Source: Chloroflexota bacterium (GTDB lineage Bacteria; Chloroflexota; Dehalococcoidia; Lucifugimonadales; UBA3495). From it: a stretch of 50,522 nt of DNA. Location: contig JAPPCX010000086.1 of NCBI GenBank assembly GCA_028875655.1, positions 1 through 50,522 on the forward strand, read 5' to 3'. The notes beneath the pieces were generated by a model. It saw only the letters and a program-made list of their open reading frames with translations, searched no databases and was not told the origin of the DNA. This document shows positions 1-50,522 of the stretch, piece after piece (within the stretch, counting starts at the first letter, position 1; each line of letters begins with the position of its first letter). The position numbers and the translations under genes were made by a program.

Positions 1-336
1 GCTTCCCTTCCCACAGCACCACTGCAAGTTTCCAACAGTTTTTAGGATAGGCTCTAAGTCCTGATACAAATCCCTCCATGCCGGGTTGCCCTGTTCTATT
101 AGCGCGAGCTTCCAGGCCCGGTTCCAGCGTTTGAGCACTTTCTCGCGAGTGATGGCGCTTTCCATGTTATCGTGGATTTCGTACCAGACCAGGGAATGCG
201 TTTGGTATCGCTTGCTGAACCCGTCGATTACATCGTGCTTGTGTTGCCAGATGCGTTGGGTAAGGTTGGAAGTCACGCCGATGTACAGGGTGCCGTTGCG
301 CTGGCTGGCCAGGATGTAAACACAGGGTTGCTTCAT
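1..336 (-). CDS. GIY-YIG family endonuclease, cut by window edge
   Basis: Reading the minus strand from the ATG at 336 gives a protein opening MKQPCVYILASQRNGTLYIG, which carries the family's V-Y-I-L and Y-I-G signature, followed by a VTSNL segment. Further on are YQTHSLVWYE, an ITREK motif, a KRWNRAWK stretch and NPAWRDLY, all typical of the small single-domain GIY-YIG (UPF0213/YhbQ-like) nucleases of about 90-110 residues. No stop occurs before position 1, so the C-terminus lies outside the window. An in-frame ATG at 348 would add four residues. Such proteins are predicted to nick or cut DNA, but the physiological role of the stand-alone forms is poorly known. The family call rests on motif order and is strong. 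Confidence 0.9.
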   Translation of the reverse strand, partial: MKQPCVYILASQRNGTLYIGVTSNLTQRIWQHKHDVIDGFSKRYQTHSLVWYEIHDNMESAITREKVLKRWNRAWKLALIEQGNPAWRDLYQDLEPILKTVGNLQWCCGKGS

Positions 337-396
337 GTTGAAAATCATACCACCGTTCCTGCCTCACCACGTCATACCCGCACCCGCCCCACCCCC

Positions 397-423
397 GTCA
401 TTCCCGCGAAAGCGGGAATCCAG
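397..423. repeat. REP-like palindrome GTCATTCCCGCGAAAGCGGG type
   Basis: This 27-bp unit has the inverted arms ATTCCCGC and GCGGGAAT around AAA. An identical 27-bp copy lies at 16004-16030, a diverged copy at 49825-49850, and a half copy at 16403-16411. All sit between genes. Such units are common dispersed palindromes, and this one lies between the GIY-YIG gene and the phage remnant. Confidence 0.85.
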
Positions 424-474
424 ACAGCTATGCTAGAATCGTGATTATAGAAAGATCGTAAAGGAGCATACCAA

Positions 475-648
475 ATGGCGACGGTTGACAATACGGTAGC
501 GCAAACCATAGGCGCGTTGGTGGAAGGGCAACGGCAGATGGAGGCCCGCCTGGACCGGCTGGAGGGCAAGGTTGACAAGTTGTTGTGGGTGAACCTGGGT
601 CTGTTCGGAGCCGTCATCGCGGCCACGATAGTGGCGGCCATCCGCTGA
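475..648 (+). CDS. Small XhlA-like coiled-coil membrane protein
   Basis: This 57-residue protein starts at ATG 475 with AAAGGAG about nine bases upstream. Residues 1-35 form an amphipathic coiled-coil helix (EGQRQMEARLDRLEGKVDKL). Residues 37-56 are a single membrane segment (LWVNLGLFGAVIAATIVAAI) ending in an arginine. This architecture matches the phage haemolysin XhlA family, small membrane proteins of lysis or secretion cassettes. The gene lies directly before a zinc-ribbon gene, a terminase and a portal gene, which supports a phage origin. No holin or lysin partner is visible. Small single-span proteins are hard to assign, so the family name is tentative while the gene itself is well supported. 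Confidence 0.65.
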   Translation: MATVDNTVAQTIGALVEGQRQMEARLDRLEGKVDKLLWVNLGLFGAVIAATIVAAIR

Positions 649-661
649 TTGAGGGGGCGAA

Positions 662-709
662 GTGGAGCGGTTCCTGGACAAGCTGGAGCCGCTGCTGCCA
701 GAGGGGTGA
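662..709 (+). pseudogene. Tail fragment of a PaREP1/HEPN-like gene
   Basis: Sixteen codons here read VERFLDKLEPLLPEG then stop. They match the final codons of the intact gene at 7332-7691, which ends VERFLDKLEPLVATE; the first eleven residues are identical. There is no start codon or body of the gene upstream, where the XhlA-like gene ends at 648. The likely reading is a remnant left after deletion or insertion. Confidence 0.6.
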
Positions 710-858
710 CGCCGGCCCGTTGACGCGCCCCGGCCACCGGGCGTAACTTGTACATACGTTCGCCAATCAGCGCGAGTTCGTGCAATCGATTGGCGGATGA
801 ATTTTTTTGTCATCGCGCCGCGCCCGTCGCAATCGGGCCGGCCGCGACGGAGGACCAG

Positions 859-1047
859 GTGTACGAGTTGAATTGCAGACGTTGTGGATCGGAGGCGCTG
901 CTGGAGCTGGCCCGGCTGGCCGGGGCGGACCATACCGTGTACCGCTGCCGGGACTGCGGGTTCCTGTTCAGCCCGCCCGACGGCTCAGCGCGCGGGCCGG
1001 AAATCGAGCAGTCGCCGCTGCGCCGCCGCCCGGCGCTCCGAGGCTAG
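859..1047 (+). CDS. Small zinc-ribbon protein
   Basis: This 62-residue protein has two CxxC pairs, NCRRCGSE near residue 5 and YRCRDCGF near residue 30, giving a classic zinc ribbon. The start is taken as GTG 859 because a GGAGG lies just upstream. The frame stays open further upstream, but that stretch has no convincing ribosome binding site. The C-terminal third is arginine-rich and unstructured. It ends just before the terminase gene and is probably in the same phage-derived unit. Similar mini zinc ribbons occur beside terminase genes, but their function is unknown to me. Confidence 0.6.
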   Translation: MYELNCRRCGSEALLELARLAGADHTVYRCRDCGFLFSPPDGSARGPEIEQSPLRRRPALRG

Positions 1048-1088
1048 GGCTGGGGCAACCGGCGACGGACGGTGAGCAACTTGGGCCG

Positions 1089-2570
1089 GTGCAGTTTGCC
1101 GCCGAGGTGCTGGGCGTGACGCTGTGGGACAAGCAGTGCGAGGTTCTGGAGGCCGTGCGGCGGGAGCGCCGCGTGGCGGTCAAGTCCGGCAACGGGCTGG
1201 GCAAGGGATTCACGGCGGCGGTGGCCGTGCTGTGGTACCTGCACTGCCACGACCCGGGCATCGTGCTCAGCACCGCGCCCACGTTCCGGCAGGTGCGCCA
1301 CGTGCTGTGGCGACAGATTCACCGGCTGCATCGCGGCGCGGTCCAGCCGCTGGGCGGCACGCTGCTGGACACGCGGTGGGAGCTGGCCCAGGACCGCTAC
1401 GCCCTGGGGCTGTCGGCCGACGGCGCCGACCAGTTCCAGGGGTTCCACTGCGAGAACGTGCTGGTGGTGGTGGACGAGGCCGAGGGGGTGGCGGAGGAGA
1501 TCTACGAGGCGGTGGACGCGGTGATGACGTCGCGCAACCCCCGGCTGCTGCTCATCGGCAACCCCACGCGCACCGACGGGTCCTTCCACCGGGCGTTCCA
1601 CGAGGAACGGGGCATCTACCGCGCCATCACCATATCCGCGCTGGACTCGCCCAACCTGCGGGAGGGCGGGGTGGAGATACCGGGGCTGGTGACGGCCGAG
1701 TGGGTCGAGGAACGGCGCATCGCCTGGCGCGAGGACAGCGACCTGTACCGCGCGCGCGTGCTGGGCGAGTTCCCCCAACGAGGAGAGGACAACTTGATCG
1801 CAATGGATGACATAGAGGCGGCGGTGTACGAGCTTGGCATGGATGGACAGGATGGACGGGATTTTGGGATGTTTTTGGGAGACGGGGACGTTTCCGGCGG
1901 TGTAGGGGCGAATAATTATTCGCCCCTACGGGATGATCCGTTTGGGGTGTTTTTGCCGGAGAGGGACATGATTGGGGGACCCAATGACGTTGTAGGGGCA
2001 GGTTTCAAACCTGCCCCTACGGGTGGCGCTGGCCGTGTGGTCATCGGGGTGGACGTGGCGCGGTTCGGCAGCGACCGCAGCGTCGTGTTGATGCGCCGGG
2101 GCGACGCCGTGGTGTCAATCCGCACGTTTTCGCGCATCGACACCATGGCCGTGGCGGGGCAGGTGATGGTCGCGGTGCGGGAACACCGGCCCGACCTGGT
2201 GAACGTGGACGTGATCGGCATCGGCGCGGGCCTGGCGGACCGGCTGCGTGAGCAGGGCGTGCCGGCCCGGGACGTCAACGTGGCCGAGCGCCCCCGCCGG
2301 GATCGGACGTGCGCCAACCTGCGCGCCGAGGGCTACCGGACGCTGGCCGGCCGGTTCCGCGACCGGCGCATCCGCATCCCCCGCGACGCCGAGCTGATCG
2401 CGGAGCTGGCGACGCTGCGCTATAGGTACGACAGCCTGGGCCGCCTGCTGATGGAGCCCAAGGACGACATGAAGAAGCGCGGCGGACGCTCGCCCGACAA
2501 GGCCGACGCGCTGATGCTGGCCTTCCTGGACGAATCGTCAGAATCAGGATTCGCGGGATTATGGGATTAG
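1089..2570 (+). CDS. Phage terminase large subunit with repeat insertions
   Basis: The ATPase half shows a P-loop-like SGNGLGKGFTAAVAVLW near residues 32-48, a Walker B strand VLVVVDEAEGV, and a coupling motif LLLIGNPTRTDG. The RNase H-like nuclease half begins VVIGVDVARFGSDRS and continues with VNVDVIGIGAG and PDKADALMLAF, which supply the acidic metal ligands. The enzyme would cut and pump concatemeric DNA into proheads. GTG 1089 is the start I favour because the terminase-like sequence begins there; the frame is open further upstream but overlaps the zinc-ribbon gene. The P-loop ends GKG rather than GKT/GKS. About 65 residues between the two domains come from palindromic repeats, and the last codons and stop come from another repeat. 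With only a portal gene beside it, this is a phage remnant. Confidence 0.85.
   Translation: MQFAAEVLGVTLWDKQCEVLEAVRRERRVAVKSGNGLGKGFTAAVAVLWYLHCHDPGIVLSTAPTFRQVRHVLWRQIHRLHRGAVQPLGGTLLDTRWELAQDRYALGLSADGADQFQGFHCENVLVVVDEAEGVAEEIYEAVDAVMTSRNPRLLLIGNPTRTDGSFHRAFHEERGIYRAITISALDSPNLREGGVEIPGLVTAEWVEERRIAWREDSDLYRARVLGEFPQRGEDNLIAMDDIEAAVYELGMDGQDGRDFGMFLGDGDVSGGVGANNYSPLRDDPFGVFLPERDMIGGPNDVVGAGFKPAPTGGAGRVVIGVDVARFGSDRSVVLMRRGDAVVSIRTFSRIDTMAVAGQVMVAVREHRPDLVNVDVIGIGAGLADRLREQGVPARDVNVAERPRRDRTCANLRAEGYRTLAGRFRDRRIRIPRDAELIAELATLRYRYDSLGRLLMEPKDDMKKRGGRSPDKADALMLAFLDESSESGFAGLWD
1838..2036. repeat. Repeat cluster inside the terminase frame
   Basis: Two palindromes lie here. The one at 1902-1929 has 14-bp arms with no spacer, beginning GTAGGGGCGAATAA. 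The one at 1992-2020 has 14-bp arms around one base, beginning GTAGGGGCAGGTTT. The 5' part (1842-1875) has the GGAT-rich composition of the repeat at 2537-2643. The whole block is read through in frame and separates the ATPase and nuclease domains. Confidence 0.8.
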
Positions 2571-2643
2571 CAGGATTGATTGGCATCTCCGAACAATGCC
2601 CCAATCCTGAAAATCCCTGAATCCGGGAAATCCTGATTCTGAC
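2537..2643. repeat. Inverted repeat with GTCAGAATCAGGATT arms
   Basis: Perfect 15-bp arms (2537-2551 and 2629-2643) flank an interior of degenerate GGATT/AATCC units. The left part supplies the C-terminal residues and TAG stop of the terminase. A second copy with at least 13-bp perfect arms sits inside the restriction enzyme gene at 21203-21293, and a half copy lies at 5713-5756. No transposase is present, so any movement would depend on outside enzymes. Confidence 0.8.
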
Positions 2644-2668
2644 AATACATTCAAGGAGATATGAAACA

Positions 2669-3949
2669 GTGCTACAGATCAGTAAAATGCTGCGACCGTT
2701 TTCGCGCCGTCACAGCGCCCCGACCGCACCCGAGGCCGTGGCGCCGCGGGCCAACCGCGCGGCCGTTGCGTCTTTTGATACGCTCAGGATGAGCGGGGGA
2801 GTTGGCGCCGGCGGCGAGGGCTGGGCGCGTCCGGAGTACGGGCGGTACATGGCGACGTCGCCGTCGGTGTACGCGGCGGTGCGGCTGCGCGCCGAGGCGG
2901 TGACGCGGCCGCCGCTGCGGGTGTACCGCGTGGAGCCGGACCTTCGACAGGATCAAGGCGAGCGGCGGGTTCCGGTGGAGGCGTCGCATCCGGCGGCGCG
3001 GCTGCTGGAGCGGGTCAACCCCTGGTACACCCGCGCCGACCTGTGGCGCGCCACCGAGATCTACCTGTGCCTGTGGGGTTCTGCGTTCTGGGCCATCCAG
3101 CGGGGCGAGGACGGCGAGCCGGAGCTGTGGCCGCTGCGTCCCGACCGCATGGTGGTGATCCCCGACCGCCAGCGCTACGTGCGCGGGTTCGTGTATCGCG
3201 GTTCCGGGTACGGGGGTTCCTCCGGCTCCATGCCAAGCGAGAACGTGGCGTACACGCCCGACGAAATCGTGTGGCTGCGCTATTTCAACCCGCTGGAGGA
3301 GCTGGCCGGCCTCTCGCCGCTGGCGCCGGCGCGGCTGTCGGCGGACATGGGCCACGAGGGGCTGCGCTTCAACCGCCACCTGCTGCGCAACTCGGCCCGC
3401 CCCGACTTCCTGCTGCTGACCAACCACGAGCTCAACGACGCCGAGTTGGAGGACTTCTACCAGCGGTGGGAACAGCGCTACCAGGGTCCGGGCAACGCCC
3501 ACCGTCCTGCCGTGGCCTCCGCCGTGCGCGACGTAAAGACGCTGGGCCTGTCCCACCGCGACATCGACTTCATCCAGGGCCTGCGCTGGAGCCTGGAGGA
3601 GGTCAGCCGCGCGTATGGCGTGCCCAAGCTGCTGCTGGGCGATTTCGAGCGGGCCACCTACGCCAACGTGCAAGCCTCCGAGCGCATGTTCTGGCGCAAC
3701 ACGGTGGTGCCGGAGGTGCGGTTCCTGGAAGACCAGATGAATCGCGCCCTGCTGCCCAGGCTGGGCTACCCGCAGCTGCGGGCGGAGTTCGACCTGTCGG
3801 CCATCGAGGCGCTGCAGGAGGACGAGGCCAGCCGCGTCCAGCGCGAGACGGCGCTATTGGATCGCGGCGTGCTCACCATCAACGAAGTGCGCCGGGAACG
3901 CAACCTGCCGGAAGTGCCGTGGGGAGACGGGGCGGGTAGCTCGTCTTGA
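2669..3949 (+). CDS. HK97-family phage portal protein
   Basis: The 426-residue product has the portal pattern: SPSVYAAVRLRAEAVTRPPL near residue 70, a VNPWYTRADLWRATEIYL helix, the LWPLRPDRMVV segment, DEIVWLRYFNPLEEL, and the C-terminal GVPKLLLGDFERATYANVQA stretch. Portals form the dodecameric ring at the capsid vertex that docks the terminase. The GTG at 2669 lies ten bases after AAGGAG; an ATG at 2661 is out of frame. Residues 35-45 (FDTLRMSGG) derive from a GCTCAGGATGAGCGG repeat at 2777-2796, so this frame also absorbed a repeat. Protease and capsid genes that normally follow are missing. Confidence 0.9.
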   Translation: MLQISKMLRPFSRRHSAPTAPEAVAPRANRAAVASFDTLRMSGGVGAGGEGWARPEYGRYMATSPSVYAAVRLRAEAVTRPPLRVYRVEPDLRQDQGERRVPVEASHPAARLLERVNPWYTRADLWRATEIYLCLWGSAFWAIQRGEDGEPELWPLRPDRMVVIPDRQRYVRGFVYRGSGYGGSSGSMPSENVAYTPDEIVWLRYFNPLEELAGLSPLAPARLSADMGHEGLRFNRHLLRNSARPDFLLLTNHELNDAELEDFYQRWEQRYQGPGNAHRPAVASAVRDVKTLGLSHRDIDFIQGLRWSLEEVSRAYGVPKLLLGDFERATYANVQASERMFWRNTVVPEVRFLEDQMNRALLPRLGYPQLRAEFDLSAIEALQEDEASRVQRETALLDRGVLTINEVRRERNLPEVPWGDGAGSSS

Positions 3950-3957
3950 TCTTGTGG

Positions 3958-4010
3958 TTCGACAGGCTCACCATGAGCGGCACTTCTCCGCTCATCCTGA
4001 GCTTGTCGAA
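3958..4010. repeat. Inverted repeat of GCTCA...TGAGC type
   Basis: Arms 3958-3980 and 3988-4010 (TTCGACAGGCTCACC... and its near reverse complement ending GCTTGTCGAA) form a long imperfect hairpin with a 7-base spacer just after the portal stop. A single arm of the same family is embedded in the portal frame at 2777-2796. There is no T-tract, so it is not an obvious intrinsic terminator. Confidence 0.75.
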
Positions 4011-4099
4011 GGACGCGCCGGCGGGTTGAATATACGGCGTCGGGGATTGATAATGCCGTCGGGTCTCATACTTCCTTAATATCGGAGGCTCGATAACTC

Positions 4100-5704
4100 A
4101 TGGTTGAAGTGCTGGGCGGCATCCTGGGCGGCGTTGGGCTGCTGTTCTTCGGGATGTGGCTGCTTTCCGAGAACCTGAAGGCCGTGGTCGGGCCGCGGCT
4201 GCGGATGCTGGCCAGCAAGCTGGCCGACAACCGCTTTTCCGGCTTCGCCTGGGGCACCCTGGCCGGGGCCATCACACAGAGCTCGCCGGCCGTAACCTTC
4301 ATCACCATCAGCATGCTGCGGTCGGGGCTGATCTCGGCGCGGCAGGCGTACCCCATCGCGTTGGGCGCGCAGATGGGCGTCGGGCTGATCCTGTTCATCG
4401 TCACGGTGGACATCCGGCTGGCGGCGATGTTCGGCATCGGCGTGGGCGGTGTGCTCATCACGCGATTCAGCCGGGGCAACTACCGGGAGGCCGGCGCCAT
4501 GCTGTTCGGGGTGGCGGCGCTGCTGTTCGGGCTGGTGCTGATCAAGGAGTCGGCGGCGCCGCTGTCGGAGCAGCCCTGGTTCCGCGCGGGGCTGGACATC
4601 TCGGCCGGGTCAATCCTGCTGTCCTTCATCGTCGGGGCGCTGCTGACGTTCATCGTGCAGGCGCTGGTGCCGGTGGTGGCCTTCGGCATCGGGCTGGCGG
4701 CGGCGGGCCTGGTGGGGACGGAGCAGGTGCTGATGTATGTGTACGGCTCCTACGTGGGCCTGGCCATCAGCGTGATGGTGGTGTCCTACGGCCTCAGCGG
4801 CACGGCGCGGCAGCTGGGGATGTTCTGGGCGTGCCAGGTGATCTTCTCGGCGGCAATCCTGGTGACGCTGCTTTACGTCGAGGTGTACGGCAACGTGCCG
4901 CTGGTCAAGGCGCTGGTCACCTGGCCGGACATCGGGCTCGGGCCGCAGATGGCCCTGGCGGTGATCATCTTCGGGATGCCGTCGCGCATCGTGGTGCTGT
5001 CCGCGCCGGACTGGACCATGCGCTTGTTCTCGCGCATCTGGCCGGCCAGCATCGCGGAGCAGCAATCGCGGCCCCAGTACATCCACGACCAGGCCATGGA
5101 CGACGTAGAGACGGCGCTTGACCTGACGCACCTGGAGCAGCGGCGGGTGCTGGGCATGTTCTCGGGCTACCTGGAACAGGCGCGGGAAGGGCAGCCGGCC
5201 GGAGCCATCCGTGAGTGGGCGCGGGAGGTCAACGCCCGCATCGACGAGTTCCTGGACGAGCTGGGGCGACAGCGGCCCGGCCAGTCCAGCGAGCGGCGCA
5301 ACCAGGTGCTCAGCCGGCAGAAGCTCATCACCTGGCTGGAGGAGCAATTCTCGACCATTCCCGAGGCGTTGGTCGGGTTGCCGGAGGATGACCTGACCCT
5401 GGACGCCTTCCGCATGAGCGTGGTGGAGGGAACCGACGCGGCGTTCCTGATCTTCCTGGACGCGCTTGAGGAGGACGATCCCGACGGCTGGGCCTTCGTG
5501 GAACAGCTGATGGGCGACCGTCGGGTCATGATGCAGGATGTGCGGGGCCGCTACCTGGCGCTGACGCCTCAGGACGCCGGTGATCAGCAGCGCATTATCG
5601 AGGAGGCCACTAACGCGGTAGAGAACATCTTCTTCCTGCTGGCCCAGCTGACCCGGGATTTCAAGGAGTCAGGGAGCGGCGCGGCGGTAGCGGACGAGGC
5701 GTGA
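4100..5704 (+). CDS. Na/Pi-cotransporter-like membrane protein with PhoU-like tail
   Basis: The 534-residue protein begins with a long hydrophobic region typical of the Na/Pi cotransporter II-related family (PF02690). The first repeat carries the family's QSS signature in AGAITQSSPAVTFITISML near residue 60. The equivalent place in the second repeat reads FIVQALVPVVAF, so the second QSS is lost. The roughly 190 C-terminal residues are charged and helical, resembling the PhoU-like cytoplasmic domain of bacterial members. ATG 4100 has GGAGG upstream. It stands alone between the phage remnant and a tRNA. Phosphate is the usual substrate of the family, but the changed second motif makes the substrate uncertain. 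Confidence 0.8.
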   Translation: MVEVLGGILGGVGLLFFGMWLLSENLKAVVGPRLRMLASKLADNRFSGFAWGTLAGAITQSSPAVTFITISMLRSGLISARQAYPIALGAQMGVGLILFIVTVDIRLAAMFGIGVGGVLITRFSRGNYREAGAMLFGVAALLFGLVLIKESAAPLSEQPWFRAGLDISAGSILLSFIVGALLTFIVQALVPVVAFGIGLAAAGLVGTEQVLMYVYGSYVGLAISVMVVSYGLSGTARQLGMFWACQVIFSAAILVTLLYVEVYGNVPLVKALVTWPDIGLGPQMALAVIIFGMPSRIVVLSAPDWTMRLFSRIWPASIAEQQSRPQYIHDQAMDDVETALDLTHLEQRRVLGMFSGYLEQAREGQPAGAIREWAREVNARIDEFLDELGRQRPGQSSERRNQVLSRQKLITWLEEQFSTIPEALVGLPEDDLTLDAFRMSVVEGTDAAFLIFLDALEEDDPDGWAFVEQLMGDRRVMMQDVRGRYLALTPQDAGDQQRIIEEATNAVENIFFLLAQLTRDFKESGSGAAVADEA

Positions 5705-5712
5705 GCATAGAA

Positions 5713-5756
5713 CGCCAGAATCAAGATTCGCTGGATTTGGGGATTTGCACGATTAG
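5713..5756. repeat. Half copy of the CAGAATCAGGATT repeat
   Basis: GCCAGAATCAAGATT followed by GGATTTGGGGATTTG units resembles the left half of the repeats at 2537 and 21203. The right arm is absent. It lies just downstream of the Na/Pi cotransporter-like gene. Confidence 0.6.
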
Positions 5757-5807
5757 GTCGGCTGTGGCAAACTGCGCACACGGCCTACCTCATGCGGCCT
5801 ACCCTGG

Positions 5808-5882
5808 GCGGGCGTAACTCAGTGGTAGAGTGTTTGCTTCCCAAGCAAAAAGTCGTGGGTTCGAATCCCATCGCCCGCTCCA
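5808..5882 (+). tRNA. tRNA-Gly (anticodon CCC)
   Basis: The acceptor stem GCGGGCG (5808-5814) pairs with CGCCCGC (5872-5878), followed by T and an encoded CCA. The anticodon stem TTTGC/GCAAA encloses the loop TTCCCAA, with CCC at 5840-5842. The T-arm has GGGTTCGAATCCC. All four arms fold normally, so the gene should be functional. Confidence 0.97.
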
Positions 5883-5903
5883 GCTTCCTGACTTAGAGTT
5901 GCC

Positions 5904-7202
5904 ATGTACCTGAGGGGCCGAGTCCATTACGCCTGGTTCATCGTGGGCATCGCCGCGATGATGGGCTTCATCACCTCGTCGGTGCGGTTCGCCGCCGCCG
6001 CCCTGGTGCCGCATCTGAGCGACCCCGCCGCCGGATTCGGCTGGAGCTACGGCGCGATCAGCCTTGCTTTCAGCCTCCAATGGATCATCTTCGGGCTGGC
6101 CAGCCCCTATGTCGGCTGGCTGGGCGACCGTTACGGAGTTCGCTGGTTCCTGCTGGTCGGGTCCGTGCTGTTCATCGCCGGCATGCTGCTGACCGGCATC
6201 ATGAGCAGCCTCTGGCAGTTCTACCTCTACTTCGGCGTCATCCTGGGCATCTCCTCAACCATCTTCACCGTGTTGCCGGTGGCCGGCATCACCCTGTGGT
6301 TCCGGCGACACCTGGGGGCCGCCATGGGGGTCGTCTGGTCGTTCCAGGGGATAGGGGTGGTGGCGTTCCTGTTCCTGATCGGCGCGGCCTTCGGCCAGCT
6401 GGGCATCCAGTGGATTTTCTGGCTTCCGGGCATGGCGGGCGGCGCACTGCTGCTGGTGTTGGTCAAGTTCTTCTACAACAGCCCCGCCGACATCGGCCTG
6501 CGTCCCTTCGGCGATGTTGGTGTCGAACCGATCCAAAGGTCCGCAAGGGACGAGACCGCAAAGGTCAGGGCCAGGGTGTTCATCCAGCAGGCCCGGCGCA
6601 CGGTAACCTTCTGGAACCTCATCGGCATTCACTACTGGGGCTGCATGGGACACCAGATTATCAACGTGCTGGTGGTGGCCATCGCCGTGGACCGGGGCCT
6701 GTCCCTGGGCGCGGCCACCGGCGTGCTGGCCACCCAGCAGGTCGTCGGAGTTGTCGTTCGCGCCGCCGTGCCCGTGTTGGCGGAGCGCCTGGGTTGCCGA
6801 ATCGTCTGGGTGGTGGGTATGGCCCTGCAAGTCTTCCCGCTGCTGCTCATCCTCTTTTCCAACGACCTATGGGCCTATTACCTGTTCGCGGTCCTGTTCG
6901 GCATCGGCCAGAGCACCGAGGTGCCCACGTTCCCCATCGCCAACCGCCAGTATTACGGAAACGTGCCCCAGGGCAGCCTTTACGGATGGCAGAGCCTGGG
7001 CAGCGGCCTGGGCATGGGGCTGGCCCCGGTAGCCGGCGGGCTGCTGTGGGACTTCACGGGAACCTACGTGGCGCCGCTGCTCCTGTCCCTGGGGTTCAGC
7101 ACCCTGGCCTTCATCCAGTCCTGGTTGCTGCCCTCGCCTAGGGTGAGGCAAATACCCGACTGGGAGAGCCACCTGCCGGCCAACCTGCAAGCCGCCGATT
7201 AG
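5904..7202 (+). CDS. MFS transporter, oxalate/formate antiporter-like
   Basis: This 432-residue protein starts at ATG 5904 and has about twelve membrane segments in two halves. The N-terminus HYAWFIVGIAAMMGFI and the loop 2-3 motif GWLGDRYGVRW (motif A of the major facilitator superfamily) are clear. The central cytoplasmic loop spans roughly residues 195-230. The N-terminal pattern resembles monocarboxylate and oxalate/formate porters, and the second MFS protein at 48379 has a similar opening. The tRNA-Gly gene immediately precedes it. The substrate cannot be told from sequence; an organic acid is a reasonable guess. Confidence 0.85.
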   Translation: MYLRGRVHYAWFIVGIAAMMGFITSSVRFAAAALVPHLSDPAAGFGWSYGAISLAFSLQWIIFGLASPYVGWLGDRYGVRWFLLVGSVLFIAGMLLTGIMSSLWQFYLYFGVILGISSTIFTVLPVAGITLWFRRHLGAAMGVVWSFQGIGVVAFLFLIGAAFGQLGIQWIFWLPGMAGGALLLVLVKFFYNSPADIGLRPFGDVGVEPIQRSARDETAKVRARVFIQQARRTVTFWNLIGIHYWGCMGHQIINVLVVAIAVDRGLSLGAATGVLATQQVVGVVVRAAVPVLAERLGCRIVWVVGMALQVFPLLLILFSNDLWAYYLFAVLFGIGQSTEVPTFPIANRQYYGNVPQGSLYGWQSLGSGLGMGLAPVAGGLLWDFTGTYVAPLLLSLGFSTLAFIQSWLLPSPRVRQIPDWESHLPANLQAAD

Positions 7203-7230
7203 CGTCAGACCGGGCTTTTCAATTATTCCC

Positions 7231-7283
7231 GTCGTTCCAGACCCCGTATCGAGTACGGGGCAGGCTTCGATCCGGAATCCAGG
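7231..7283. repeat. Composite palindrome with CCCCGTATCGAGTACGGGG core
   Basis: An outer pair GTCGTTCC / GGAATCC resembles the REP-like unit at 397. The inner 19-bp palindrome at 7242-7260 recurs at 43234-43252 (one base different) and 43256-43274 (two bases different). It lies between the MFS gene and the PaREP1-like gene and marks the left edge of the accessory island. Confidence 0.75.
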
Positions 7284-7331
7284 GACATCTTGCTACGTGG
7301 TAGGATGTGATGAGCGGAGGCGAAACTGCAC

Positions 7332-7691
7332 ATGGTAGCTCACACATATCACACAGCCAGCCGGCAACTGCTGGCGCAAGGTCGGGCGGAACTGGACGCC
7401 GGCGATGTCCGCCAGGCATCGGAAAAAGGGTGGGGAGCAGCGGCGCAGATGGTCAAGGCGTTAGCGGAGCAGCGCGGGTGGCAGCACCGGAGCCATGCCG
7501 CGCTGTATGACGTGATCTCGTACCTGGTCTCGGAAACCCGCGAACACGAGATCCGGCGACTGTTCGGCGTAGCCAACGCCCTGCACATCAACTTTTACGA
7601 GAACTGGAACAATGCCGAGAACGTGAGCAACGACTTGGACGACGTAGAGCGCTTCCTGGACAAGCTGGAACCGCTGGTTGCTACGGAATAG
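7332..7691 (+). CDS. PaREP1/HEPN-like helical protein
   Basis: The 119-residue, all-helical protein has the layout of PaREP1-type HEPN-superfamily proteins. There is an N-terminal helix with HTYHTASRQLLAQGRAELDA, then DVRQASEKGWGAAAQMVKAL, and a C-terminal part with ALHINFYENW. Many HEPN proteins act as RNases or as partners of nucleotidyltransferase antitoxins. I see no clear RxxxxH catalytic motif and no MNT partner next to it. ATG 7332 is the only reasonable start. A fragment of a close paralogue's tail lies at 662-709, so the family has been duplicated or moved within this genome. Function remains unassigned. Confidence 0.65.
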   Translation: MVAHTYHTASRQLLAQGRAELDAGDVRQASEKGWGAAAQMVKALAEQRGWQHRSHAALYDVISYLVSETREHEIRRLFGVANALHINFYENWNNAENVSNDLDDVERFLDKLEPLVATE

Positions 7692-7805
7692 ACATCATCC
7701 TGCGAGTACGATGACAGCCACCATACCCAATTTTGCTTACGAGTCTTTCCACATGGCGGACAACGTCGCTAATGGTTTGGTTTACAGGCTATAATCGCAA
7801 CTAGT

Positions 7806-8318
7806 ATGGATTTCTGGTCGACCAATTGGGGCGATATAGCCACCGCAGTTGGAATCTTCGTCTCGTTCGGCGGCCTCATTTGGGCTATCAAGGAGGCGCG
7901 TGGCGCGAGGTCAGCTTCTCAGGCTGCGCAAACAGCGGCTAGGGAAACTAGGGACCAAATCACACGCCACTTGCAGACGGTCGATTTAGAACGCGCCATC
8001 GGATTGATCCAACTTGTCAAAACCTTGCATGATAACAATCAATGGGAGGCAGCCAGAGAGCATTACCAGACATTGAGAGAAATGCTCACTGGCATTATCG
8101 CCCGTTGTCCCGAGCAGCAGACCGAGTTCCGGGAAAAACTGGCAACCGCCAGGACGGAGATCAGGCTGATGGAAGACTTCGTCAGGCAAAATATAGTTCA
8201 AGGCATTGAGGAAGCCGTTCGATCTCGACTGAACGAGGCTCTGAACGGTATCCAAAGCGATTTGGAAGAACTGGCCAGCGCCATGGGGTTCGACAATTCA
8301 CAAGGGGAAAAACAATGA
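7806..8318 (+). CDS. Membrane-anchored coiled-coil protein of a coupled pair
   Basis: I do not recognise a named family. Residues 10-27 (IATAVGIFVSFGGLIWAI) form one membrane span, followed by an alanine-rich helix and a mostly helical cytoplasmic region to residue 170. A TATAAT hexamer at 7790-7795 lies eleven bases before the start, which would suit a leaderless or short-leader transcript, although no good -35 is visible. The stop overlaps the next start as ATGA, so the two proteins are probably made together. Base composition is visibly less GC-rich than the neighbouring metabolic genes, suggesting acquisition. A membrane-plus-soluble pair in an accessory island could be a defence or toxin module, but nothing in the sequence proves this. 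Confidence 0.6.
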   Translation: MDFWSTNWGDIATAVGIFVSFGGLIWAIKEARGARSASQAAQTAARETRDQITRHLQTVDLERAIGLIQLVKTLHDNNQWEAAREHYQTLREMLTGIIARCPEQQTEFREKLATARTEIRLMEDFVRQNIVQGIEEAVRSRLNEALNGIQSDLEELASAMGFDNSQGEKQ

Positions 8319-8650
8319 GTGAGTTGGATAACATACTTGCGAGGTTGATTCAGCGGACTACGGAAAGGAAACTAAAATGGAGCCGCGCCGCCAACCCTAA
8401 CCAATTCGTCACTTCCGTGGACGCAATTTCCGTCGTGATACATGAGATACCGGGGTTCGACTATGGCGTTCCTCCTAGCTATCGGCTGGAGATCCTCAAT
8501 GAGGATGGCGAGACGGTCGAGATCCTAGGGGACATGGACGCAACGGACGAGCAGTACCAACAACTGGAACGTCTGCACACAACAGCTCGCCGTTCGACTC
8601 TGAGGTACGAAGAAACTCTGGAAAAACTTGCTAGAGCCCTTGACGTATAA
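8315..8650 (+). CDS. Soluble partner protein of unknown family
   Basis: This 111-residue protein overlaps the membrane protein gene by four bases (ATGA), a sign of translational coupling. The N-terminal 40 residues are basic, with RTTERKLKWSRA. A central beta-rich stretch (FVTSVDAISVVIHEI, then SYRLEILNEDGETVEILG) is followed by a C-terminal helix. I do not recognise it. The conserved-looking KWxRA and beta-strand layout suggests a small binding domain. Its tight coupling to the membrane protein argues that the two act as a unit. Confidence 0.6.
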   Translation: MSELDNILARLIQRTTERKLKWSRAANPNQFVTSVDAISVVIHEIPGFDYGVPPSYRLEILNEDGETVEILGDMDATDEQYQQLERLHTTARRSTLRYEETLEKLARALDV

Positions 8651-8691
8651 CTCAGTTCAGTCGGCAGAAAATCAGCGGTTGATCTTCTCTC

Positions 8692-8946
8692 ATGCATCGA
8701 CACGCTCTCCATTACCGACAGAACCGGCACATGCTTTTCGGACAGCGGGAGGGTTGGTGCAACGGATGTCGCAGCGAGTTCCCGTTCCGCAATCTCACCA
8801 TCGACCACATCATTCCAGAGAGTCGCGGAGGCACTAACCACATCGAAAACCCGCAACTGCTCTGCTGGCACCGCAGCAGCGTCAAAGGCAACCGCCTGCA
8901 GGAGTACCTAGTAGCCAGGCTACGGGAGTTGGGGATAGCGACGTGA
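8692..8946 (+). CDS. HNH endonuclease domain, degraded zinc site
   Basis: The 84-residue product matches an HNH module: CNGCRSEF supplies the first zinc pair, LTIDHIIPESRGG carries the catalytic DH, and VKGNRLQEYLVARL is the usual tail. The usual second pair (LLCxxCNSxKG) reads LLCWHRSSVKG here, so the second cysteine is arginine and the HNH asparagine is serine. An in-frame stop at 8680 precedes the ATG, and the ribosome binding site is weak. Such modules often occur fused to the end of DNA methyltransferases, so this may be a detached remnant. The stop overlaps the GTG start of the pentapeptide gene. Nuclease activity is doubtful. Confidence 0.7.
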   Translation: MHRHALHYRQNRHMLFGQREGWCNGCRSEFPFRNLTIDHIIPESRGGTNHIENPQLLCWHRSSVKGNRLQEYLVARLRELGIAT

Positions 8947-10136
8947 ATAGGGACGTAATCAAGAAATGGTTGGCCTGCAGGACGATTTCTTTTTGGTTCA
9001 CGGTCGGCTTTTTCGCGATGGCGATAGCCGGTGTGTGTACAGCTTTAGCATACTGGGACGCCATTCATCCTGATAGATCGTACGAAGTGTCTCCTATTGA
9101 AACGATCCGAAACGTCGGACTCGTAGTCGGTGGAGGACTCGCGTTCGTGTTCGCCTGGTGGCGAGCTCTAGTGGCGGAGCGACAAGCGGACGCGGCTAGG
9201 AGTCAAGTTGAAACGGCACAAAGCCAGGCTGACATCGCGTTGAGGACGTTGTCTTACGAGCGCTATCAACGCGGAGCAGAGATGCTTGGCAGTCCTACAT
9301 TGGCGGTAAGGTTAGGTGGGATCTACGCTCTGCAACAATTGGCTGCAGAACATCCGAATGAGTATCACGTTCAGGTCGTACGCCTTTTGTGCGCTTTCGT
9401 GAGGAATCCTACTGAGGACGCGGTGTTGGATCAGGAGATCGAAGTTGAAGGCGAAATAATGCAGAAACGCATACGCGAGGACGCTCAGGCTGCGTTGTCT
9501 GCCATCGGCATGCGTAGTTCAAACCAAATACAGATCGAATTTGACGAGGAATTCACAGTCGACCTCCAGTACGCGTATCTCCAGAGTGCTGACCTCCGCG
9601 GGTGCAAGCTAGATTGGGCGGACCTAACAGGTGTAAGGCTTGAGAATGCGAATCTAAGCGAGGCTACCTTCCGATCCGCACGTCTAGTGCGCGCTAATTT
9701 GACCTCAGCTAGATTGATTCGTGCTAGCTTCAAATGTGCCATCTGTCGACAAGCTCAATTCAGGGGTGCCATCGCTCGCGGCGCCGATTTCCGCAATGCG
9801 GATCTCGAGGGCACCATCTGGGTCAACGCGACCCTAAATGACGCCGATTTGTCGTTTTCCAAGCTGCAAGGGGCACTGTTGGAAGGATCGCGAATCGTTG
9901 GTGCCGTCGTGTCCGGAGCCGTTTTGGGACTGGGCCGGCGGCGGGTGGAATTTCCGATAGATACGTCTGAGGGCGAGGACTTCGGAATATCCCATACCCG
10001 AGTCCATACTTGGATAACTCAAACGCAACTAAACCAGACGCGCGATCCTGACAATTGCCCACCATCAATTGAACCTGGAACTCCAGATCGTGAAAGCGAC
10101 TCTCAATTGGTATGGAATGGCGGCTCTGTTTCGTAA
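8943..10136 (+). CDS. Membrane-anchored pentapeptide-repeat protein
   Basis: The 397-residue protein has two N-terminal membrane spans (about residues 17-40 and 58-77). A coiled-coil linker follows, then the conserved block ERYQRGAEMLGS...AVRLGGIYALQQLA...HVQVVRLLCAFVRNP. From residue 205 to about 325 there are A(D/N)Lxx pentapeptide repeats (LQSADLRGCKLDWADLTG onward), which fold as a right-handed beta helix. This arrangement recurs widely in bacteria; its role is unknown, with signalling or scaffold functions suggested. GTG 8943 overlaps the HNH stop, implying coupling. The C-terminal 70 residues are unstructured. Confidence 0.85.
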   Translation: MNRDVIKKWLACRTISFWFTVGFFAMAIAGVCTALAYWDAIHPDRSYEVSPIETIRNVGLVVGGGLAFVFAWWRALVAERQADAARSQVETAQSQADIALRTLSYERYQRGAEMLGSPTLAVRLGGIYALQQLAAEHPNEYHVQVVRLLCAFVRNPTEDAVLDQEIEVEGEIMQKRIREDAQAALSAIGMRSSNQIQIEFDEEFTVDLQYAYLQSADLRGCKLDWADLTGVRLENANLSEATFRSARLVRANLTSARLIRASFKCAICRQAQFRGAIARGADFRNADLEGTIWVNATLNDADLSFSKLQGALLEGSRIVGAVVSGAVLGLGRRRVEFPIDTSEGEDFGISHTRVHTWITQTQLNQTRDPDNCPPSIEPGTPDRESDSQLVWNGGSVS

Positions 10137-10154
10137 TTCGACGCGGAGCCTGTG

Positions 10155-11327
10155 TCAGTTGACGCTTGCGAGCGCATCCACCTGGCGGTACTCCCCGTCC
10201 TCGCCGATGACGGTCAGAAATACCTGGTCCGAGCCCTGGTTGTCGCCGCGGCCGTATTTGAGGCGAAAGCCGCCGAGGTCGATGACTTCCGAGGTGTGCA
10301 GGGCCTCGACGAAGCATTCCCGGCTGAGTTCGCGGCCACAGGTCTCCAGGCCGTAGATGGCGAGCCGACCGGCCAGGTATCCTTCCAGGGAAACGAACCC
10401 TGATTCCGCCTGCGGATGGTAGGCTGACAGGGCCGCTTGATACCTGGCAACTACCGGGATGCCGGCGTCCCTGGGGAAAGGCACCACCTGGGTAATGTAC
10501 ACGCCGTGCCCATCTTCTCCCAGCGCCCTGGCCAGAGCAGCGCCACCCACGAAGGATACTGTCATAAACACCGGGTCTATGTCTTGACGCACTAATTCTA
10601 TCGCCGTGGCGACCGGGTCCTGGGCGCCAATCATGACGACCGCTTCGGGGTTGGCTGCAACGATGCTGGACACTGCCTGTCTCACCGCGCCGGAATTCCG
10701 CTGGTAGTGCCATGATCCGACCGGTTCCAACCCGCGGCGTTGCAGGGCCCGCCGCACGCCCTCGAGTCCGTTCGTGCCGAAGGAATCATCCTGGTAGAAC
10801 ACGGCAACCCGGGTTACTCCCAAGTCCTCGGTCAGACGAACGATCATCTCCTCCGTTTCCTGGTAATAAGAAGCGCGGAGATTGACGACGTTGTCCAGCG
10901 CCGGGTCGCGCAGGAATTCCGCGCCGGTAAAGGGAGCCAGGAAGGGTACGCCGGCATCGTGGGCCAGGGGTGATGAGACGCGGGACGTGGGCGTGCCCAC
11001 CGCTCCGATCAGGGCGAATACCTGCGCTTTCTCAATTAGCCACTTGGTGGTGTGAAACGCATAGTCGGTCTCGTAGGAATCATCCATGGCCTTGAGCGCC
11101 AACTCCCGACCATGCACGCCGCCGCCCTGGTTGGCTTCATAGAACGCGGCCCTGATGCCCAGGCGCATCTCCCGGCCCAAATCCTGGGAAGGGCCGCTGA
11201 AGACCGCCGATTGCCCGAACAGGATTTGGTCGTCGGTGATGCCCGGGGATGTGGCGGCCGCCTGGGCGCCAAAGCAGGCCATTCCCACGACGGCAACCAG
11301 CAACGCCGCGCCGATTACGTTGTTCAT
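10155..11327 (-). CDS. Branched-chain amino acid/amide-type ABC solute-binding protein
   Basis: The 390-residue protein has a cleavable signal peptide (LLVAVVGMACFGAQAAA) and the Peripla_BP_6 fold seen in LivJ-like receptors: ITDDQILFGQSAVFSGPSQD at the N-terminus, ALIGAVGTPTSRVSSPLA for the ligand-contact loop, and VTRVAVFYQDDSFGTNGLEG. It would capture a small organic ligand outside the membrane. The start ATG overlaps the stop of the upstream NHL gene (ATGA), so the two form an operon. No permease or ATPase genes of this transporter are nearby, making it an orphan receptor or a sensor component. The ligand is unknown. Confidence 0.88.
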   Translation of the reverse strand: MNNVIGAALLVAVVGMACFGAQAAATSPGITDDQILFGQSAVFSGPSQDLGREMRLGIRAAFYEANQGGGVHGRELALKAMDDSYETDYAFHTTKWLIEKAQVFALIGAVGTPTSRVSSPLAHDAGVPFLAPFTGAEFLRDPALDNVVNLRASYYQETEEMIVRLTEDLGVTRVAVFYQDDSFGTNGLEGVRRALQRRGLEPVGSWHYQRNSGAVRQAVSSIVAANPEAVVMIGAQDPVATAIELVRQDIDPVFMTVSFVGGAALARALGEDGHGVYITQVVPFPRDAGIPVVARYQAALSAYHPQAESGFVSLEGYLAGRLAIYGLETCGRELSRECFVEALHTSEVIDLGGFRLKYGRGDNQGSDQVFLTVIGEDGEYRQVDALASVN

Positions 11328-12160
11328 CGTACTCGCACGAGTTTCTGCACGCGCTGGTTGGAGGTGTCGGCGCCGTAGATGTTGCCCTGCGAGTCAGTGT
11401 ACACCTGGTGGGCGTACTCGAAGGTGCGGCCCCGGGCCAGCAGTTCGCCATCGAGGTTCAGTATGCTGAGGCGCGGCACCTGGTCGGTTACGTACACGGT
11501 CTGCTGCGCGTCGATGTGGATGCCCATGGGACACTTGAAGTCGGTCCACTGGTCCAGGAACCGCCCGCCGGCGGTGAACACCTGCACCCGGTTGTTCTCC
11601 CGGTCGGCCACATAGACCCGGCCGTCGGCGGACACGCGGATGCTGTGGGGCACGATGAACTCGCCGGGGCCGCGCCCAGGGCTGCCAAAAGACGCCAGCA
11701 AGGTGCCGTCGGGCGCGAACCGGTGCACGCTGGAGTTGCCGTAGCCGTCGGCGACGTACAGCTCGCCCGACGGCGCGACGCAGACGTCCGCCGGATGGTT
11801 GAACGGCGCCTGCAACGCCGCCCGGTCCCGCGCGCCGATGGTGGCGAGCAGCGCGCCGGTGGCTGCGTACTTCAATATCTGGTGCGCGTCCCGGTCCACC
11901 AGGTACACCGAGTCGTCCGGCCCAATGTGGATGTGGTGCGCGTCGGCGGGTACGCCGTCCCTGCGCTCCCAGGCTGCCAGCGGGTTCCCGTCGGCATCGA
12001 ACACCAGCACCGGCGGGCCCTGCCGCTGAAACACGTACACCCGGTCGTGGCTGTCCACGGCAACGCCGCTGATGCCCCGAAACCCCTGGCCCACCGGCAG
12101 GCGCGGCCATTCCGGTTGGTATTCATACACGTAATCGCCCATCCCGACGGTAATCGCCAT
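11324..12160 (-). CDS. NHL-repeat beta-propeller protein
   Basis: The 278-residue protein consists of about six NHL blades, with repeated patterns such as GVAVDSHDRVYVFQRQG, DSVYLVDRDAHQILKY, GELYVADGYGNSSVHRF and GRVYVADRENNRVQVF. These resemble the peptidyl-alpha-hydroxyglycine lyase-like NHL group. No signal peptide is visible. It is first in an operon with the solute-binding protein. A paralogue with the same opening (YEYQPEWPRLP here, YEVVENWARLP there) lies at 32710-33591. Propellers of this type bind or cleave small molecules, and I cannot tell which. The 12161-12257 gap upstream separates it from the divergent HAD gene and should hold both promoters. Confidence 0.85.
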   Translation of the reverse strand: MAITVGMGDYVYEYQPEWPRLPVGQGFRGISGVAVDSHDRVYVFQRQGPPVLVFDADGNPLAAWERRDGVPADAHHIHIGPDDSVYLVDRDAHQILKYAATGALLATIGARDRAALQAPFNHPADVCVAPSGELYVADGYGNSSVHRFAPDGTLLASFGSPGRGPGEFIVPHSIRVSADGRVYVADRENNRVQVFTAGGRFLDQWTDFKCPMGIHIDAQQTVYVTDQVPRLSILNLDGELLARGRTFEYAHQVYTDSQGNIYGADTSNQRVQKLVRVR

Positions 12161-12257
12161 TTCGATGCCTCCGCTGTTGAGTTGGGGCCTTTCTGATCAT
12201 CCATTGTACAAAGTAAAATGGGGCCGGCACAAAAGCGCATACAGGTGAGTGAAAGCA

Positions 12258-12950
12258 ATGCTTAATTTCGACCGCTACGAATGGCTGAGCTTCGACTGCT
12301 ACGGAACGCTGGTGGACTGGGAGACCGGCATCTCCACGGCGGTTGCGGAGGCTCTGGCGCCACACGGAGTATCCAAAACTCCGGCGGAGATCCTGGCCCT
12401 GTTCTCGGACGCGGAGCCGAAAGCGCAGACGGCCCACGGCTACCGGGAGTACCGTCCCGTCCTGCGCGACGTGATGGCGTTGATGGGCGCCGAGCTGAGC
12501 ATCGGGTTCAGCGAGTCGGAGCTGGGTTGTCTGGCCGACAGCCTGCCCAACTGGCCGGTTTTCCCGGACGCCGCCGATGCCTTGACCACCCTGCAATCGC
12601 GCTACCGGCTGGCGATCATCTCCAACGTGGACGACGACCTGTTCGCCGGCTCCGCCCGGGCGTTGGGCGTCGATTTTGACGCCGTGATCACGTCCCAGCA
12701 GGTGCGTGCCTACAAGCCCGACCTGCGCGGGTTCAACACCGCCCTGGAGCGCATGGGTTGCGACAAGGAGCGATGGCTGCACGTCGGCGAGAGCCTGTAC
12801 CACGACATCGGGCCGGCCAACCGCATGGGCATCGCCAGCGTGTGGGTAAACCGCCCCGACCGGGGCGGCGGCACCCGCCCCACCGACGCCACGCCCGACC
12901 TTGAGGTGTCCGACCTCGCGGAGCTGGCGGGTATAATGTGCCCGGCGTAA
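12258..12950 (+). CDS. Haloacid dehalogenase type II-like HAD hydrolase
   Basis: This roughly 230-residue protein carries the HAD motifs in order. SFDCYGTLVDWE holds the nucleophilic Asp, IISNVDDDL is motif II, YKPD is motif III, and HVGESLYHDIGPANRMG is motif IV. The cap spans about residues 20-95. The pattern FDCYGTLVDWE is typical of the L-2-haloacid dehalogenase branch, which hydrolyses C-halogen bonds or acts as a phosphatase. ATG 12258 follows GGTGAG; GTG 12249 would add three residues. It is divergent from the NHL gene. A hairpin that starts in its last codons precedes the next gene. Confidence 0.88.
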   Translation: MLNFDRYEWLSFDCYGTLVDWETGISTAVAEALAPHGVSKTPAEILALFSDAEPKAQTAHGYREYRPVLRDVMALMGAELSIGFSESELGCLADSLPNWPVFPDAADALTTLQSRYRLAIISNVDDDLFAGSARALGVDFDAVITSQQVRAYKPDLRGFNTALERMGCDKERWLHVGESLYHDIGPANRMGIASVWVNRPDRGGGTRPTDATPDLEVSDLAELAGIMCPA

Positions 12951-12964
12951 CTACGCCGGGGCAC
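12938..12964. promoter_or_regulatory. Hairpin between HAD and YdeI-like genes
   Basis: GTGCCCGGCGT (12938-12948) pairs with ACGCCGGGGCAC (12953-12964), with one bulged G and a 4-base loop. It overlaps the HAD stop codon and ends just before the next start. No T-tract follows, so it may affect RNA stability or coupling rather than end transcription. Confidence 0.5.
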
Positions 12965-12968
12965 GTTG

Positions 12969-13592
12969 ATGATTGAAGAAATCGGCGCTCATTCCAGCGA
13001 CGGCCGGCCCATGCTCCTCGTGGAAACCCGGGAGGAATGGCGCGCGTGGCTGGAGCGGAATCACGGAACCTCGCCGGGCGTCTGGCTCGTCTCGTGGAAG
13101 AAAGCCACCGGCAAGCCCTATGTGCCCTACGGCGACACGGTGGATGAAGCGCTGTGCTTCGGCTGGATCGACTCCAGGGTAAACACGCTCGACGACGAGC
13201 GGGCCATGCGGCTCTTCACCCGCCGGAACCCCAAGAGCCCGTGGTCGCGCATCAACAAGGAAAAGGCCGCCCGTCTGATGCAGCAGGCCCGCATGACCGA
13301 AGCCGGCGCCAGCATGATCGCGGCGGCCCAGTCCAACGGCGCCTGGACGATGTACGACGAGATCGAAGATCTGGTGATCCCACCCGACCTGGCCTCCGCC
13401 CTGGCTGCCAACCAAACGGCCCAGACCCACTTCGACAACTTCTCGCCGTCCTCAAGGAAGAACATCCTCTGGTGGATCAAGTCGGCCCGCAAACCCGAAA
13501 CCAGGGCGGCGCGAATCGCCAGGACCGCAGAGCTGGCCGCCGGGAACCGCATGGCCAACCATCCGGCGGGGCGGGACCGGGGGCCGGCCTAG
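12969..13592 (+). CDS. YdeI/OmpD-associated family protein
   Basis: The roughly 207-residue protein has the YdeI/OmdA layout: [20 protein letters not shown], then [20 protein letters not shown] with the signature [28 protein letters not shown], and a C-terminal segment [22 protein letters not shown] that matches the OmdA tail. Members have been linked to bacteriocin resistance or stress, without a known biochemical activity. A TTG at 12966 adjoins the ATG at 12969. Its last base overlaps GTG 13592, a possible upstream start of the DUF1538 gene, so this gene may be the first of that operon. Confidence 0.88.
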
Positions 13593-13645
13593 TGTTGGAG
13601 TGGCGAAACCGGCAGTGGGCACGTTCGCAAACCGGGCTGGAAGTG

Positions 13646-14392
13646 ATGAAAAACTCCGCCCGACTCCTGTCGCCGGTGTTCCGGCGCGCCGGTGGCACCA
13701 TACGCGACTTGGCGCCCATCATCGTCGTAATCGCATTCTTCCAACTGGCGGTGCTGCAACAGCCCTTCCCCAACCTGGGCAACGTCATTGTCGGGCTGGT
13801 CTGCGTGTGCGTCGGCCTCGGGCTGTTCGTTCAGGGTTTGGAGAGCGGCCTTTTCCCCCTCGGTGAGGTGCTGGCCCGCGGTTTCGCCAACAAGGGCAGC
13901 CTGTCGGCCCTCCTGGCCTTCGCCTTCTGTCTGGGCTTCGGCGCCACCGTCGCCGAGCCGGCCCTCATCGCCGTCGCCGCCGAAGCCGCCCAGGTGGCCT
14001 CGGAAACCGGCGCAATCTCCAATACCGACGGCGCCCGCACCTCTTACGCCCTCGAACTGCGCCTGGTGGTCGCCGTCTCGGTGGGCCTGGCCATCCTGCT
14101 GGGCGTGATCCGCATCCTCAAGGGTTGGCCCATCCATTACCTGATCATCGGCGGCTATGTCCTCGTGACCCTGATGACCGTCTTCGCTCCCGCGGAGATC
14201 ATCGGCGTAGCCTACGATTCCGGCGGCGTCACCACCAGCACCATTACCGTTCCGCTGGTCACGGCCCTGGGCGTCGGCCTCGCCACGTCGATTCGTGGGC
14301 GCAATCCCATGGTGGACGGTTTCGGCCTGGTCGCCTTCGCCAGCCTCACCCCCATGATCTGCGTCATGGCCTACGGCATGCTCGCCCGATGA
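13646..14392 (+). CDS. DUF1538 membrane protein, first copy
   Basis: This roughly 248-residue integral membrane protein has the family signatures [12 protein letters not shown]-like (here [16 protein letters not shown]), [15 protein letters not shown] and [18 protein letters not shown]. About seven hydrophobic spans are visible. ATG 13646 is favoured with GGAAG nearby; an in-frame GTG at 13592 would add eighteen polar residues. Many bacteria encode both DUF1538 copies in one chain, whereas here they are two separate genes. The P-II-like and CBS genes that follow suggest a transporter or channel gated by nucleotide signals. The substrate is unknown. Confidence 0.88.
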
Positions 14393-14443
14393 TCGATGCC
14401 CGATGTGATGCTTGCCCCCCGATGATGCTCGCCCGATGATCGA
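14378..14443. repeat. 19-bp direct repeat across the DUF1538 gene junction
   Basis: ATGCTCGCCCGATGATCGA occurs at 14378-14396 and again at 14425-14443, 47 bp apart. The first copy spans the end of the first DUF1538 gene, including its stop. The second spans the start of the second gene. Between them are further GATG-rich partial copies. This looks like slippage or a small duplication that sets the gene spacing. Confidence 0.85.
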
Positions 14444-15230
14444 ATTTCTCCACACCCTGCCGCCGGCCCTTCTGTCCACGGTGTTCGACGTGGCGCCCAT
14501 CGTCGCCGTCCTGACCCTGTTCCAGGTCTTCGTCTTGCGTCGCCGGCTCCCCAACCTGCGCCGGACCCTGGCCGGCCTGGTCTGCGTCCTGCTGGGGCTG
14601 GCCCTGTTCCTGGTCGGCCTGGAAAACGCGCTTTTCCCCATCGGCGAGACCATGGCCTTCCAGCTCACCGCTCATGCGGCGGCCGGGGCCCAGGGCGCCG
14701 CCGGCGCGGTGGACTGGCGAGACTACCTCATGGTGTACGCTTTCGGCGCGGCCATCGGCTTTGCCACCACGGTCGCCGAACCTTCGCTCATCGCCGTGGC
14801 CATCAAGGCCGAGGAAGTTTCCGGACGCACCGTCCGCGCCTGGCCCTTGCGAATTGCGGTGGCCGTGGGCGTGGCCATCGGCGTGTCCCTGGGCTGCTTC
14901 CGCATCGTCACCGGCACCCCACTGCCCTGGTATATCATCGCCGCCTACGCCGTCGTCATCGTGCAGACTTTCCGGTCCAGCCGCACCATCATACCCCTCG
15001 CCTACGACAGCGGCGGCGTCACTACGTCAACCGTCACCGTGCCCGTGGTCGCCGCCCTGGGCCTGGGGCTTGCCGCCAGCATCCCGGGACGCAACCCGTT
15101 GATTGACGGATTCGGACTGATTGCCTTCGCCAGCGTATTTCCTATAATGACCGTCCTGGGTTACGCTATATTCGCGTCCTGGTGGAGTCGGATGAAAACC
15201 GCCGGCGGTCGGGAGGAGGCAAAGCCATGA
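14436..15230 (+). CDS. DUF1538 membrane protein, second copy
   Basis: This 264-residue paralogue of the preceding gene shares VGLENALFPIGETMA, IGFATTVAEPSLIAVAIKAEEV and [21 protein letters not shown]. The duplicated [11 protein letters not shown] motif probably lines the permeation path. ATG 14436 lies inside a 19-bp repeat shared with the end of the first copy. Its stop overlaps the start of the P-II-like gene (ATGA). The two copies may form a heterodimer equivalent to the two-domain single-chain forms. A glycine/alanine-rich loop (AHAAAGAQGAAGAVD) near residue 80 is unique to this copy. Confidence 0.88.
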   Translation: MIEFLHTLPPALLSTVFDVAPIVAVLTLFQVFVLRRRLPNLRRTLAGLVCVLLGLALFLVGLENALFPIGETMAFQLTAHAAAGAQGAAGAVDWRDYLMVYAFGAAIGFATTVAEPSLIAVAIKAEEVSGRTVRAWPLRIAVAVGVAIGVSLGCFRIVTGTPLPWYIIAAYAVVIVQTFRSSRTIIPLAYDSGGVTTSTVTVPVVAALGLGLAASIPGRNPLIDGFGLIAFASVFPIMTVLGYAIFASWWSRMKTAGGREEAKP

Positions 15231-15577
15231 GGCTGAAGCTGATTGTCGCACTCGTCAGCGACGACAAAACCGACGTCGTGATGGACGCCGCGCGCGCCGG
15301 CGGCGCCACCGGCGCTACCATAATCAGCAGCGTGCGGGGCGAGGGTCTGCGCCCAGGCACGACCTTCTTCGGTCTGCGCCTGGAGGGTATGCGCGACATG
15401 CTGCTGTTCCTGGTCCTGGAAACCCGCGCCCGCGACATCCTGGAGCGCATCCAGGACGCCGCGCGGCTCGATACTGAGCACGGCGCCGGCATCGCGTTCC
15501 AGCTGGACATTGAAGACGCCGTTGGCCTCGTCACCCAATTGCCCACCATACAGGAAGAGCTGGAACACGATCTATGA
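15227..15577 (+). CDS. P-II-like nitrogen-regulatory-type protein
   Basis: The 116-residue protein has the ferredoxin-like P-II pattern: MRLKLIVALVSDDKTDVVMD, a glycine-rich GGATGATIISSVRGEG, a T-loop region, and the second strand-helix unit MLLFLVLETRARDILERI. The GGATG...SSVRGxG stretch resembles P-II nucleotide-binding segments. The canonical uridylylated tyrosine context of GlnB is absent, so regulation would be by ligand binding only. GGGAGGAGG precedes the ATG, which overlaps the DUF1538 stop; the gene's own stop overlaps the CBS gene. By analogy with AmtB-GlnK and SbtA-SbtB, it probably gates the DUF1538 membrane pair. Confidence 0.82.
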   Translation: MRLKLIVALVSDDKTDVVMDAARAGGATGATIISSVRGEGLRPGTTFFGLRLEGMRDMLLFLVLETRARDILERIQDAARLDTEHGAGIAFQLDIEDAVGLVTQLPTIQEELEHDL

Positions 15578-15966
15578 ACGCGCAGAACCCGGTCCGGGTC
15601 GGGGACGTAATGGCCCCGCAACTCCACAGCATCGACGGCTTGGCCACGGTAGCCGATGCCATGGCGCTGATGAAGCAACACGGCGTCGAGGCGCTGGTCG
15701 TCAACCGGCGCGATGAGACCGACGAAGTGGGGCTGATCCTGGTCTCCGACGTGGCCCGCGAAATAATCGCCCGCAACCGCTCGCCCGAGCGCGTCAACGT
15801 GTACGAGATCATGTCAAAGCCGGTGCTGACCCTGCCGCCGGACATGCTCACCCGCTACGCGGTGCGCCTGCTGGTGCGTTTCCAGGTCTCCCGCGCCATC
15901 GTAGTTGACCGCGACCGCAGCCCCATCGGCCTCGTAACCCTCCACGACCTGGTAATCGGCCGTTAG
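15574..15966 (+). CDS. CBS-pair protein
   Basis: The 130-residue protein consists of two CBS motifs: VGDVMAPQLHSIDGLATVADAM with LILVSDVAREIIA, then VYEIMSKPVLTLPPDML with IGLVTLHDLVIG. A CBS pair (Bateman module) binds adenine nucleotides. There is no attached enzyme domain. The start overlaps the P-II-like stop (ATGA), completing a coupled four-gene operon. The likely role is sensing energy charge for the DUF1538 transporter. Confidence 0.92.
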   Translation: MNAQNPVRVGDVMAPQLHSIDGLATVADAMALMKQHGVEALVVNRRDETDEVGLILVSDVAREIIARNRSPERVNVYEIMSKPVLTLPPDMLTRYAVRLLVRFQVSRAIVVDRDRSPIGLVTLHDLVIGR

Positions 15967-16003
15967 CCGCAGACCAGCCGCAGGGCCTTTTCAAAGTCAA
16001 TCC

Positions 16004-16030
16004 GTCATTCCCGCGAAAGCGGGAATCCAG
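16004..16030. repeat. REP-like palindrome, identical to the copy at 397
   Basis: The 27-bp unit is base-for-base identical to 397-423. It lies between the CBS gene and the Phd-like antitoxin gene. The identity over 15 kb suggests recent spread or gene conversion. Confidence 0.85.
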
Positions 16031-16130
16031 GAGATGCTGGCGTCAGGGCAAGGCTGAATCCAACCCCCCAATTGACGGGTTCTCAGTTTAGCCATAACAT
16101 TAGTCAAGTTCATTGACTAAGTACAAGCAG

Positions 16131-16391
16131 ATGCTGACGGTGAACGTCCACGAGGCAAAGACCCACCTCTCCCGTCTGCTGGCGCGGGTCGAGGCCGGCG
16201 AGGAGGTGGTCATCGCCCGCAACGGCAAGCCGGTAGCCCGCCTGGTGTCGGTGCGGGAGCAAGGCAAGCGGCAACCCGGCGCCTTCAAGGGCTTGATAAA
16301 AATTGACGATAGCTTCTTCGATCCTCTGCCGGAGGAAGAATTGAAAGCTTGGGAAGGGGCGCAAACCGCGCGGTTGCTGCCTGCAAACTAA
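16131..16391 (+). CDS. Phd/YefM-family antitoxin
   Basis: The 86-residue protein begins MLTVNVHEAKTHLSRLL and continues VEAGEEVVIARNGKPVARLV, the hallmark of Phd/YefM antitoxins that bind operator DNA and neutralise a partner toxin through the C-terminal tail (here a helix ending KAWEGAQTARLL). A TTG at 16113 would add six residues. No PIN or Doc toxin follows on the same strand; the next gene, a RelE-like toxin, is on the opposite strand and has its own upstream partner. It may therefore be an orphan antitoxin. A half copy of the REP-like repeat follows at 16403. Confidence 0.88.
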   Translation: MLTVNVHEAKTHLSRLLARVEAGEEVVIARNGKPVARLVSVREQGKRQPGAFKGLIKIDDSFFDPLPEEELKAWEGAQTARLLPAN

Positions 16392-16421
16392 CACCCCCAC
16401 CCGTCATTCCAGCTTCAGCAG

Positions 16422-16688
16422 TCACGGAAAGTAGCGGTAGATTTCGCCCCGAGGCAGGAAACGGCGTAAGACGGCTGTCTCGCCGTCCATTGTGATGCCC
16501 AGGCGGTAGTCGCCGATCCTGATGCGGTAGTGTTGCCCTTCAGCCCGGAGTCGCCTGACCCCGCTGACCTCGGTAATATCGGCAGCTTCAATCAGTTCCT
16601 GGATTGTCCGGTCCAGCCTCTGCCGAATTTGACCAGAGCCAAGCCGCCTCACGTCCCGGCTAAACTGGCGGCTGGGTTCAACAATCAT
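16422..16688 (-). CDS. RelE/ParE-family toxin
   Basis: The 88-residue protein has the RelE layout: FSRDVRRLGSGQIRQRLDRTI, then VRRLRAEGQHYRIRIGDYRLG, ending VLRRFLPRGEIYRYFP. The motif HYRIRIGDYRLG and the terminal IYRYFP are strong signatures of ribosome-dependent mRNA interferases. Its start overlaps the end of the upstream gene by 11 bases, so that gene is the candidate antitoxin. It faces the Phd-like gene convergently. Confidence 0.9.
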   Translation of the reverse strand: MIVEPSRQFSRDVRRLGSGQIRQRLDRTIQELIEAADITEVSGVRRLRAEGQHYRIRIGDYRLGITMDGETAVLRRFLPRGEIYRYFP

Positions 16689-17136
16689 CGGGCGTGCGCA
16701 GGGTTTCCAACACCTCCGACAGGCTCACCCGGTCATTGATGTCGGCTTCTTCCATTGCGCGCAATAACGCTTGGTCCTCTTCCTCTTCGCTCAAGGTTCC
16801 GTCCCAGAAGAAATCCGCCACCACCGCTGTCTCTTCATTGCTGAGATCGTAGAGGTCATAGACGAGCCAGTCTATTTGCTCTTCCAGCTTGCCGATGTCC
16901 GCCGACGGGTTGGCGCCTTTGGCGGCCAATATCCGGTCAAACACTCGGACCAGCGGGCGCTGCCTCACCTCGCTGAGCTTGGGGATGGTAATGGCCTCCC
17001 CATGAGCCAGGCACCAACGGGCCAGCGTGGAACTTTCAATGGCATTGACGTACTTGGGTTGTACCGCGTCCCCCTTGGGGAACATGATCGGTTCACAGCC
17101 CCGTACCTTTTTGAGGATGCCTAGTTCCGCTGACAT
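16678..17136 (-). CDS. Type IIG enzyme tail fused to RelE-partner antitoxin-like end
   Basis: The 152-residue product starts at ATG 17136. Residues 60-110 (VRVFDRILAAKGANPSADIG then IDWLVYDLYDLSNEE) resemble the C-terminal segment of Eco57I-type restriction-methylation enzymes. The last 45 residues are acidic and end ADINDRVSLSEVLETLRTPDD, an antitoxin-like tail next to the RelE toxin, whose start lies inside this gene. I infer that a remnant of a restriction enzyme has been kept as, or fused to, the toxin's partner. The frame is open further upstream but low-complexity and arginine-rich, so the shorter start is preferred. Confidence 0.6.
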   Translation of the reverse strand: MSAELGILKKVRGCEPIMFPKGDAVQPKYVNAIESSTLARWCLAHGEAITIPKLSEVRQRPLVRVFDRILAAKGANPSADIGKLEEQIDWLVYDLYDLSNEETAVVADFFWDGTLSEEEEDQALLRAMEEADINDRVSLSEVLETLRTPDDC

Positions 17137-17236
17137 GACTGTATGCTCCGCTTGTGTATCCGCCTGGCGCGTCGCCGCAATCGATTCTAGCACAGGGCCG
17201 ACGAGCCGCCCGCCCGCCCGCGTGCTGTCCACGGGA

Positions 17237-17632
17237 TTACACCAAGCTCGACTGCGCCCCCTGCCCGCGCCTCCGCCGCGGCGCCTGCCGGAACGTCGCC
17301 GGCGCTCCGCCGCGCGGATACGCCACGCTCGCGCCGCCGAGCAACTCGTCAATCGTCAGAATCTGCACGCGCGGATGCTGCTGGTCGGGAAAGTGCTCCG
17401 GCGTGTAGATGCCGGCGGACAGCGCCTCCTGCCGCATCGGTTCCGTGGGCGGCTTTAGCGTGATGAACACGCCGATCTCCGCCTTTTCCCGCTCCATGTC
17501 GCCCTTCAGCGTGGCGATCATTCCCCGGTTCACGTGGCCGCTCTTCACCTGCACGATGATCCGCTTGGCCCGGCCGCTGTTGTCGTCGAAGAAGTTGATG
17601 TAGCCGACCACAGCCCCCTCCGCGTCCTTTGT
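17237..17632 (-). pseudogene. Remnant of a DNA methyltransferase C-terminal restriction-like domain
   Basis: The minus frame reads VVGYINFFDDNSGRAKRIIV, then VQVKSGHVNRGMIATLKGDM and EREKAEIGVFITLKPPTEPM, ending near VQILTIDELL. This matches the Mrr/PD-(D/E)XK-like tail found on some site-specific DNA methyltransferases, where a conserved strand carries QVKSG. The methyltransferase body is missing: upstream of about 17632 the sequence belongs to an unrelated fragment on the other strand. A stop at 17237 is intact. It is a decayed restriction-modification gene, probably inactive. Confidence 0.7.
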
Positions 17633-17839
17633 TTCAGGTTTGCCTACATCGGCTGGCAAACCGGCGGCAATCGCTTGCTCAAGTATCACAACCTCCACGC
17701 CGACCCCGACGATTACATACACCGCGTGTACAACCCGGCTACCGGCAAACAGATACTCTACGAACGGTTGCAACGCTACCAGTTCCCTACCTTTTCCGAA
17801 GTGCTGGACGAGCTGGAATACCTGGCCCAAAGTCTCTAA
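17629..17839 (+). pseudogene. C-terminal fragment of a small protein, possibly DUF6516-like
   Basis: From about 17629 the plus frame reads FRFAYIGWQTGGNRLLKYHN, then DPDDYIHRVYNPATGKQILY, and ends TFSEVLDELEYLAQSL before the stop at 17839. The beta-strand pattern and HRVY...SEVLDELE ending resemble the DUF6516-type toxin-like proteins, but I am not certain. No start codon or N-terminus precedes it; it abuts the methyltransferase remnant. I read it as a gene fragment brought next to another fragment by deletion. Confidence 0.5.
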
Positions 17840-17950
17840 CCCCGCCGCAACGCGCTGGCGGCAGTCGTCCTTGCCGCCGCAACCGGCCCCTGCTAAACTG
17901 CGGCCATCACACTTATCCTATTCGCGTTTCCCAGCAAAGGAGCCGCCGTT

Positions 17951-19213
17951 ATGCTGATTGGCCATTTCACCGAACAGCCCTGGCAGGATGAAAACTCCGG
18001 CCTCATGGGCACCCAGAGCACCGACCTGGGCATCTCCAACTCCCACTACCGCCCCGAAATCGGCACCCAGCTCTACAACCGTTACCTGGACGAAAAAGTC
18101 TATGCCGAGCAGATGGGCTTCGACGCCGTGATGCTCAACGAGCACCACTCTACGCCCTTCTGTATGCAGGGCGTAACCAACGTCGGCGCGTCCATCCTGG
18201 CCCGCATCACCGAAAAGGTGAAGATCATCATCCTGGGCAACGTCCTGCCCATCTGGGACGACCCCCTGTGGCTCGCCGAGCAGTTGTCCATGATCGACAT
18301 GATCTCCCACGGCCGCCTGGTGTCTGGTTTCGTGCGCGGCGGCGGACGCGAAAGCTGGTCCCACAACTCTCCGCCCAACTTCAACCGCGAGCGGTTCGAG
18401 GAAGCCCACGACCTCATCATCAAGGCCTGGACCGAGCCCGGCCCCTGGCGCTGGGAGGGCAAGCACTTCCACTATCGCTACGTCAACCCTTGGGCCAAGC
18501 CCTTGCAGGAACCCCATCCGCAAATCTGGATTCCGTCCACCGTGTCCGTCGAGACCGTCAAGTGGTGCGCCGAGCATCGCTACCCGCTGGTCCTGCTCGC
18601 CACCCGGCTCGAGCCCACCCGCGAAGCTTTCCAGCTCTACCACGACACCGCCGCCGAGCACGGCTACGAGTCCGGCACCCAGAACGTCGCCTACCTGTGG
18701 AAAGTCCACGTTGACGAGACCGAGGAACTGGCCGAGGAAGTCGGACGCAAGTACCTCTCCGGTGTCAGCAACCCGTTCCTGGCCGGCAACGAGGGCGGCA
18801 TCAACCCCGCCATCATGAACCTCCCGGGTCACACGTCGCGCACGTCCCGCCGCCTGTCCGCCGCCGCCTTCGGTCCCGCCGGACGCTTCGGCACCAACCG
18901 CCGGCCCTTCGAGGACCAGGTCGCCGACAGCACCATCATCACCGGCACCCCCAAGACCGTCATCCCCAAGATCCGCGAGGTGCTGGAATACCTGCGCCCC
19001 GGCTCCGTCTTCTTCTGGGACGGCGACGGCGCAATGACCCACGAGGACCAGATGCGCAGCCTGCGGCTCATGGGCGAGGAAGTCATCCCCGCCGTCCGCG
19101 AAATGGGCAAAGAGCTGGAACTCTACTCCCCCTTCGAGGTGGACGCCCGCACCAACCAACCCATCGTGAACAGCGCCACCGCCGCGGAGACCGCAACAAC
19201 AACGGCGGATTAG
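17951..19213 (+). CDS. Luciferase-like flavin-dependent monooxygenase
   Basis: The 420-residue protein belongs to the bacterial luciferase-like (LLM) superfamily, which uses reduced FMN or F420. The TIM-barrel markers are YAEQMGFDAVMLNEHHSTPF near residue 52, ILGNVLPIWDDPLWLAEQLS near residue 95, and DMISHGRLVSGFVRGGGRES. The NEHH motif and the GRLxxGxGRG-like loop bind flavin phosphate. It is longer than the usual 340-380 residues because of an insert around residues 285-320 (NLPGHTSRTSRRLS). ATG 17951 follows AAAGGAG. FMN-dependent LLM paralogues are abundant in SAR202-type Chloroflexota; they could oxidise recalcitrant organic or sulfonated compounds. The substrate is unknown. Confidence 0.9.
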   Translation: MLIGHFTEQPWQDENSGLMGTQSTDLGISNSHYRPEIGTQLYNRYLDEKVYAEQMGFDAVMLNEHHSTPFCMQGVTNVGASILARITEKVKIIILGNVLPIWDDPLWLAEQLSMIDMISHGRLVSGFVRGGGRESWSHNSPPNFNRERFEEAHDLIIKAWTEPGPWRWEGKHFHYRYVNPWAKPLQEPHPQIWIPSTVSVETVKWCAEHRYPLVLLATRLEPTREAFQLYHDTAAEHGYESGTQNVAYLWKVHVDETEELAEEVGRKYLSGVSNPFLAGNEGGINPAIMNLPGHTSRTSRRLSAAAFGPAGRFGTNRRPFEDQVADSTIITGTPKTVIPKIREVLEYLRPGSVFFWDGDGAMTHEDQMRSLRLMGEEVIPAVREMGKELELYSPFEVDARTNQPIVNSATAAETATTTAD

Positions 19214-19281
19214 CGCTTTGCAGTCAACAGAGCGCGCGGGGTTGCAGAGCTCAAAGCTTCGTAGCCCTGCGTGATGTTCTT

Positions 19282-19587
19282 GTGCGGTATCAGTTACAAA
19301 CGGAAGCCCCGTTCGATTCTTGGTATTATGGTCTGGACGGTTCTATACGCCGTAGAATAGCTGCCACTCTTGACCGTATGGCGTCGGGAAATCTGGGAGA
19401 TTACAGGCCGCTCCGAAACGCGCCCGGCATCTACGAGCGTCGGCTGACTTTCGGTGGAGGGATCCGCATCTACTTCGCCTGGGATGGACCGACCCTGATC
19501 ATTCTGCTAGGAGCCGGAAACAAGTCCAGTCAGTTGCAGGACATCTCAGCAGCAAGGTCAACGTGGGAGAGTTATAATGCCGTTTGA
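19282..19587 (+). CDS. RelE/HigB-like addiction-module toxin
   Basis: The 101-residue protein follows the HigB (Gp49-like) pattern: FDSWYYGLDGSIRRRIAATL, then GNLGDYRPLRNAPGIYERRL, and GIRIYFAWDGPTLIILLGAG with a GNKSSQ turn. This family cleaves mRNA at the ribosome and is normally paired with an HTH antitoxin downstream. GTG 19282 is the start. Downstream are two tandem small genes that match only the N-terminal half of such antitoxins. The local sequence is less GC-rich than the monooxygenase gene before it. Confidence 0.88.
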   Translation: MRYQLQTEAPFDSWYYGLDGSIRRRIAATLDRMASGNLGDYRPLRNAPGIYERRLTFGGGIRIYFAWDGPTLIILLGAGNKSSQLQDISAARSTWESYNAV

Positions 19588-19609
19588 TTGGCTTTGCGGG
19601 AGGTGAACT

Positions 19610-19834
19610 ATGGCGCGTGATTTTCGCGAACTTATTCGAGAGGATATACGCAATAACCCTGACTTCGCCGCTGGCTTGTACCAGGACTGTATCGACCTGT
19701 TGCAATCCGATGATAGCGAAGACCGGGACACAGGCGAGTCCATGCTGCGTAACTACTTCGGCGCAGACGCATTGCGCGCGGCGCGGCTGCAAGCCGACAC
19801 CCCTGTCGAACCGGCGAGCAACGCCGCCAACTAG
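19610..19834 (+). CDS. HTH-less antitoxin-like protein, copy 1
   Basis: The 74-residue protein begins MARDFRELIREDIRNNPDFA and continues AGLYQDCIDLLQSDDSEDRD, ending soon after LRNYF. This resembles the N-terminal half of COG3636-type addiction-module antidotes (xRDFRExIxxRxxxDPxFxxxLLxExIExLLxGDxxTGKxxLRDY). The C-terminal helix-turn-helix that should follow is replaced by a short alanine-rich tail. GGGAGG precedes the ATG. It lies 22 bases after the toxin gene and is probably co-expressed. The neighbouring copy at 19848 is a clear paralogue. Confidence 0.75.
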   Translation: MARDFRELIREDIRNNPDFAAGLYQDCIDLLQSDDSEDRDTGESMLRNYFGADALRAARLQADTPVEPASNAAN

Positions 19835-19847
19835 CAGGAAGCAAATC

Positions 19848-20081
19848 ATGGCACGAGATTTTCATGAACTCGTCCGCGAGCGTATGAATAGGGAGCCCGA
19901 GTTTGCCGCAGGGCTGTACCAGGACTGCATCGACCTGTTGCAATCTGAAGATGACGAAGATCGGGCTGTGGCCGAGGAAACCCTCGCCAACTACTTCGAC
20001 CACGAACAGGCGCGCGCGGCCCGCCGGCTCGCTGCCAACGCAGCCGAAACCACGGAACCGGCCGCCAACACCGCCAACTGA
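19848..20081 (+). CDS. HTH-less antitoxin-like protein, copy 2
   Basis: The 77-residue paralogue begins MARDFHELVRERMNREPEFA, followed by AGLYQDCIDLLQSEDDEDRA, nearly identical to copy 1 over the core, with a longer alanine/threonine-rich tail ending PAANTAN. AGGAAG precedes the ATG. Retention of both frames with mostly conservative differences suggests both are used. With no DNA-binding domain they could neutralise the HigB-like toxin without repressing the operon, or they could have another role. Confidence 0.75.
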   Translation: MARDFHELVRERMNREPEFAAGLYQDCIDLLQSEDDEDRAVAEETLANYFDHEQARAARRLAANAAETTEPAANTAN

Positions 20082-20107
20082 TCTCGTCCCACTCGCAGAC
20101 GTTCGTA

Positions 20108-20130
20108 GGGGCGGGCCTTGTGCCCGCCCC
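20108..20130. repeat. Hairpin GGGGCGGGC/GCCCGCCCC
   Basis: Nine-bp arms flank the loop CTTGT, preceded by GTA as in the palindromes inside the terminase gene (1902, 1992). It lies between the antitoxin-like pair and the restriction enzyme gene. It may slow RNA polymerase or RNases but lacks a T-tract. Confidence 0.65.
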
Positions 20131-20204
20131 GTTCCTTTCCCTGTCCGGCGCCGGGCGACACAAACTCCTTGTCATCGGCTCGGCAATGGGCGTAGGATAT
20201 ACCC

Positions 20205-22994
20205 ATGACGCCCGAACATTTCATCGCAACGTGGGAAAACACCACCCTGAACGAGGAGCAGGGCGCGCAGTCCTGGTTCAACGACCTCTGCGACCTCATC
20301 GGCCATCCCAAGCCCCTGGGTGAGCTTAACGGCCTGACCTACGCCTTCGAGCATCGCGTCGAAACCGGCAAGGCCGATGCCTACTACGAAAATCATTTCG
20401 GCTGGGAGTTCAAGACCCACGAGGGACAGCTGGACGATGCCATGCGCCAGGTGCTCGGCTATTCCATGTACCTGAAAACGCCGCCGCTGCTGGTGGTGTC
20501 CGCCTTCAACGTCATCCGCATCCGCACCAACTTCCCCGGCATGGAAAGCGTCCAGCGTGAAATCCGCATCGCCGACCTGGTGGAACCGGAATCCCTGGCC
20601 GTCGTCAAGCGGATTTTCACCGACCCTGACTGGTTCAACACCGGCAAGAGCCGCGACGACGTCACCAAAGAAACCGCCGCCCTGTTCCAGGCCGTCAGCA
20701 ACGACATGGCCGGTTCCGGCTACGGTCATCACGAACTGGCGCAGTACCTCAACCAGATCATATTCTGCCTGTACGCCGAGGACGCCGGCCTGTTGCCCGA
20801 CGGCGCGTTCACCGGGCTGGTGGTGAACCAGCGGCGGGAACCGGAGCGATTCCGCCGGGGCGCGCAGACGCTGTTCGCCGAAATGAATCACGGCGGCCTG
20901 TTCGGCCCGCAGACTATTGAGCATTTCAACGGCGAACTGTTCGCCCACGTTCCCGACGTGACGCTGAACACCGCCGCGCTGGAACGCCTGTCGGAAGCCG
21001 CGGCCAGGAACTGGAGCAACATCGAGCCGTCCATATTCGGCACACTGTTCGAGCGCGCGTTGGGTCTCACCGAGGAACGCGCCCCGCTGGGCGCGCACTA
21101 CACCAGCGAGGCAGATATCCGGCGAGTAGTCGAGCCGGTGATTCTGGACGACCTGCAACGCGAATGGTCGGCCGTCCGGGCGGAACTGGCGGGAGTAGAA
21201 TCGCCAGAATCAGGATTCCCAGGATTACAGGATTTGCGGGATTACGGCCCACAATCCTGGCAATCCTGTAATCCGCTAAATCCTGATTCTGACAATTCCC
21301 GCGCCAGTCAACGCCTCGAGGATTTCCGCCGTCGGCTGGCGTCGGTGACCGTCCTTGACCCCGCCTGCGGCAGCGGCAACTTCCTGTACGTAACCCTCAA
21401 GGCGTTGCTCGACCTGGAGCGGCAGGCCATCGACTATCAGGTCGGACTTGACCGCCGGCCCGGCCCGCCGCTGGTGAACCCTGCCCAGATGATGGGCCTG
21501 GAGATCAACGAGTACGCGGCGCAACTGGCCAAAACCGCCCTGTGGATTGGCTATATCCAGTGGCATCAGACCAACGGCTTCGCCTATACCAACCGCCCCA
21601 TACTGGACAACATCCACGGCGTTGAATGTCGGGACGCCGCCATCACTCTCAACGACGCCGGCGAAAATGCGATCAAAGCGCACTGGCCCGATGCCGACTA
21701 CATCATCGGCAACCCGCCGTTCCTGGGCGCAAAGGATATGCTCACCGAGCTGGGCGGCGAATACACCACCCGGCTGCGCCGGACCTACGCCAGCGAACTG
21801 GACGGCGCGGTTGACCTGTGCTGCTACTGGTTTGAGCAGGCCCGGGCGCAGATTGCATCGGGCAAGGCCAGGCGCGCCGGCCTGCTCGCCACCCAGGCGA
21901 TACGCTTCAGCAGCAACCGCCGGACGTTGGAGCGCATCAAGGAATCCGGCGACATCTTCGCCGCCTACGACGATCTGCAATGGAAACCGGAGGAACCCGG
22001 CTCCGCCGCCGTCCACGTCTCCATCGTTTGCTTTGACGACGGCAGCGAAACCACGAAAACCCTCAACGGCAACCCCGCCACCGACATCGACACCCGCCTC
22101 ACCGACGCCGTGCATCTCGACCGGGCGCAACTTCTCCCGCAGAACGCTGGCATCTGTTTCAAAGGGCCAGATAAGGGCGGCCCATTTGATCTAACGTCGC
22201 AGGACGCCGCAAGAATGCTGGCTGATGGCAACCCTAACGGCAAGCCCAACAGCGACGTGGTGAAACGTTACGTGATCGGCAGAGACTTGAACGGCAAACC
22301 ACAAGAGCGTTGGTTAATTGACTTTGGCGCAATGCCGGAACCTGACGCACAACTGTACAGTTTGCCGTACCAACACTGCCTGCAAGTAGTTAAGCCTACC
22401 AGAGCAAAGAACCGTGATAAACGTCTCCAAGAACGATGGTGGCAACATCGTAGAAGTGGTGATGATGTCAAAGGAGCCATTGCGTCGTTAACCCGTTACA
22501 TTGTCACTTGTCAGGTTTCCAAACATCGCTGCTTTCAGTACATAGATGCAAACACTCTACCGGACAGCACGATAGTTGCCTTTTGCCGTGAGGATGATTA
22601 CTTGCTTGGGATACTAGAAAACCGCATCCACAAGGTATGGACTGCCGCCATTGGCACGCAGTTGCGGGAAAAGGAATCGGGCCGGCGTTACATCATCAGC
22701 GAGTGCTTCGAGAAATTCCCCTTCCCGACACCAACGGAGTCCCAGCGCGAAGCGGTAGCCCAGGCCGCGCGGACGCTGGACGAGCAGCGGCGCAACGTCT
22801 GCCGCCCCAACGGAACCTATCGCCGCTCCATGACCGCCCTCTACAACGAAAACCCGCCCTGGCTGCAAACCGCCCACGCCGACCTTGATGCCGCGGTTGC
22901 CGACGCCTACGGCTGGCCGGCAGACTTGGCGGACGACGAAATACTGCGCCGCCTGGTGCGCCTGAACCTGAGCGGCGAGGCGGGGATGCCGTGA
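20205..22994 (+). CDS. MmeI-like type IIG restriction-modification enzyme
   Basis: The 929-residue protein has the MmeI-family plan and length. The N-terminal nuclease domain carries the PD-(D/E)XK-like element FGWEFKTHEG near residue 67. A helical linker holds YLNQIIFCLYAEDAGLL. The methyltransferase domain has the SAM-binding motif VLDPACGSGNF near residue 383 and the adenine-binding NPPF in DYIIGNPPFLG near residue 500. The target recognition domain follows at about 650-850. One chain would methylate and cut DNA. Residues 334-363 derive from an inserted inverted repeat and are foreign to the family. The recognition segment (about 22190-22640) is distinctly less GC-rich than the rest. ATG 20205 has only a weak ribosome binding site. 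Confidence 0.9.
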   Translation: MTPEHFIATWENTTLNEEQGAQSWFNDLCDLIGHPKPLGELNGLTYAFEHRVETGKADAYYENHFGWEFKTHEGQLDDAMRQVLGYSMYLKTPPLLVVSAFNVIRIRTNFPGMESVQREIRIADLVEPESLAVVKRIFTDPDWFNTGKSRDDVTKETAALFQAVSNDMAGSGYGHHELAQYLNQIIFCLYAEDAGLLPDGAFTGLVVNQRREPERFRRGAQTLFAEMNHGGLFGPQTIEHFNGELFAHVPDVTLNTAALERLSEAAARNWSNIEPSIFGTLFERALGLTEERAPLGAHYTSEADIRRVVEPVILDDLQREWSAVRAELAGVESPESGFPGLQDLRDYGPQSWQSCNPLNPDSDNSRASQRLEDFRRRLASVTVLDPACGSGNFLYVTLKALLDLERQAIDYQVGLDRRPGPPLVNPAQMMGLEINEYAAQLAKTALWIGYIQWHQTNGFAYTNRPILDNIHGVECRDAAITLNDAGENAIKAHWPDADYIIGNPPFLGAKDMLTELGGEYTTRLRRTYASELDGAVDLCCYWFEQARAQIASGKARRAGLLATQAIRFSSNRRTLERIKESGDIFAAYDDLQWKPEEPGSAAVHVSIVCFDDGSETTKTLNGNPATDIDTRLTDAVHLDRAQLLPQNAGICFKGPDKGGPFDLTSQDAARMLADGNPNGKPNSDVVKRYVIGRDLNGKPQERWLIDFGAMPEPDAQLYSLPYQHCLQVVKPTRAKNRDKRLQERWWQHRRSGDDVKGAIASLTRYIVTCQVSKHRCFQYIDANTLPDSTIVAFCREDDYLLGILENRIHKVWTAAIGTQLREKESGRRYIISECFEKFPFPTPTESQREAVAQAARTLDEQRRNVCRPNGTYRRSMTALYNENPPWLQTAHADLDAAVADAYGWPADLADDEILRRLVRLNLSGEAGMP
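21203..21293. repeat. CAGAATCAGGATT inverted repeat inside the MmeI-like gene
   Basis: Perfect 13-bp arms CAGAATCAGGATT and AATCCTGATTCTG enclose GGATT/AATCC units, as in the element at 2537-2643. The right flank GACAAT is also shared. The insertion keeps the reading frame and has no stop in the frame used. It falls just before methyltransferase motif I. Confidence 0.85.
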
Positions 22995-23103
22995 AGGGTT
23001 ATTCTTGCACGGACGGAATGGTGGTTCGCTGGCAGTGACGCATACATTCTTGCCGGCGCGGTTTGCGCCACTTGTATAATGATGTTATGGCAACCCGCAC
23101 TTT

Positions 23104-23223
23104 GTGGAATGCACCGGCTGGGGCGGCAGCTACGAAGTGTACGGCCCCGAATACGGCGAGCATTACGCAAACGCCTACGACGCCTTCTGGCGCGCCGAAA
23201 TGGAAACCCAATTGCTTTCCTGA
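23104..23223 (+). pseudogene. Possible gene fragment, 39 codons
   Basis: From GTG 23104 the frame reads MECTGWGGSYEVYGPEYGEH then YANAYDAFWRAEME to the stop at 23223. The composition is protein-like and the frame continues open for a few codons upstream, but there is no good start or ribosome binding site. A TATAAT lies at 23074-23079. I do not recognise the family; it could be the tail of a lost gene beside the restriction enzyme. It converges on hisA. Confidence 0.35.
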
Positions 23224-23237
23224 CTGTTTGGCTCCAA

Positions 23238-23954
23238 CTACCCCACCGCCGCCACCGCCTCCTCTATCGTAATATCCCCCGTATAAAGCGCCCGCCCAAT
23301 AATCGCCGCCTCCGCCCCCGTAGGAACCAGCCGCGCCACGTGCTCCGCCGCGCCCACTCCGCCGGCCGACAGGACGGCCAAGCCGCTGTCCCGCGCCAGC
23401 GCCGCCGTAGCCTCGTAGTTCGGTTCCTCCAGCGTGCCGTCCCTGGAGATGTCGGTGTACAGCAGTCGGATCACACCCAGGTCGGCCATGCGTCTCGCCA
23501 GTTCCGTCGCGGTGATCTCCGACGTTTCCGTCCAGCCGCGGATGGCCACCAGGCCATCCCGCGCATCCAGCGCCACCACCACCCGCTCGCTGCCGAACCG
23601 ACGGCACAGTTCCTCCACCAGCTCAGGATTCGAGACGGCGGCGGTTCCCACCACCACGCGGGCCGCGCCGGCGTCGAACAGGCCGGCCGCCGTGTCCGCG
23701 CTGCGGATGCCGCCGCCCACCTGCACCGGGATGGTGAGGGTGCGGGTAATGGCGGTGATGGCCGCCAGGTTGGCGGGGTTGCCGGAGTGCGCGCCGTCTA
23801 AGTCAACGATATGCAGACGCTGGCCGCCCTCGGCCTGCCAGCGTTCCGCGACGCCCAGCGGGTCATCGGAGAACACCGTCTCCTGCTCGTAGTCGCCCTG
23901 GTACAGGCGGACGCAGTTGCCGCCCCGCAGGTCAATCGCCGGTATTATTTCCAT
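23238..23954 (-). CDS. hisA: Phosphoribosyl-ProFAR isomerase HisA
   Basis: The 238-residue (beta/alpha)8 barrel catalyses the Amadori rearrangement of ProFAR to PRFAR in histidine biosynthesis. The general base lies in MEIIPAIDLRGG (Asp8) and the general acid in VVVALDARDG (near residue 130). Phosphate-binding glycines occur in VQVGGGIRS and SAGGVG. Length and motifs are complete, so it should be functional. It is the last gene of a five-gene minus-strand run with a 4-base gap to the aspartyl protease gene upstream. hisF is not in the window. Confidence 0.96.
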   Translation of the reverse strand: MEIIPAIDLRGGNCVRLYQGDYEQETVFSDDPLGVAERWQAEGGQRLHIVDLDGAHSGNPANLAAITAITRTLTIPVQVGGGIRSADTAAGLFDAGAARVVVGTAAVSNPELVEELCRRFGSERVVVALDARDGLVAIRGWTETSEITATELARRMADLGVIRLLYTDISRDGTLEEPNYEATAALARDSGLAVLSAGGVGAAEHVARLVPTGAEAAIIGRALYTGDITIEEAVAAVG

Positions 23955-23958
23955 GGGT

Positions 23959-24345
23959 CTATCCCGATACTCCAGCCGGCAGCGCCCCGATAGTCACCGC
24001 GCCATTGTCCGTCATCTCAGCAGTAAGCAGGCTGCCCCAGAGCAACTCCGTGCCAATCAAAGGCGTACTCTCGGACTCAATGATGCGAACCTCACTACGG
24101 CGGCCCTGCCAGAGTATCGTCCCAAGAAACGTCGGAAACGTTTCCGTCTCGCCGTTTGCCATCGTAAGAGCCATCGGCCGCGTCGGCTTAAGGCCGAGCA
24201 ATTCGATGAAGTCATGCGGCAGTGTGAACTGGCCGTTGAATCCGGTGTCGATGTGCGCTTCCACGCGGTGAACGTGCTCGTTAGCGTCAAGTATCCGCAT
24301 CGGCATCACCAGCTCCCAATTGTCGCTGATCCATCCGTTTGTCAT
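23959..24345 (-). CDS. Retroviral-type (clan AA) aspartyl protease-like protein
   Basis: The 128-residue protein contains the aspartic protease active-site motif in HIDTGFNGQFTLPHDFIELL (DTG near residue 33). Strand-rich sequence follows, with the flap region MANGETETFPTF and a C-terminal PLIGTELLWG, equivalent to the hydrophobic-hydrophobic-Gly motif. This single-domain form would act as a dimer. No signal peptide is seen, so it is cytoplasmic. GGGAGG precedes ATG 24345. It pairs with the 86-residue gene upstream, and both sit between hisH and hisA. Similar pairs recur in cyanobacteria and Chloroflexota to my knowledge, with unknown function. Confidence 0.8.
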   Translation of the reverse strand: MTNGWISDNWELVMPMRILDANEHVHRVEAHIDTGFNGQFTLPHDFIELLGLKPTRPMALTMANGETETFPTFLGTILWQGRRSEVRIIESESTPLIGTELLWGSLLTAEMTDNGAVTIGALPAGVSG

Positions 24346-24372
24346 AGACGGCCCCCTCCCTGCTACCCCCTG

Positions 24373-24633
24373 CTACCGCAATCTGGGAATTTTGTACACC
24401 GTCGGATGTCCGATTCTGACCGTATGCAGGATCGCATCCGGATGCAGGTCCAACAACTCCTTGGTAATGTAACCGAGGTCACGCCCGATAACATAATCCT
24501 CCGTGGTGATGTCCAGCACCAGGAGTTTGCCCTTCTCCTGCGGGTCCACCAGCGGCTTGATTTTCGTCTCGTAAAGCTCTTTGCCTCGCTCGTAGTCCTT
24601 CATCATTTGGTCGTCAATCGGCCGCTTTGACAT
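24373..24633 (-). CDS. Small conserved partner of the aspartyl protease
   Basis: The 86-residue protein (from ATG 24633, six bases after a strong AGGAGGG) starts with a charged helix MSKRPIDDQMMKDYERGKEL. It continues with a beta/alpha segment GKLLVLDITTEDYVIGRDLG and ends HTVRIGHPTVYKIPRLR. I do not know its family name. The strong ribosome binding site and the 27-base gap to the protease gene suggest co-expression; it could be the protease's substrate or regulator. Confidence 0.7.
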   Translation of the reverse strand: MSKRPIDDQMMKDYERGKELYETKIKPLVDPQEKGKLLVLDITTEDYVIGRDLGYITKELLDLHPDAILHTVRIGHPTVYKIPRLR

Positions 24634-24654
24634 ATCCAACCCTCCTGGCCGTAA

Positions 24655-25287
24655 TCAGCGGTTAGCGGCTACCTGCTTTACGAAGTTGGCGTAAATCCGC
24701 AGGCCGTTGTCGCCGCTCTTCTCCGGGTGGAACTGCGTCGCCACCACGTTGTCGCGCGCGTAGATGCTGCAAAACTCAACGCCGTACTCGGTGAGGCCCG
24801 CCACGTAGTCCCGCTCCACCGGGTCGGCGTAGTAGCTGTGGACGAAGTAGAAGTGGCTGTCCTGCGGAATGCCCTCCCACAGCGGATGCTCGCGCTGGAA
24901 CCGCACCGTGTTCCAACCCATGTGCGGCACCTTGAGGCCGTCGGGCAGGCGACGCACCCGGCCCGGCGCCTGCCCCAGGCAATCCGCGTCGCCCTCGTCG
25001 GTGGCGTCCAACAGCAGTTGCAGGCCCAGGCAGACGCCGAGGTAAGGGCGGCCACTGGCGATGTAGTCCAGCAGAGGGCGCACCAGCCCACGGGCTTGTA
25101 GCGCGCGCATGGCCGAGGGGCCGGAACCCTGCCCAGGCACGATCAATCCATCTGCGGCGGCCACCGCAGCCGGATCTGACGTCACCTCAGGCGTTACGCC
25201 GGCGCGCTCCACGGCGCGGGACACGCTGCGCAGGTTGCCCGATTCATAATCGATGATGACGATGGCAGGACTTTTGGATGCTGTCAT
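24655..25287 (-). CDS. hisH: Imidazole glycerol phosphate synthase glutaminase HisH
   Basis: The 210-residue class I glutamine amidotransferase supplies ammonia to HisF for making imidazole glycerol phosphate. The nucleophile is in YLGVCLGLQLLL (Cys near residue 85), and the His-Glu pair is in QFHPEKSGDNGL. The N-terminus IVIIDYESGNLRSVSRAVER is typical. The oxyanion-strand loop reads VPGQGSGPSAMRAL. ATG 25287 is chosen over an upstream in-frame start because it gives the normal family length. It follows the adenosyltransferase gene by 7 bases, so the two share a transcript. Confidence 0.95.
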   Translation of the reverse strand: MTASKSPAIVIIDYESGNLRSVSRAVERAGVTPEVTSDPAAVAAADGLIVPGQGSGPSAMRALQARGLVRPLLDYIASGRPYLGVCLGLQLLLDATDEGDADCLGQAPGRVRRLPDGLKVPHMGWNTVRFQREHPLWEGIPQDSHFYFVHSYYADPVERDYVAGLTEYGVEFCSIYARDNVVATQFHPEKSGDNGLRIYANFVKQVAANR

Positions 25288-25294
25288 CGCCCGA

Positions 25295-25885
25295 TCAGAC
25301 CCGGTCGCCGGTGGCCCGCTCAATGGGGATTTCGCGGTCGTGGTACCGGGCCAGCACGAAGAGCAGATCGCCTAACCGATTCAGGTAGGCGAGAATTAGC
25401 GGGTTGGTCAGGCCGCCGGCCTCCGACAGCGCCACCACCCGCCGCTCCGCCGTGCGAATCACCGTGCGCGCAGAGTCCATGGCCGATGACGACGGCGTGC
25501 CGCCGGGAAGGATGAACACCTGCGGCATCTGGAAGTGCGTTTCCAGCTCGTCGATGGTCTCTTCCAGGTTGTCCACCATCTCCTCGGTCACGGGTTTGAA
25601 GTGCTGGTGGAAAAGATCGTACTTCTCGGGGTCCGTGGCCAGCTCGGCCGCCACGGTGAACAGCTCCCGTTGCAGGTCGCGCAGGATGTTCTTCACCTTG
25701 TCGTCGTCCGTGAGCGCGCGGGCCAGACCCATGAGGCTGACCGCCTCGTCGGTGATGCCATACGCCTCGGTATGGGGGTTGGCCTTGGACACCCGACCGC
25801 CGTAGAGCAGGCTGGTCTCGCCCTGGTCTCCGTACTTGGTATAAACGCGCTTGCGACGCGACGCTGATGATGACGACGTGCTCAT
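25295..25885 (-). CDS. ATP:cob(I)alamin adenosyltransferase, PduO type
   Basis: The 196-residue helical protein carries the ATP-binding N-terminus VYTKYGDQGETSLLYGGRV and the conserved FILPGGTPSSSAMDSARTVI with AERRVVAL, ending LNRLGDLLFVLARYHDRE. It transfers the adenosyl group from ATP to cob(I)alamin to make coenzyme B12. All recognised active-site elements (GDxGxT, RTVxRxAER) are present. ATG 25885 gives a normal length. It leads the run that includes hisH and hisA. Upstream is the divergent L25 gene. Confidence 0.93.
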   Translation of the reverse strand: MSTSSSSASRRKRVYTKYGDQGETSLLYGGRVSKANPHTEAYGITDEAVSLMGLARALTDDDKVKNILRDLQRELFTVAAELATDPEKYDLFHQHFKPVTEEMVDNLEETIDELETHFQMPQVFILPGGTPSSSAMDSARTVIRTAERRVVALSEAGGLTNPLILAYLNRLGDLLFVLARYHDREIPIERATGDRV

Positions 25886-26058
25886 GACAATACACTCCCA
25901 ACCCGGTTTGCTGCGGTGCACCATTCTAGCACCCCCACCTGCCCGTCGCCCATAGCCGTCGGCGCGCGCTGTCCCAACCCGGCATGTGCTATGATATGCC
26001 GTCGTTGCGGGTCGCGTTGGCCCGCTGCAGTTACCCGCATCCAGGAGTTCCCGACACA

Positions 26059-26367
26059 ATGACCACCCAGGCGGTTTCCCTCGAACTTGAGCCACGCGAG
26101 ACGTTGGGCAAAAAAGTGAAAGCCCTGCGTCGCGCCGGCATCGTGCCCGTGCATCTCTACGGGCGAGACACCGACTCCCGCGCCTTGCAGTGCGAGGTCC
26201 GGACGCTGCTTCGCGCCATTAGCCAGGCCGGCGGCGAGTACGGCCAGCCCATGAGCGTCAGCATCGCCGGAGAATTGGGCGAATACACTGCCGAGACGTC
26301 CGAGATCCAATGGGATCCCCGTACCGGAGACATTCTCCACGTGGATTTCCGCATCGTCTCGTCCTGA
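26059..26367 (+). CDS. rplY: Ribosomal protein bL25, short form
   Basis: The 102-residue protein matches the 5S-rRNA-binding domain of bL25: LELEPRETLGKKVKALRRAG, IVPVHLYGRD, and WDPRTGDILHVDFRIV. The longer Ctc/TL5 forms common outside Gammaproteobacteria have an extra C-terminal domain of roughly 100 residues, absent here, so this is the short form. CCAGGAG precedes ATG 26059. It is transcribed away from the adenosyltransferase gene. Confidence 0.9.
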   Translation: MTTQAVSLELEPRETLGKKVKALRRAGIVPVHLYGRDTDSRALQCEVRTLLRAISQAGGEYGQPMSVSIAGELGEYTAETSEIQWDPRTGDILHVDFRIVSS

Positions 26368-26386
26368 CGACGTTTCGTTGACCTTG

Positions 26387-26409
26387 GGGGTGGGCATCAA
26401 ACCCGCCCC
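26387..26409. repeat. GC-rich hairpin after the L25 gene
   Basis: GGGGTGGG (26387-26394) pairs with CCCGCCCC (26402-26409), with one G-T pair and a CATCAAA loop. It resembles the GTAGGGGC...GCCCCTAC palindromes at 1902 and 1992 and may be a diverged copy. It could also protect the L25 mRNA end. Confidence 0.5.
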
Positions 26410-26448
26410 TCACCTATTGCGTCCAGCCCCCGACCCAGGAGGCCCAAC

Positions 26449-27219
26449 ATGTACATGGTTTTCCTCAGCGAGTCCGGTCTCACCGGCGCCAGCGCCAACG
26501 ATCCCAATCAACCGCACCACATCCACGCCGGGCTCCTGGTGCAGGAAAATCAGTACATATCAATGTGCGGCGAGTACGACGCGCTGGTGCGCCGGCATTT
26601 CGGCAGTCCTCCGGGCGCCGGCGGCGTTCCCGCCGAACTCAATCCCCGGCACGTTTATCAGGGAACCGGCCCCTTCCGCTCCTGGCGGCCGGATCAGCGC
26701 GCCGAGTTGATCCAGGACTGCCTCAGCATCCTGATCCGCCGTGAAACGCCCATGATCGTTTCTTATATCAGCAAGGCCGAGTACGTCGCCGCCACCGGAG
26801 CGGAAGGCAACTCCCTTTATGGGCACACTGACCCGTCCCGCCTGGCGTTCAGCAGGTTCCTCCTGGCGCTCACCATGTTCCTTGATGAGAACGTGATGGC
26901 CCAGATGAACCCCGACGACATCATGCAGTCGAGTTGGAACGTCAGCGACTACGCGATGCTGATGGCCGGATCCGAATCGCCATCGATTTCCGCGGCGCTG
27001 ACGGAGTTCCTGGGTGATGAATCGGACACCGTATCGGCGTCCATCTATGACGACCTGATCGTCGCGCCGCCGGCGACCTGCGTCGGCGCGCAACTGGTCA
27101 ACATCTGCGCCTACTTTGTGCGTCGCTGGCTACACCAGCCCGGCGCCGTCCACAGCTACTTTGAGGCCCTGCGCGACGGGCGTGTCATCCAGGTGATCTA
27201 CCCCTACCAGTTCGATTAA
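26449..27219 (+). CDS. DUF3800-like protein lacking two conserved aspartates
   Basis: The 256-residue protein has the DUF3800 plan. It starts MYMVFLSESG, where the family has a DESG-type RNase H-like first strand. There is a middle block RAELIQDCLSILIRRETPMI, and the end CVGAQLVNICAYFVRRWLH corresponds to the family's LQLADLxAY. The first Asp is Ser at residue 7, and the C-terminal Asp is Asn near residue 217. These positions are expected to hold metal-binding acids, so catalysis is probably lost while the fold is kept. AGGAGG precedes ATG 26449. DUF3800 proteins are often near mobile or defence genes. No coupled partner is seen. Confidence 0.75.
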   Translation: MYMVFLSESGLTGASANDPNQPHHIHAGLLVQENQYISMCGEYDALVRRHFGSPPGAGGVPAELNPRHVYQGTGPFRSWRPDQRAELIQDCLSILIRRETPMIVSYISKAEYVAATGAEGNSLYGHTDPSRLAFSRFLLALTMFLDENVMAQMNPDDIMQSSWNVSDYAMLMAGSESPSISAALTEFLGDESDTVSASIYDDLIVAPPATCVGAQLVNICAYFVRRWLHQPGAVHSYFEALRDGRVIQVIYPYQFD

Positions 27220-27290
27220 TCCTCCGGGGCCGACTGAACGTACTCTAGGTACGGGTACATGACAGGGTTTGGTCAGTCGCGGAGGTACGG

Positions 27291-28868
27291 ATGGGTCTGT
27301 CGCAGATGATTTCGCGTTGGGGCGGAATCTTGATCGTCGCTCTCGTGGCTTGCGCGGCCATTATGGCCTGCGGCCAGCCCGGGCGATCCTCCTACACGCC
27401 GCAGCGTCTCACCCAACCCCCGCCGGCGACTTCTTCACCGGCCACGGACGCGCCACCCACCGCCGAGTCCGACGCTACTGCAACGCCGGGCATAGAAGCG
27501 CCGGCCACTCCCTATTCCCAACGCGCCTACGACCCCAACCGCACCATGTATGGTATCTGGGATGGCCTGGGCCACGACCCTGGTGATTCCCTGGCGGCGC
27601 TTGAGGACACCGTATTCTACGACGATAAGTCCCAGGCCTACGTCATCCTGGAGGCCCTCAAGTTCGTCAACCTGGACGTGGCCCGCGCCGGCCTGGATAC
27701 CCTCACCGAACTGACCGGGCAGGACTTTGACTTTGACCGCCGGCGGTGGCGCGAGTGGGTGGGCGCGCGGGAGGAGGAGTACGCCCCGCCGTCCGACTAC
27801 GGCCGGTGGAAAGTGAACGGGCTGGCGGTAATCGACACCGACATGGCGGCCCTATTGGAACCCGGCATCGAGCATTCCCGCGTCAATCTGACCGAAGTGG
27901 TCTGGGGCGGCGTCAAGCTGGACGGCATCCCGCCTCTGGAGCACGCGCCTTACATCCTGCCCGAGGAGGCGTCGTATCTTTTGCCCGACGACCGGGTATT
28001 CGGCGTCTCCATCAACGGCGAGCATCGCGCCTACCCCCTGCGCGTGATGAACGCCCACGAGCTGGCCAACGACACCCTGGGCGGCGAACCCATATCGCTG
28101 GTGTATTGAACGCTCTGCGGCACCGGAATCGTGTATTCCGGCATCGTCAACGGCGAACCCACCACCTTCGGCACTTCCGGCCTGCTCTACCGCAGCAACA
28201 AGGTGATGTACGACCGGGCCACGCGCTCGCTGTGGAACCAGTTCATCGGCGAGCCGGTCATCGGCCCGCTGGCCGATTCAGGCATCCGCCAACCCTTCTT
28301 CCCGTCCGTGGTCACCACCTGGGGCGAATGGTGGGACGAGCACCCCGACACTACGGTGCTTTCGCAGGACACCGGCATTTACCCCGCCGAGTTCTACGTA
28401 CCCGAGGACAATCCCCTTGCCATCTACTACAACTACTTCACCTCGGAAGAAGTAATGTTCCCGGTGTGGCTGCGGGATGAGACCTTCCAGCCCAAGCATG
28501 TGGTCGTCGGCCTCACCGTGGGCGACGCCGCCAAAGCCTACTCGGTTCGGGATTTGCAGGCAGAGCGTTTGGTCAACGATACGGTGGGCGGAATGAACGT
28601 AGTGGTAGTGGCGTCGCCGGAATCCCGCGCCGGCCGCATCTACGAGCGAGGCGATTTGACGTTCACACCTGCAGATGACGATAATCCCAACCTGGCGCCG
28701 GCGGCCTTGCTGGACGACAGCGGCACGCGGTGGGCGGTGACCGAGGAAGGGCTGGTAGCTGACACCGGTTCGGAGCTACGGCTGCCGCGTATCCCCAGCA
28801 TCACGTCGTTCTGGTTCGGCTGGTACCAGTACCATCCGGACACCGAGATCTACGGCCAGGACAGGTAA
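27291..28868 (+). CDS. DUF3179 lipoprotein, candidate selenoprotein (in-frame TGA at codon 273)
   Basis: Read through the TGA at 28107-28109, the frame gives 525 residues. The start is ATG 27291 after GCGGAGG. The signal peptide ends in an IMAC lipobox near residue 27, followed by a proline/threonine linker. The DUF3179 domain contains RAYPLRVMNAHELANDTLGG, then Y-TGA-TLCGTGIVY where the family has TYCPLCGTAIVF, and FGTSGLLYRSN with VMYDRATRSLWNQ. A second subdomain has AYSVRDLQAERLVNDTVGG, ending SFWFGWYQYHPDTEIYG. Everything downstream of the TGA is intact and family-like, and the TGA replaces the first Cys of CxxC. A hairpin follows as expected for a SECIS. The alternative is a nonsense mutation splitting the gene; an internal restart at GTG 28131 lacks a ribosome binding site. 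Confidence 0.7.
28107..28141 (+). promoter_or_regulatory. Candidate bacterial SECIS element
   Basis: The TGA at 28107-28109 is followed after 13 bases by CCGGAAT (28123-28129), the loop CGTGT (28130-28134) and ATTCCGG (28135-28141), a perfect 7-bp stem. The loop begins 21 bases after the TGA and has G as its second base followed by U. This fits the general bacterial SECIS description: a stem-loop shortly after UGA with a G in the first two loop positions. The hairpin codes TGIVYSG, while the family usually has an Asp-Arg type ending there. Confidence 0.6.
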
Positions 28869-28888
28869 CGGCGACCGCGGCAGCGTCG

Positions 28889-29773
28889 CTAATCCCAGCG
28901 CACGCGCCGGCGCAGTTGGGCGCTGAGGACGTCCACCGCAATTACCAGCAGCAGGTACCACACCAGCAGCAACCCAACGTCGTCGTAGTGGAACCACGAC
29001 ATCCGCAGCCGGAACTCCCGGCCCAGGCCGCCAGCGTTGAGGAATCCCACCACCACGGTGGTGCGGATCACCACCTCCCAGCGGTACATCAGGAAGGTCA
29101 GGAACAGCGGCAACGCCTGGGGGAATACGCCGTACAGCAGTACCTTGGGGCTGGACGCGCCGGCCGCCCGCAACGCCCGAGCCGGCGCCGGGTCCAGGTT
29201 CTCCACCACCTCAGAAGTCAGGCGACCCACGATGCCCAGGTTGTGGATGCCAAGGGCCAGCGCGCCGGGGATGATTCCCGGCGACAGGAAGAACACGATG
29301 AGCATGGCCCACACCAGCTCCGGTATGGCCCTCGTCAGCGCGTAGAATACCCGCACCGCCGCGTACACGACTCTGCCAGTACGGGACGGCGCGCCGCCCA
29401 GCGTGCCGTCGCTCACGTTGCGCGCGCCCGGCATCAGCAGAATCAGTGCGCCCACTCCGGCAATGCCCATGGCCAGCACCGACATGGCCAGCGTGTTCAA
29501 CGCCAGTTGGCCAGTCTCCCGCCATCGCGCCGCCTGCACGAACGGCGACGGACCATCAGAGTCCGCTCCGGCCAGGCTGGCCACGAACTGGCCGGCGTTC
29601 TGCCAGGTGCGCTGCCGGAACAGGTCGCCGAACCCGCTGTCTCCGTCCAGCAGTATGAACGCCCACGCGGCCACGACCAGCATGGCCGCCGCATAGGCCG
29701 ACCAGCGCAGCGCGCTGAATCGCACTCGCGCCCCGTCTCGGGGATGGGATTGCCCGATACCGGCGCGTTCCAT
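28889..29773 (-). CDS. phnE: Phosphonate-type ABC transporter permease, second
   Basis: The roughly 294-residue membrane protein belongs to the PhnE-like permeases: about six spans, with the cytoplasmic coupling loop EVVENLDPAPARALRAAGAS and the signature FPQALPLFLTFLMYRWEVVI. The ATG at 29773 overlaps the upstream permease's stop as TGATG, favouring it over ATG 29809, which lies inside that gene. It pairs with the other permease as a heterodimer in the inner membrane. It is last in a four-gene operon. PhnE-like pairs import phosphonate, phosphite or phosphate; no C-P lyase genes are present to narrow it down. Confidence 0.87.
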   Translation of the reverse strand: MERAGIGQSHPRDGARVRFSALRWSAYAAAMLVVAAWAFILLDGDSGFGDLFRQRTWQNAGQFVASLAGADSDGPSPFVQAARWRETGQLALNTLAMSVLAMGIAGVGALILLMPGARNVSDGTLGGAPSRTGRVVYAAVRVFYALTRAIPELVWAMLIVFFLSPGIIPGALALGIHNLGIVGRLTSEVVENLDPAPARALRAAGASSPKVLLYGVFPQALPLFLTFLMYRWEVVIRTTVVVGFLNAGGLGREFRLRMSWFHYDDVGLLLVWYLLLVIAVDVLSAQLRRRVRWD

Positions 29774-30585
29774 CAGTAGGCCATGCTCCGGCGCACTCGG
29801 CTGCTCCACCAGTCAACGGCCACCACCAGCGCCACGAGGAATATCAGCAGCGTCCATACCTGCCGGAACAGCAGGTCCGCCAGCGACAACTCAATCTGAA
29901 AACCAATGCCGTCGATGCCGACGAAACTCATGATGGCGGCAGCGCGGATGCCGCATTCCAGCCGGTAGAAGGTGTAGCTGAGCAGGTCGGGCAGCGCCAT
30001 TGGTATGTAGCCGTAGAGCAGGATGTGCGCCGACGACGCCCCGGTGGTGCGCAGCGCGGCCACCGGCTCGGCAGGAACGTCCTGCAACTGCTCCGCGTAG
30101 ATACGGCCCAGGATGCCGGCGTAGGGAATTGCCATGGCCAGGATCGCTGCCATCGGCGACAGCCCGACGGCGGCCACAAACAGCAGCACCCACACCAGTT
30201 CATGCACCGAGCGCATCGCCGCCAGCAGGAAACGCACCGACGCCATTAGCGTCCGGCGCCGCGTTTCCGACCCGTCCGGCGACGATGCCAGTACACCGGA
30301 TGCCAGCACCCCCAATGGCAACCCCAGAGCTACCGCTATGGACATGCCGGCGATGGCGTAGGCCAGGGTGTGCCAGCTTGCTACTACGCAGATGCGCAGA
30401 AACTCCTGCGACAGCTCCGGAGGGAACAGGGCCAGCAAAACCTGCAACGCCGCGCCGCCGCCGCCGGTGTGGCCAATGGGCTGCTGCCAGTCCACCCGCG
30501 ACAGGCTCCAGGCCAACGCGAACACTATCCCCAGCGTTAGCAGGCGCGGGCCGGTAAGCCAGTTTTGCAGCCGCCGTAAAGACAT
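29773..30585 (-). CDS. phnE: Phosphonate-type ABC transporter permease, first
   Basis: The 270-residue protein has five to six membrane spans and the PhnE coupling region GILGRIYAEQLQDVPAEPVA followed by ALRTTGASSAHILLYGYIPM, then YTFYRLECGIRAAAIMSFVG. These match the permease motifs of PhnE proteins. It lies 17 bases after the ATPase gene and overlaps the second permease gene by one base. Two distinct permeases in one operon occur in several phosphonate/phosphite systems. Confidence 0.88.
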   Translation of the reverse strand: MSLRRLQNWLTGPRLLTLGIVFALAWSLSRVDWQQPIGHTGGGGAALQVLLALFPPELSQEFLRICVVASWHTLAYAIAGMSIAVALGLPLGVLASGVLASSPDGSETRRRTLMASVRFLLAAMRSVHELVWVLLFVAAVGLSPMAAILAMAIPYAGILGRIYAEQLQDVPAEPVAALRTTGASSAHILLYGYIPMALPDLLSYTFYRLECGIRAAAIMSFVGIDGIGFQIELSLADLLFRQVWTLLIFLVALVVAVDWWSSRVRRSMAY

Positions 30586-30602
30586 GGAGCAGCGGCTATC
30601 AA

Positions 30603-31460
30603 CTAGCCGTCGCGGGCCGCCAGTCCCGCCAGCGGTTCGATGTCGTCGGTATCATCCCCCAGGTCGTACAACTCATCCAGCACGGCGTCATCGAGTTCGC
30701 CGGCGGGAAGGTCGAACTGGACGCGGCTCTCGCGCAGTCCGATCACCCTGGTGAAATGCCGCCGGATCAACGATGCCGTGTGCAGGCTGGCGATCAACGT
30801 GCGCTGGCTGCTGCCGTCATTCTCGTTCCACGAGACGAGGCCGACCAGCAGCTCCATCACTTCCTCGGCGCGGGCCGGGTCCAGCGACGCTACGGGTTCG
30901 TCGGCGAGAATCACCAGCGGCGACTGCATCATCATCCGCGCGATGGCCACCCGTTGCTGTTCACCGCCGGACAGTCGCCCTGGACGTTCGTTGATCTTGT
31001 CGGCGATGCCGACTCGCGCCAGGGCCTGTTGAGCGGCGCGGCGCTCCATGGGCCAGACCAGCGAGAGTATCGAGCGGGCCAGGGTCCAGTGGCCCAACCG
31101 CCCGGCCAACACGTTGTGCAACACCGGCAGGTGGGGGACCAGGTCGAAACGTTGGCTGACGATGCCCACCAGGGAGGCGAGCTCCCGGCCCGGCTTCAGT
31201 TCGGCGGGCGATTTGCCGTTGATAATGACCGAGCGTGTCCCTTGATCGGGCACCAGCGCTCCTGCCAGCAGGCGCAGCAGGGTTGTTTTGCCGCTGCCCG
31301 AGGGGCCGACCAACGCCACCCGTTCGCCGGCGTGGATGGCGAGGCTCAGCGGCGCAAGGCCCTGGTTTGTTCCATAAACCTTTGCCGCACTCTTTATAGT
31401 GACAAGCGGCTCGGGCGCAGCAACCTGCTCGCCAGTCCGCACTGGGCGGACTGTGCTCAT
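30603..31460 (-). CDS. phnC: Phosphonate-type ABC transporter ATPase
   Basis: The 285-residue ATPase has Walker [12 protein letters not shown] near residue 52, a Q-loop [15 protein letters not shown], the signature [15 protein letters not shown], Walker [17 protein letters not shown], and the switch His in [15 protein letters not shown]. The sequence after the Q-loop, with a [10 protein letters not shown] stretch, is characteristic of PhnC. Its start overlaps the binding-protein stop as ATGA. An acidic tail of about 35 residues extends past the usual end. Confidence 0.92.
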
Positions 31461-32365
31461 TGTATTATTCCAAGTTCCCGCGCTACGCTCTCAATGGCCT
31501 GGTAGTTTGCGTTATCGGTGGCGATGAACCGTTCGGTGCTGAATAGTTCCAGGATTTCGCCGTGCTCTTGCGTGTTGAGCGCCAGCAGGGCGGCCTGCAC
31601 CTTGTCAGTGAATCCGTCGCCGTACACTTCGTCCAAATCTGCCCGCGCCGTCCAGTTGTAGTTGAAATAGTTGGGGGTGGTGTCCAGCTCGCGCACTTGG
31701 GCCGGGTCGGCCTTGCCCTCCGTCACCGCCCGCGCCCACACGTCCTCGGCCAGAGCGCCTACATCGTAGGAACCGGCCGCCACCAGTTGCCAGGTTTTGT
31801 CGTGAGAACCCGAGAATCCCGGCGCTGTCCGGAAATCGTCGGCGACGTTAATGCCGGCATCGCCCAGGAAATACCGCGGCATCAGGTGGCCGGAGGTAGA
31901 GCTTTCGCTGCCGAAGGTGATAGTCAGGTCGCCGGTCCTGCCCACCAGATCATCCAGACTGTTTAGGTCGGCGAACTCGTCGCCTCCGCGCACGACGTAC
32001 TTGGAGTGAAACTCGGCATCGTGGGCCCGCTGGACGATGGCGCGTGAGCCGGGGTTCTGCAACCGTGCCTGCACCCCGGTCAGCGCGCCGAAAAAGGCCA
32101 GCTGCACGTCGTTCTGGCTGAACGCGGTGACCACCGCCGAGTAGGACACGCTGGGTACGTATTCCACCGGAACGTCCAGTTCTTTGGAGAGGTAGTCGGC
32201 GAAGATTTCGTAGCGTCGCGCCAGGCGTTGGGCATCCTGGTCGGGAATGCCGCCCACGCGCAGGGTCGGGGATTCCTCCTGGGCGCAGGACATCGCCAGC
32301 AGCGCCAGGAAAACCGAGACGACGGAGATGAGCAGGAATCGGGACAATGAGGACGAAAATGCCAT
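31457..32365 (-). CDS. phnD: Phosphate/phosphonate ABC solute-binding lipoprotein
   Basis: The 302-residue protein has a lipoprotein signal ending LAMSC near residue 27. The PhnD-type fold follows: LRVGGIPDQDAQRLARRYEI, YLSKELDVPVEYVPSVSYSA, VQLAFFGALTGVQAR, and the ligand loop ITFGSESSTSGHLMPRYFL, where SSTSG is the phosphonate-binding hallmark. It delivers its ligand to the two PhnE-like permeases. ATG 32365 follows GGGGGAG; upstream codons are not signal-like. It is the first gene of the operon, so the promoter should lie in 32366-32470. Confidence 0.93.
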   Translation of the reverse strand: MAFSSSLSRFLLISVVSVFLALLAMSCAQEESPTLRVGGIPDQDAQRLARRYEIFADYLSKELDVPVEYVPSVSYSAVVTAFSQNDVQLAFFGALTGVQARLQNPGSRAIVQRAHDAEFHSKYVVRGGDEFADLNSLDDLVGRTGDLTITFGSESSTSGHLMPRYFLGDAGINVADDFRTAPGFSGSHDKTWQLVAAGSYDVGALAEDVWARAVTEGKADPAQVRELDTTPNYFNYNWTARADLDEVYGDGFTDKVQAALLALNTQEHGEILELFSTERFIATDNANYQAIESVARELGIIQ

Positions 32366-32474
32366 CGATACTCCCCCGGCTATCATGCGGGGCAAACAAA
32401 CTGGCGCGATAGTATCAACGCATCTGCCGTAGGTCAACATCGCTCTCCGATCCGGGGCAAATGCGGCATCATGC

Positions 32475-32480
32475 TATAAT
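32475..32480 (+). promoter_or_regulatory. -10-like TATAAT upstream of tRNA-Ser
   Basis: A perfect TATAAT lies 40 bases before the tRNA-Ser gene. No convincing -35 is seen at 16-18 bases upstream. A GC-rich hairpin (CCGGAG/CTCCGG) lies between it and the tRNA. Confidence 0.4.
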
Positions 32481-32520
32481 GTCGTCCGCCGCGCCGGAGC
32501 GACCCTCCGGGGCGCTGTGC

Positions 32521-32610
32521 GGAGAGGTGCCAGAGTGGACGAATGGGCGCGACTGGAAATCGCGTAGGGGTTAACGCCTCTCGCGGGTTCGAATCCCGCC
32601 CTCTCCGCCA
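32521..32610 (+). tRNA. tRNA-Ser (anticodon GGA)
   Basis: The acceptor stem GGAGAGG (32521-32527) pairs with CCTCTCC (32600-32606), then G and an encoded CCA. The anticodon stem CGCGA/TCGCG encloses CTGGAAA, with GGA at 32555-32557. A long variable arm (TAGGGGTTAACGCCTC) marks the class II serine type. The T-arm reads CGGGTTCGAATCCCG. It looks intact. Confidence 0.97.
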
Positions 32611-32709
32611 TTTTTACAACTTAAGTTCCCCGTACAACCGGTCGTTTCCTACCCGGCTGAACTTCACGTCCGGCTGCCAGTAGCGGCGACCCCCAAGGAG
32701 GTCAGAAGC

Positions 32710-33591
32710 ATGACGACGGTAGGAAGCGGAAAGTACTCCTATGAAGTGGTGGAGAACTGGGCCAGGCTGCCGGAGGGCGACACCTTCGCCATGGTCAGCG
32801 CCATCGCCACCGACTCCCAGGACCGGGTGTTCGCCTTCCAGCGCAAAGACCCGCCCATTCTCATCTTCGACCGGGACGGCAACCTGCTGGACAGTTGGGG
32901 GAACGGAGCATTCTCCTTTGCCCACGGCATCTACATCGACGACAAGGATACGGTCTATTTGACCGACCGGGACAACTCGGTCTGCCTCGTTTACACCATC
33001 GACGGCAAGCCCATCCAGATGCTGGGACGCCACGGCGTCCACTCCGACACTGGCTGCGAAAACCCGGGCGACCTCTGCCCCCGTTCCGCCGGCCCCTTCA
33101 ACTACCCAACCGAACTGATCCCGTCTCCGTCGGGCGACCTGTACGTAGCCGACGGATACCGCAACGCCCGCATCCACCGGTTCAGCTGGGACGGTCAGCT
33201 CAAGCAGTCTTGGGGAGAACCGGGCAAGAGCGAGCCGGGACACTTTCACCTGCCCCACAGCCTTCTGATCCACAATGACACGATCTTCCTCTGCGACCGC
33301 GAAAATCACCGGATGCAGCTCTTCAACCTGGACGGCGAGTTCATCGCCATTTGGGACGACATTCAGCGGCCCATGGACATCTCCGTGGACCGCGCTGGGA
33401 ACCTGGTGGTCAGCGAGGGTCCCGTCAACGATGCTTCGGCCCGGGTCAGTGTGCTGGACACTTCCGGCAACGTCCTGGCGCGGTTCGATTGCCGCGGCCC
33501 CGGCCACGGCAGCTGGGTGGACTCCCGCGGCGACATCTACGTGGGCCTCAGCGACGGCACCGGCATCGACAAGTTCGTTCGCCAGGGCTAG
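32710..33591 (+). CDS. NHL-repeat beta-propeller protein, paralogue
   Basis: The 293-residue protein is a six-bladed NHL propeller with blades such as IATDSQDRVFAFQRKDPPIL, GIYIDDKDTVYLTDRDNSVC, SGDLYVADGYRNARIHRF and DTIFLCDRENHRMQLFNLDG. It parallels the protein at 11324-12160 blade for blade, with a small insert around CENPGDLCPRSAGPFNYP containing two cysteines. AAGGAGG precedes ATG 32710. It lies at the edge of the catabolic block, converging on the thiolase-like gene. A lyase or hydrolase role is possible but unproven. Confidence 0.85.
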   Translation: MTTVGSGKYSYEVVENWARLPEGDTFAMVSAIATDSQDRVFAFQRKDPPILIFDRDGNLLDSWGNGAFSFAHGIYIDDKDTVYLTDRDNSVCLVYTIDGKPIQMLGRHGVHSDTGCENPGDLCPRSAGPFNYPTELIPSPSGDLYVADGYRNARIHRFSWDGQLKQSWGEPGKSEPGHFHLPHSLLIHNDTIFLCDRENHRMQLFNLDGEFIAIWDDIQRPMDISVDRAGNLVVSEGPVNDASARVSVLDTSGNVLARFDCRGPGHGSWVDSRGDIYVGLSDGTGIDKFVRQG

Positions 33592-33621
33592 CCCGACTGC
33601 GCTAGCCCTGGCGGGTGAGCG

Positions 33622-34917
33622 CTAATCCGGTTGCCTGCTCAACATGAGGAACCCGTTGCTGTCGGGGGTATTGCAGCCCGCCAGCGCAGTTTCGGCGCGC
33701 ACCGTCACCTGCCTGGCTCCGGCCGTTCCGCGCAGTTGCTCAATGCTGTCGGAGAAGAGGCAGGCGCGAGTTCGGCCGGTTCCGTTGTTTCCGCCACTTG
33801 ACAGGAAGGGATGGGGGCCTTCGACCCTGATGTCGTCGGCATAGAAGTCGTGGGCCTCTCCCCACTTGACCCCATGCCACTGGAAGCCCTCCAGGAATTG
33901 CTGGGTGAAGGTGAGGTAGCCGTCGTAGGGGTTGAATACGTCCACGTCGTTGGGTCCCAACCCGGAACCTTCCCACATCTTCCGCGCCAGACTGGCGACC
34001 GCTGCCTGGTGCTCGTCCAGCGTTGACATCGTGCTTCTGCCCCGGCCGTTGTTCTGGGCGTGGTTAAGGACGTAAACCGGCTTTTGCCTCAGGTCTCTGG
34101 CGCGCTCGGCGGTGGTGAAGATGAAGGCCGCGCAAGTGTTTACCGGGCGGTCGCAGTCGTAAATCACCAGCGGTTCTTCAATCACGCGCCCGTTCAGGTA
34201 ATCCTCCAGGGTGAGCTGATACGGCTCGTGGAGAGCGTAGTAGCTCCACGGAGTCAGCAGGCCATTGCGGCGCAAGTTCAAGCACAACGGGGCCAATCCG
34301 TCGTGGGACTTGCCGTATTTTTTGCAGTATTGCTGGAAAATCACCAGGTTGTTGAACATCGCGCCGCTCTGGTAGCCCCAGGGCAGGGTAAAGGCGCCGT
34401 TGCCGTGGGCTTCCTGGCTGTTATTCGCCGGGTTGTTGTGCCCATACCGGCCGGAGAGATTGACCATCGGGTACCAGACCAGGGCCGTCTCGCATAGACC
34501 GTCGCCCACTGCCTGGGCGGCCAGACCCATCATGGGGCCGATGTAGGGCGCGTCGGAGTAGAAATACTGCGCGTTGTTCAACCCCAATTCTCTTTGCATC
34601 CACTCCGCCGATGCGTAGGTCAGGCCGTCCTCGGTGTCATACGGCGGATCAAAGTAAGGACGGGGCGCCCAGGTCTGCTCGGCGCGGGTTTCCCTGCTGG
34701 TGATCAGCCCGTCGATATCGTCCAGAGACAGGCCGGCGTCTGCGATTGCTTTGAGGCAGGCTTCCTTGCTCAAGCCTCCGCAGCTCCGGTCCATGGTGAC
34801 GCCGTCCCAACGTCGATCAATGTGGGACTGTCCCCAACCTACGATGGCGACTTTCCCCCGATGCTCCCAGATTCCCAATCCTTCCCGATCTCGCATCCAG
34901 CCCCGGTCGCTGACCAT
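33622..34917 (-). CDS. Thiolase-superfamily protein (SCP2/Ltp-like)
   Basis: The 431-residue protein has the thiolase-fold layout: KVAIVGWGQSHIDRR at the N-terminus, LSKEACLKAIADAGLSLDDI and DGLITSRETRAEQ. The C-terminal part has NPYDGYLTFTQQFLEGFQW and FLSSGGNNGTGRTRACLFSD. The usual acyl-accepting Cys region reads YFYSDAPYIGPMMGLAAQAV, with no Cys, and the GHPxGxTG-type His loop reads NNGTGRTRA. It resembles the Ltp-type enzymes that work with a DUF35 partner as retro-aldolases, and the DUF35 gene is immediately upstream in the operon. GAGGAGG precedes ATG 34917. I infer C-C cleavage of an acyl-CoA. Confidence 0.85.
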   Translation of the reverse strand: MVSDRGWMRDREGLGIWEHRGKVAIVGWGQSHIDRRWDGVTMDRSCGGLSKEACLKAIADAGLSLDDIDGLITSRETRAEQTWAPRPYFDPPYDTEDGLTYASAEWMQRELGLNNAQYFYSDAPYIGPMMGLAAQAVGDGLCETALVWYPMVNLSGRYGHNNPANNSQEAHGNGAFTLPWGYQSGAMFNNLVIFQQYCKKYGKSHDGLAPLCLNLRRNGLLTPWSYYALHEPYQLTLEDYLNGRVIEEPLVIYDCDRPVNTCAAFIFTTAERARDLRQKPVYVLNHAQNNGRGRSTMSTLDEHQAAVASLARKMWEGSGLGPNDVDVFNPYDGYLTFTQQFLEGFQWHGVKWGEAHDFYADDIRVEGPHPFLSSGGNNGTGRTRACLFSDSIEQLRGTAGARQVTVRAETALAGCNTPDSNGFLMLSRQPD

Positions 34918-34972
34918 ATCAACCTCCTCGTGTTCTCTGCGCTATTGAACGTCTTTGGATTCGCCGGCCGGT

Positions 34973-35401
34973 CTAGGCAGCCACCCGCCATTCGTGAATC
35001 AACTGGCCGGTGCCGGTTTCTTCAAATATCAACTCCACCGGGGCTCCAACGGGAACTTCCCCGGGCGGCGTTCCCGGGAGGTTGGACAGGAAGTTGATGC
35101 CGGGGTCTTCGTCCAGGGTAATTACGGCAAAGTTGATGGGCTGCGCCGACCGGAACCCCCTGATGCGGGAATCGCGTATCACCATGTACACGTCGATGTG
35201 TCCCTTGCCCTCAACCTCTCGCCACTCCAGGTTGTCCGCCGTGCCGCACGTGTCGCACCGTTGGGCGGGCGGATAATGCAGCCGCTCGCACGCGGTACAG
35301 TTCTGCAAGACCAACCGCCGCTCGTTGCAAGCGTCCCAGAAGGGTTTGGTTAGATCATTGGGAACCGGACCGGGTCTCTCCAGCCCTGGGATCGTTGACA
35401 T
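34973..35401 (-). CDS. DUF35 OB-fold/zinc-ribbon acyl-CoA partner protein
   Basis: The 142-residue protein has the rubredoxin-like zinc ribbon (NCTACERLHYPPAQRCDTCG, four Cys) near residues 34-53, then an OB fold: GKGHIDVYMVIRDSRIRGF, INFAVITLDEDPGINFLSNL, and VGAPVELIFEE. DUF35 proteins bind acyl-CoA and form complexes with thiolase-like enzymes. Its start overlaps the upstream HAD gene by 47 bases, and the thiolase-like gene follows, so the two probably form a complex. Confidence 0.92.
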   Translation of the reverse strand: MSTIPGLERPGPVPNDLTKPFWDACNERRLVLQNCTACERLHYPPAQRCDTCGTADNLEWREVEGKGHIDVYMVIRDSRIRGFRSAQPINFAVITLDEDPGINFLSNLPGTPPGEVPVGAPVELIFEETGTGQLIHEWRVAA

Positions 35402-35762
35402 CGCTCTTCCCTCCTAATGCGCGATTAATCCACGGCTCAGTATATCCGTCATCCATCCAGACGAAATGGAACCCCGCTTCCAGGGCAAATTGGCGATCCA
35501 GGTCGGTATCGCCGATATGGTAGTACTCCTCAACCTGAAATCGAGATTTCACGTCCGGCAGGTCCTGCTTCGATGAAACGAAGCTTACTTCAATGCCGTA
35601 CCGATCCCAGATGCCCTGCTGCACCGGAAGCGGGCGATCGGATGCGCTCCCGATGATACACCCGGAAGCCTGCGCTTTCCTTACCATGCTCATGGTGACC
35701 GGACCGGGCGGGTCTCCCGCTTCCAGCGTCCCATCAATATCGAAACTGACCAGTATTGCCAA
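35355..35762 (-). CDS. Small HAD-superfamily phosphatase-like protein
   Basis: The 135-residue protein has HAD motif I in ILVSFDIDGTLEAGDPPGPV, motif II at CIIGSASDRPLPVQ, a Lys-containing FVSSKQDLPDVKSRF and motif IV in YYHIGDTDLDRQFALEAGFH. It has no cap domain, so it is a minimal HAD. Function is unknown: it may dephosphorylate a pathway metabolite. It lies 12 bases after the CoA-transferase gene and overlaps the DUF35 gene, an unusual member of such an operon. Confidence 0.83.
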   Translation of the reverse strand: MAILVSFDIDGTLEAGDPPGPVTMSMVRKAQASGCIIGSASDRPLPVQQGIWDRYGIEVSFVSSKQDLPDVKSRFQVEEYYHIGDTDLDRQFALEAGFHFVWMDDGYTEPWINRALGGKSDVNDPRAGETRSGSQ

Positions 35763-35774
35763 GTACGGCCTCCC

Positions 35775-38246
35775 TTACGGCTCCCCGCCCACTGAGGGAT
35801 CCGCCCATTGGACAATCCCCCGCGCCCCCAGGTCTTCAATCGCATGGTCGCTGTACCCGAGTTCTCGCAGCAGGGGCCTGGTGTGCTGGCCGACTTGAAT
35901 GGAGGTACGGTAGGTCCCCGGGGTCAAGGACATTTCGACCAGCCCGCCGTATCGGAGATACTTTCCGATGTGCGGGTGCTCGACTTCGACGCTGAGGGCA
36001 TTGGCCCTGGCGTGGGGATGGTCGGCGTAAAACTCGCCTTCCACGGCCTCGTCGGCCCGGACACAACCGACGTCCGCGTTGGTCAGCAAGTCTTCCCATT
36101 CGGCCGCGGCGCGTTCGGTGAAGATTGCGGAAAGCTCGGCGGCCAGGGCTTCGTCATGGGCTTGTCTCGCCTCCGGAGTCGAGAAGCGGCGATCAGCCAG
36201 CAGGTCTTCCCGTTGGACAGTCCGGCAGAATTGCTCCCACTCGTCCTGGAATAAGCAACCCAGGAACACCCAACCCTCGGCGGCGCGGTACAGACGATAC
36301 AGGGCATGAAGACCGTGGACATCTGCGTCGGGCAGGGCGATGGGATGGCGATTTGCGTAGTCGTAATACTCATCGGCGTTGGTCCACGCATTGGCGTTGA
36401 GCATGGTGACGTGGACCGGCTGGCCCTTGCCGGTGCGGTCTCGGGCGCGCAGGCCCAGCAGGATCGCCGTGGCCACCGCCGGCGACGTGTTCTGGTCCGG
36501 CCCCCAGTTGGATTTCATGATCCAGCGGGTGGCCTCGACCGTTTGCTCGACATTCATTTCCCGCTCGGGAGGAGGGGGCATGCCGCGTCCCATCTGTCGC
36601 ATCGCTCCGCCCATGATGGCGCCCGGGATAGGATGGGCGCCCGGACGGCGGGCGTGTTCGCCGTATTCGCCGTAAGTCCCCATCCAGACGTGGATCAAGC
36701 GGGGATTGATCTTGCGGCAGGTGTCCCAATCGACCTGGAGACGCTCCGGCACGCCGAGGCGGAAGTTGTGCGAGAGAACGTCGGCCCTGGCGATGAGCTG
36801 ATGGATGATCTCTTTGCCCTCCGGGGTCTGCAGATCAATCTGAATGCCTTCCTTGCCGGCGTAAGTCCGTGGGTCGGCCACTGCCTGCGCAGTGGAACGA
36901 CGTCCCTCGTCGAGTCGCCGGTCAGTGGCATCGATCTTAATGACACGCGCCCCGAGGTCGGCCAGAAGGGCCGCGCCGTAAGGGCCGGCCTGGATGGTGG
37001 CCAGGTCGAGGACGGTTACGCCGGACAGGGGGTGGGCTGGCGCACCGGCGCCATCAGATCCGGCCGAACTATCGCTTGTCGTTGCCGGCCGCTGCCGACG
37101 GCGTTCCAACACTTCGGCGGTGTGCTGTCCCACGTCGGGAGCCGGGCCGCTGGGCTCGCCCGGAGTCTCTTTGAAATCCACCAGGGGGGCCAGGGTACGC
37201 ATCGGGCCGACGCGAGGATCGTTGATCGTTACTACCGTATCGTTGGCTACCACCGCGGGGTGATCCATGGCCTGAACGCTGGTGCGATATGGCTCGGCGG
37301 CGATATTGCCGTCCTGGAGATACATCTCCATCCACTGGTCGGCGGTCTTTTCCAGCTGCTTGTTCAGGATCTCCCGGCGCAGGAGCTCGCGGTTCTCAAC
37401 GCTGACGGCGGGAACTTTCTCGAACCGCGCATCCTCCAGCAGATGGCCGAGGCCAATGACCTTGAGATGCCCCTGGACGTGAGGAACCCTCTGGTTGGCG
37501 TGCTGGAGCCAGACGCCGTCCCTGGTGCGCACGGGGACGTATCCGATGGTGGAGAGGCCGCGACCGGGCGGTCTGCCCGGGAACCGCTCGGGGTCCCGGC
37601 GCCGAAGCTGCATGTTCACCAGTCCGCCGTCGCCGACGTTGTTGTCATGAGGAGAAGCAAGGGCCTGAACAATGCTGGTCTGCACCCATTGACCACGACC
37701 GCACAAGTCCCGCACCCGGAGGGCGGCCAGGATGCCGCGCGCTGCGGCCTGGCTGGCGTGCCAACTGCCGGTGGGCACCGCCGAATACACCGGGCCGTCG
37801 CGGTCAGGCTGCCCCTCCATGTTGAGCATCCGGCCGGCCTTGGCCGCAACGATGCCCTCGTATCCTTTGACCCAGCGGAGCGGACCTTTTTGCCCAAAGC
37901 CCGTGATGGAACAATAGACCAGCCCGGGATGATGCCGCGACAGCGTATCGTAATCCAGCTCCCAGCCGGCCATGTCACCGGGACGGAAGGACTCGACGAG
38001 AACGTCAGCCTCACCAGCCAGACGGATGGCCTGCTGCTGTCCTTCCGCGGTTTCGAGGTCGAGCACAATGCCTTTCCTGCCGCGGTTCCATGAAATCCAG
38101 GACTGCTGGAATCGGAACGGATCCCCGCCGGGAGGTTCGACCTTGATCACCTCGGCGCCGAAGTCGGCCAGAACCAGGGTGCAGAGGGCGCCCGGCATAC
38201 CCAACGAGAAATCGAGGACGGTAAGGCCTTCACACGGTCCTGCCAC
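35775..38246 (-). CDS. Fused tandem CaiB/BaiF family III CoA-transferase
   Basis: The 823-residue chain holds two family III CoA-transferase units. Unit 1 (about 5-390) starts GLTVLDFSLGMPGALCTLVL and has YCSITGFGQKGPLR. Unit 2 (about 406-815) starts PLSGVTVLDLATIQAGPYGA and has HVWMGTYGEYG. Single-domain members are about 400 residues, so this is a fusion. The catalytic Asp of formyl-CoA transferase lies in a VxVxxxDA context; here unit 1 has VQTSIVQA (Gln194) and unit 2 has VHVTMLNA (Asn617), so neither half has the standard residue. It would move CoA between acids, or has another role. It heads a minus-strand operon; 38247-38388 should hold the divergent promoters. Confidence 0.9.
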   Translation of the reverse strand: MAGPCEGLTVLDFSLGMPGALCTLVLADFGAEVIKVEPPGGDPFRFQQSWISWNRGRKGIVLDLETAEGQQQAIRLAGEADVLVESFRPGDMAGWELDYDTLSRHHPGLVYCSITGFGQKGPLRWVKGYEGIVAAKAGRMLNMEGQPDRDGPVYSAVPTGSWHASQAAARGILAALRVRDLCGRGQWVQTSIVQALASPHDNNVGDGGLVNMQLRRRDPERFPGRPPGRGLSTIGYVPVRTRDGVWLQHANQRVPHVQGHLKVIGLGHLLEDARFEKVPAVSVENRELLRREILNKQLEKTADQWMEMYLQDGNIAAEPYRTSVQAMDHPAVVANDTVVTINDPRVGPMRTLAPLVDFKETPGEPSGPAPDVGQHTAEVLERRRQRPATTSDSSAGSDGAGAPAHPLSGVTVLDLATIQAGPYGAALLADLGARVIKIDATDRRLDEGRRSTAQAVADPRTYAGKEGIQIDLQTPEGKEIIHQLIARADVLSHNFRLGVPERLQVDWDTCRKINPRLIHVWMGTYGEYGEHARRPGAHPIPGAIMGGAMRQMGRGMPPPPEREMNVEQTVEATRWIMKSNWGPDQNTSPAVATAILLGLRARDRTGKGQPVHVTMLNANAWTNADEYYDYANRHPIALPDADVHGLHALYRLYRAAEGWVFLGCLFQDEWEQFCRTVQREDLLADRRFSTPEARQAHDEALAAELSAIFTERAAAEWEDLLTNADVGCVRADEAVEGEFYADHPHARANALSVEVEHPHIGKYLRYGGLVEMSLTPGTYRTSIQVGQHTRPLLRELGYSDHAIEDLGARGIVQWADPSVGGEP

Positions 38247-38388
38247 GGTTCACCTCTCCCTTTGGTTGCGACGGAGTATGCAGCCCGCTGAAGACAGCCG
38301 TCAACCTTTGGCGGATACCTGATACCCGGCTGGCCCCGGTCAATGTACAATCACGGAACGTATCACGTTTTGTTGCGGATGGTGAATC

Positions 38389-39879
38389 ATGCGGACCGGG
38401 GCCGAGTACAGAGAGAGTTTGCGCGACGGGCGCAACGTGTGGGTCGTGGGAGAGGGAGCGGTGGCGGACGTTACGACGCACCCGTCCACGTTGGGCATGG
38501 TGGAAGAGTACGTGGCCTGGTACGACCGTCACTTCGACGCCGACTGGCAGGACGTGCTGCTGACCGAGCCCGACGCAAAGGGCGAGCGGCGTCCGCTGGC
38601 GCTCACCCCGCCGAAGACGTCGGATGACTTGAGACGGTTGGGGAAAGCGATCAGCGCCGTGCATTTTGCCACCGGCGGGAACATGACCCACACCCCGGGG
38701 TACGGCGCCTTGATCGCGCTGGGGCTGCTGAACGTCCTCAAGCGGTTGGACCACTCTGCCGAGGACATCGGGGCGGCCGAGGCGTACCTGGAGAGTTTGG
38801 GAGAGAGCGGCAGGTTCCTGACCTACGCCGGCGGCGGCCCGCTGATTGGCGCGCGGCTGCGGGAGGATGAAAGCGAGCGCGTGGCGCTGCGGCTGGTCAA
38901 CGAAACCGCCGACGGCATCGTGGTCAGCGGCAAGATACAGATGCACACCAGCACGCCTTTCGCGGAAGACCTGCTGATCTCCACCCGCAACGACATGCCG
39001 GCGGGGAGCGGAAGGTACCTGTGGTTCATCGTGCCGGTGAACTCCGCCGGCCTGCGGGTGGTGTCGCGCCGACCCGTTGCCAGGCACAAGAACCCGTTTC
39101 TTTCGCCCCTGAGCAGCCGGTTTGACGAACTGGACTCCATGGTCTGGATGGAGGACGTTTTCATCCCGCGGTCTCGCGTTTTCACCGCCGAAGCCCCGGA
39201 CCGCAACCGGCGGCATTCGTTGGTATGCTGGCTGCTCTGGCATCACAGCTACGGCTGGCTCGCGAAGGCGGAACTGACGCTGGGCCTGGGCCTGGCGCTG
39301 GCCGAAGTGATGAGACTCACCGCCAATCCACAGACGATTGAGCAGTTGGTGGAGATGACCGTAAACGTACAGACTACCCGCTCGTGCATGGTCGCGGCGG
39401 AGATGGAGCCGGAAACGACGGCTAGCGGGTATGCCCTGCCCAACCAGTTGCACGTGGCCGCTGCCGGGATCAACACGCTCAAGGTCCGCCAGCGGATGAG
39501 TGAGATACTGCGGGGCCTGCCCGGTTCTTCGCTGGTGAACGCCCCGGCGGACACCGACTTCGCGGATCCCGTCATGGCGGCAGAGCTGGAAGACGCCTTC
39601 GGCGGGGGCGGCTACACGGCGATCCAGCGGGCGGCGCTGTTGCAGTTGGCCTGGGACCAGGTATCCTCGGGCCTGGACGGCCGGGAGGCGGTCTTCGAGC
39701 TGCACGCCAGCGGCGGGCTGGAGTCATGGCGCCGCCAGTTGGCCGCGTGGTTTGACCGGTACAACGAGTTGGCCAACGGCGTGCGGGATTTGGTACAGGT
39801 GGACCTACCGCCGATGGACCTGAGCAGCCTGCAGGAGATGCCGTCACCGGCGCGGCGAATGCCAATGCCGGGCAGGTGA
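38389..39879 (+). CDS. 4-hydroxyphenylacetate 3-hydroxylase (HpaB) family protein
   Basis: The 496-residue protein follows the HpaB/4-hydroxybutyryl-CoA dehydratase fold: an N-terminal RTGAEYRESLRDGRNVWVVG, a middle domain with GIVVSGKIQMHTSTPFAEDL, FDELDSMVWMEDVFIPRSRV, and the C-terminal helical domain LGLALAEVMRLTA. HpaB enzymes hydroxylate phenols with FADH2 supplied by a separate reductase; no reductase lies nearby. The cysteine/histidine cluster of 4-hydroxybutyryl-CoA dehydratase is not apparent, so the monooxygenase branch is preferred. ATG 38389 diverges from the CoA-transferase gene, and the alpha/beta hydrolase follows. Confidence 0.88.
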   Translation: MRTGAEYRESLRDGRNVWVVGEGAVADVTTHPSTLGMVEEYVAWYDRHFDADWQDVLLTEPDAKGERRPLALTPPKTSDDLRRLGKAISAVHFATGGNMTHTPGYGALIALGLLNVLKRLDHSAEDIGAAEAYLESLGESGRFLTYAGGGPLIGARLREDESERVALRLVNETADGIVVSGKIQMHTSTPFAEDLLISTRNDMPAGSGRYLWFIVPVNSAGLRVVSRRPVARHKNPFLSPLSSRFDELDSMVWMEDVFIPRSRVFTAEAPDRNRRHSLVCWLLWHHSYGWLAKAELTLGLGLALAEVMRLTANPQTIEQLVEMTVNVQTTRSCMVAAEMEPETTASGYALPNQLHVAAAGINTLKVRQRMSEILRGLPGSSLVNAPADTDFADPVMAAELEDAFGGGGYTAIQRAALLQLAWDQVSSGLDGREAVFELHASGGLESWRRQLAAWFDRYNELANGVRDLVQVDLPPMDLSSLQEMPSPARRMPMPGR

Positions 39880-39928
39880 ATGAAACCCCGATCACTGAGG
39901 ATCGGCTAGCGACCAACCGGAGGATGTC

Positions 39929-41938
39929 GTGGCTATTACGGAACTGGAAATCACCAAGCGCACCAGCTTTGCGTCCGCCAGGAGCTTCGGCGACGTGGGG
40001 CCTTATGAACTGCTGGAGGGTACGGCCCATTACGCCGTGGACCCGTCGAATCCCCGGAACCAGGGGATTACGGATTTGGAGCTGGCTCCCCGGAACTCCG
40101 CCGGCGAGGTAGAGTTCTCGGCGGACTTCGCCATGCTGCGGCCGGTGGACATCGACCGGGGGAACCGGCGCATCCTGTTCGACGTGGTGAACCGGGGCCG
40201 GAAGACGGCGCTGAGCCTGAACAGCGTTCCCACCGCCACGGATCCCACCACACCGCTGGAAGCGGGCAACGGCTACCTGATGCGCCGGGGCTATACGGTG
40301 GTCTGGGGCGGCTGGCAGGCGGACGTTCCGCCTACGCCGGGCCTCATCGGGCTGCACGTGCCGGAGGCCATCGGCCCGCACGGGCCACTGACCGGCAAGA
40401 TTCTCTGCCAGTTCCAGTGCAACGAACCCACCCAGGTGTTCCTGTTGGCGGACCGGCAGCACCTGCCCAATCCCGCCGCCGACCCCGAGGAGGCGGAAGC
40501 GACCCTGACCGTGCGGGACCTGCCGAACAGCCCGGCGACGCCGGTTGACCGGAGCCAGTGGTCCTTTGTGCGGGTTGAGGATGAGGACCTGGAACCGCAG
40601 CACAGCCACATTTACATGCCCTCCGGGTTCGAGCCGGGGAAGATTTACCAACTGGTGTACACCACGACGGGGAGCCGGATCGTGGGCCTGGGGTTTGCGG
40701 CGATGCGGGACATGGTCTCCTACCTGAAACACGCTCCGGCGCCATTCGACGGGCGACGAGGGAACCCCTGCGACGGGGCCATAGACTACGCCTACGCCAT
40801 GGGGCGTTCGCAGAGCGGCCGGTTCCTGCGCCAGTACATCCACGTGGGGATCAACGAAGACGAGGAGGACCGGCCGGCGCTGGACGGGATCATCCCCCAC
40901 GTGGCCGGCGGGATGCGCGGCGAGTTCAACCTGCGCTTCGGGCAGCCGTCCAAGGACGTCTGCTACATCATACCGGAGCTGTTCCCCTTCACCGACACAA
41001 TGCAGACGGACCCGGTGTCGGGAGCGCAGGGTTCCCTGCTGGAGGCCCTGGAACGGCGGGGCAACGTGCCCAGGATCATGTTCACCAACACGTCCGCCGA
41101 GTACTGGCGGGGCGACGCGGCGCTGATCCACACCGACCTGGAGAGCCTGACCGACGCTCCGGAGTCCCCGTGGGCGCGGCGCTACCACTTCGCCGGCTGC
41201 CAGCATGGTTCCGGCGAGTTTCCCCCGTTGGAAATCCGGGCAGCCGACGGGATCAAGGGACAGCTGCCCTTTAACAGCGTGGACTATGCTCCGCTGCTGC
41301 GGGCCGCGCTGGACAACCTGGACCGGTGGGTTACCGACGGCGTGGAACCGCCGGCCAGCCGCCACCCCAGCCTGGACGACGGCACGGCGGTGGAGTCCCA
41401 CACGCTGCTGGAACGGTTTGCCCAACTGCCCGACGTGCGGGTTCCCGCCGAGACCACCCGGGCGGTGCGGCTGGACTATGGGCCGGAGTCGCATCTCGGC
41501 CGAACTACCAGGCTGCCCGCCGACGTGGGCGAGGAGTTCCCGGCGCTGGTGGCAGACCTGGACGAATCCTTCAACGAGCGGGGCGGCATACGGCTGCCGG
41601 ACCTGACGGTTCCGGTGGCGACGTACACCGGCTGGAACCTGCGCGACCAGAGCATCGGCAACCCCAACCTGTTTATCGGCATAACCGGCGGGCTGGCCGG
41701 CTGGACGCTGCCCCTGCCGGCGACGCAGGCCGAACGGGAGACCACCGGCGACCCTCGAGCGTCCATCGCAGAGCGCTACGCCAGCCGCGAGGACTACCTG
41801 GAGCAGGTTACCCACGCCGCAATGGACCTGGTGGCCGAGCGGTACCTGCTGGAGGAAGACGTAGCGGAGGTGGTGGACCTGGCGGCGCGGAAGTACGATT
41901 ACTGGGCCGCTCCCATGCCTGAGAGCGAGACCGGCTGA
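39929..41938 (+). CDS. Large alpha/beta hydrolase-domain protein
   Basis: The 669-residue protein resembles the alpha/beta hydrolase domain proteins of PF20091: an N-terminal beta region FASARSFGDVGPYELLEGTA with RRILFDVVNRGRK, and GYTVVWGGWQADV. The hydrolase core has the nucleophile elbow AMGRSQSGRFLRQYI (GxSxG near residue 293) and a C-terminal DLTVPVATYTGWNLRD. It starts at GTG 39929, six bases after GGAGG. It probably hydrolyses an ester, lactone or amide. It lies 49 bases after the HpaB-like gene and is likely co-transcribed. Confidence 0.85.
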   Translation: MAITELEITKRTSFASARSFGDVGPYELLEGTAHYAVDPSNPRNQGITDLELAPRNSAGEVEFSADFAMLRPVDIDRGNRRILFDVVNRGRKTALSLNSVPTATDPTTPLEAGNGYLMRRGYTVVWGGWQADVPPTPGLIGLHVPEAIGPHGPLTGKILCQFQCNEPTQVFLLADRQHLPNPAADPEEAEATLTVRDLPNSPATPVDRSQWSFVRVEDEDLEPQHSHIYMPSGFEPGKIYQLVYTTTGSRIVGLGFAAMRDMVSYLKHAPAPFDGRRGNPCDGAIDYAYAMGRSQSGRFLRQYIHVGINEDEEDRPALDGIIPHVAGGMRGEFNLRFGQPSKDVCYIIPELFPFTDTMQTDPVSGAQGSLLEALERRGNVPRIMFTNTSAEYWRGDAALIHTDLESLTDAPESPWARRYHFAGCQHGSGEFPPLEIRAADGIKGQLPFNSVDYAPLLRAALDNLDRWVTDGVEPPASRHPSLDDGTAVESHTLLERFAQLPDVRVPAETTRAVRLDYGPESHLGRTTRLPADVGEEFPALVADLDESFNERGGIRLPDLTVPVATYTGWNLRDQSIGNPNLFIGITGGLAGWTLPLPATQAERETTGDPRASIAERYASREDYLEQVTHAAMDLVAERYLLEEDVAEVVDLAARKYDYWAAPMPESETG

Positions 41939-41990
41939 CCCGTGAAACCTGCGTCACGTGAAGCCCGCGTCAACGGTGAACGGCGGGCGG

Positions 41991-42443
41991 TTACTCGTCC
42001 TGGGGCAGGTAGGCGTTGGGGACGACCGCGCTGCCCTGGCCCACGCCGGTAGTGTCGCCGCGCTGGTTCTCGACCTTGATGTCCACTGAGACGCGGCTGC
42101 CGTTGACCTCGCGGCTGACGCCGGCGACACTGCCCGTGAAAGTGATGGTGTCGCCGGGACGGACGGGGCGCAGGAACCGCAGATCCACCGTGCCGGTGTG
42201 GTTGAACACGTCGCTGCCAAAGTAACGGCGCAGCAGTTCCAGGGCGAAGGACAGCGACATCCGGCCCGAGGCCACCGTGCCCTCGGTGCCCAGGGTCTCG
42301 CGGGCGGTCTCTTCGTCGGTGAACTGTGAGGGTTCCGAATCGCCACCGCTGCCCTCAAAGAGGTTGATGGCCTCCTGGGTCATTTCCTTGATCAGCGGGG
42401 GCAGTTCGTCCCCCACCTCGTAGGCGCGCGCTAGCCTCCCCAT
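41991..42443 (-). CDS. Hotdog-fold MaoC-like protein, longer partner
   Basis: The 150-residue protein has the MaoC-like strand-helix pattern. GDELPPLIKEMTQEAINLFE is followed by GGDSEPSQFTDEETA where the hydratase motif DxNPxHxD would lie, and ASGRMSLSFALELL for the central helix. It ends FLRPVRPGDTITFTGSVAGV. The Asp is kept, but the catalytic His is Gln, so hydratase activity is uncertain. It overlaps the next gene by 13 bases; the two hotdog proteins probably form a heterodimer acting on enoyl-CoA or 3-hydroxyacyl-CoA. Confidence 0.82.
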   Translation of the reverse strand: MGRLARAYEVGDELPPLIKEMTQEAINLFEGSGGDSEPSQFTDEETARETLGTEGTVASGRMSLSFALELLRRYFGSDVFNHTGTVDLRFLRPVRPGDTITFTGSVAGVSREVNGSRVSVDIKVENQRGDTTGVGQGSAVVPNAYLPQDE

Positions 42444-42850
42444 TTCTTGCCGACCTCCGTGGGCTGCTTGAGCTCGTGGGTGATGACGCGGTCAATGAGC
42501 CGGCCGTCCTCGTCCACGGAAACGGCCTCGGTGACGATGTAGTTCTTGCCGCGGCGCAGGTACTTGTCGGCGATCCAGGCGCGCACGGTGATGGTCTTGC
42601 CGGCGACGGGAGGGTTGTAGCAGTGGAAGGCGCACCGGGCGTTGACGGAACCGGCGTCGCGGTACCGGGCGTTGTACTGCTTGACGTCCACCTTGTGGGA
42701 GATGGTGGGGAAGCTAGCCTCCGGGTCCATCACCCCCTGGCGGTAGGTGTCGATCATCTCCTGCGTAAGGAGGTACTGGTAGGTCTCGAAGGTTTCGCCG
42801 ACCTCCAGAGCGTCCCAGTCCAGGAGTATGCGGTCATCCGCTGCTACCAT
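42431..42850 (-). CDS. Hotdog-fold MaoC-like protein, shorter partner
   Basis: The 139-residue protein has the beginning of a MaoC N-domain (DWDALEVGETFETYQYLLTQ), then HCYNPPVAGKTITVRAWIAD and RGKNYIVTEAVSVDEDGRLI, which are hotdog strands. The helix motif with catalytic Asp and His is not seen, as in the non-catalytic subunits of heterodimeric hydratases. AAGGAAG lies before ATG 42850. The 13-base overlap with the partner gene supports joint production. Confidence 0.8.
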   Translation of the reverse strand: MVAADDRILLDWDALEVGETFETYQYLLTQEMIDTYRQGVMDPEASFPTISHKVDVKQYNARYRDAGSVNARCAFHCYNPPVAGKTITVRAWIADKYLRRGKNYIVTEAVSVDEDGRLIDRVITHELKQPTEVGKKWGG

Positions 42851-43439
42851 AGCTGCACTTCCTTATGATGACAGGTACTGTTGAGAGAAAATATCGGAGT
42901 CTCGCAAATTGTCAAGAGGCGGCGGATTTGGGAGATGGTCGTGGGCATACGTCTCCGGGCGTTTTACATCGACGGTCAGGATTATGGGTTTTCCCGCTCA
43001 TTTCCGCTCATTTCGGTTCATTTGAGTAGGGCGTTGGGGCGGGTTATGGCGGTGAATGGGGGCCGATTGGGCGGGTTTGGGCGTGGGGGTGTTGGCAGGT
43101 GGGCATTGGGATGGCTGGCGGGATGTGAGATTGCGGGACCGGCTGGTTTTTCGCATAGTGAGTTCATGTTAGAACTGGCGAGCCGTTAGGGTCAATGGGC
43201 GGGTGTCATCTTGTTAGAATCGGGATTTGCCGGCCCCGTATCAAGTACGGGGTGACCCCGTGTCGAGCACGGGGCAGGCTGTTATTTTGGGATTTACAGG
43301 ATTGGGGGGCGCTCCGGGCTTATTGGGAGCGGCTGAACGCTGGCGGCGGGGGCGGTGTGGGCGAGGATGGACGTATTGCATCGTGGTGGGTGGACCTGCA
43401 AAAAGTTGCCATTGTCAGTTCGGCAAAATATCACGCATT
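42851..43439. other. Non-coding stretch with several repeat types
   Basis: No convincing gene is present; open frames here are low-complexity and lack ribosome binding sites. A 10-bp tandem CGCTCATTTC occurs at 42995-43004 and 43005-43014, with a degenerate third copy to 43024. G-rich runs follow at 43050-43110. At 43213-43310, AGAATCGGGATTTG and GGGATTTACAGGATTGG resemble the flanks of the 2537 repeat, and they enclose two CCCCGTxTCxAG-type palindromes (43234-43252, 43256-43274). It seems to be a landing site for repeats between the catabolic block and the restriction-modification pair. Confidence 0.7.
43234..43274. repeat. Two adjacent CCCCGTA..TACGGGG-type palindromes
   Basis: The 19-bp palindromes at 43234-43252 and 43256-43274 differ by four bases from each other and resemble the one at 7242-7260. 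They are nested between halves of another repeat type. Confidence 0.8.
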
Positions 43440-44522
43440 CTAAGTGCGAGTGAGTTGATCCACCTCGCGGTTCCATGCCGTTTTCACTGCCGTTGGGGTC
43501 TCCTCATCCTCTAGCCGTTCCATGAGCGCGGTGAAGAAAGCCGCTCTACCGGCGGCGCCGATGGTTACCAAAGTTTGGTGAATCCAGTCCGTTATTTGGA
43601 TGAAGTTCACCTCATGGCCTTGGGCAAAGTACGCCCGCGCCTGAATGCGAGCCTGCTCGACGACGCCATCCGTAATCAGAAACAAATAGTCTGCAATTGC
43701 GTGCGGCGAGATTTTCGCCTGAAACGTTGCCACGACGCGCTCTGCATTCACCTCTCGTTCAGTCACCTCAGCAGCAAACGCTATTTCTCCATTCTCTCGC
43801 ACCGTCACATCTCCACCAGCCCCGCCAGCGGCATCCGACACGTTGATACCTTGCACTTCAATTTCCCAGCCAAGATTGAATCTCTCGCGGATGCCGATCA
43901 GCGCGGCCTCAACGAGGTACATGGGAAATCGTCCGCCGCTCGGAGTAGCAATTAGCCGATTCATCAACGTGGCAATCTGTTCCAAGCTGATGCGGCCCAG
44001 CCTAGCGATCTGAATTTGAGACGCTTCGCGCAGGTCATAGAAGCAAAGAAGCAGCTGGTCAATAAACTGAACGACCGCATCTTTTTCGAGGGTCCGAACC
44101 TGTTCGATCAACGACAAGAAGACGTCAAAATCGCCCTTGTTCCGTAATCCAGCGCGGGTGCTAGGCGCATCGAACGCCACGGAGCGCCTGAACACAGCCA
44201 GATATGGCCCGCGTGAACTCGGGACACGGTTATCTTTCAGGAAAGGGTTGACTACGTTTTCGTCAAGGGATCGTCCGTTGAACGCTGCGTCATCCAAGTT
44301 CGCATATGGGAGCAGGATGTTAATCTCAGGGTCGCACCAAAAGGCCAATGCGCAACCCAACAGGGCCTCGCGGAAGGACTGAGTGCGAGACGCAAATACT
44401 TGATCCAAGCCGTCTGCCAATTCTTTGGTGGCTTCAGGCCGAGTGCCTTGTATCGCTGCCTTGGAAATAGCTGCAAACCGCTTATCCAGCAACGCGCGGC
44501 TCGCCCCGTAGTCAACAGGCAT
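43440..44522 (-). CDS. Type II restriction endonuclease, possibly SacI-family
   Basis: The 360-residue protein has YLVEAALIGIRERFNLGWEI followed by VQGINVSDAAGGAGGDVTVR and AFAAEVTEREVNAERVVATF. The D...E-x-T spacing suggests a PD-(D/E)XK-type active site, with GGDVTV giving the Asp and FAAEVTE the Glu. It resembles the SacI-type restriction enzymes, but I hold that name loosely. It starts 9 bases after an adenine methyltransferase gene, so the two form a type II system. The gene is clearly less GC-rich than its neighbours, consistent with transfer. Confidence 0.75.
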   Translation of the reverse strand: MPVDYGASRALLDKRFAAISKAAIQGTRPEATKELADGLDQVFASRTQSFREALLGCALAFWCDPEINILLPYANLDDAAFNGRSLDENVVNPFLKDNRVPSSRGPYLAVFRRSVAFDAPSTRAGLRNKGDFDVFLSLIEQVRTLEKDAVVQFIDQLLLCFYDLREASQIQIARLGRISLEQIATLMNRLIATPSGGRFPMYLVEAALIGIRERFNLGWEIEVQGINVSDAAGGAGGDVTVRENGEIAFAAEVTEREVNAERVVATFQAKISPHAIADYLFLITDGVVEQARIQARAYFAQGHEVNFIQITDWIHQTLVTIGAAGRAAFFTALMERLEDEETPTAVKTAWNREVDQLTRT

Positions 44523-44531
44523 GTCGGTTCT

Positions 44532-45413
44532 CTAGAAGTTCACCCATAGCGACTCAAACCGCGCCGTTTTGACCGAGTGGCACAATTTCTCGGGCGCATC
44601 GATACGCCGGAATTCACTGTAGATATCTTCCATTAGTTCACAGCGATAGCCAGAAATAGCGACTTTGCCCTTTACCTTGTTGAGCAACTCAGCGAGACTG
44701 CGGTGCCCTTCATCGCTCATTTCGTCTCCGTAAGCTCGTTTGTCGCCGCGTGACTCGTGAGGATACGGGGGATCGCAGTAGAAGAGCGTTTCTTCGTCGT
44801 CGTACAAACGTATAACGTCGTCTGCTGGCCGGTTTTCAATCTGCACCCGAAGCAAGCGCTCGGCAATCTCCGGCAGTGAATCCACGCTTCCAAGCCAACG
44901 AGAGACTACGCCCGACATCCCGGCACGGCTTGTCAGCCTACAGTTTGCCCATCGTCCTAGCGTCGCTGACTGAGCGAGCCCGGTTCGTACCTGTCGAGCT
45001 CGCACAAAAAAACGCCTGGCGCGTTCGAGATCGGTCAGTCCGGTTTCGTTCTGACAAGCGATATAGAACTCCTCGCGCGAGAATGGTGTGAAAGCGATTT
45101 GACGAACAAGCTCATCGGGCTGGGCGCGTAGTGTGCGGAAAAACGTGGTTACTTCACCATCGAGGTCGTTGTAAGTTTCGACCGGAGATGGCTCACGGTT
45201 CAGAAGTACTGCTGCCGACCCCCCGAAGGGCTCGCAATAGTGGCGCGCTTTGGGCAAAAGCGGGAGCAACCAACCAAGGTGGCTGAACTTCCCCCCGTAC
45301 CAGCCGAATGCGATTTTGTGCTGCCCCTTCGGACGCCGGCGTGGGGAAACCAGCGGGGATGCGCCCTCAGCGGTTACGTCATCCAGGTAGATTAGGGATG
45401 GTGAGCGACTCAT
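44532..45413 (-). CDS. DNA adenine methyltransferase (D12 class)
   Basis: The 293-residue enzyme has the Dam-type order: IAFGWYGGKFSHLGWLLPLL with motif X, CEPFGGSAAVLLNREP with motif I, and TLFYCDPPYPHESRG with the catalytic DPPY near residue 215. SAM-dependent N6-adenine methylation would protect host DNA from the downstream endonuclease. A 28-residue N-terminal extension is unusual. It leads the operon. An inverted repeat at 45475-45491 upstream could be an operator. Base composition matches the restriction gene. Confidence 0.92.
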   Translation of the reverse strand: MSRSPSLIYLDDVTAEGASPLVSPRRRPKGQHKIAFGWYGGKFSHLGWLLPLLPKARHYCEPFGGSAAVLLNREPSPVETYNDLDGEVTTFFRTLRAQPDELVRQIAFTPFSREEFYIACQNETGLTDLERARRFFVRARQVRTGLAQSATLGRWANCRLTSRAGMSGVVSRWLGSVDSLPEIAERLLRVQIENRPADDVIRLYDDEETLFYCDPPYPHESRGDKRAYGDEMSDEGHRSLAELLNKVKGKVAISGYRCELMEDIYSEFRRIDAPEKLCHSVKTARFESLWVNF

Positions 45414-45474
45414 TGAACGGTCCCTGAGATGCCGTGGGATAGGTTCCGAGGCGAATTTGTCCGACGATAGAAAT

Positions 45475-45491
45475 ACTCGTGTAACACAAGT
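45475..45491. promoter_or_regulatory. Palindrome upstream of the restriction-modification operon
   Basis: ACTCGTGTAACACAAGT is an inverted repeat with seven of eight arm positions paired around one A. It lies about 62 bases before the methyltransferase start. It could bind a regulator, but no controller-protein gene is in the window. Confidence 0.35.
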
Positions 45492-45535
45492 GATCGGATG
45501 CTAGGCCGCTGGGCGGGCAATGTCAACCCCCGGCG

Positions 45536-45666
45536 TAGCGCTGAGCTTGTCCACCCGTACCGTGATGGCGGTGGCGACACTGTAGGTGTTAGCGGTTCCG
45601 ATGACCCAGTCCATGGGCCGGTCGGTGGGTATGTTCTCAGGCGCGGTCAGCCTGGGCGGGCTGGCG
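45536..45666 (+). pseudogene. 131-bp duplicate fragment of the MFS gene at 48379
   Basis: By eye, 118 of 131 bases match 48461-48591 with no gaps. The translated fragment reads ALSLSTRTVMAVATL, stop, VLAVPMTQSMGRSVGMFSGA, so it has an in-frame stop and no ends. It overlaps the 3' end of the helicase gene on the other strand, giving that protein its last nine residues. Confidence 0.85.
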
Positions 45667-47076
45667 TCGCTCTGCCGACCGTCGTTCCCTGGTCCATGAC
45701 TTACGCGTGAACCGGCGACCTAGGCCCCGCTCGATCTCGCGCCACTTGCGGTCTTCGTCCGGCGTGATGAACGTGATCGCCTCGCCGGCGCGACCCATGC
45801 GGCCGGTGCGGCCCACGCGGTGGGTGAACAGCTGCTCCGAGTCGGGGAGGTCGTAATTGATCACCTGTCCGATGCCCTCAACGTCCAGGCCGCGAGCGGC
45901 CACGTTGGTGGCAACCAGGATTGGGGCGATTCCCGAGCGGAAATCCTTCATCACCCGCTCGCGGGCGACCTGGCTGAGATTGCCCTGCAGCGCGCCCACG
46001 GGGTAACCCAACTCGTCCAATTGTCGGGCCAGTCTTTTGACACCGTGCTTGGTTTTCCCAAACACCAGGACCGGCGCCCCGTCCCGGCGGTCCAGCAGCA
46101 TGCGCAGCGCGTCCATCTTGTCAGTTTTACGGATGCTGTAAACGAGATGTTCCACGGTTGGCAGGGCTTCGAAATCGGCGTCCACCGACACCGTGACCGG
46201 ATCATGGAGGTGTTTCCTGGCGGTCTTCGCCACCCAGTCCGGCACGGTGGCCGAAAACAGCGCCGTCTGCCGCTGAGTCGGAGTCGCGCCCAAAATGGCG
46301 TCGACGTCACGGGCGAAGCCTCTATCGAGCATCTCGTCAGCTTCGTCCAGAACCAGGAAACGAACTGATTTCAGGTTCAGACTGCCCTGACGGACGTGAT
46401 CCAACGTCCGGCCCGGCGTGCCGATGATGATCTGCGCGCCCTGCCGCAACGCCTTGTGGTCCTTGCCCACCGATCGCCCGCCGTACAGCAGGGTAACGTG
46501 CAAACCTTGTGATCCGGCGAGATCCTCCACGACGCCGCCCACCTGGATGGCCAACTCGCGGGTAGGCACGAGGACCAACGCCTGCACCTGCCGGGCGGTG
46601 GCGTCGCATTGTTCCACCAGCGGGACCGCAAACGCCAGGGTTTTCCCGGATCCGGTGCGAGCCTGACCAATCAGGTCCCGGCCTTCCAGCAAGGGAGGTA
46701 TCGACTGTTCCTGTATCGGGGTGGGATCGGATATGTTCATACTGGCTATGGCCGCCCTGGTGGCGCGATTCAGCACCATGCCGGGGAAGACGGTTTCCCA
46801 TGCCTGGACGTCTGATGGGCTGCCATCGGCGGAAACCTGCGGAGACGTCGGTTTGCGGCCTTCCGCAGCACGGGAAGCAGTGGCGCCGTTTCGCCGCAGG
46901 TATAAGCAGGATGGACAATAAACGGGCCGACCCTCGGTCGGCCGGAACGGAACGGTGGTGGCGTCTCGGCAGTCCGCGCAAATGGCGGGATGCCGCTGCG
47001 GTCGGTTGATTTGTGGGCTGTTGGTATGATTGCGATTCTTGGAGCGTGCGCCAGTCTGGCGGGGTTGAAATGACAT
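45637..47076 (-). CDS. DEAD-box RNA helicase with N-terminal zinc motif
   Basis: The 479-residue protein carries the helicase motifs: Q motif (DPTPIQEQSIPPLL), motif I ARTGSGKT, Ia PTRELAIQ, Ib TPGRTLDH, II VLDEADEML, III SATVP, V ATNVAARGLDV and VI HRVGRTGRMGRAG. Residues 30-62 hold two Cys pairs (CADC and CPSC) around PFRPTEGRPVY, a small zinc-binding module fused upstream. It would remodel RNA, for example in ribosome assembly or mRNA decay. ATG 47076 has AAGGAG eleven bases upstream, better supported than ATG 47121. The last nine residues come from antisense reading of the MFS gene fragment. Confidence 0.92.
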   Translation of the reverse strand: MSFQPRQTGARSKNRNHTNSPQINRPQRHPAICADCRDATTVPFRPTEGRPVYCPSCLYLRRNGATASRAAEGRKPTSPQVSADGSPSDVQAWETVFPGMVLNRATRAAIASMNISDPTPIQEQSIPPLLEGRDLIGQARTGSGKTLAFAVPLVEQCDATARQVQALVLVPTRELAIQVGGVVEDLAGSQGLHVTLLYGGRSVGKDHKALRQGAQIIIGTPGRTLDHVRQGSLNLKSVRFLVLDEADEMLDRGFARDVDAILGATPTQRQTALFSATVPDWVAKTARKHLHDPVTVSVDADFEALPTVEHLVYSIRKTDKMDALRMLLDRRDGAPVLVFGKTKHGVKRLARQLDELGYPVGALQGNLSQVARERVMKDFRSGIAPILVATNVAARGLDVEGIGQVINYDLPDSEQLFTHRVGRTGRMGRAGEAITFITPDEDRKWREIERGLGRRFTRKSWTRERRSAERRQPAQADRA

Positions 47077-47322
47077 AGAGGGAAAAACTCCTTGGTCTCT
47101 AATTATAACAGCGTTCCGCATCGGCCAACGTCGCGCTTAATGCATTATACTGACGCCACATTTCCATACTCCTGAACAGCAGATAAAGGGAGAACGATCA
47201 TCGCCAACGAAACAGCGAACCGGCCGAACAGCGAGCCAGCACTCAGTGGGGAACCCGCGGACGCTACGGCGGGCGGTATTGACGAACGGCCACGCAATGA
47301 GGAATATCTCAAGTTACGCCGT

Positions 47323-48366
47323 TTGATGTTGGAGCACGGGCTCCTGGATCGGCAATACGCTTCCTACGCAATCAAGTTATCAAGCGCTTTCGCGCTGCTC
47401 ATCGCCAGCGCAGCCGTACTGGCAGTTTTTGACAGCCTGTGGGTGCAGTTGGCAAACGCGGCCCTGATGGCGTGCGCGTTCAGCCAGTTCGCTTTCCTGG
47501 GGCATGACTCCGGACACCGTCAGGTCTTCCGGTCGGTGAAGCGGAACGATATGCTGATGATGCTGGCCGCGGTGGTTACGGGCCTGGCGCCCAGCTGGTG
47601 GCAGGAAAAGCACATCAAGCATCACGTCAGCCCCAACCAGATGGGGCATGATAGCGATATCGAAGTTTCGGTTTTCGCTTTCACGCGCGCGCAGGCGCTG
47701 GATTCCTGGGGAGTGGCGCGGTTCTTTATCCGCCATCAAGCCTTCTGGTTCTACCCGATGCTCCTGCTCACGTCGTACAGTTTGCTGTTCGCGGGCATTG
47801 TCTTCCTGGCGCGGCGGCAAGGGGTGAAGTATCCGGTCCTCGAACCCATTGTCGTGGCGACCGCAATAGCCGCCTATCTTGTCCTGGTTTTTACCTTCCT
47901 GCCCTTTTGGCACGGGGTGCTGTTCATCGCGGTCCACCGGGGTTTGCTTGGATTGCACCTGGGTTCAGTCTTTGCTCCCAATCACAAGGGGATGCCAATC
48001 CTGGCGCCTGGCGCCGAGCTCGATCACCTGCGGCAGCAGGTGTTGACGTCCCGGAACGTCATTCCCAATCCGGTCGTTGATTACATGTACGGTGGGTTGA
48101 ACTATCAGATTGAGCACCACCTCTTTCCCAGCATGCCCCGCAACCGTTTGAAGGATGCCAGGCCCCTGGTCAGGGCTTTCTGCGCTGACCACGGAGTTCT
48201 CTATCACGAGACGGGATTCTGGCGGTCAAATCAAGAGATACTGAGCTATCTGCACGCGGTGAGCGCGCCCTTGCGCCACAATCGCCGTAAGCCGGCGAGC
48301 AGCCTGGATTGCCTGGCCGGGGGCCCGGCTCGGTCGAAACAGCGCCCGGCATATGCCCTCTTCTGA
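47323..48366 (+). CDS. Membrane fatty acid desaturase
   Basis: The three histidine boxes of the membrane di-iron desaturases are present: LGHDSGHRQVF, EKHIKHHVSPNQ and YQIEHHLFPSMP. The Gln-Ile-Glu-His-His form is typical of front-end (delta-6/delta-9-like) desaturases. About four membrane spans are visible. It would introduce a double bond into membrane acyl chains using oxygen, which fits an aerobe. TTG 47323/ATG 47326 is the first standard start, but no ribosome binding site precedes it. The frame is open and protein-like back to about 47194 (NEEYLKLRRL just upstream), where AAAGGGAG sits before ATC ATC. The true start may therefore be upstream and non-standard. Confidence 0.88.
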   Translation: MMLEHGLLDRQYASYAIKLSSAFALLIASAAVLAVFDSLWVQLANAALMACAFSQFAFLGHDSGHRQVFRSVKRNDMLMMLAAVVTGLAPSWWQEKHIKHHVSPNQMGHDSDIEVSVFAFTRAQALDSWGVARFFIRHQAFWFYPMLLLTSYSLLFAGIVFLARRQGVKYPVLEPIVVATAIAAYLVLVFTFLPFWHGVLFIAVHRGLLGLHLGSVFAPNHKGMPILAPGAELDHLRQQVLTSRNVIPNPVVDYMYGGLNYQIEHHLFPSMPRNRLKDARPLVRAFCADHGVLYHETGFWRSNQEILSYLHAVSAPLRHNRRKPASSLDCLAGGPARSKQRPAYALF

Positions 48367-48378
48367 GAGGGTAGAGCA

Positions 48379-49767
48379 ATGACCAACGTTACGGGCTTGC
48401 GGACCCGGATGGCCCACGCGCTGCCCTTCTACTACGGCTGGGTGGTCGCGGGGAATGGGGTGGCGCTGAGCTTGTCCACTCGCACCGTGATGGCGGTGGC
48501 GACGCTCTCCGTGTTCGTGGTTCCGATGACCCAGTCCATGGGCTGGTCGGTGGGGATGTTCTCCGGTGCGGTCAGCCTGGGCGGGCTGGCGGCGGTGTTC
48601 GTTTCGCCAATCGTGGGGAGATGGCTGGACAAGTACGGGGCGGGCGTCATCCTGGGGGCGGGTTCATTCGCCACGGGGGCGATCGCCGTCGGGCTGGCCT
48701 TTGTCGCTCATCCGCTGGCGTTCTATGCGCTGTACGTGCCGGGGCGGATGATTTTCTCCGGGCCGCTGGAGATGGGGTTGCCCACGGCCGTCAGCAACTG
48801 GTTCATCCGGCGGCGTCCGGTGGGGCTGGCAGTAGATCACATCGCCAAGGGGGCTGGCCTGGCCATGGTGCCGTGGGCGATGACGCTGATCATCACGGGA
48901 TATGACTGGCGAACGGCTTGGGTCGTGCTGGGCATCCTGACGTTCGCGCTGGGGGTGGCGCCGTCCCTGCTGCTGGTGGCGCGCCGGCCGGAGGACATGG
49001 GGCTGGAACCAGACCCGGAGCCGGCGCGGGAGGATTCACTCGAACGGAGTTCCGGCAACCGGGCTTCCGGCGATCAGGATGCCGAGGCGGCCAGCGGTTC
49101 CGGCAACTCGGGCAGCTTTGCTGAGATCGATTTCACGGTGGGGCAGGCGCTGCGGACGCGGGCGTTCTGGATCCTGGCGATCTTTTCCGGCGCCAGCATG
49201 ATGGTCCAGGCGGGGCTGAGCCTGCACCAGGTGTCCCACTACATCAGCCAGGGCATCGACCCGCGGTTTGCCGCGATCAGCGCGAGCACGTTCGCCCTGG
49301 CCCAGATGCCGGCGGGCCTCTTCTGGGCAGCGCTGGCGCGGCGGGTTCCCATCCGGTTCCTGATGATGTTCGCGTCGTTCGTGGTAACGCTGGCCGCGGC
49401 GGGGACGGTGATGAGCGACTGGCTGCTGCCGGAGATAATCTCGGCAGCGGGGATCGGGTTCGGCGTAGGCGGCCTGCACCTGCTGATCCGGCTGGTGTGG
49501 GCAGACTACTACGGCAGGCAGAACCTGGGGACGATCCGCGGGCTGACGATGTCGGTTCAGGTGGGCGGGCAGGCGCTGGGGCCGGTGATCGCCGGGTTCA
49601 TGTTCGACTATTTCGACAGCTACCGGATTCCGTTTTCGTTCTTCGCCGTGGCGGTGTTCTTGGCGGGGCTGATGGCGGTGGCGGCCAGGCCGCCGCGGGC
49701 GCCGGGGGAGGCGTCCACGCGGGAACCGGCGGATGTGCCGGGTTTATCGGAGCGGCATACTCCATAA
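48379..49767 (+). CDS. MFS transporter
   Basis: The 462-residue protein has twelve predicted spans, opening ALPFYYGWVVAGNGVALSLS with the loop 2-3 motif VGRWLDKYGAGVI. A polar, serine/glycine-rich central loop occupies residues 215-255 (REDSLERSSGNRASGDQDAE). The opening resembles that of the protein at 5904. It follows the desaturase gene by 12 bases with AGAGGGTAGAG before the ATG, so the two may be co-transcribed. A 131-bp piece of this gene is duplicated at 45536-45666. The substrate is unknown. Confidence 0.87.
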   Translation: MTNVTGLRTRMAHALPFYYGWVVAGNGVALSLSTRTVMAVATLSVFVVPMTQSMGWSVGMFSGAVSLGGLAAVFVSPIVGRWLDKYGAGVILGAGSFATGAIAVGLAFVAHPLAFYALYVPGRMIFSGPLEMGLPTAVSNWFIRRRPVGLAVDHIAKGAGLAMVPWAMTLIITGYDWRTAWVVLGILTFALGVAPSLLLVARRPEDMGLEPDPEPAREDSLERSSGNRASGDQDAEAASGSGNSGSFAEIDFTVGQALRTRAFWILAIFSGASMMVQAGLSLHQVSHYISQGIDPRFAAISASTFALAQMPAGLFWAALARRVPIRFLMMFASFVVTLAAAGTVMSDWLLPEIISAAGIGFGVGGLHLLIRLVWADYYGRQNLGTIRGLTMSVQVGGQALGPVIAGFMFDYFDSYRIPFSFFAVAVFLAGLMAVAARPPRAPGEASTREPADVPGLSERHTP

Positions 49768-49824
49768 CTGTTCAGGTTCGATAGAATGCACGGGCGATAA
49801 TCCGCCATTCCCGCTTCTCCCCAC

Positions 49825-49850
49825 GTCATTCCCGCGAAAGGGGAAATCAG
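49825..49850. repeat. Diverged copy of the REP-like GTCATTCCCGCG unit
   Basis: GTCATTCCCGCGAAAGGGGA followed by AATCAG differs from the copies at 397 and 16004 in the right arm. A further partial unit lies at 49803. It lies between the MFS gene and hicA, both reading toward it. Confidence 0.75.
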
Positions 49851-49880
49851 AAAGTAGTTTTACCGCACTGTTGCTGATTT

Positions 49881-50141
49881 TCATTCCCGGAACCGCTCCG
49901 GTATCTGTCCGCGGCGCCGGCGGGCCTCGTCAAACTCGGCGCGGGTTAGGCCGATTTGATCGAGGATAGAGCCCATTGTAACCGGGTCAACATCGCCGCG
50001 GTGTCTTGGCACAGCAGTCCGCAATCCCAGTCTGTCATGGCGAAAAGCTGTGTGGTCGCCACCTTCTTCTTGCCTGAAATTGAGTCGTCGCAATAGCCTG
50101 ACAACTTCCCGCCTATCGACTCCCGGAATATATGGCGGCAT
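49881..50141 (-). CDS. hicA: HicA-family toxin
   Basis: The 86-residue protein has the HicA/YcfA double-stranded-RNA-binding-like fold: GVDRREVVRLLRRLNFRQEE then GGDHTAFRH, with the catalytic His, and VDPVTMGSILDQIGLTRAEF at the end. HicA cleaves mRNA and is held in check by HicB. It starts 4 bases after the antitoxin gene, giving the antitoxin-first order. The family's GSHxxF reads GDHTAF here. Confidence 0.9.
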   Translation of the reverse strand: MPPYIPGVDRREVVRLLRRLNFRQEEGGDHTAFRHDRLGLRTAVPRHRGDVDPVTMGSILDQIGLTRAEFDEARRRRGQIPERFRE

Positions 50142-50145
50142 CCGG

Positions 50146-50475
50146 TTATCCCGCTGATACCGGCGGGCTTATCAGTTGGGGCGTCACCTGGTGGAGTTCG
50201 TACTGCCAGCCATCGCGCACACATTCCGCTACCAACTCCGCGATCTTGGCATTTCCAATCTCGCGTAGTTCTTCCCGCCGCGATTCTTTCTCTTCACCGG
50301 GCAGCGGGTACATTCGGCACATCGCCATGGCGTCGGCAATCATCGCCAGCGCATCCTGCTGGTCGGTTCCCTGGGACACGGCGCCGGGGATGCCGGGGCA
50401 GATTGCGGCGTAGCCGACGCCGGAGTAGATTAGGATGACTTCGTAGAGTTCGTTATCATCGTTTGCGCTTGGCAT
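50146..50475 (-). CDS. hicB: HicB-family antitoxin
   Basis: The 109-residue protein has the partial RNase H-like HicB fold: YEVILIYSGVGYAAICPGIP, then GAVSQGTDQQDALAMIADAM, the usual EPGYVAxCPxLPGCxSQGxTxEEAL pattern. The C-terminal region lacks an obvious HTH or ribbon-helix-helix and ends in a polar tail (HQVTPQLISPPVSAG). GGGAGAAAG precedes ATG 50475. It is the first gene of the hicBA operon; the promoter should lie in the last 47 bases of the window. Confidence 0.88.
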   Translation of the reverse strand: MPSANDDNELYEVILIYSGVGYAAICPGIPGAVSQGTDQQDALAMIADAMAMCRMYPLPGEEKESRREELREIGNAKIAELVAECVRDGWQYELHQVTPQLISPPVSAG

Positions 50476-50522
50476 TGTCTTTCTCCCATCCCTATTGGCG
50501 ATGGAGTTCTTACTCCCGAAAC

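Follow-up and report, generated by a model that had tools for sequence, protein, structure and literature searches.

The window, i.e., the whole stretch of 50,522 nucleotides analysed here, carries on its forward strand a gene encoding an MmeI-like type IIG restriction enzyme-methyltransferase, and a palindromic repeat lies within this gene. The features considered are the following:

20205..22994, forward strand: MmeI-like type IIG restriction enzyme-methyltransferase, 929 aa (Pfam, PADLOC and PDB matches)
20376..20414, forward strand: PD-(D/E)XK nuclease motif D58, E68, K70 (16-sequence alignment)
21199..21297, forward strand: palindromic repeat, 99 bp with the outer AATCG/CAATT, imperfect GGATT-unit arms and a short loop
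21204-21292, forward strand: core of this palindrome in the MmeI-like gene, 89 bp
21204..21293, forward strand: insert-encoded residues 334-363 (PESGFPGLQDLRDYGPQSWQSCNPLNPDSD), predicted to be disordered (model pLDDT)
21357..21377, forward strand: methyltransferase motif I DPACGSG, intact
21711..21722, forward strand: methyltransferase motif IV NPPF, intact
2533..2647, forward strand: second full palindrome copy (core 2538-2642, 105 bp), which ends a terminase ORF
5715..5764, forward strand: left-half copy shortly upstream of a tRNA gene (5808-5879)
43214..43263, forward strand: weak left-half copy, 2 mismatches

The MmeI-like protein combines the Pfam domains MmeI_Mtase, MmeI_hel, and MmeI_TRD in one chain and matches PADLOC REase_MTase_IIG (E=1e-233) and PDB entry 5HR4, MmeI (E=1.5e-44). 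The nuclease residues D58 and E68-x-K70 and the methyltransferase motifs DPACGSG and NPPF were invariant across a 16-sequence alignment. Named relatives are Chloroflexota/Dehalococcoidia MAGs, one of which bears the label SAR202 cluster bin87. These MAGs presumably derive from marine sponges, and we take the host of the window genome (G000; 3.4 Mb, 123 contigs) to be a sponge-associated SAR202-type member of Dehalococcoidia.

The repeat possesses the exact arms CAGAATCAGGATT (21205-21217) and AATCCTGATTCTG (21279-21291), and its ends run on outward as AATCG/CAATT, so that the inverted repeat was taken to span approximately 21199-21297. The original prediction had the arms shared with a copy at 2537-2643, and both were found again there, at 2539-2551 and 2629-2641. 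Arm-like sites with up to two mismatches numbered seven in the window versus 0.67 expected, with a maximum of three across 100 shuffles. The hairpin within the MmeI-like gene has a predicted folding energy of -50.1 kcal/mol (z = -8.9; 0/200 shuffles equally good), and the copy at 2.5 kb likewise gave z = -8.9. An Rfam search of the window returned two tRNAs and nothing else, and a literature search with the exact arm strings gave nothing on bacterial repeats among the matches listed. A terminase large-subunit-like ORF (807-2570) runs at its 3' end into the second full palindrome, from which its last residues and stop codon come; distant viral terminase homologues extend beyond this stop.

The ORF stays open and stop-free across the repeat, as had been claimed, and the palindrome core corresponds to codons 334-363, so that the proposed addition of about 30 foreign residues just before methyltransferase motif I also holds. 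The linker between GAHYT and DPACGSG is longer by about 27 residues than the 62 usual in uninserted relatives, which follow the pattern WxxARxEIExLL-few residues-ARxRLExFRxRLASVxVLDPACGSG; the residues of the insert do not occur at this place in repeat-free homologues. Among 71 homologues from several phyla, the linker varied in length and contained repeats only in the genus of the window. In the AlphaFold model (mean pLDDT 89), a helix (302-332) is followed by the low-confidence insert (pLDDT <50 at residues 336-360), a second helix (366-380), and then the motif I strand; the insert is thus predicted to be an unstructured loop, positioned at the tip of a helical hairpin and immediately ahead of motif I.

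In the window genome, 37 exact arm matches were found versus 0 for the reversed control pattern, and around these about 15 full palindromes and 18 half copies were recognised by reading. The consensus is AATYG-TCAGAATCAGGATT-nnn-GGATT-nnn-GGATT-nn-CAGGATT-loop followed by its complement, with a usual length of 105-108 bp, whereas the copy inside the MmeI-like gene measures 89 bp. Copies are chiefly intergenic; of the 15 full copies, the two at MmeI linkers are the only ones that a long homologous ORF spans. Within the family, the dispersed repeat is almost limited to one genus, where the closed genome G010 alone holds about 109 arms, and the arm variants fit their own host genome. No target-site duplication was recognised in 79 copies, the AATCG/CGATT flanks being assigned to the inverted repeat itself, and no base-exact empty site for an intergenic palindrome was found in the closest relative, because the similarity stops before the element. 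The dispersal and the genome-specific variants nevertheless support the original description of the repeat as mobile, a property that we infer from sequence comparison.

The palindrome occurs at the MmeI linker in five genes, two in the window genome and one each in G006, G013, and G004. The same linker holds other inserts as well: two further MmeI genes (L041 in G001:C45 and L047 in G006:C31) carry in frame an unrelated dispersed repeat, GTCATTGCGAGG..., encoding SVIARNDSD..., whose core is also present at other loci of the genus, and one MmeI gene carries a third kind of insert. Judged from these alignments, the linker is a recurrent landing pad for inserts. All five in-gene palindromes have a length of 2 mod 3 and an open used frame, a combination found in 15/79 of the sampled copies generally. 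Four of the five have the 89-bp form with a short loop, which among the 79 sampled copies occurs only in these linkers. This shared loop suggests that the form has a common origin and was later passed among paralogues; the G004 copy is 110 bp long, with a loop like those of G004's own elements. Carriers fall at scattered positions in the trees rather than in one clade, with uninserted genes interleaved, and recombination among paralogues seems likely, since the domain trees disagree. At third codon positions, the inserts are 72-90% identical, compared with 42-53% for the remaining gene sequence; the inserts would therefore be younger than the divergence of the genes or constrained as nucleotides. 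In G013, the insert has a two-sided compensated arm change (CAGAAGC/GCTTCTG) that is also present in dispersed G013 copies. The proteins of L024, L026, L041, and L047 have a second variable linker after the DMEx motif, towards the end of the nuclease/spacer region; in some carriers this linker contains inserts of low complexity (VTPHSDA, VIPHADA).

The original prediction had left the choice between a tolerated linker and an enzyme inactive despite its open frame. A decaying gene that tolerates the insert would fit the branch on which the window gene sits, which is very long (1.38 substitutions per site versus about 0.1-0.2 for its paralogues). However, 929 codons remain open, the catalytic motifs are invariant, model confidence is high outside the insert, and between carriers codon positions 1 and 2 are conserved far above position 3, indicating purifying selection; we regard inactivity as improbable. 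The tolerated linker is favoured, given the open frame, the intact motifs, the disordered loop of the model, and the purifying selection on carriers, and the enzyme is probably still active, since the insert is predicted to form only a disordered loop at the hairpin tip. The recurrence could also reflect one ancient insert inherited in the gene family and selected as nucleotides, either as an mRNA hairpin or as a recombination joint. The 89-bp short-loop form, confined to linkers among the 79 copies, and the compensated change in G013 agree with this scenario, but it must contend with the scattered carriers, the G004 copy that resembles those of its own genome, the unrelated repeat occupying the same linker in two genes, and the fit of the CAGAAGC change to the dispersed copies of the same genome. 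A single ancient insert is thus rather unlikely, and entry of a mobile palindrome into a tolerant linker is the reading retained below.

Beyond the original prediction, paralogues and relatives have repeatedly received inserts in the same linker, and the repeat family is linked with genes of the GxxExxY family (PF13366/TIGR04256). These proteins have invariant E, D, E, and Q and conserved K and Y residues, a pattern that we take to be that of a RecB/Cas4-like PD-(D/E)XK nuclease. A sequence search found no PDB relatives, and no role was described in the searched literature, where one of the two papers naming the family uses the name only to denote the neighbour of a reverse transcriptase gene. 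PF13366 genes are present in 10/14 genomes of the window's genus; the four genomes lacking them gave 0-8 arm hits (two variants summed), and the match between gene and arms is loose, as G005 and G002 have the gene yet few arms. Two subfamilies, A and B, occur in the genus. Subfamily A (G000, G012, G013, and G004) has full copies of the MmeI-gene palindrome family on either side, in three different gene neighbourhoods as judged by eye from the flanks, and the arms of 8-11-nt units occur in multiple copies in the same genome, as in the class of GxxExxY-associated periodic palindromes proposed here. Each of the four G000-type loci has the gene flanked by two complete palindromes, not enclosed in one loop. 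Subfamily B forms one conserved locus in most genomes of the genus, between other inverted repeats, of the CAGGAT type; at L142-L144 and L149-L154, the flanking inverted repeats are of the ACATCGATGAACAGGAT type. Despite its numerous arms, G010 contains no subfamily-A gene, and the mobiliser there may therefore be another factor or have been lost.

The association was also examined at loci sampled from 400 Chloroflexota genomes, ten genomes reached via other loci, and plasmid records. With random-interval controls, 17/30 GxxExxY genes were bracketed versus 3/300 controls. Under a stricter design (200-bp flanks, score >= 15, controls shifted inside the same loci), a bracketing inverted repeat was found at 21/40 genes versus 0/236 shifted controls, the loci being partly related and the controls positional rather than gene-matched. 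The flanks of these loci show an association of GxxExxY with bracketing palindromes; about half of the sampled genes lack a clear bracketing repeat. Bracketed loci also occur in phyla beyond Chloroflexota. The arms are mostly periodic, with units of 8-11 nt that differ among loci (CGCAGATTA, CACGAATT, CACGGATGAAA, CACCGAG). The unit CGCAGATTNCGCAGATT has 79 copies in G325, where two GxxExxY genes lie between its + and - copies, and 126 in G077; two species sampled from the genus of G077 lack it. On plasmids, GxxExxY is rare (8/72,556 records); among the fetched loci of named isolates, that of Bernardetia is clearly bracketed by an inverted repeat, and the remainder show weak, direct, or degraded repeats or are unclear. 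A single query found no relative of GxxExxY in viral contigs that would indicate a phage source. In a Sphingomonas plasmid record (L291), GxxExxY sits between fabD and fabG, splitting the fatty-acid synthesis operon, with an CGCGAAGG-type periodic repeat upstream.

What moves these repeats can be considered in the light of this association. GxxExxY may itself be cargo, or a toxin-like module, carried on repeats moved by some other enzyme; the wealth of copies in G010 without a subfamily-A gene and the placement of the four G000-type genes between two complete palindromes are compatible with such a role. On the other hand, the bracketing is tight across phyla, with arm sequences specific to each genome, and no Y1 (RAYT) transposase was found in the 14 genomes of the genus. 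We regard a cargo role as a serious possibility, albeit somewhat less probable than its opposite. Movement as a REP element by a RAYT (Y1) transposase would suit a palindromic, dispersed, mostly intergenic repeat, yet PF01797 was detected in control genomes and in 0/14 of the genus, and this explanation is very improbable; RAYT was rejected as the mobiliser on the grounds of that absence.

The preferred explanation, which we consider likely as a whole, joins a MITE-like palindrome in a tolerant MmeI linker with a GxxExxY-associated element class. A non-autonomous palindrome would have inserted into the linker that joins the helical spacer to the methyltransferase domain. With a length of 2 mod 3 and the frame in which it is read, it leaves the ORF open, and the resulting loop at the hairpin tip would mark the site as tolerant rather than functional. 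The palindrome would be a gene-less member of a class whose inverted-repeat arms are periodic and whose larger members bracket GxxExxY, and GxxExxY, as a small PD-(D/E)XK nuclease, would cut or process hairpin ends and move gene-less palindromes in trans; mobilisation by GxxExxY is our inference. The palindrome is best understood as a non-autonomous representative of this little-studied class, and the GxxExxY-bracketing element, the new part of the finding, is its likely parent. More tentatively, and with some doubt, the CCACnGA/GGATT/CAGATT-type periodic palindromes of several phyla might form one mobile class whose mobiliser GxxExxY, a minimal RecB/Cas4-like nuclease, recognises hairpin arms of genome-variable 8-11-nt units, the MmeI-gene palindrome being its non-autonomous copy. 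If true, the link would provide a shared, testable function for a protein family that is uncharacterised and for a class of repeats that lacks an explanation.

The best-known palindromes of the in-frame kind are those of Rickettsia and Wolbachia, and here one recurs at a single type IIG hinge in GC-rich genomes of another phylum. To our knowledge, the RPE and WPE sequences are unrelated to the repeat described here, and the elements were set apart by their descriptions, the present one having periodic GGATT units. The likeness lies in a dispersed palindrome placed in frame inside protein genes, about 100-150 bp long in RPE/WPE and 89-110 bp here. Gmk stays active while carrying such an element (PMC2229807), and WPE-like inserts lie in frame in addA, addB, and priA (PMC4224334); in the window genome, by contrast, only the MmeI linker was found with full in-frame copies, and the link to GxxExxY does not appear in the RPE/WPE descriptions consulted. 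Bacterial MITEs (Correia/NEMIS, RUP, ERIC) are likewise small, non-autonomous, dispersed inverted-repeat elements, some of which fuse in frame with ORFs (PMC2229807), but they differ from the present repeat in its periodic arms and in the lack of a recognised target-site duplication. REP elements are similar as palindromic, mostly intergenic repeats and are separated from it by the Y1 transposase missing from the genus. The enzyme resembles MmeI in domain order, in its nuclease and methyltransferase motifs, and in the 5HR4 match; however, about 4 residues join spacer and methyltransferase in 5HR4 versus about 44 here, of which about 30 are repeat-derived, and the recurrence of inserts marks this junction as a naturally tested insertion-tolerant site in type IIG enzymes.
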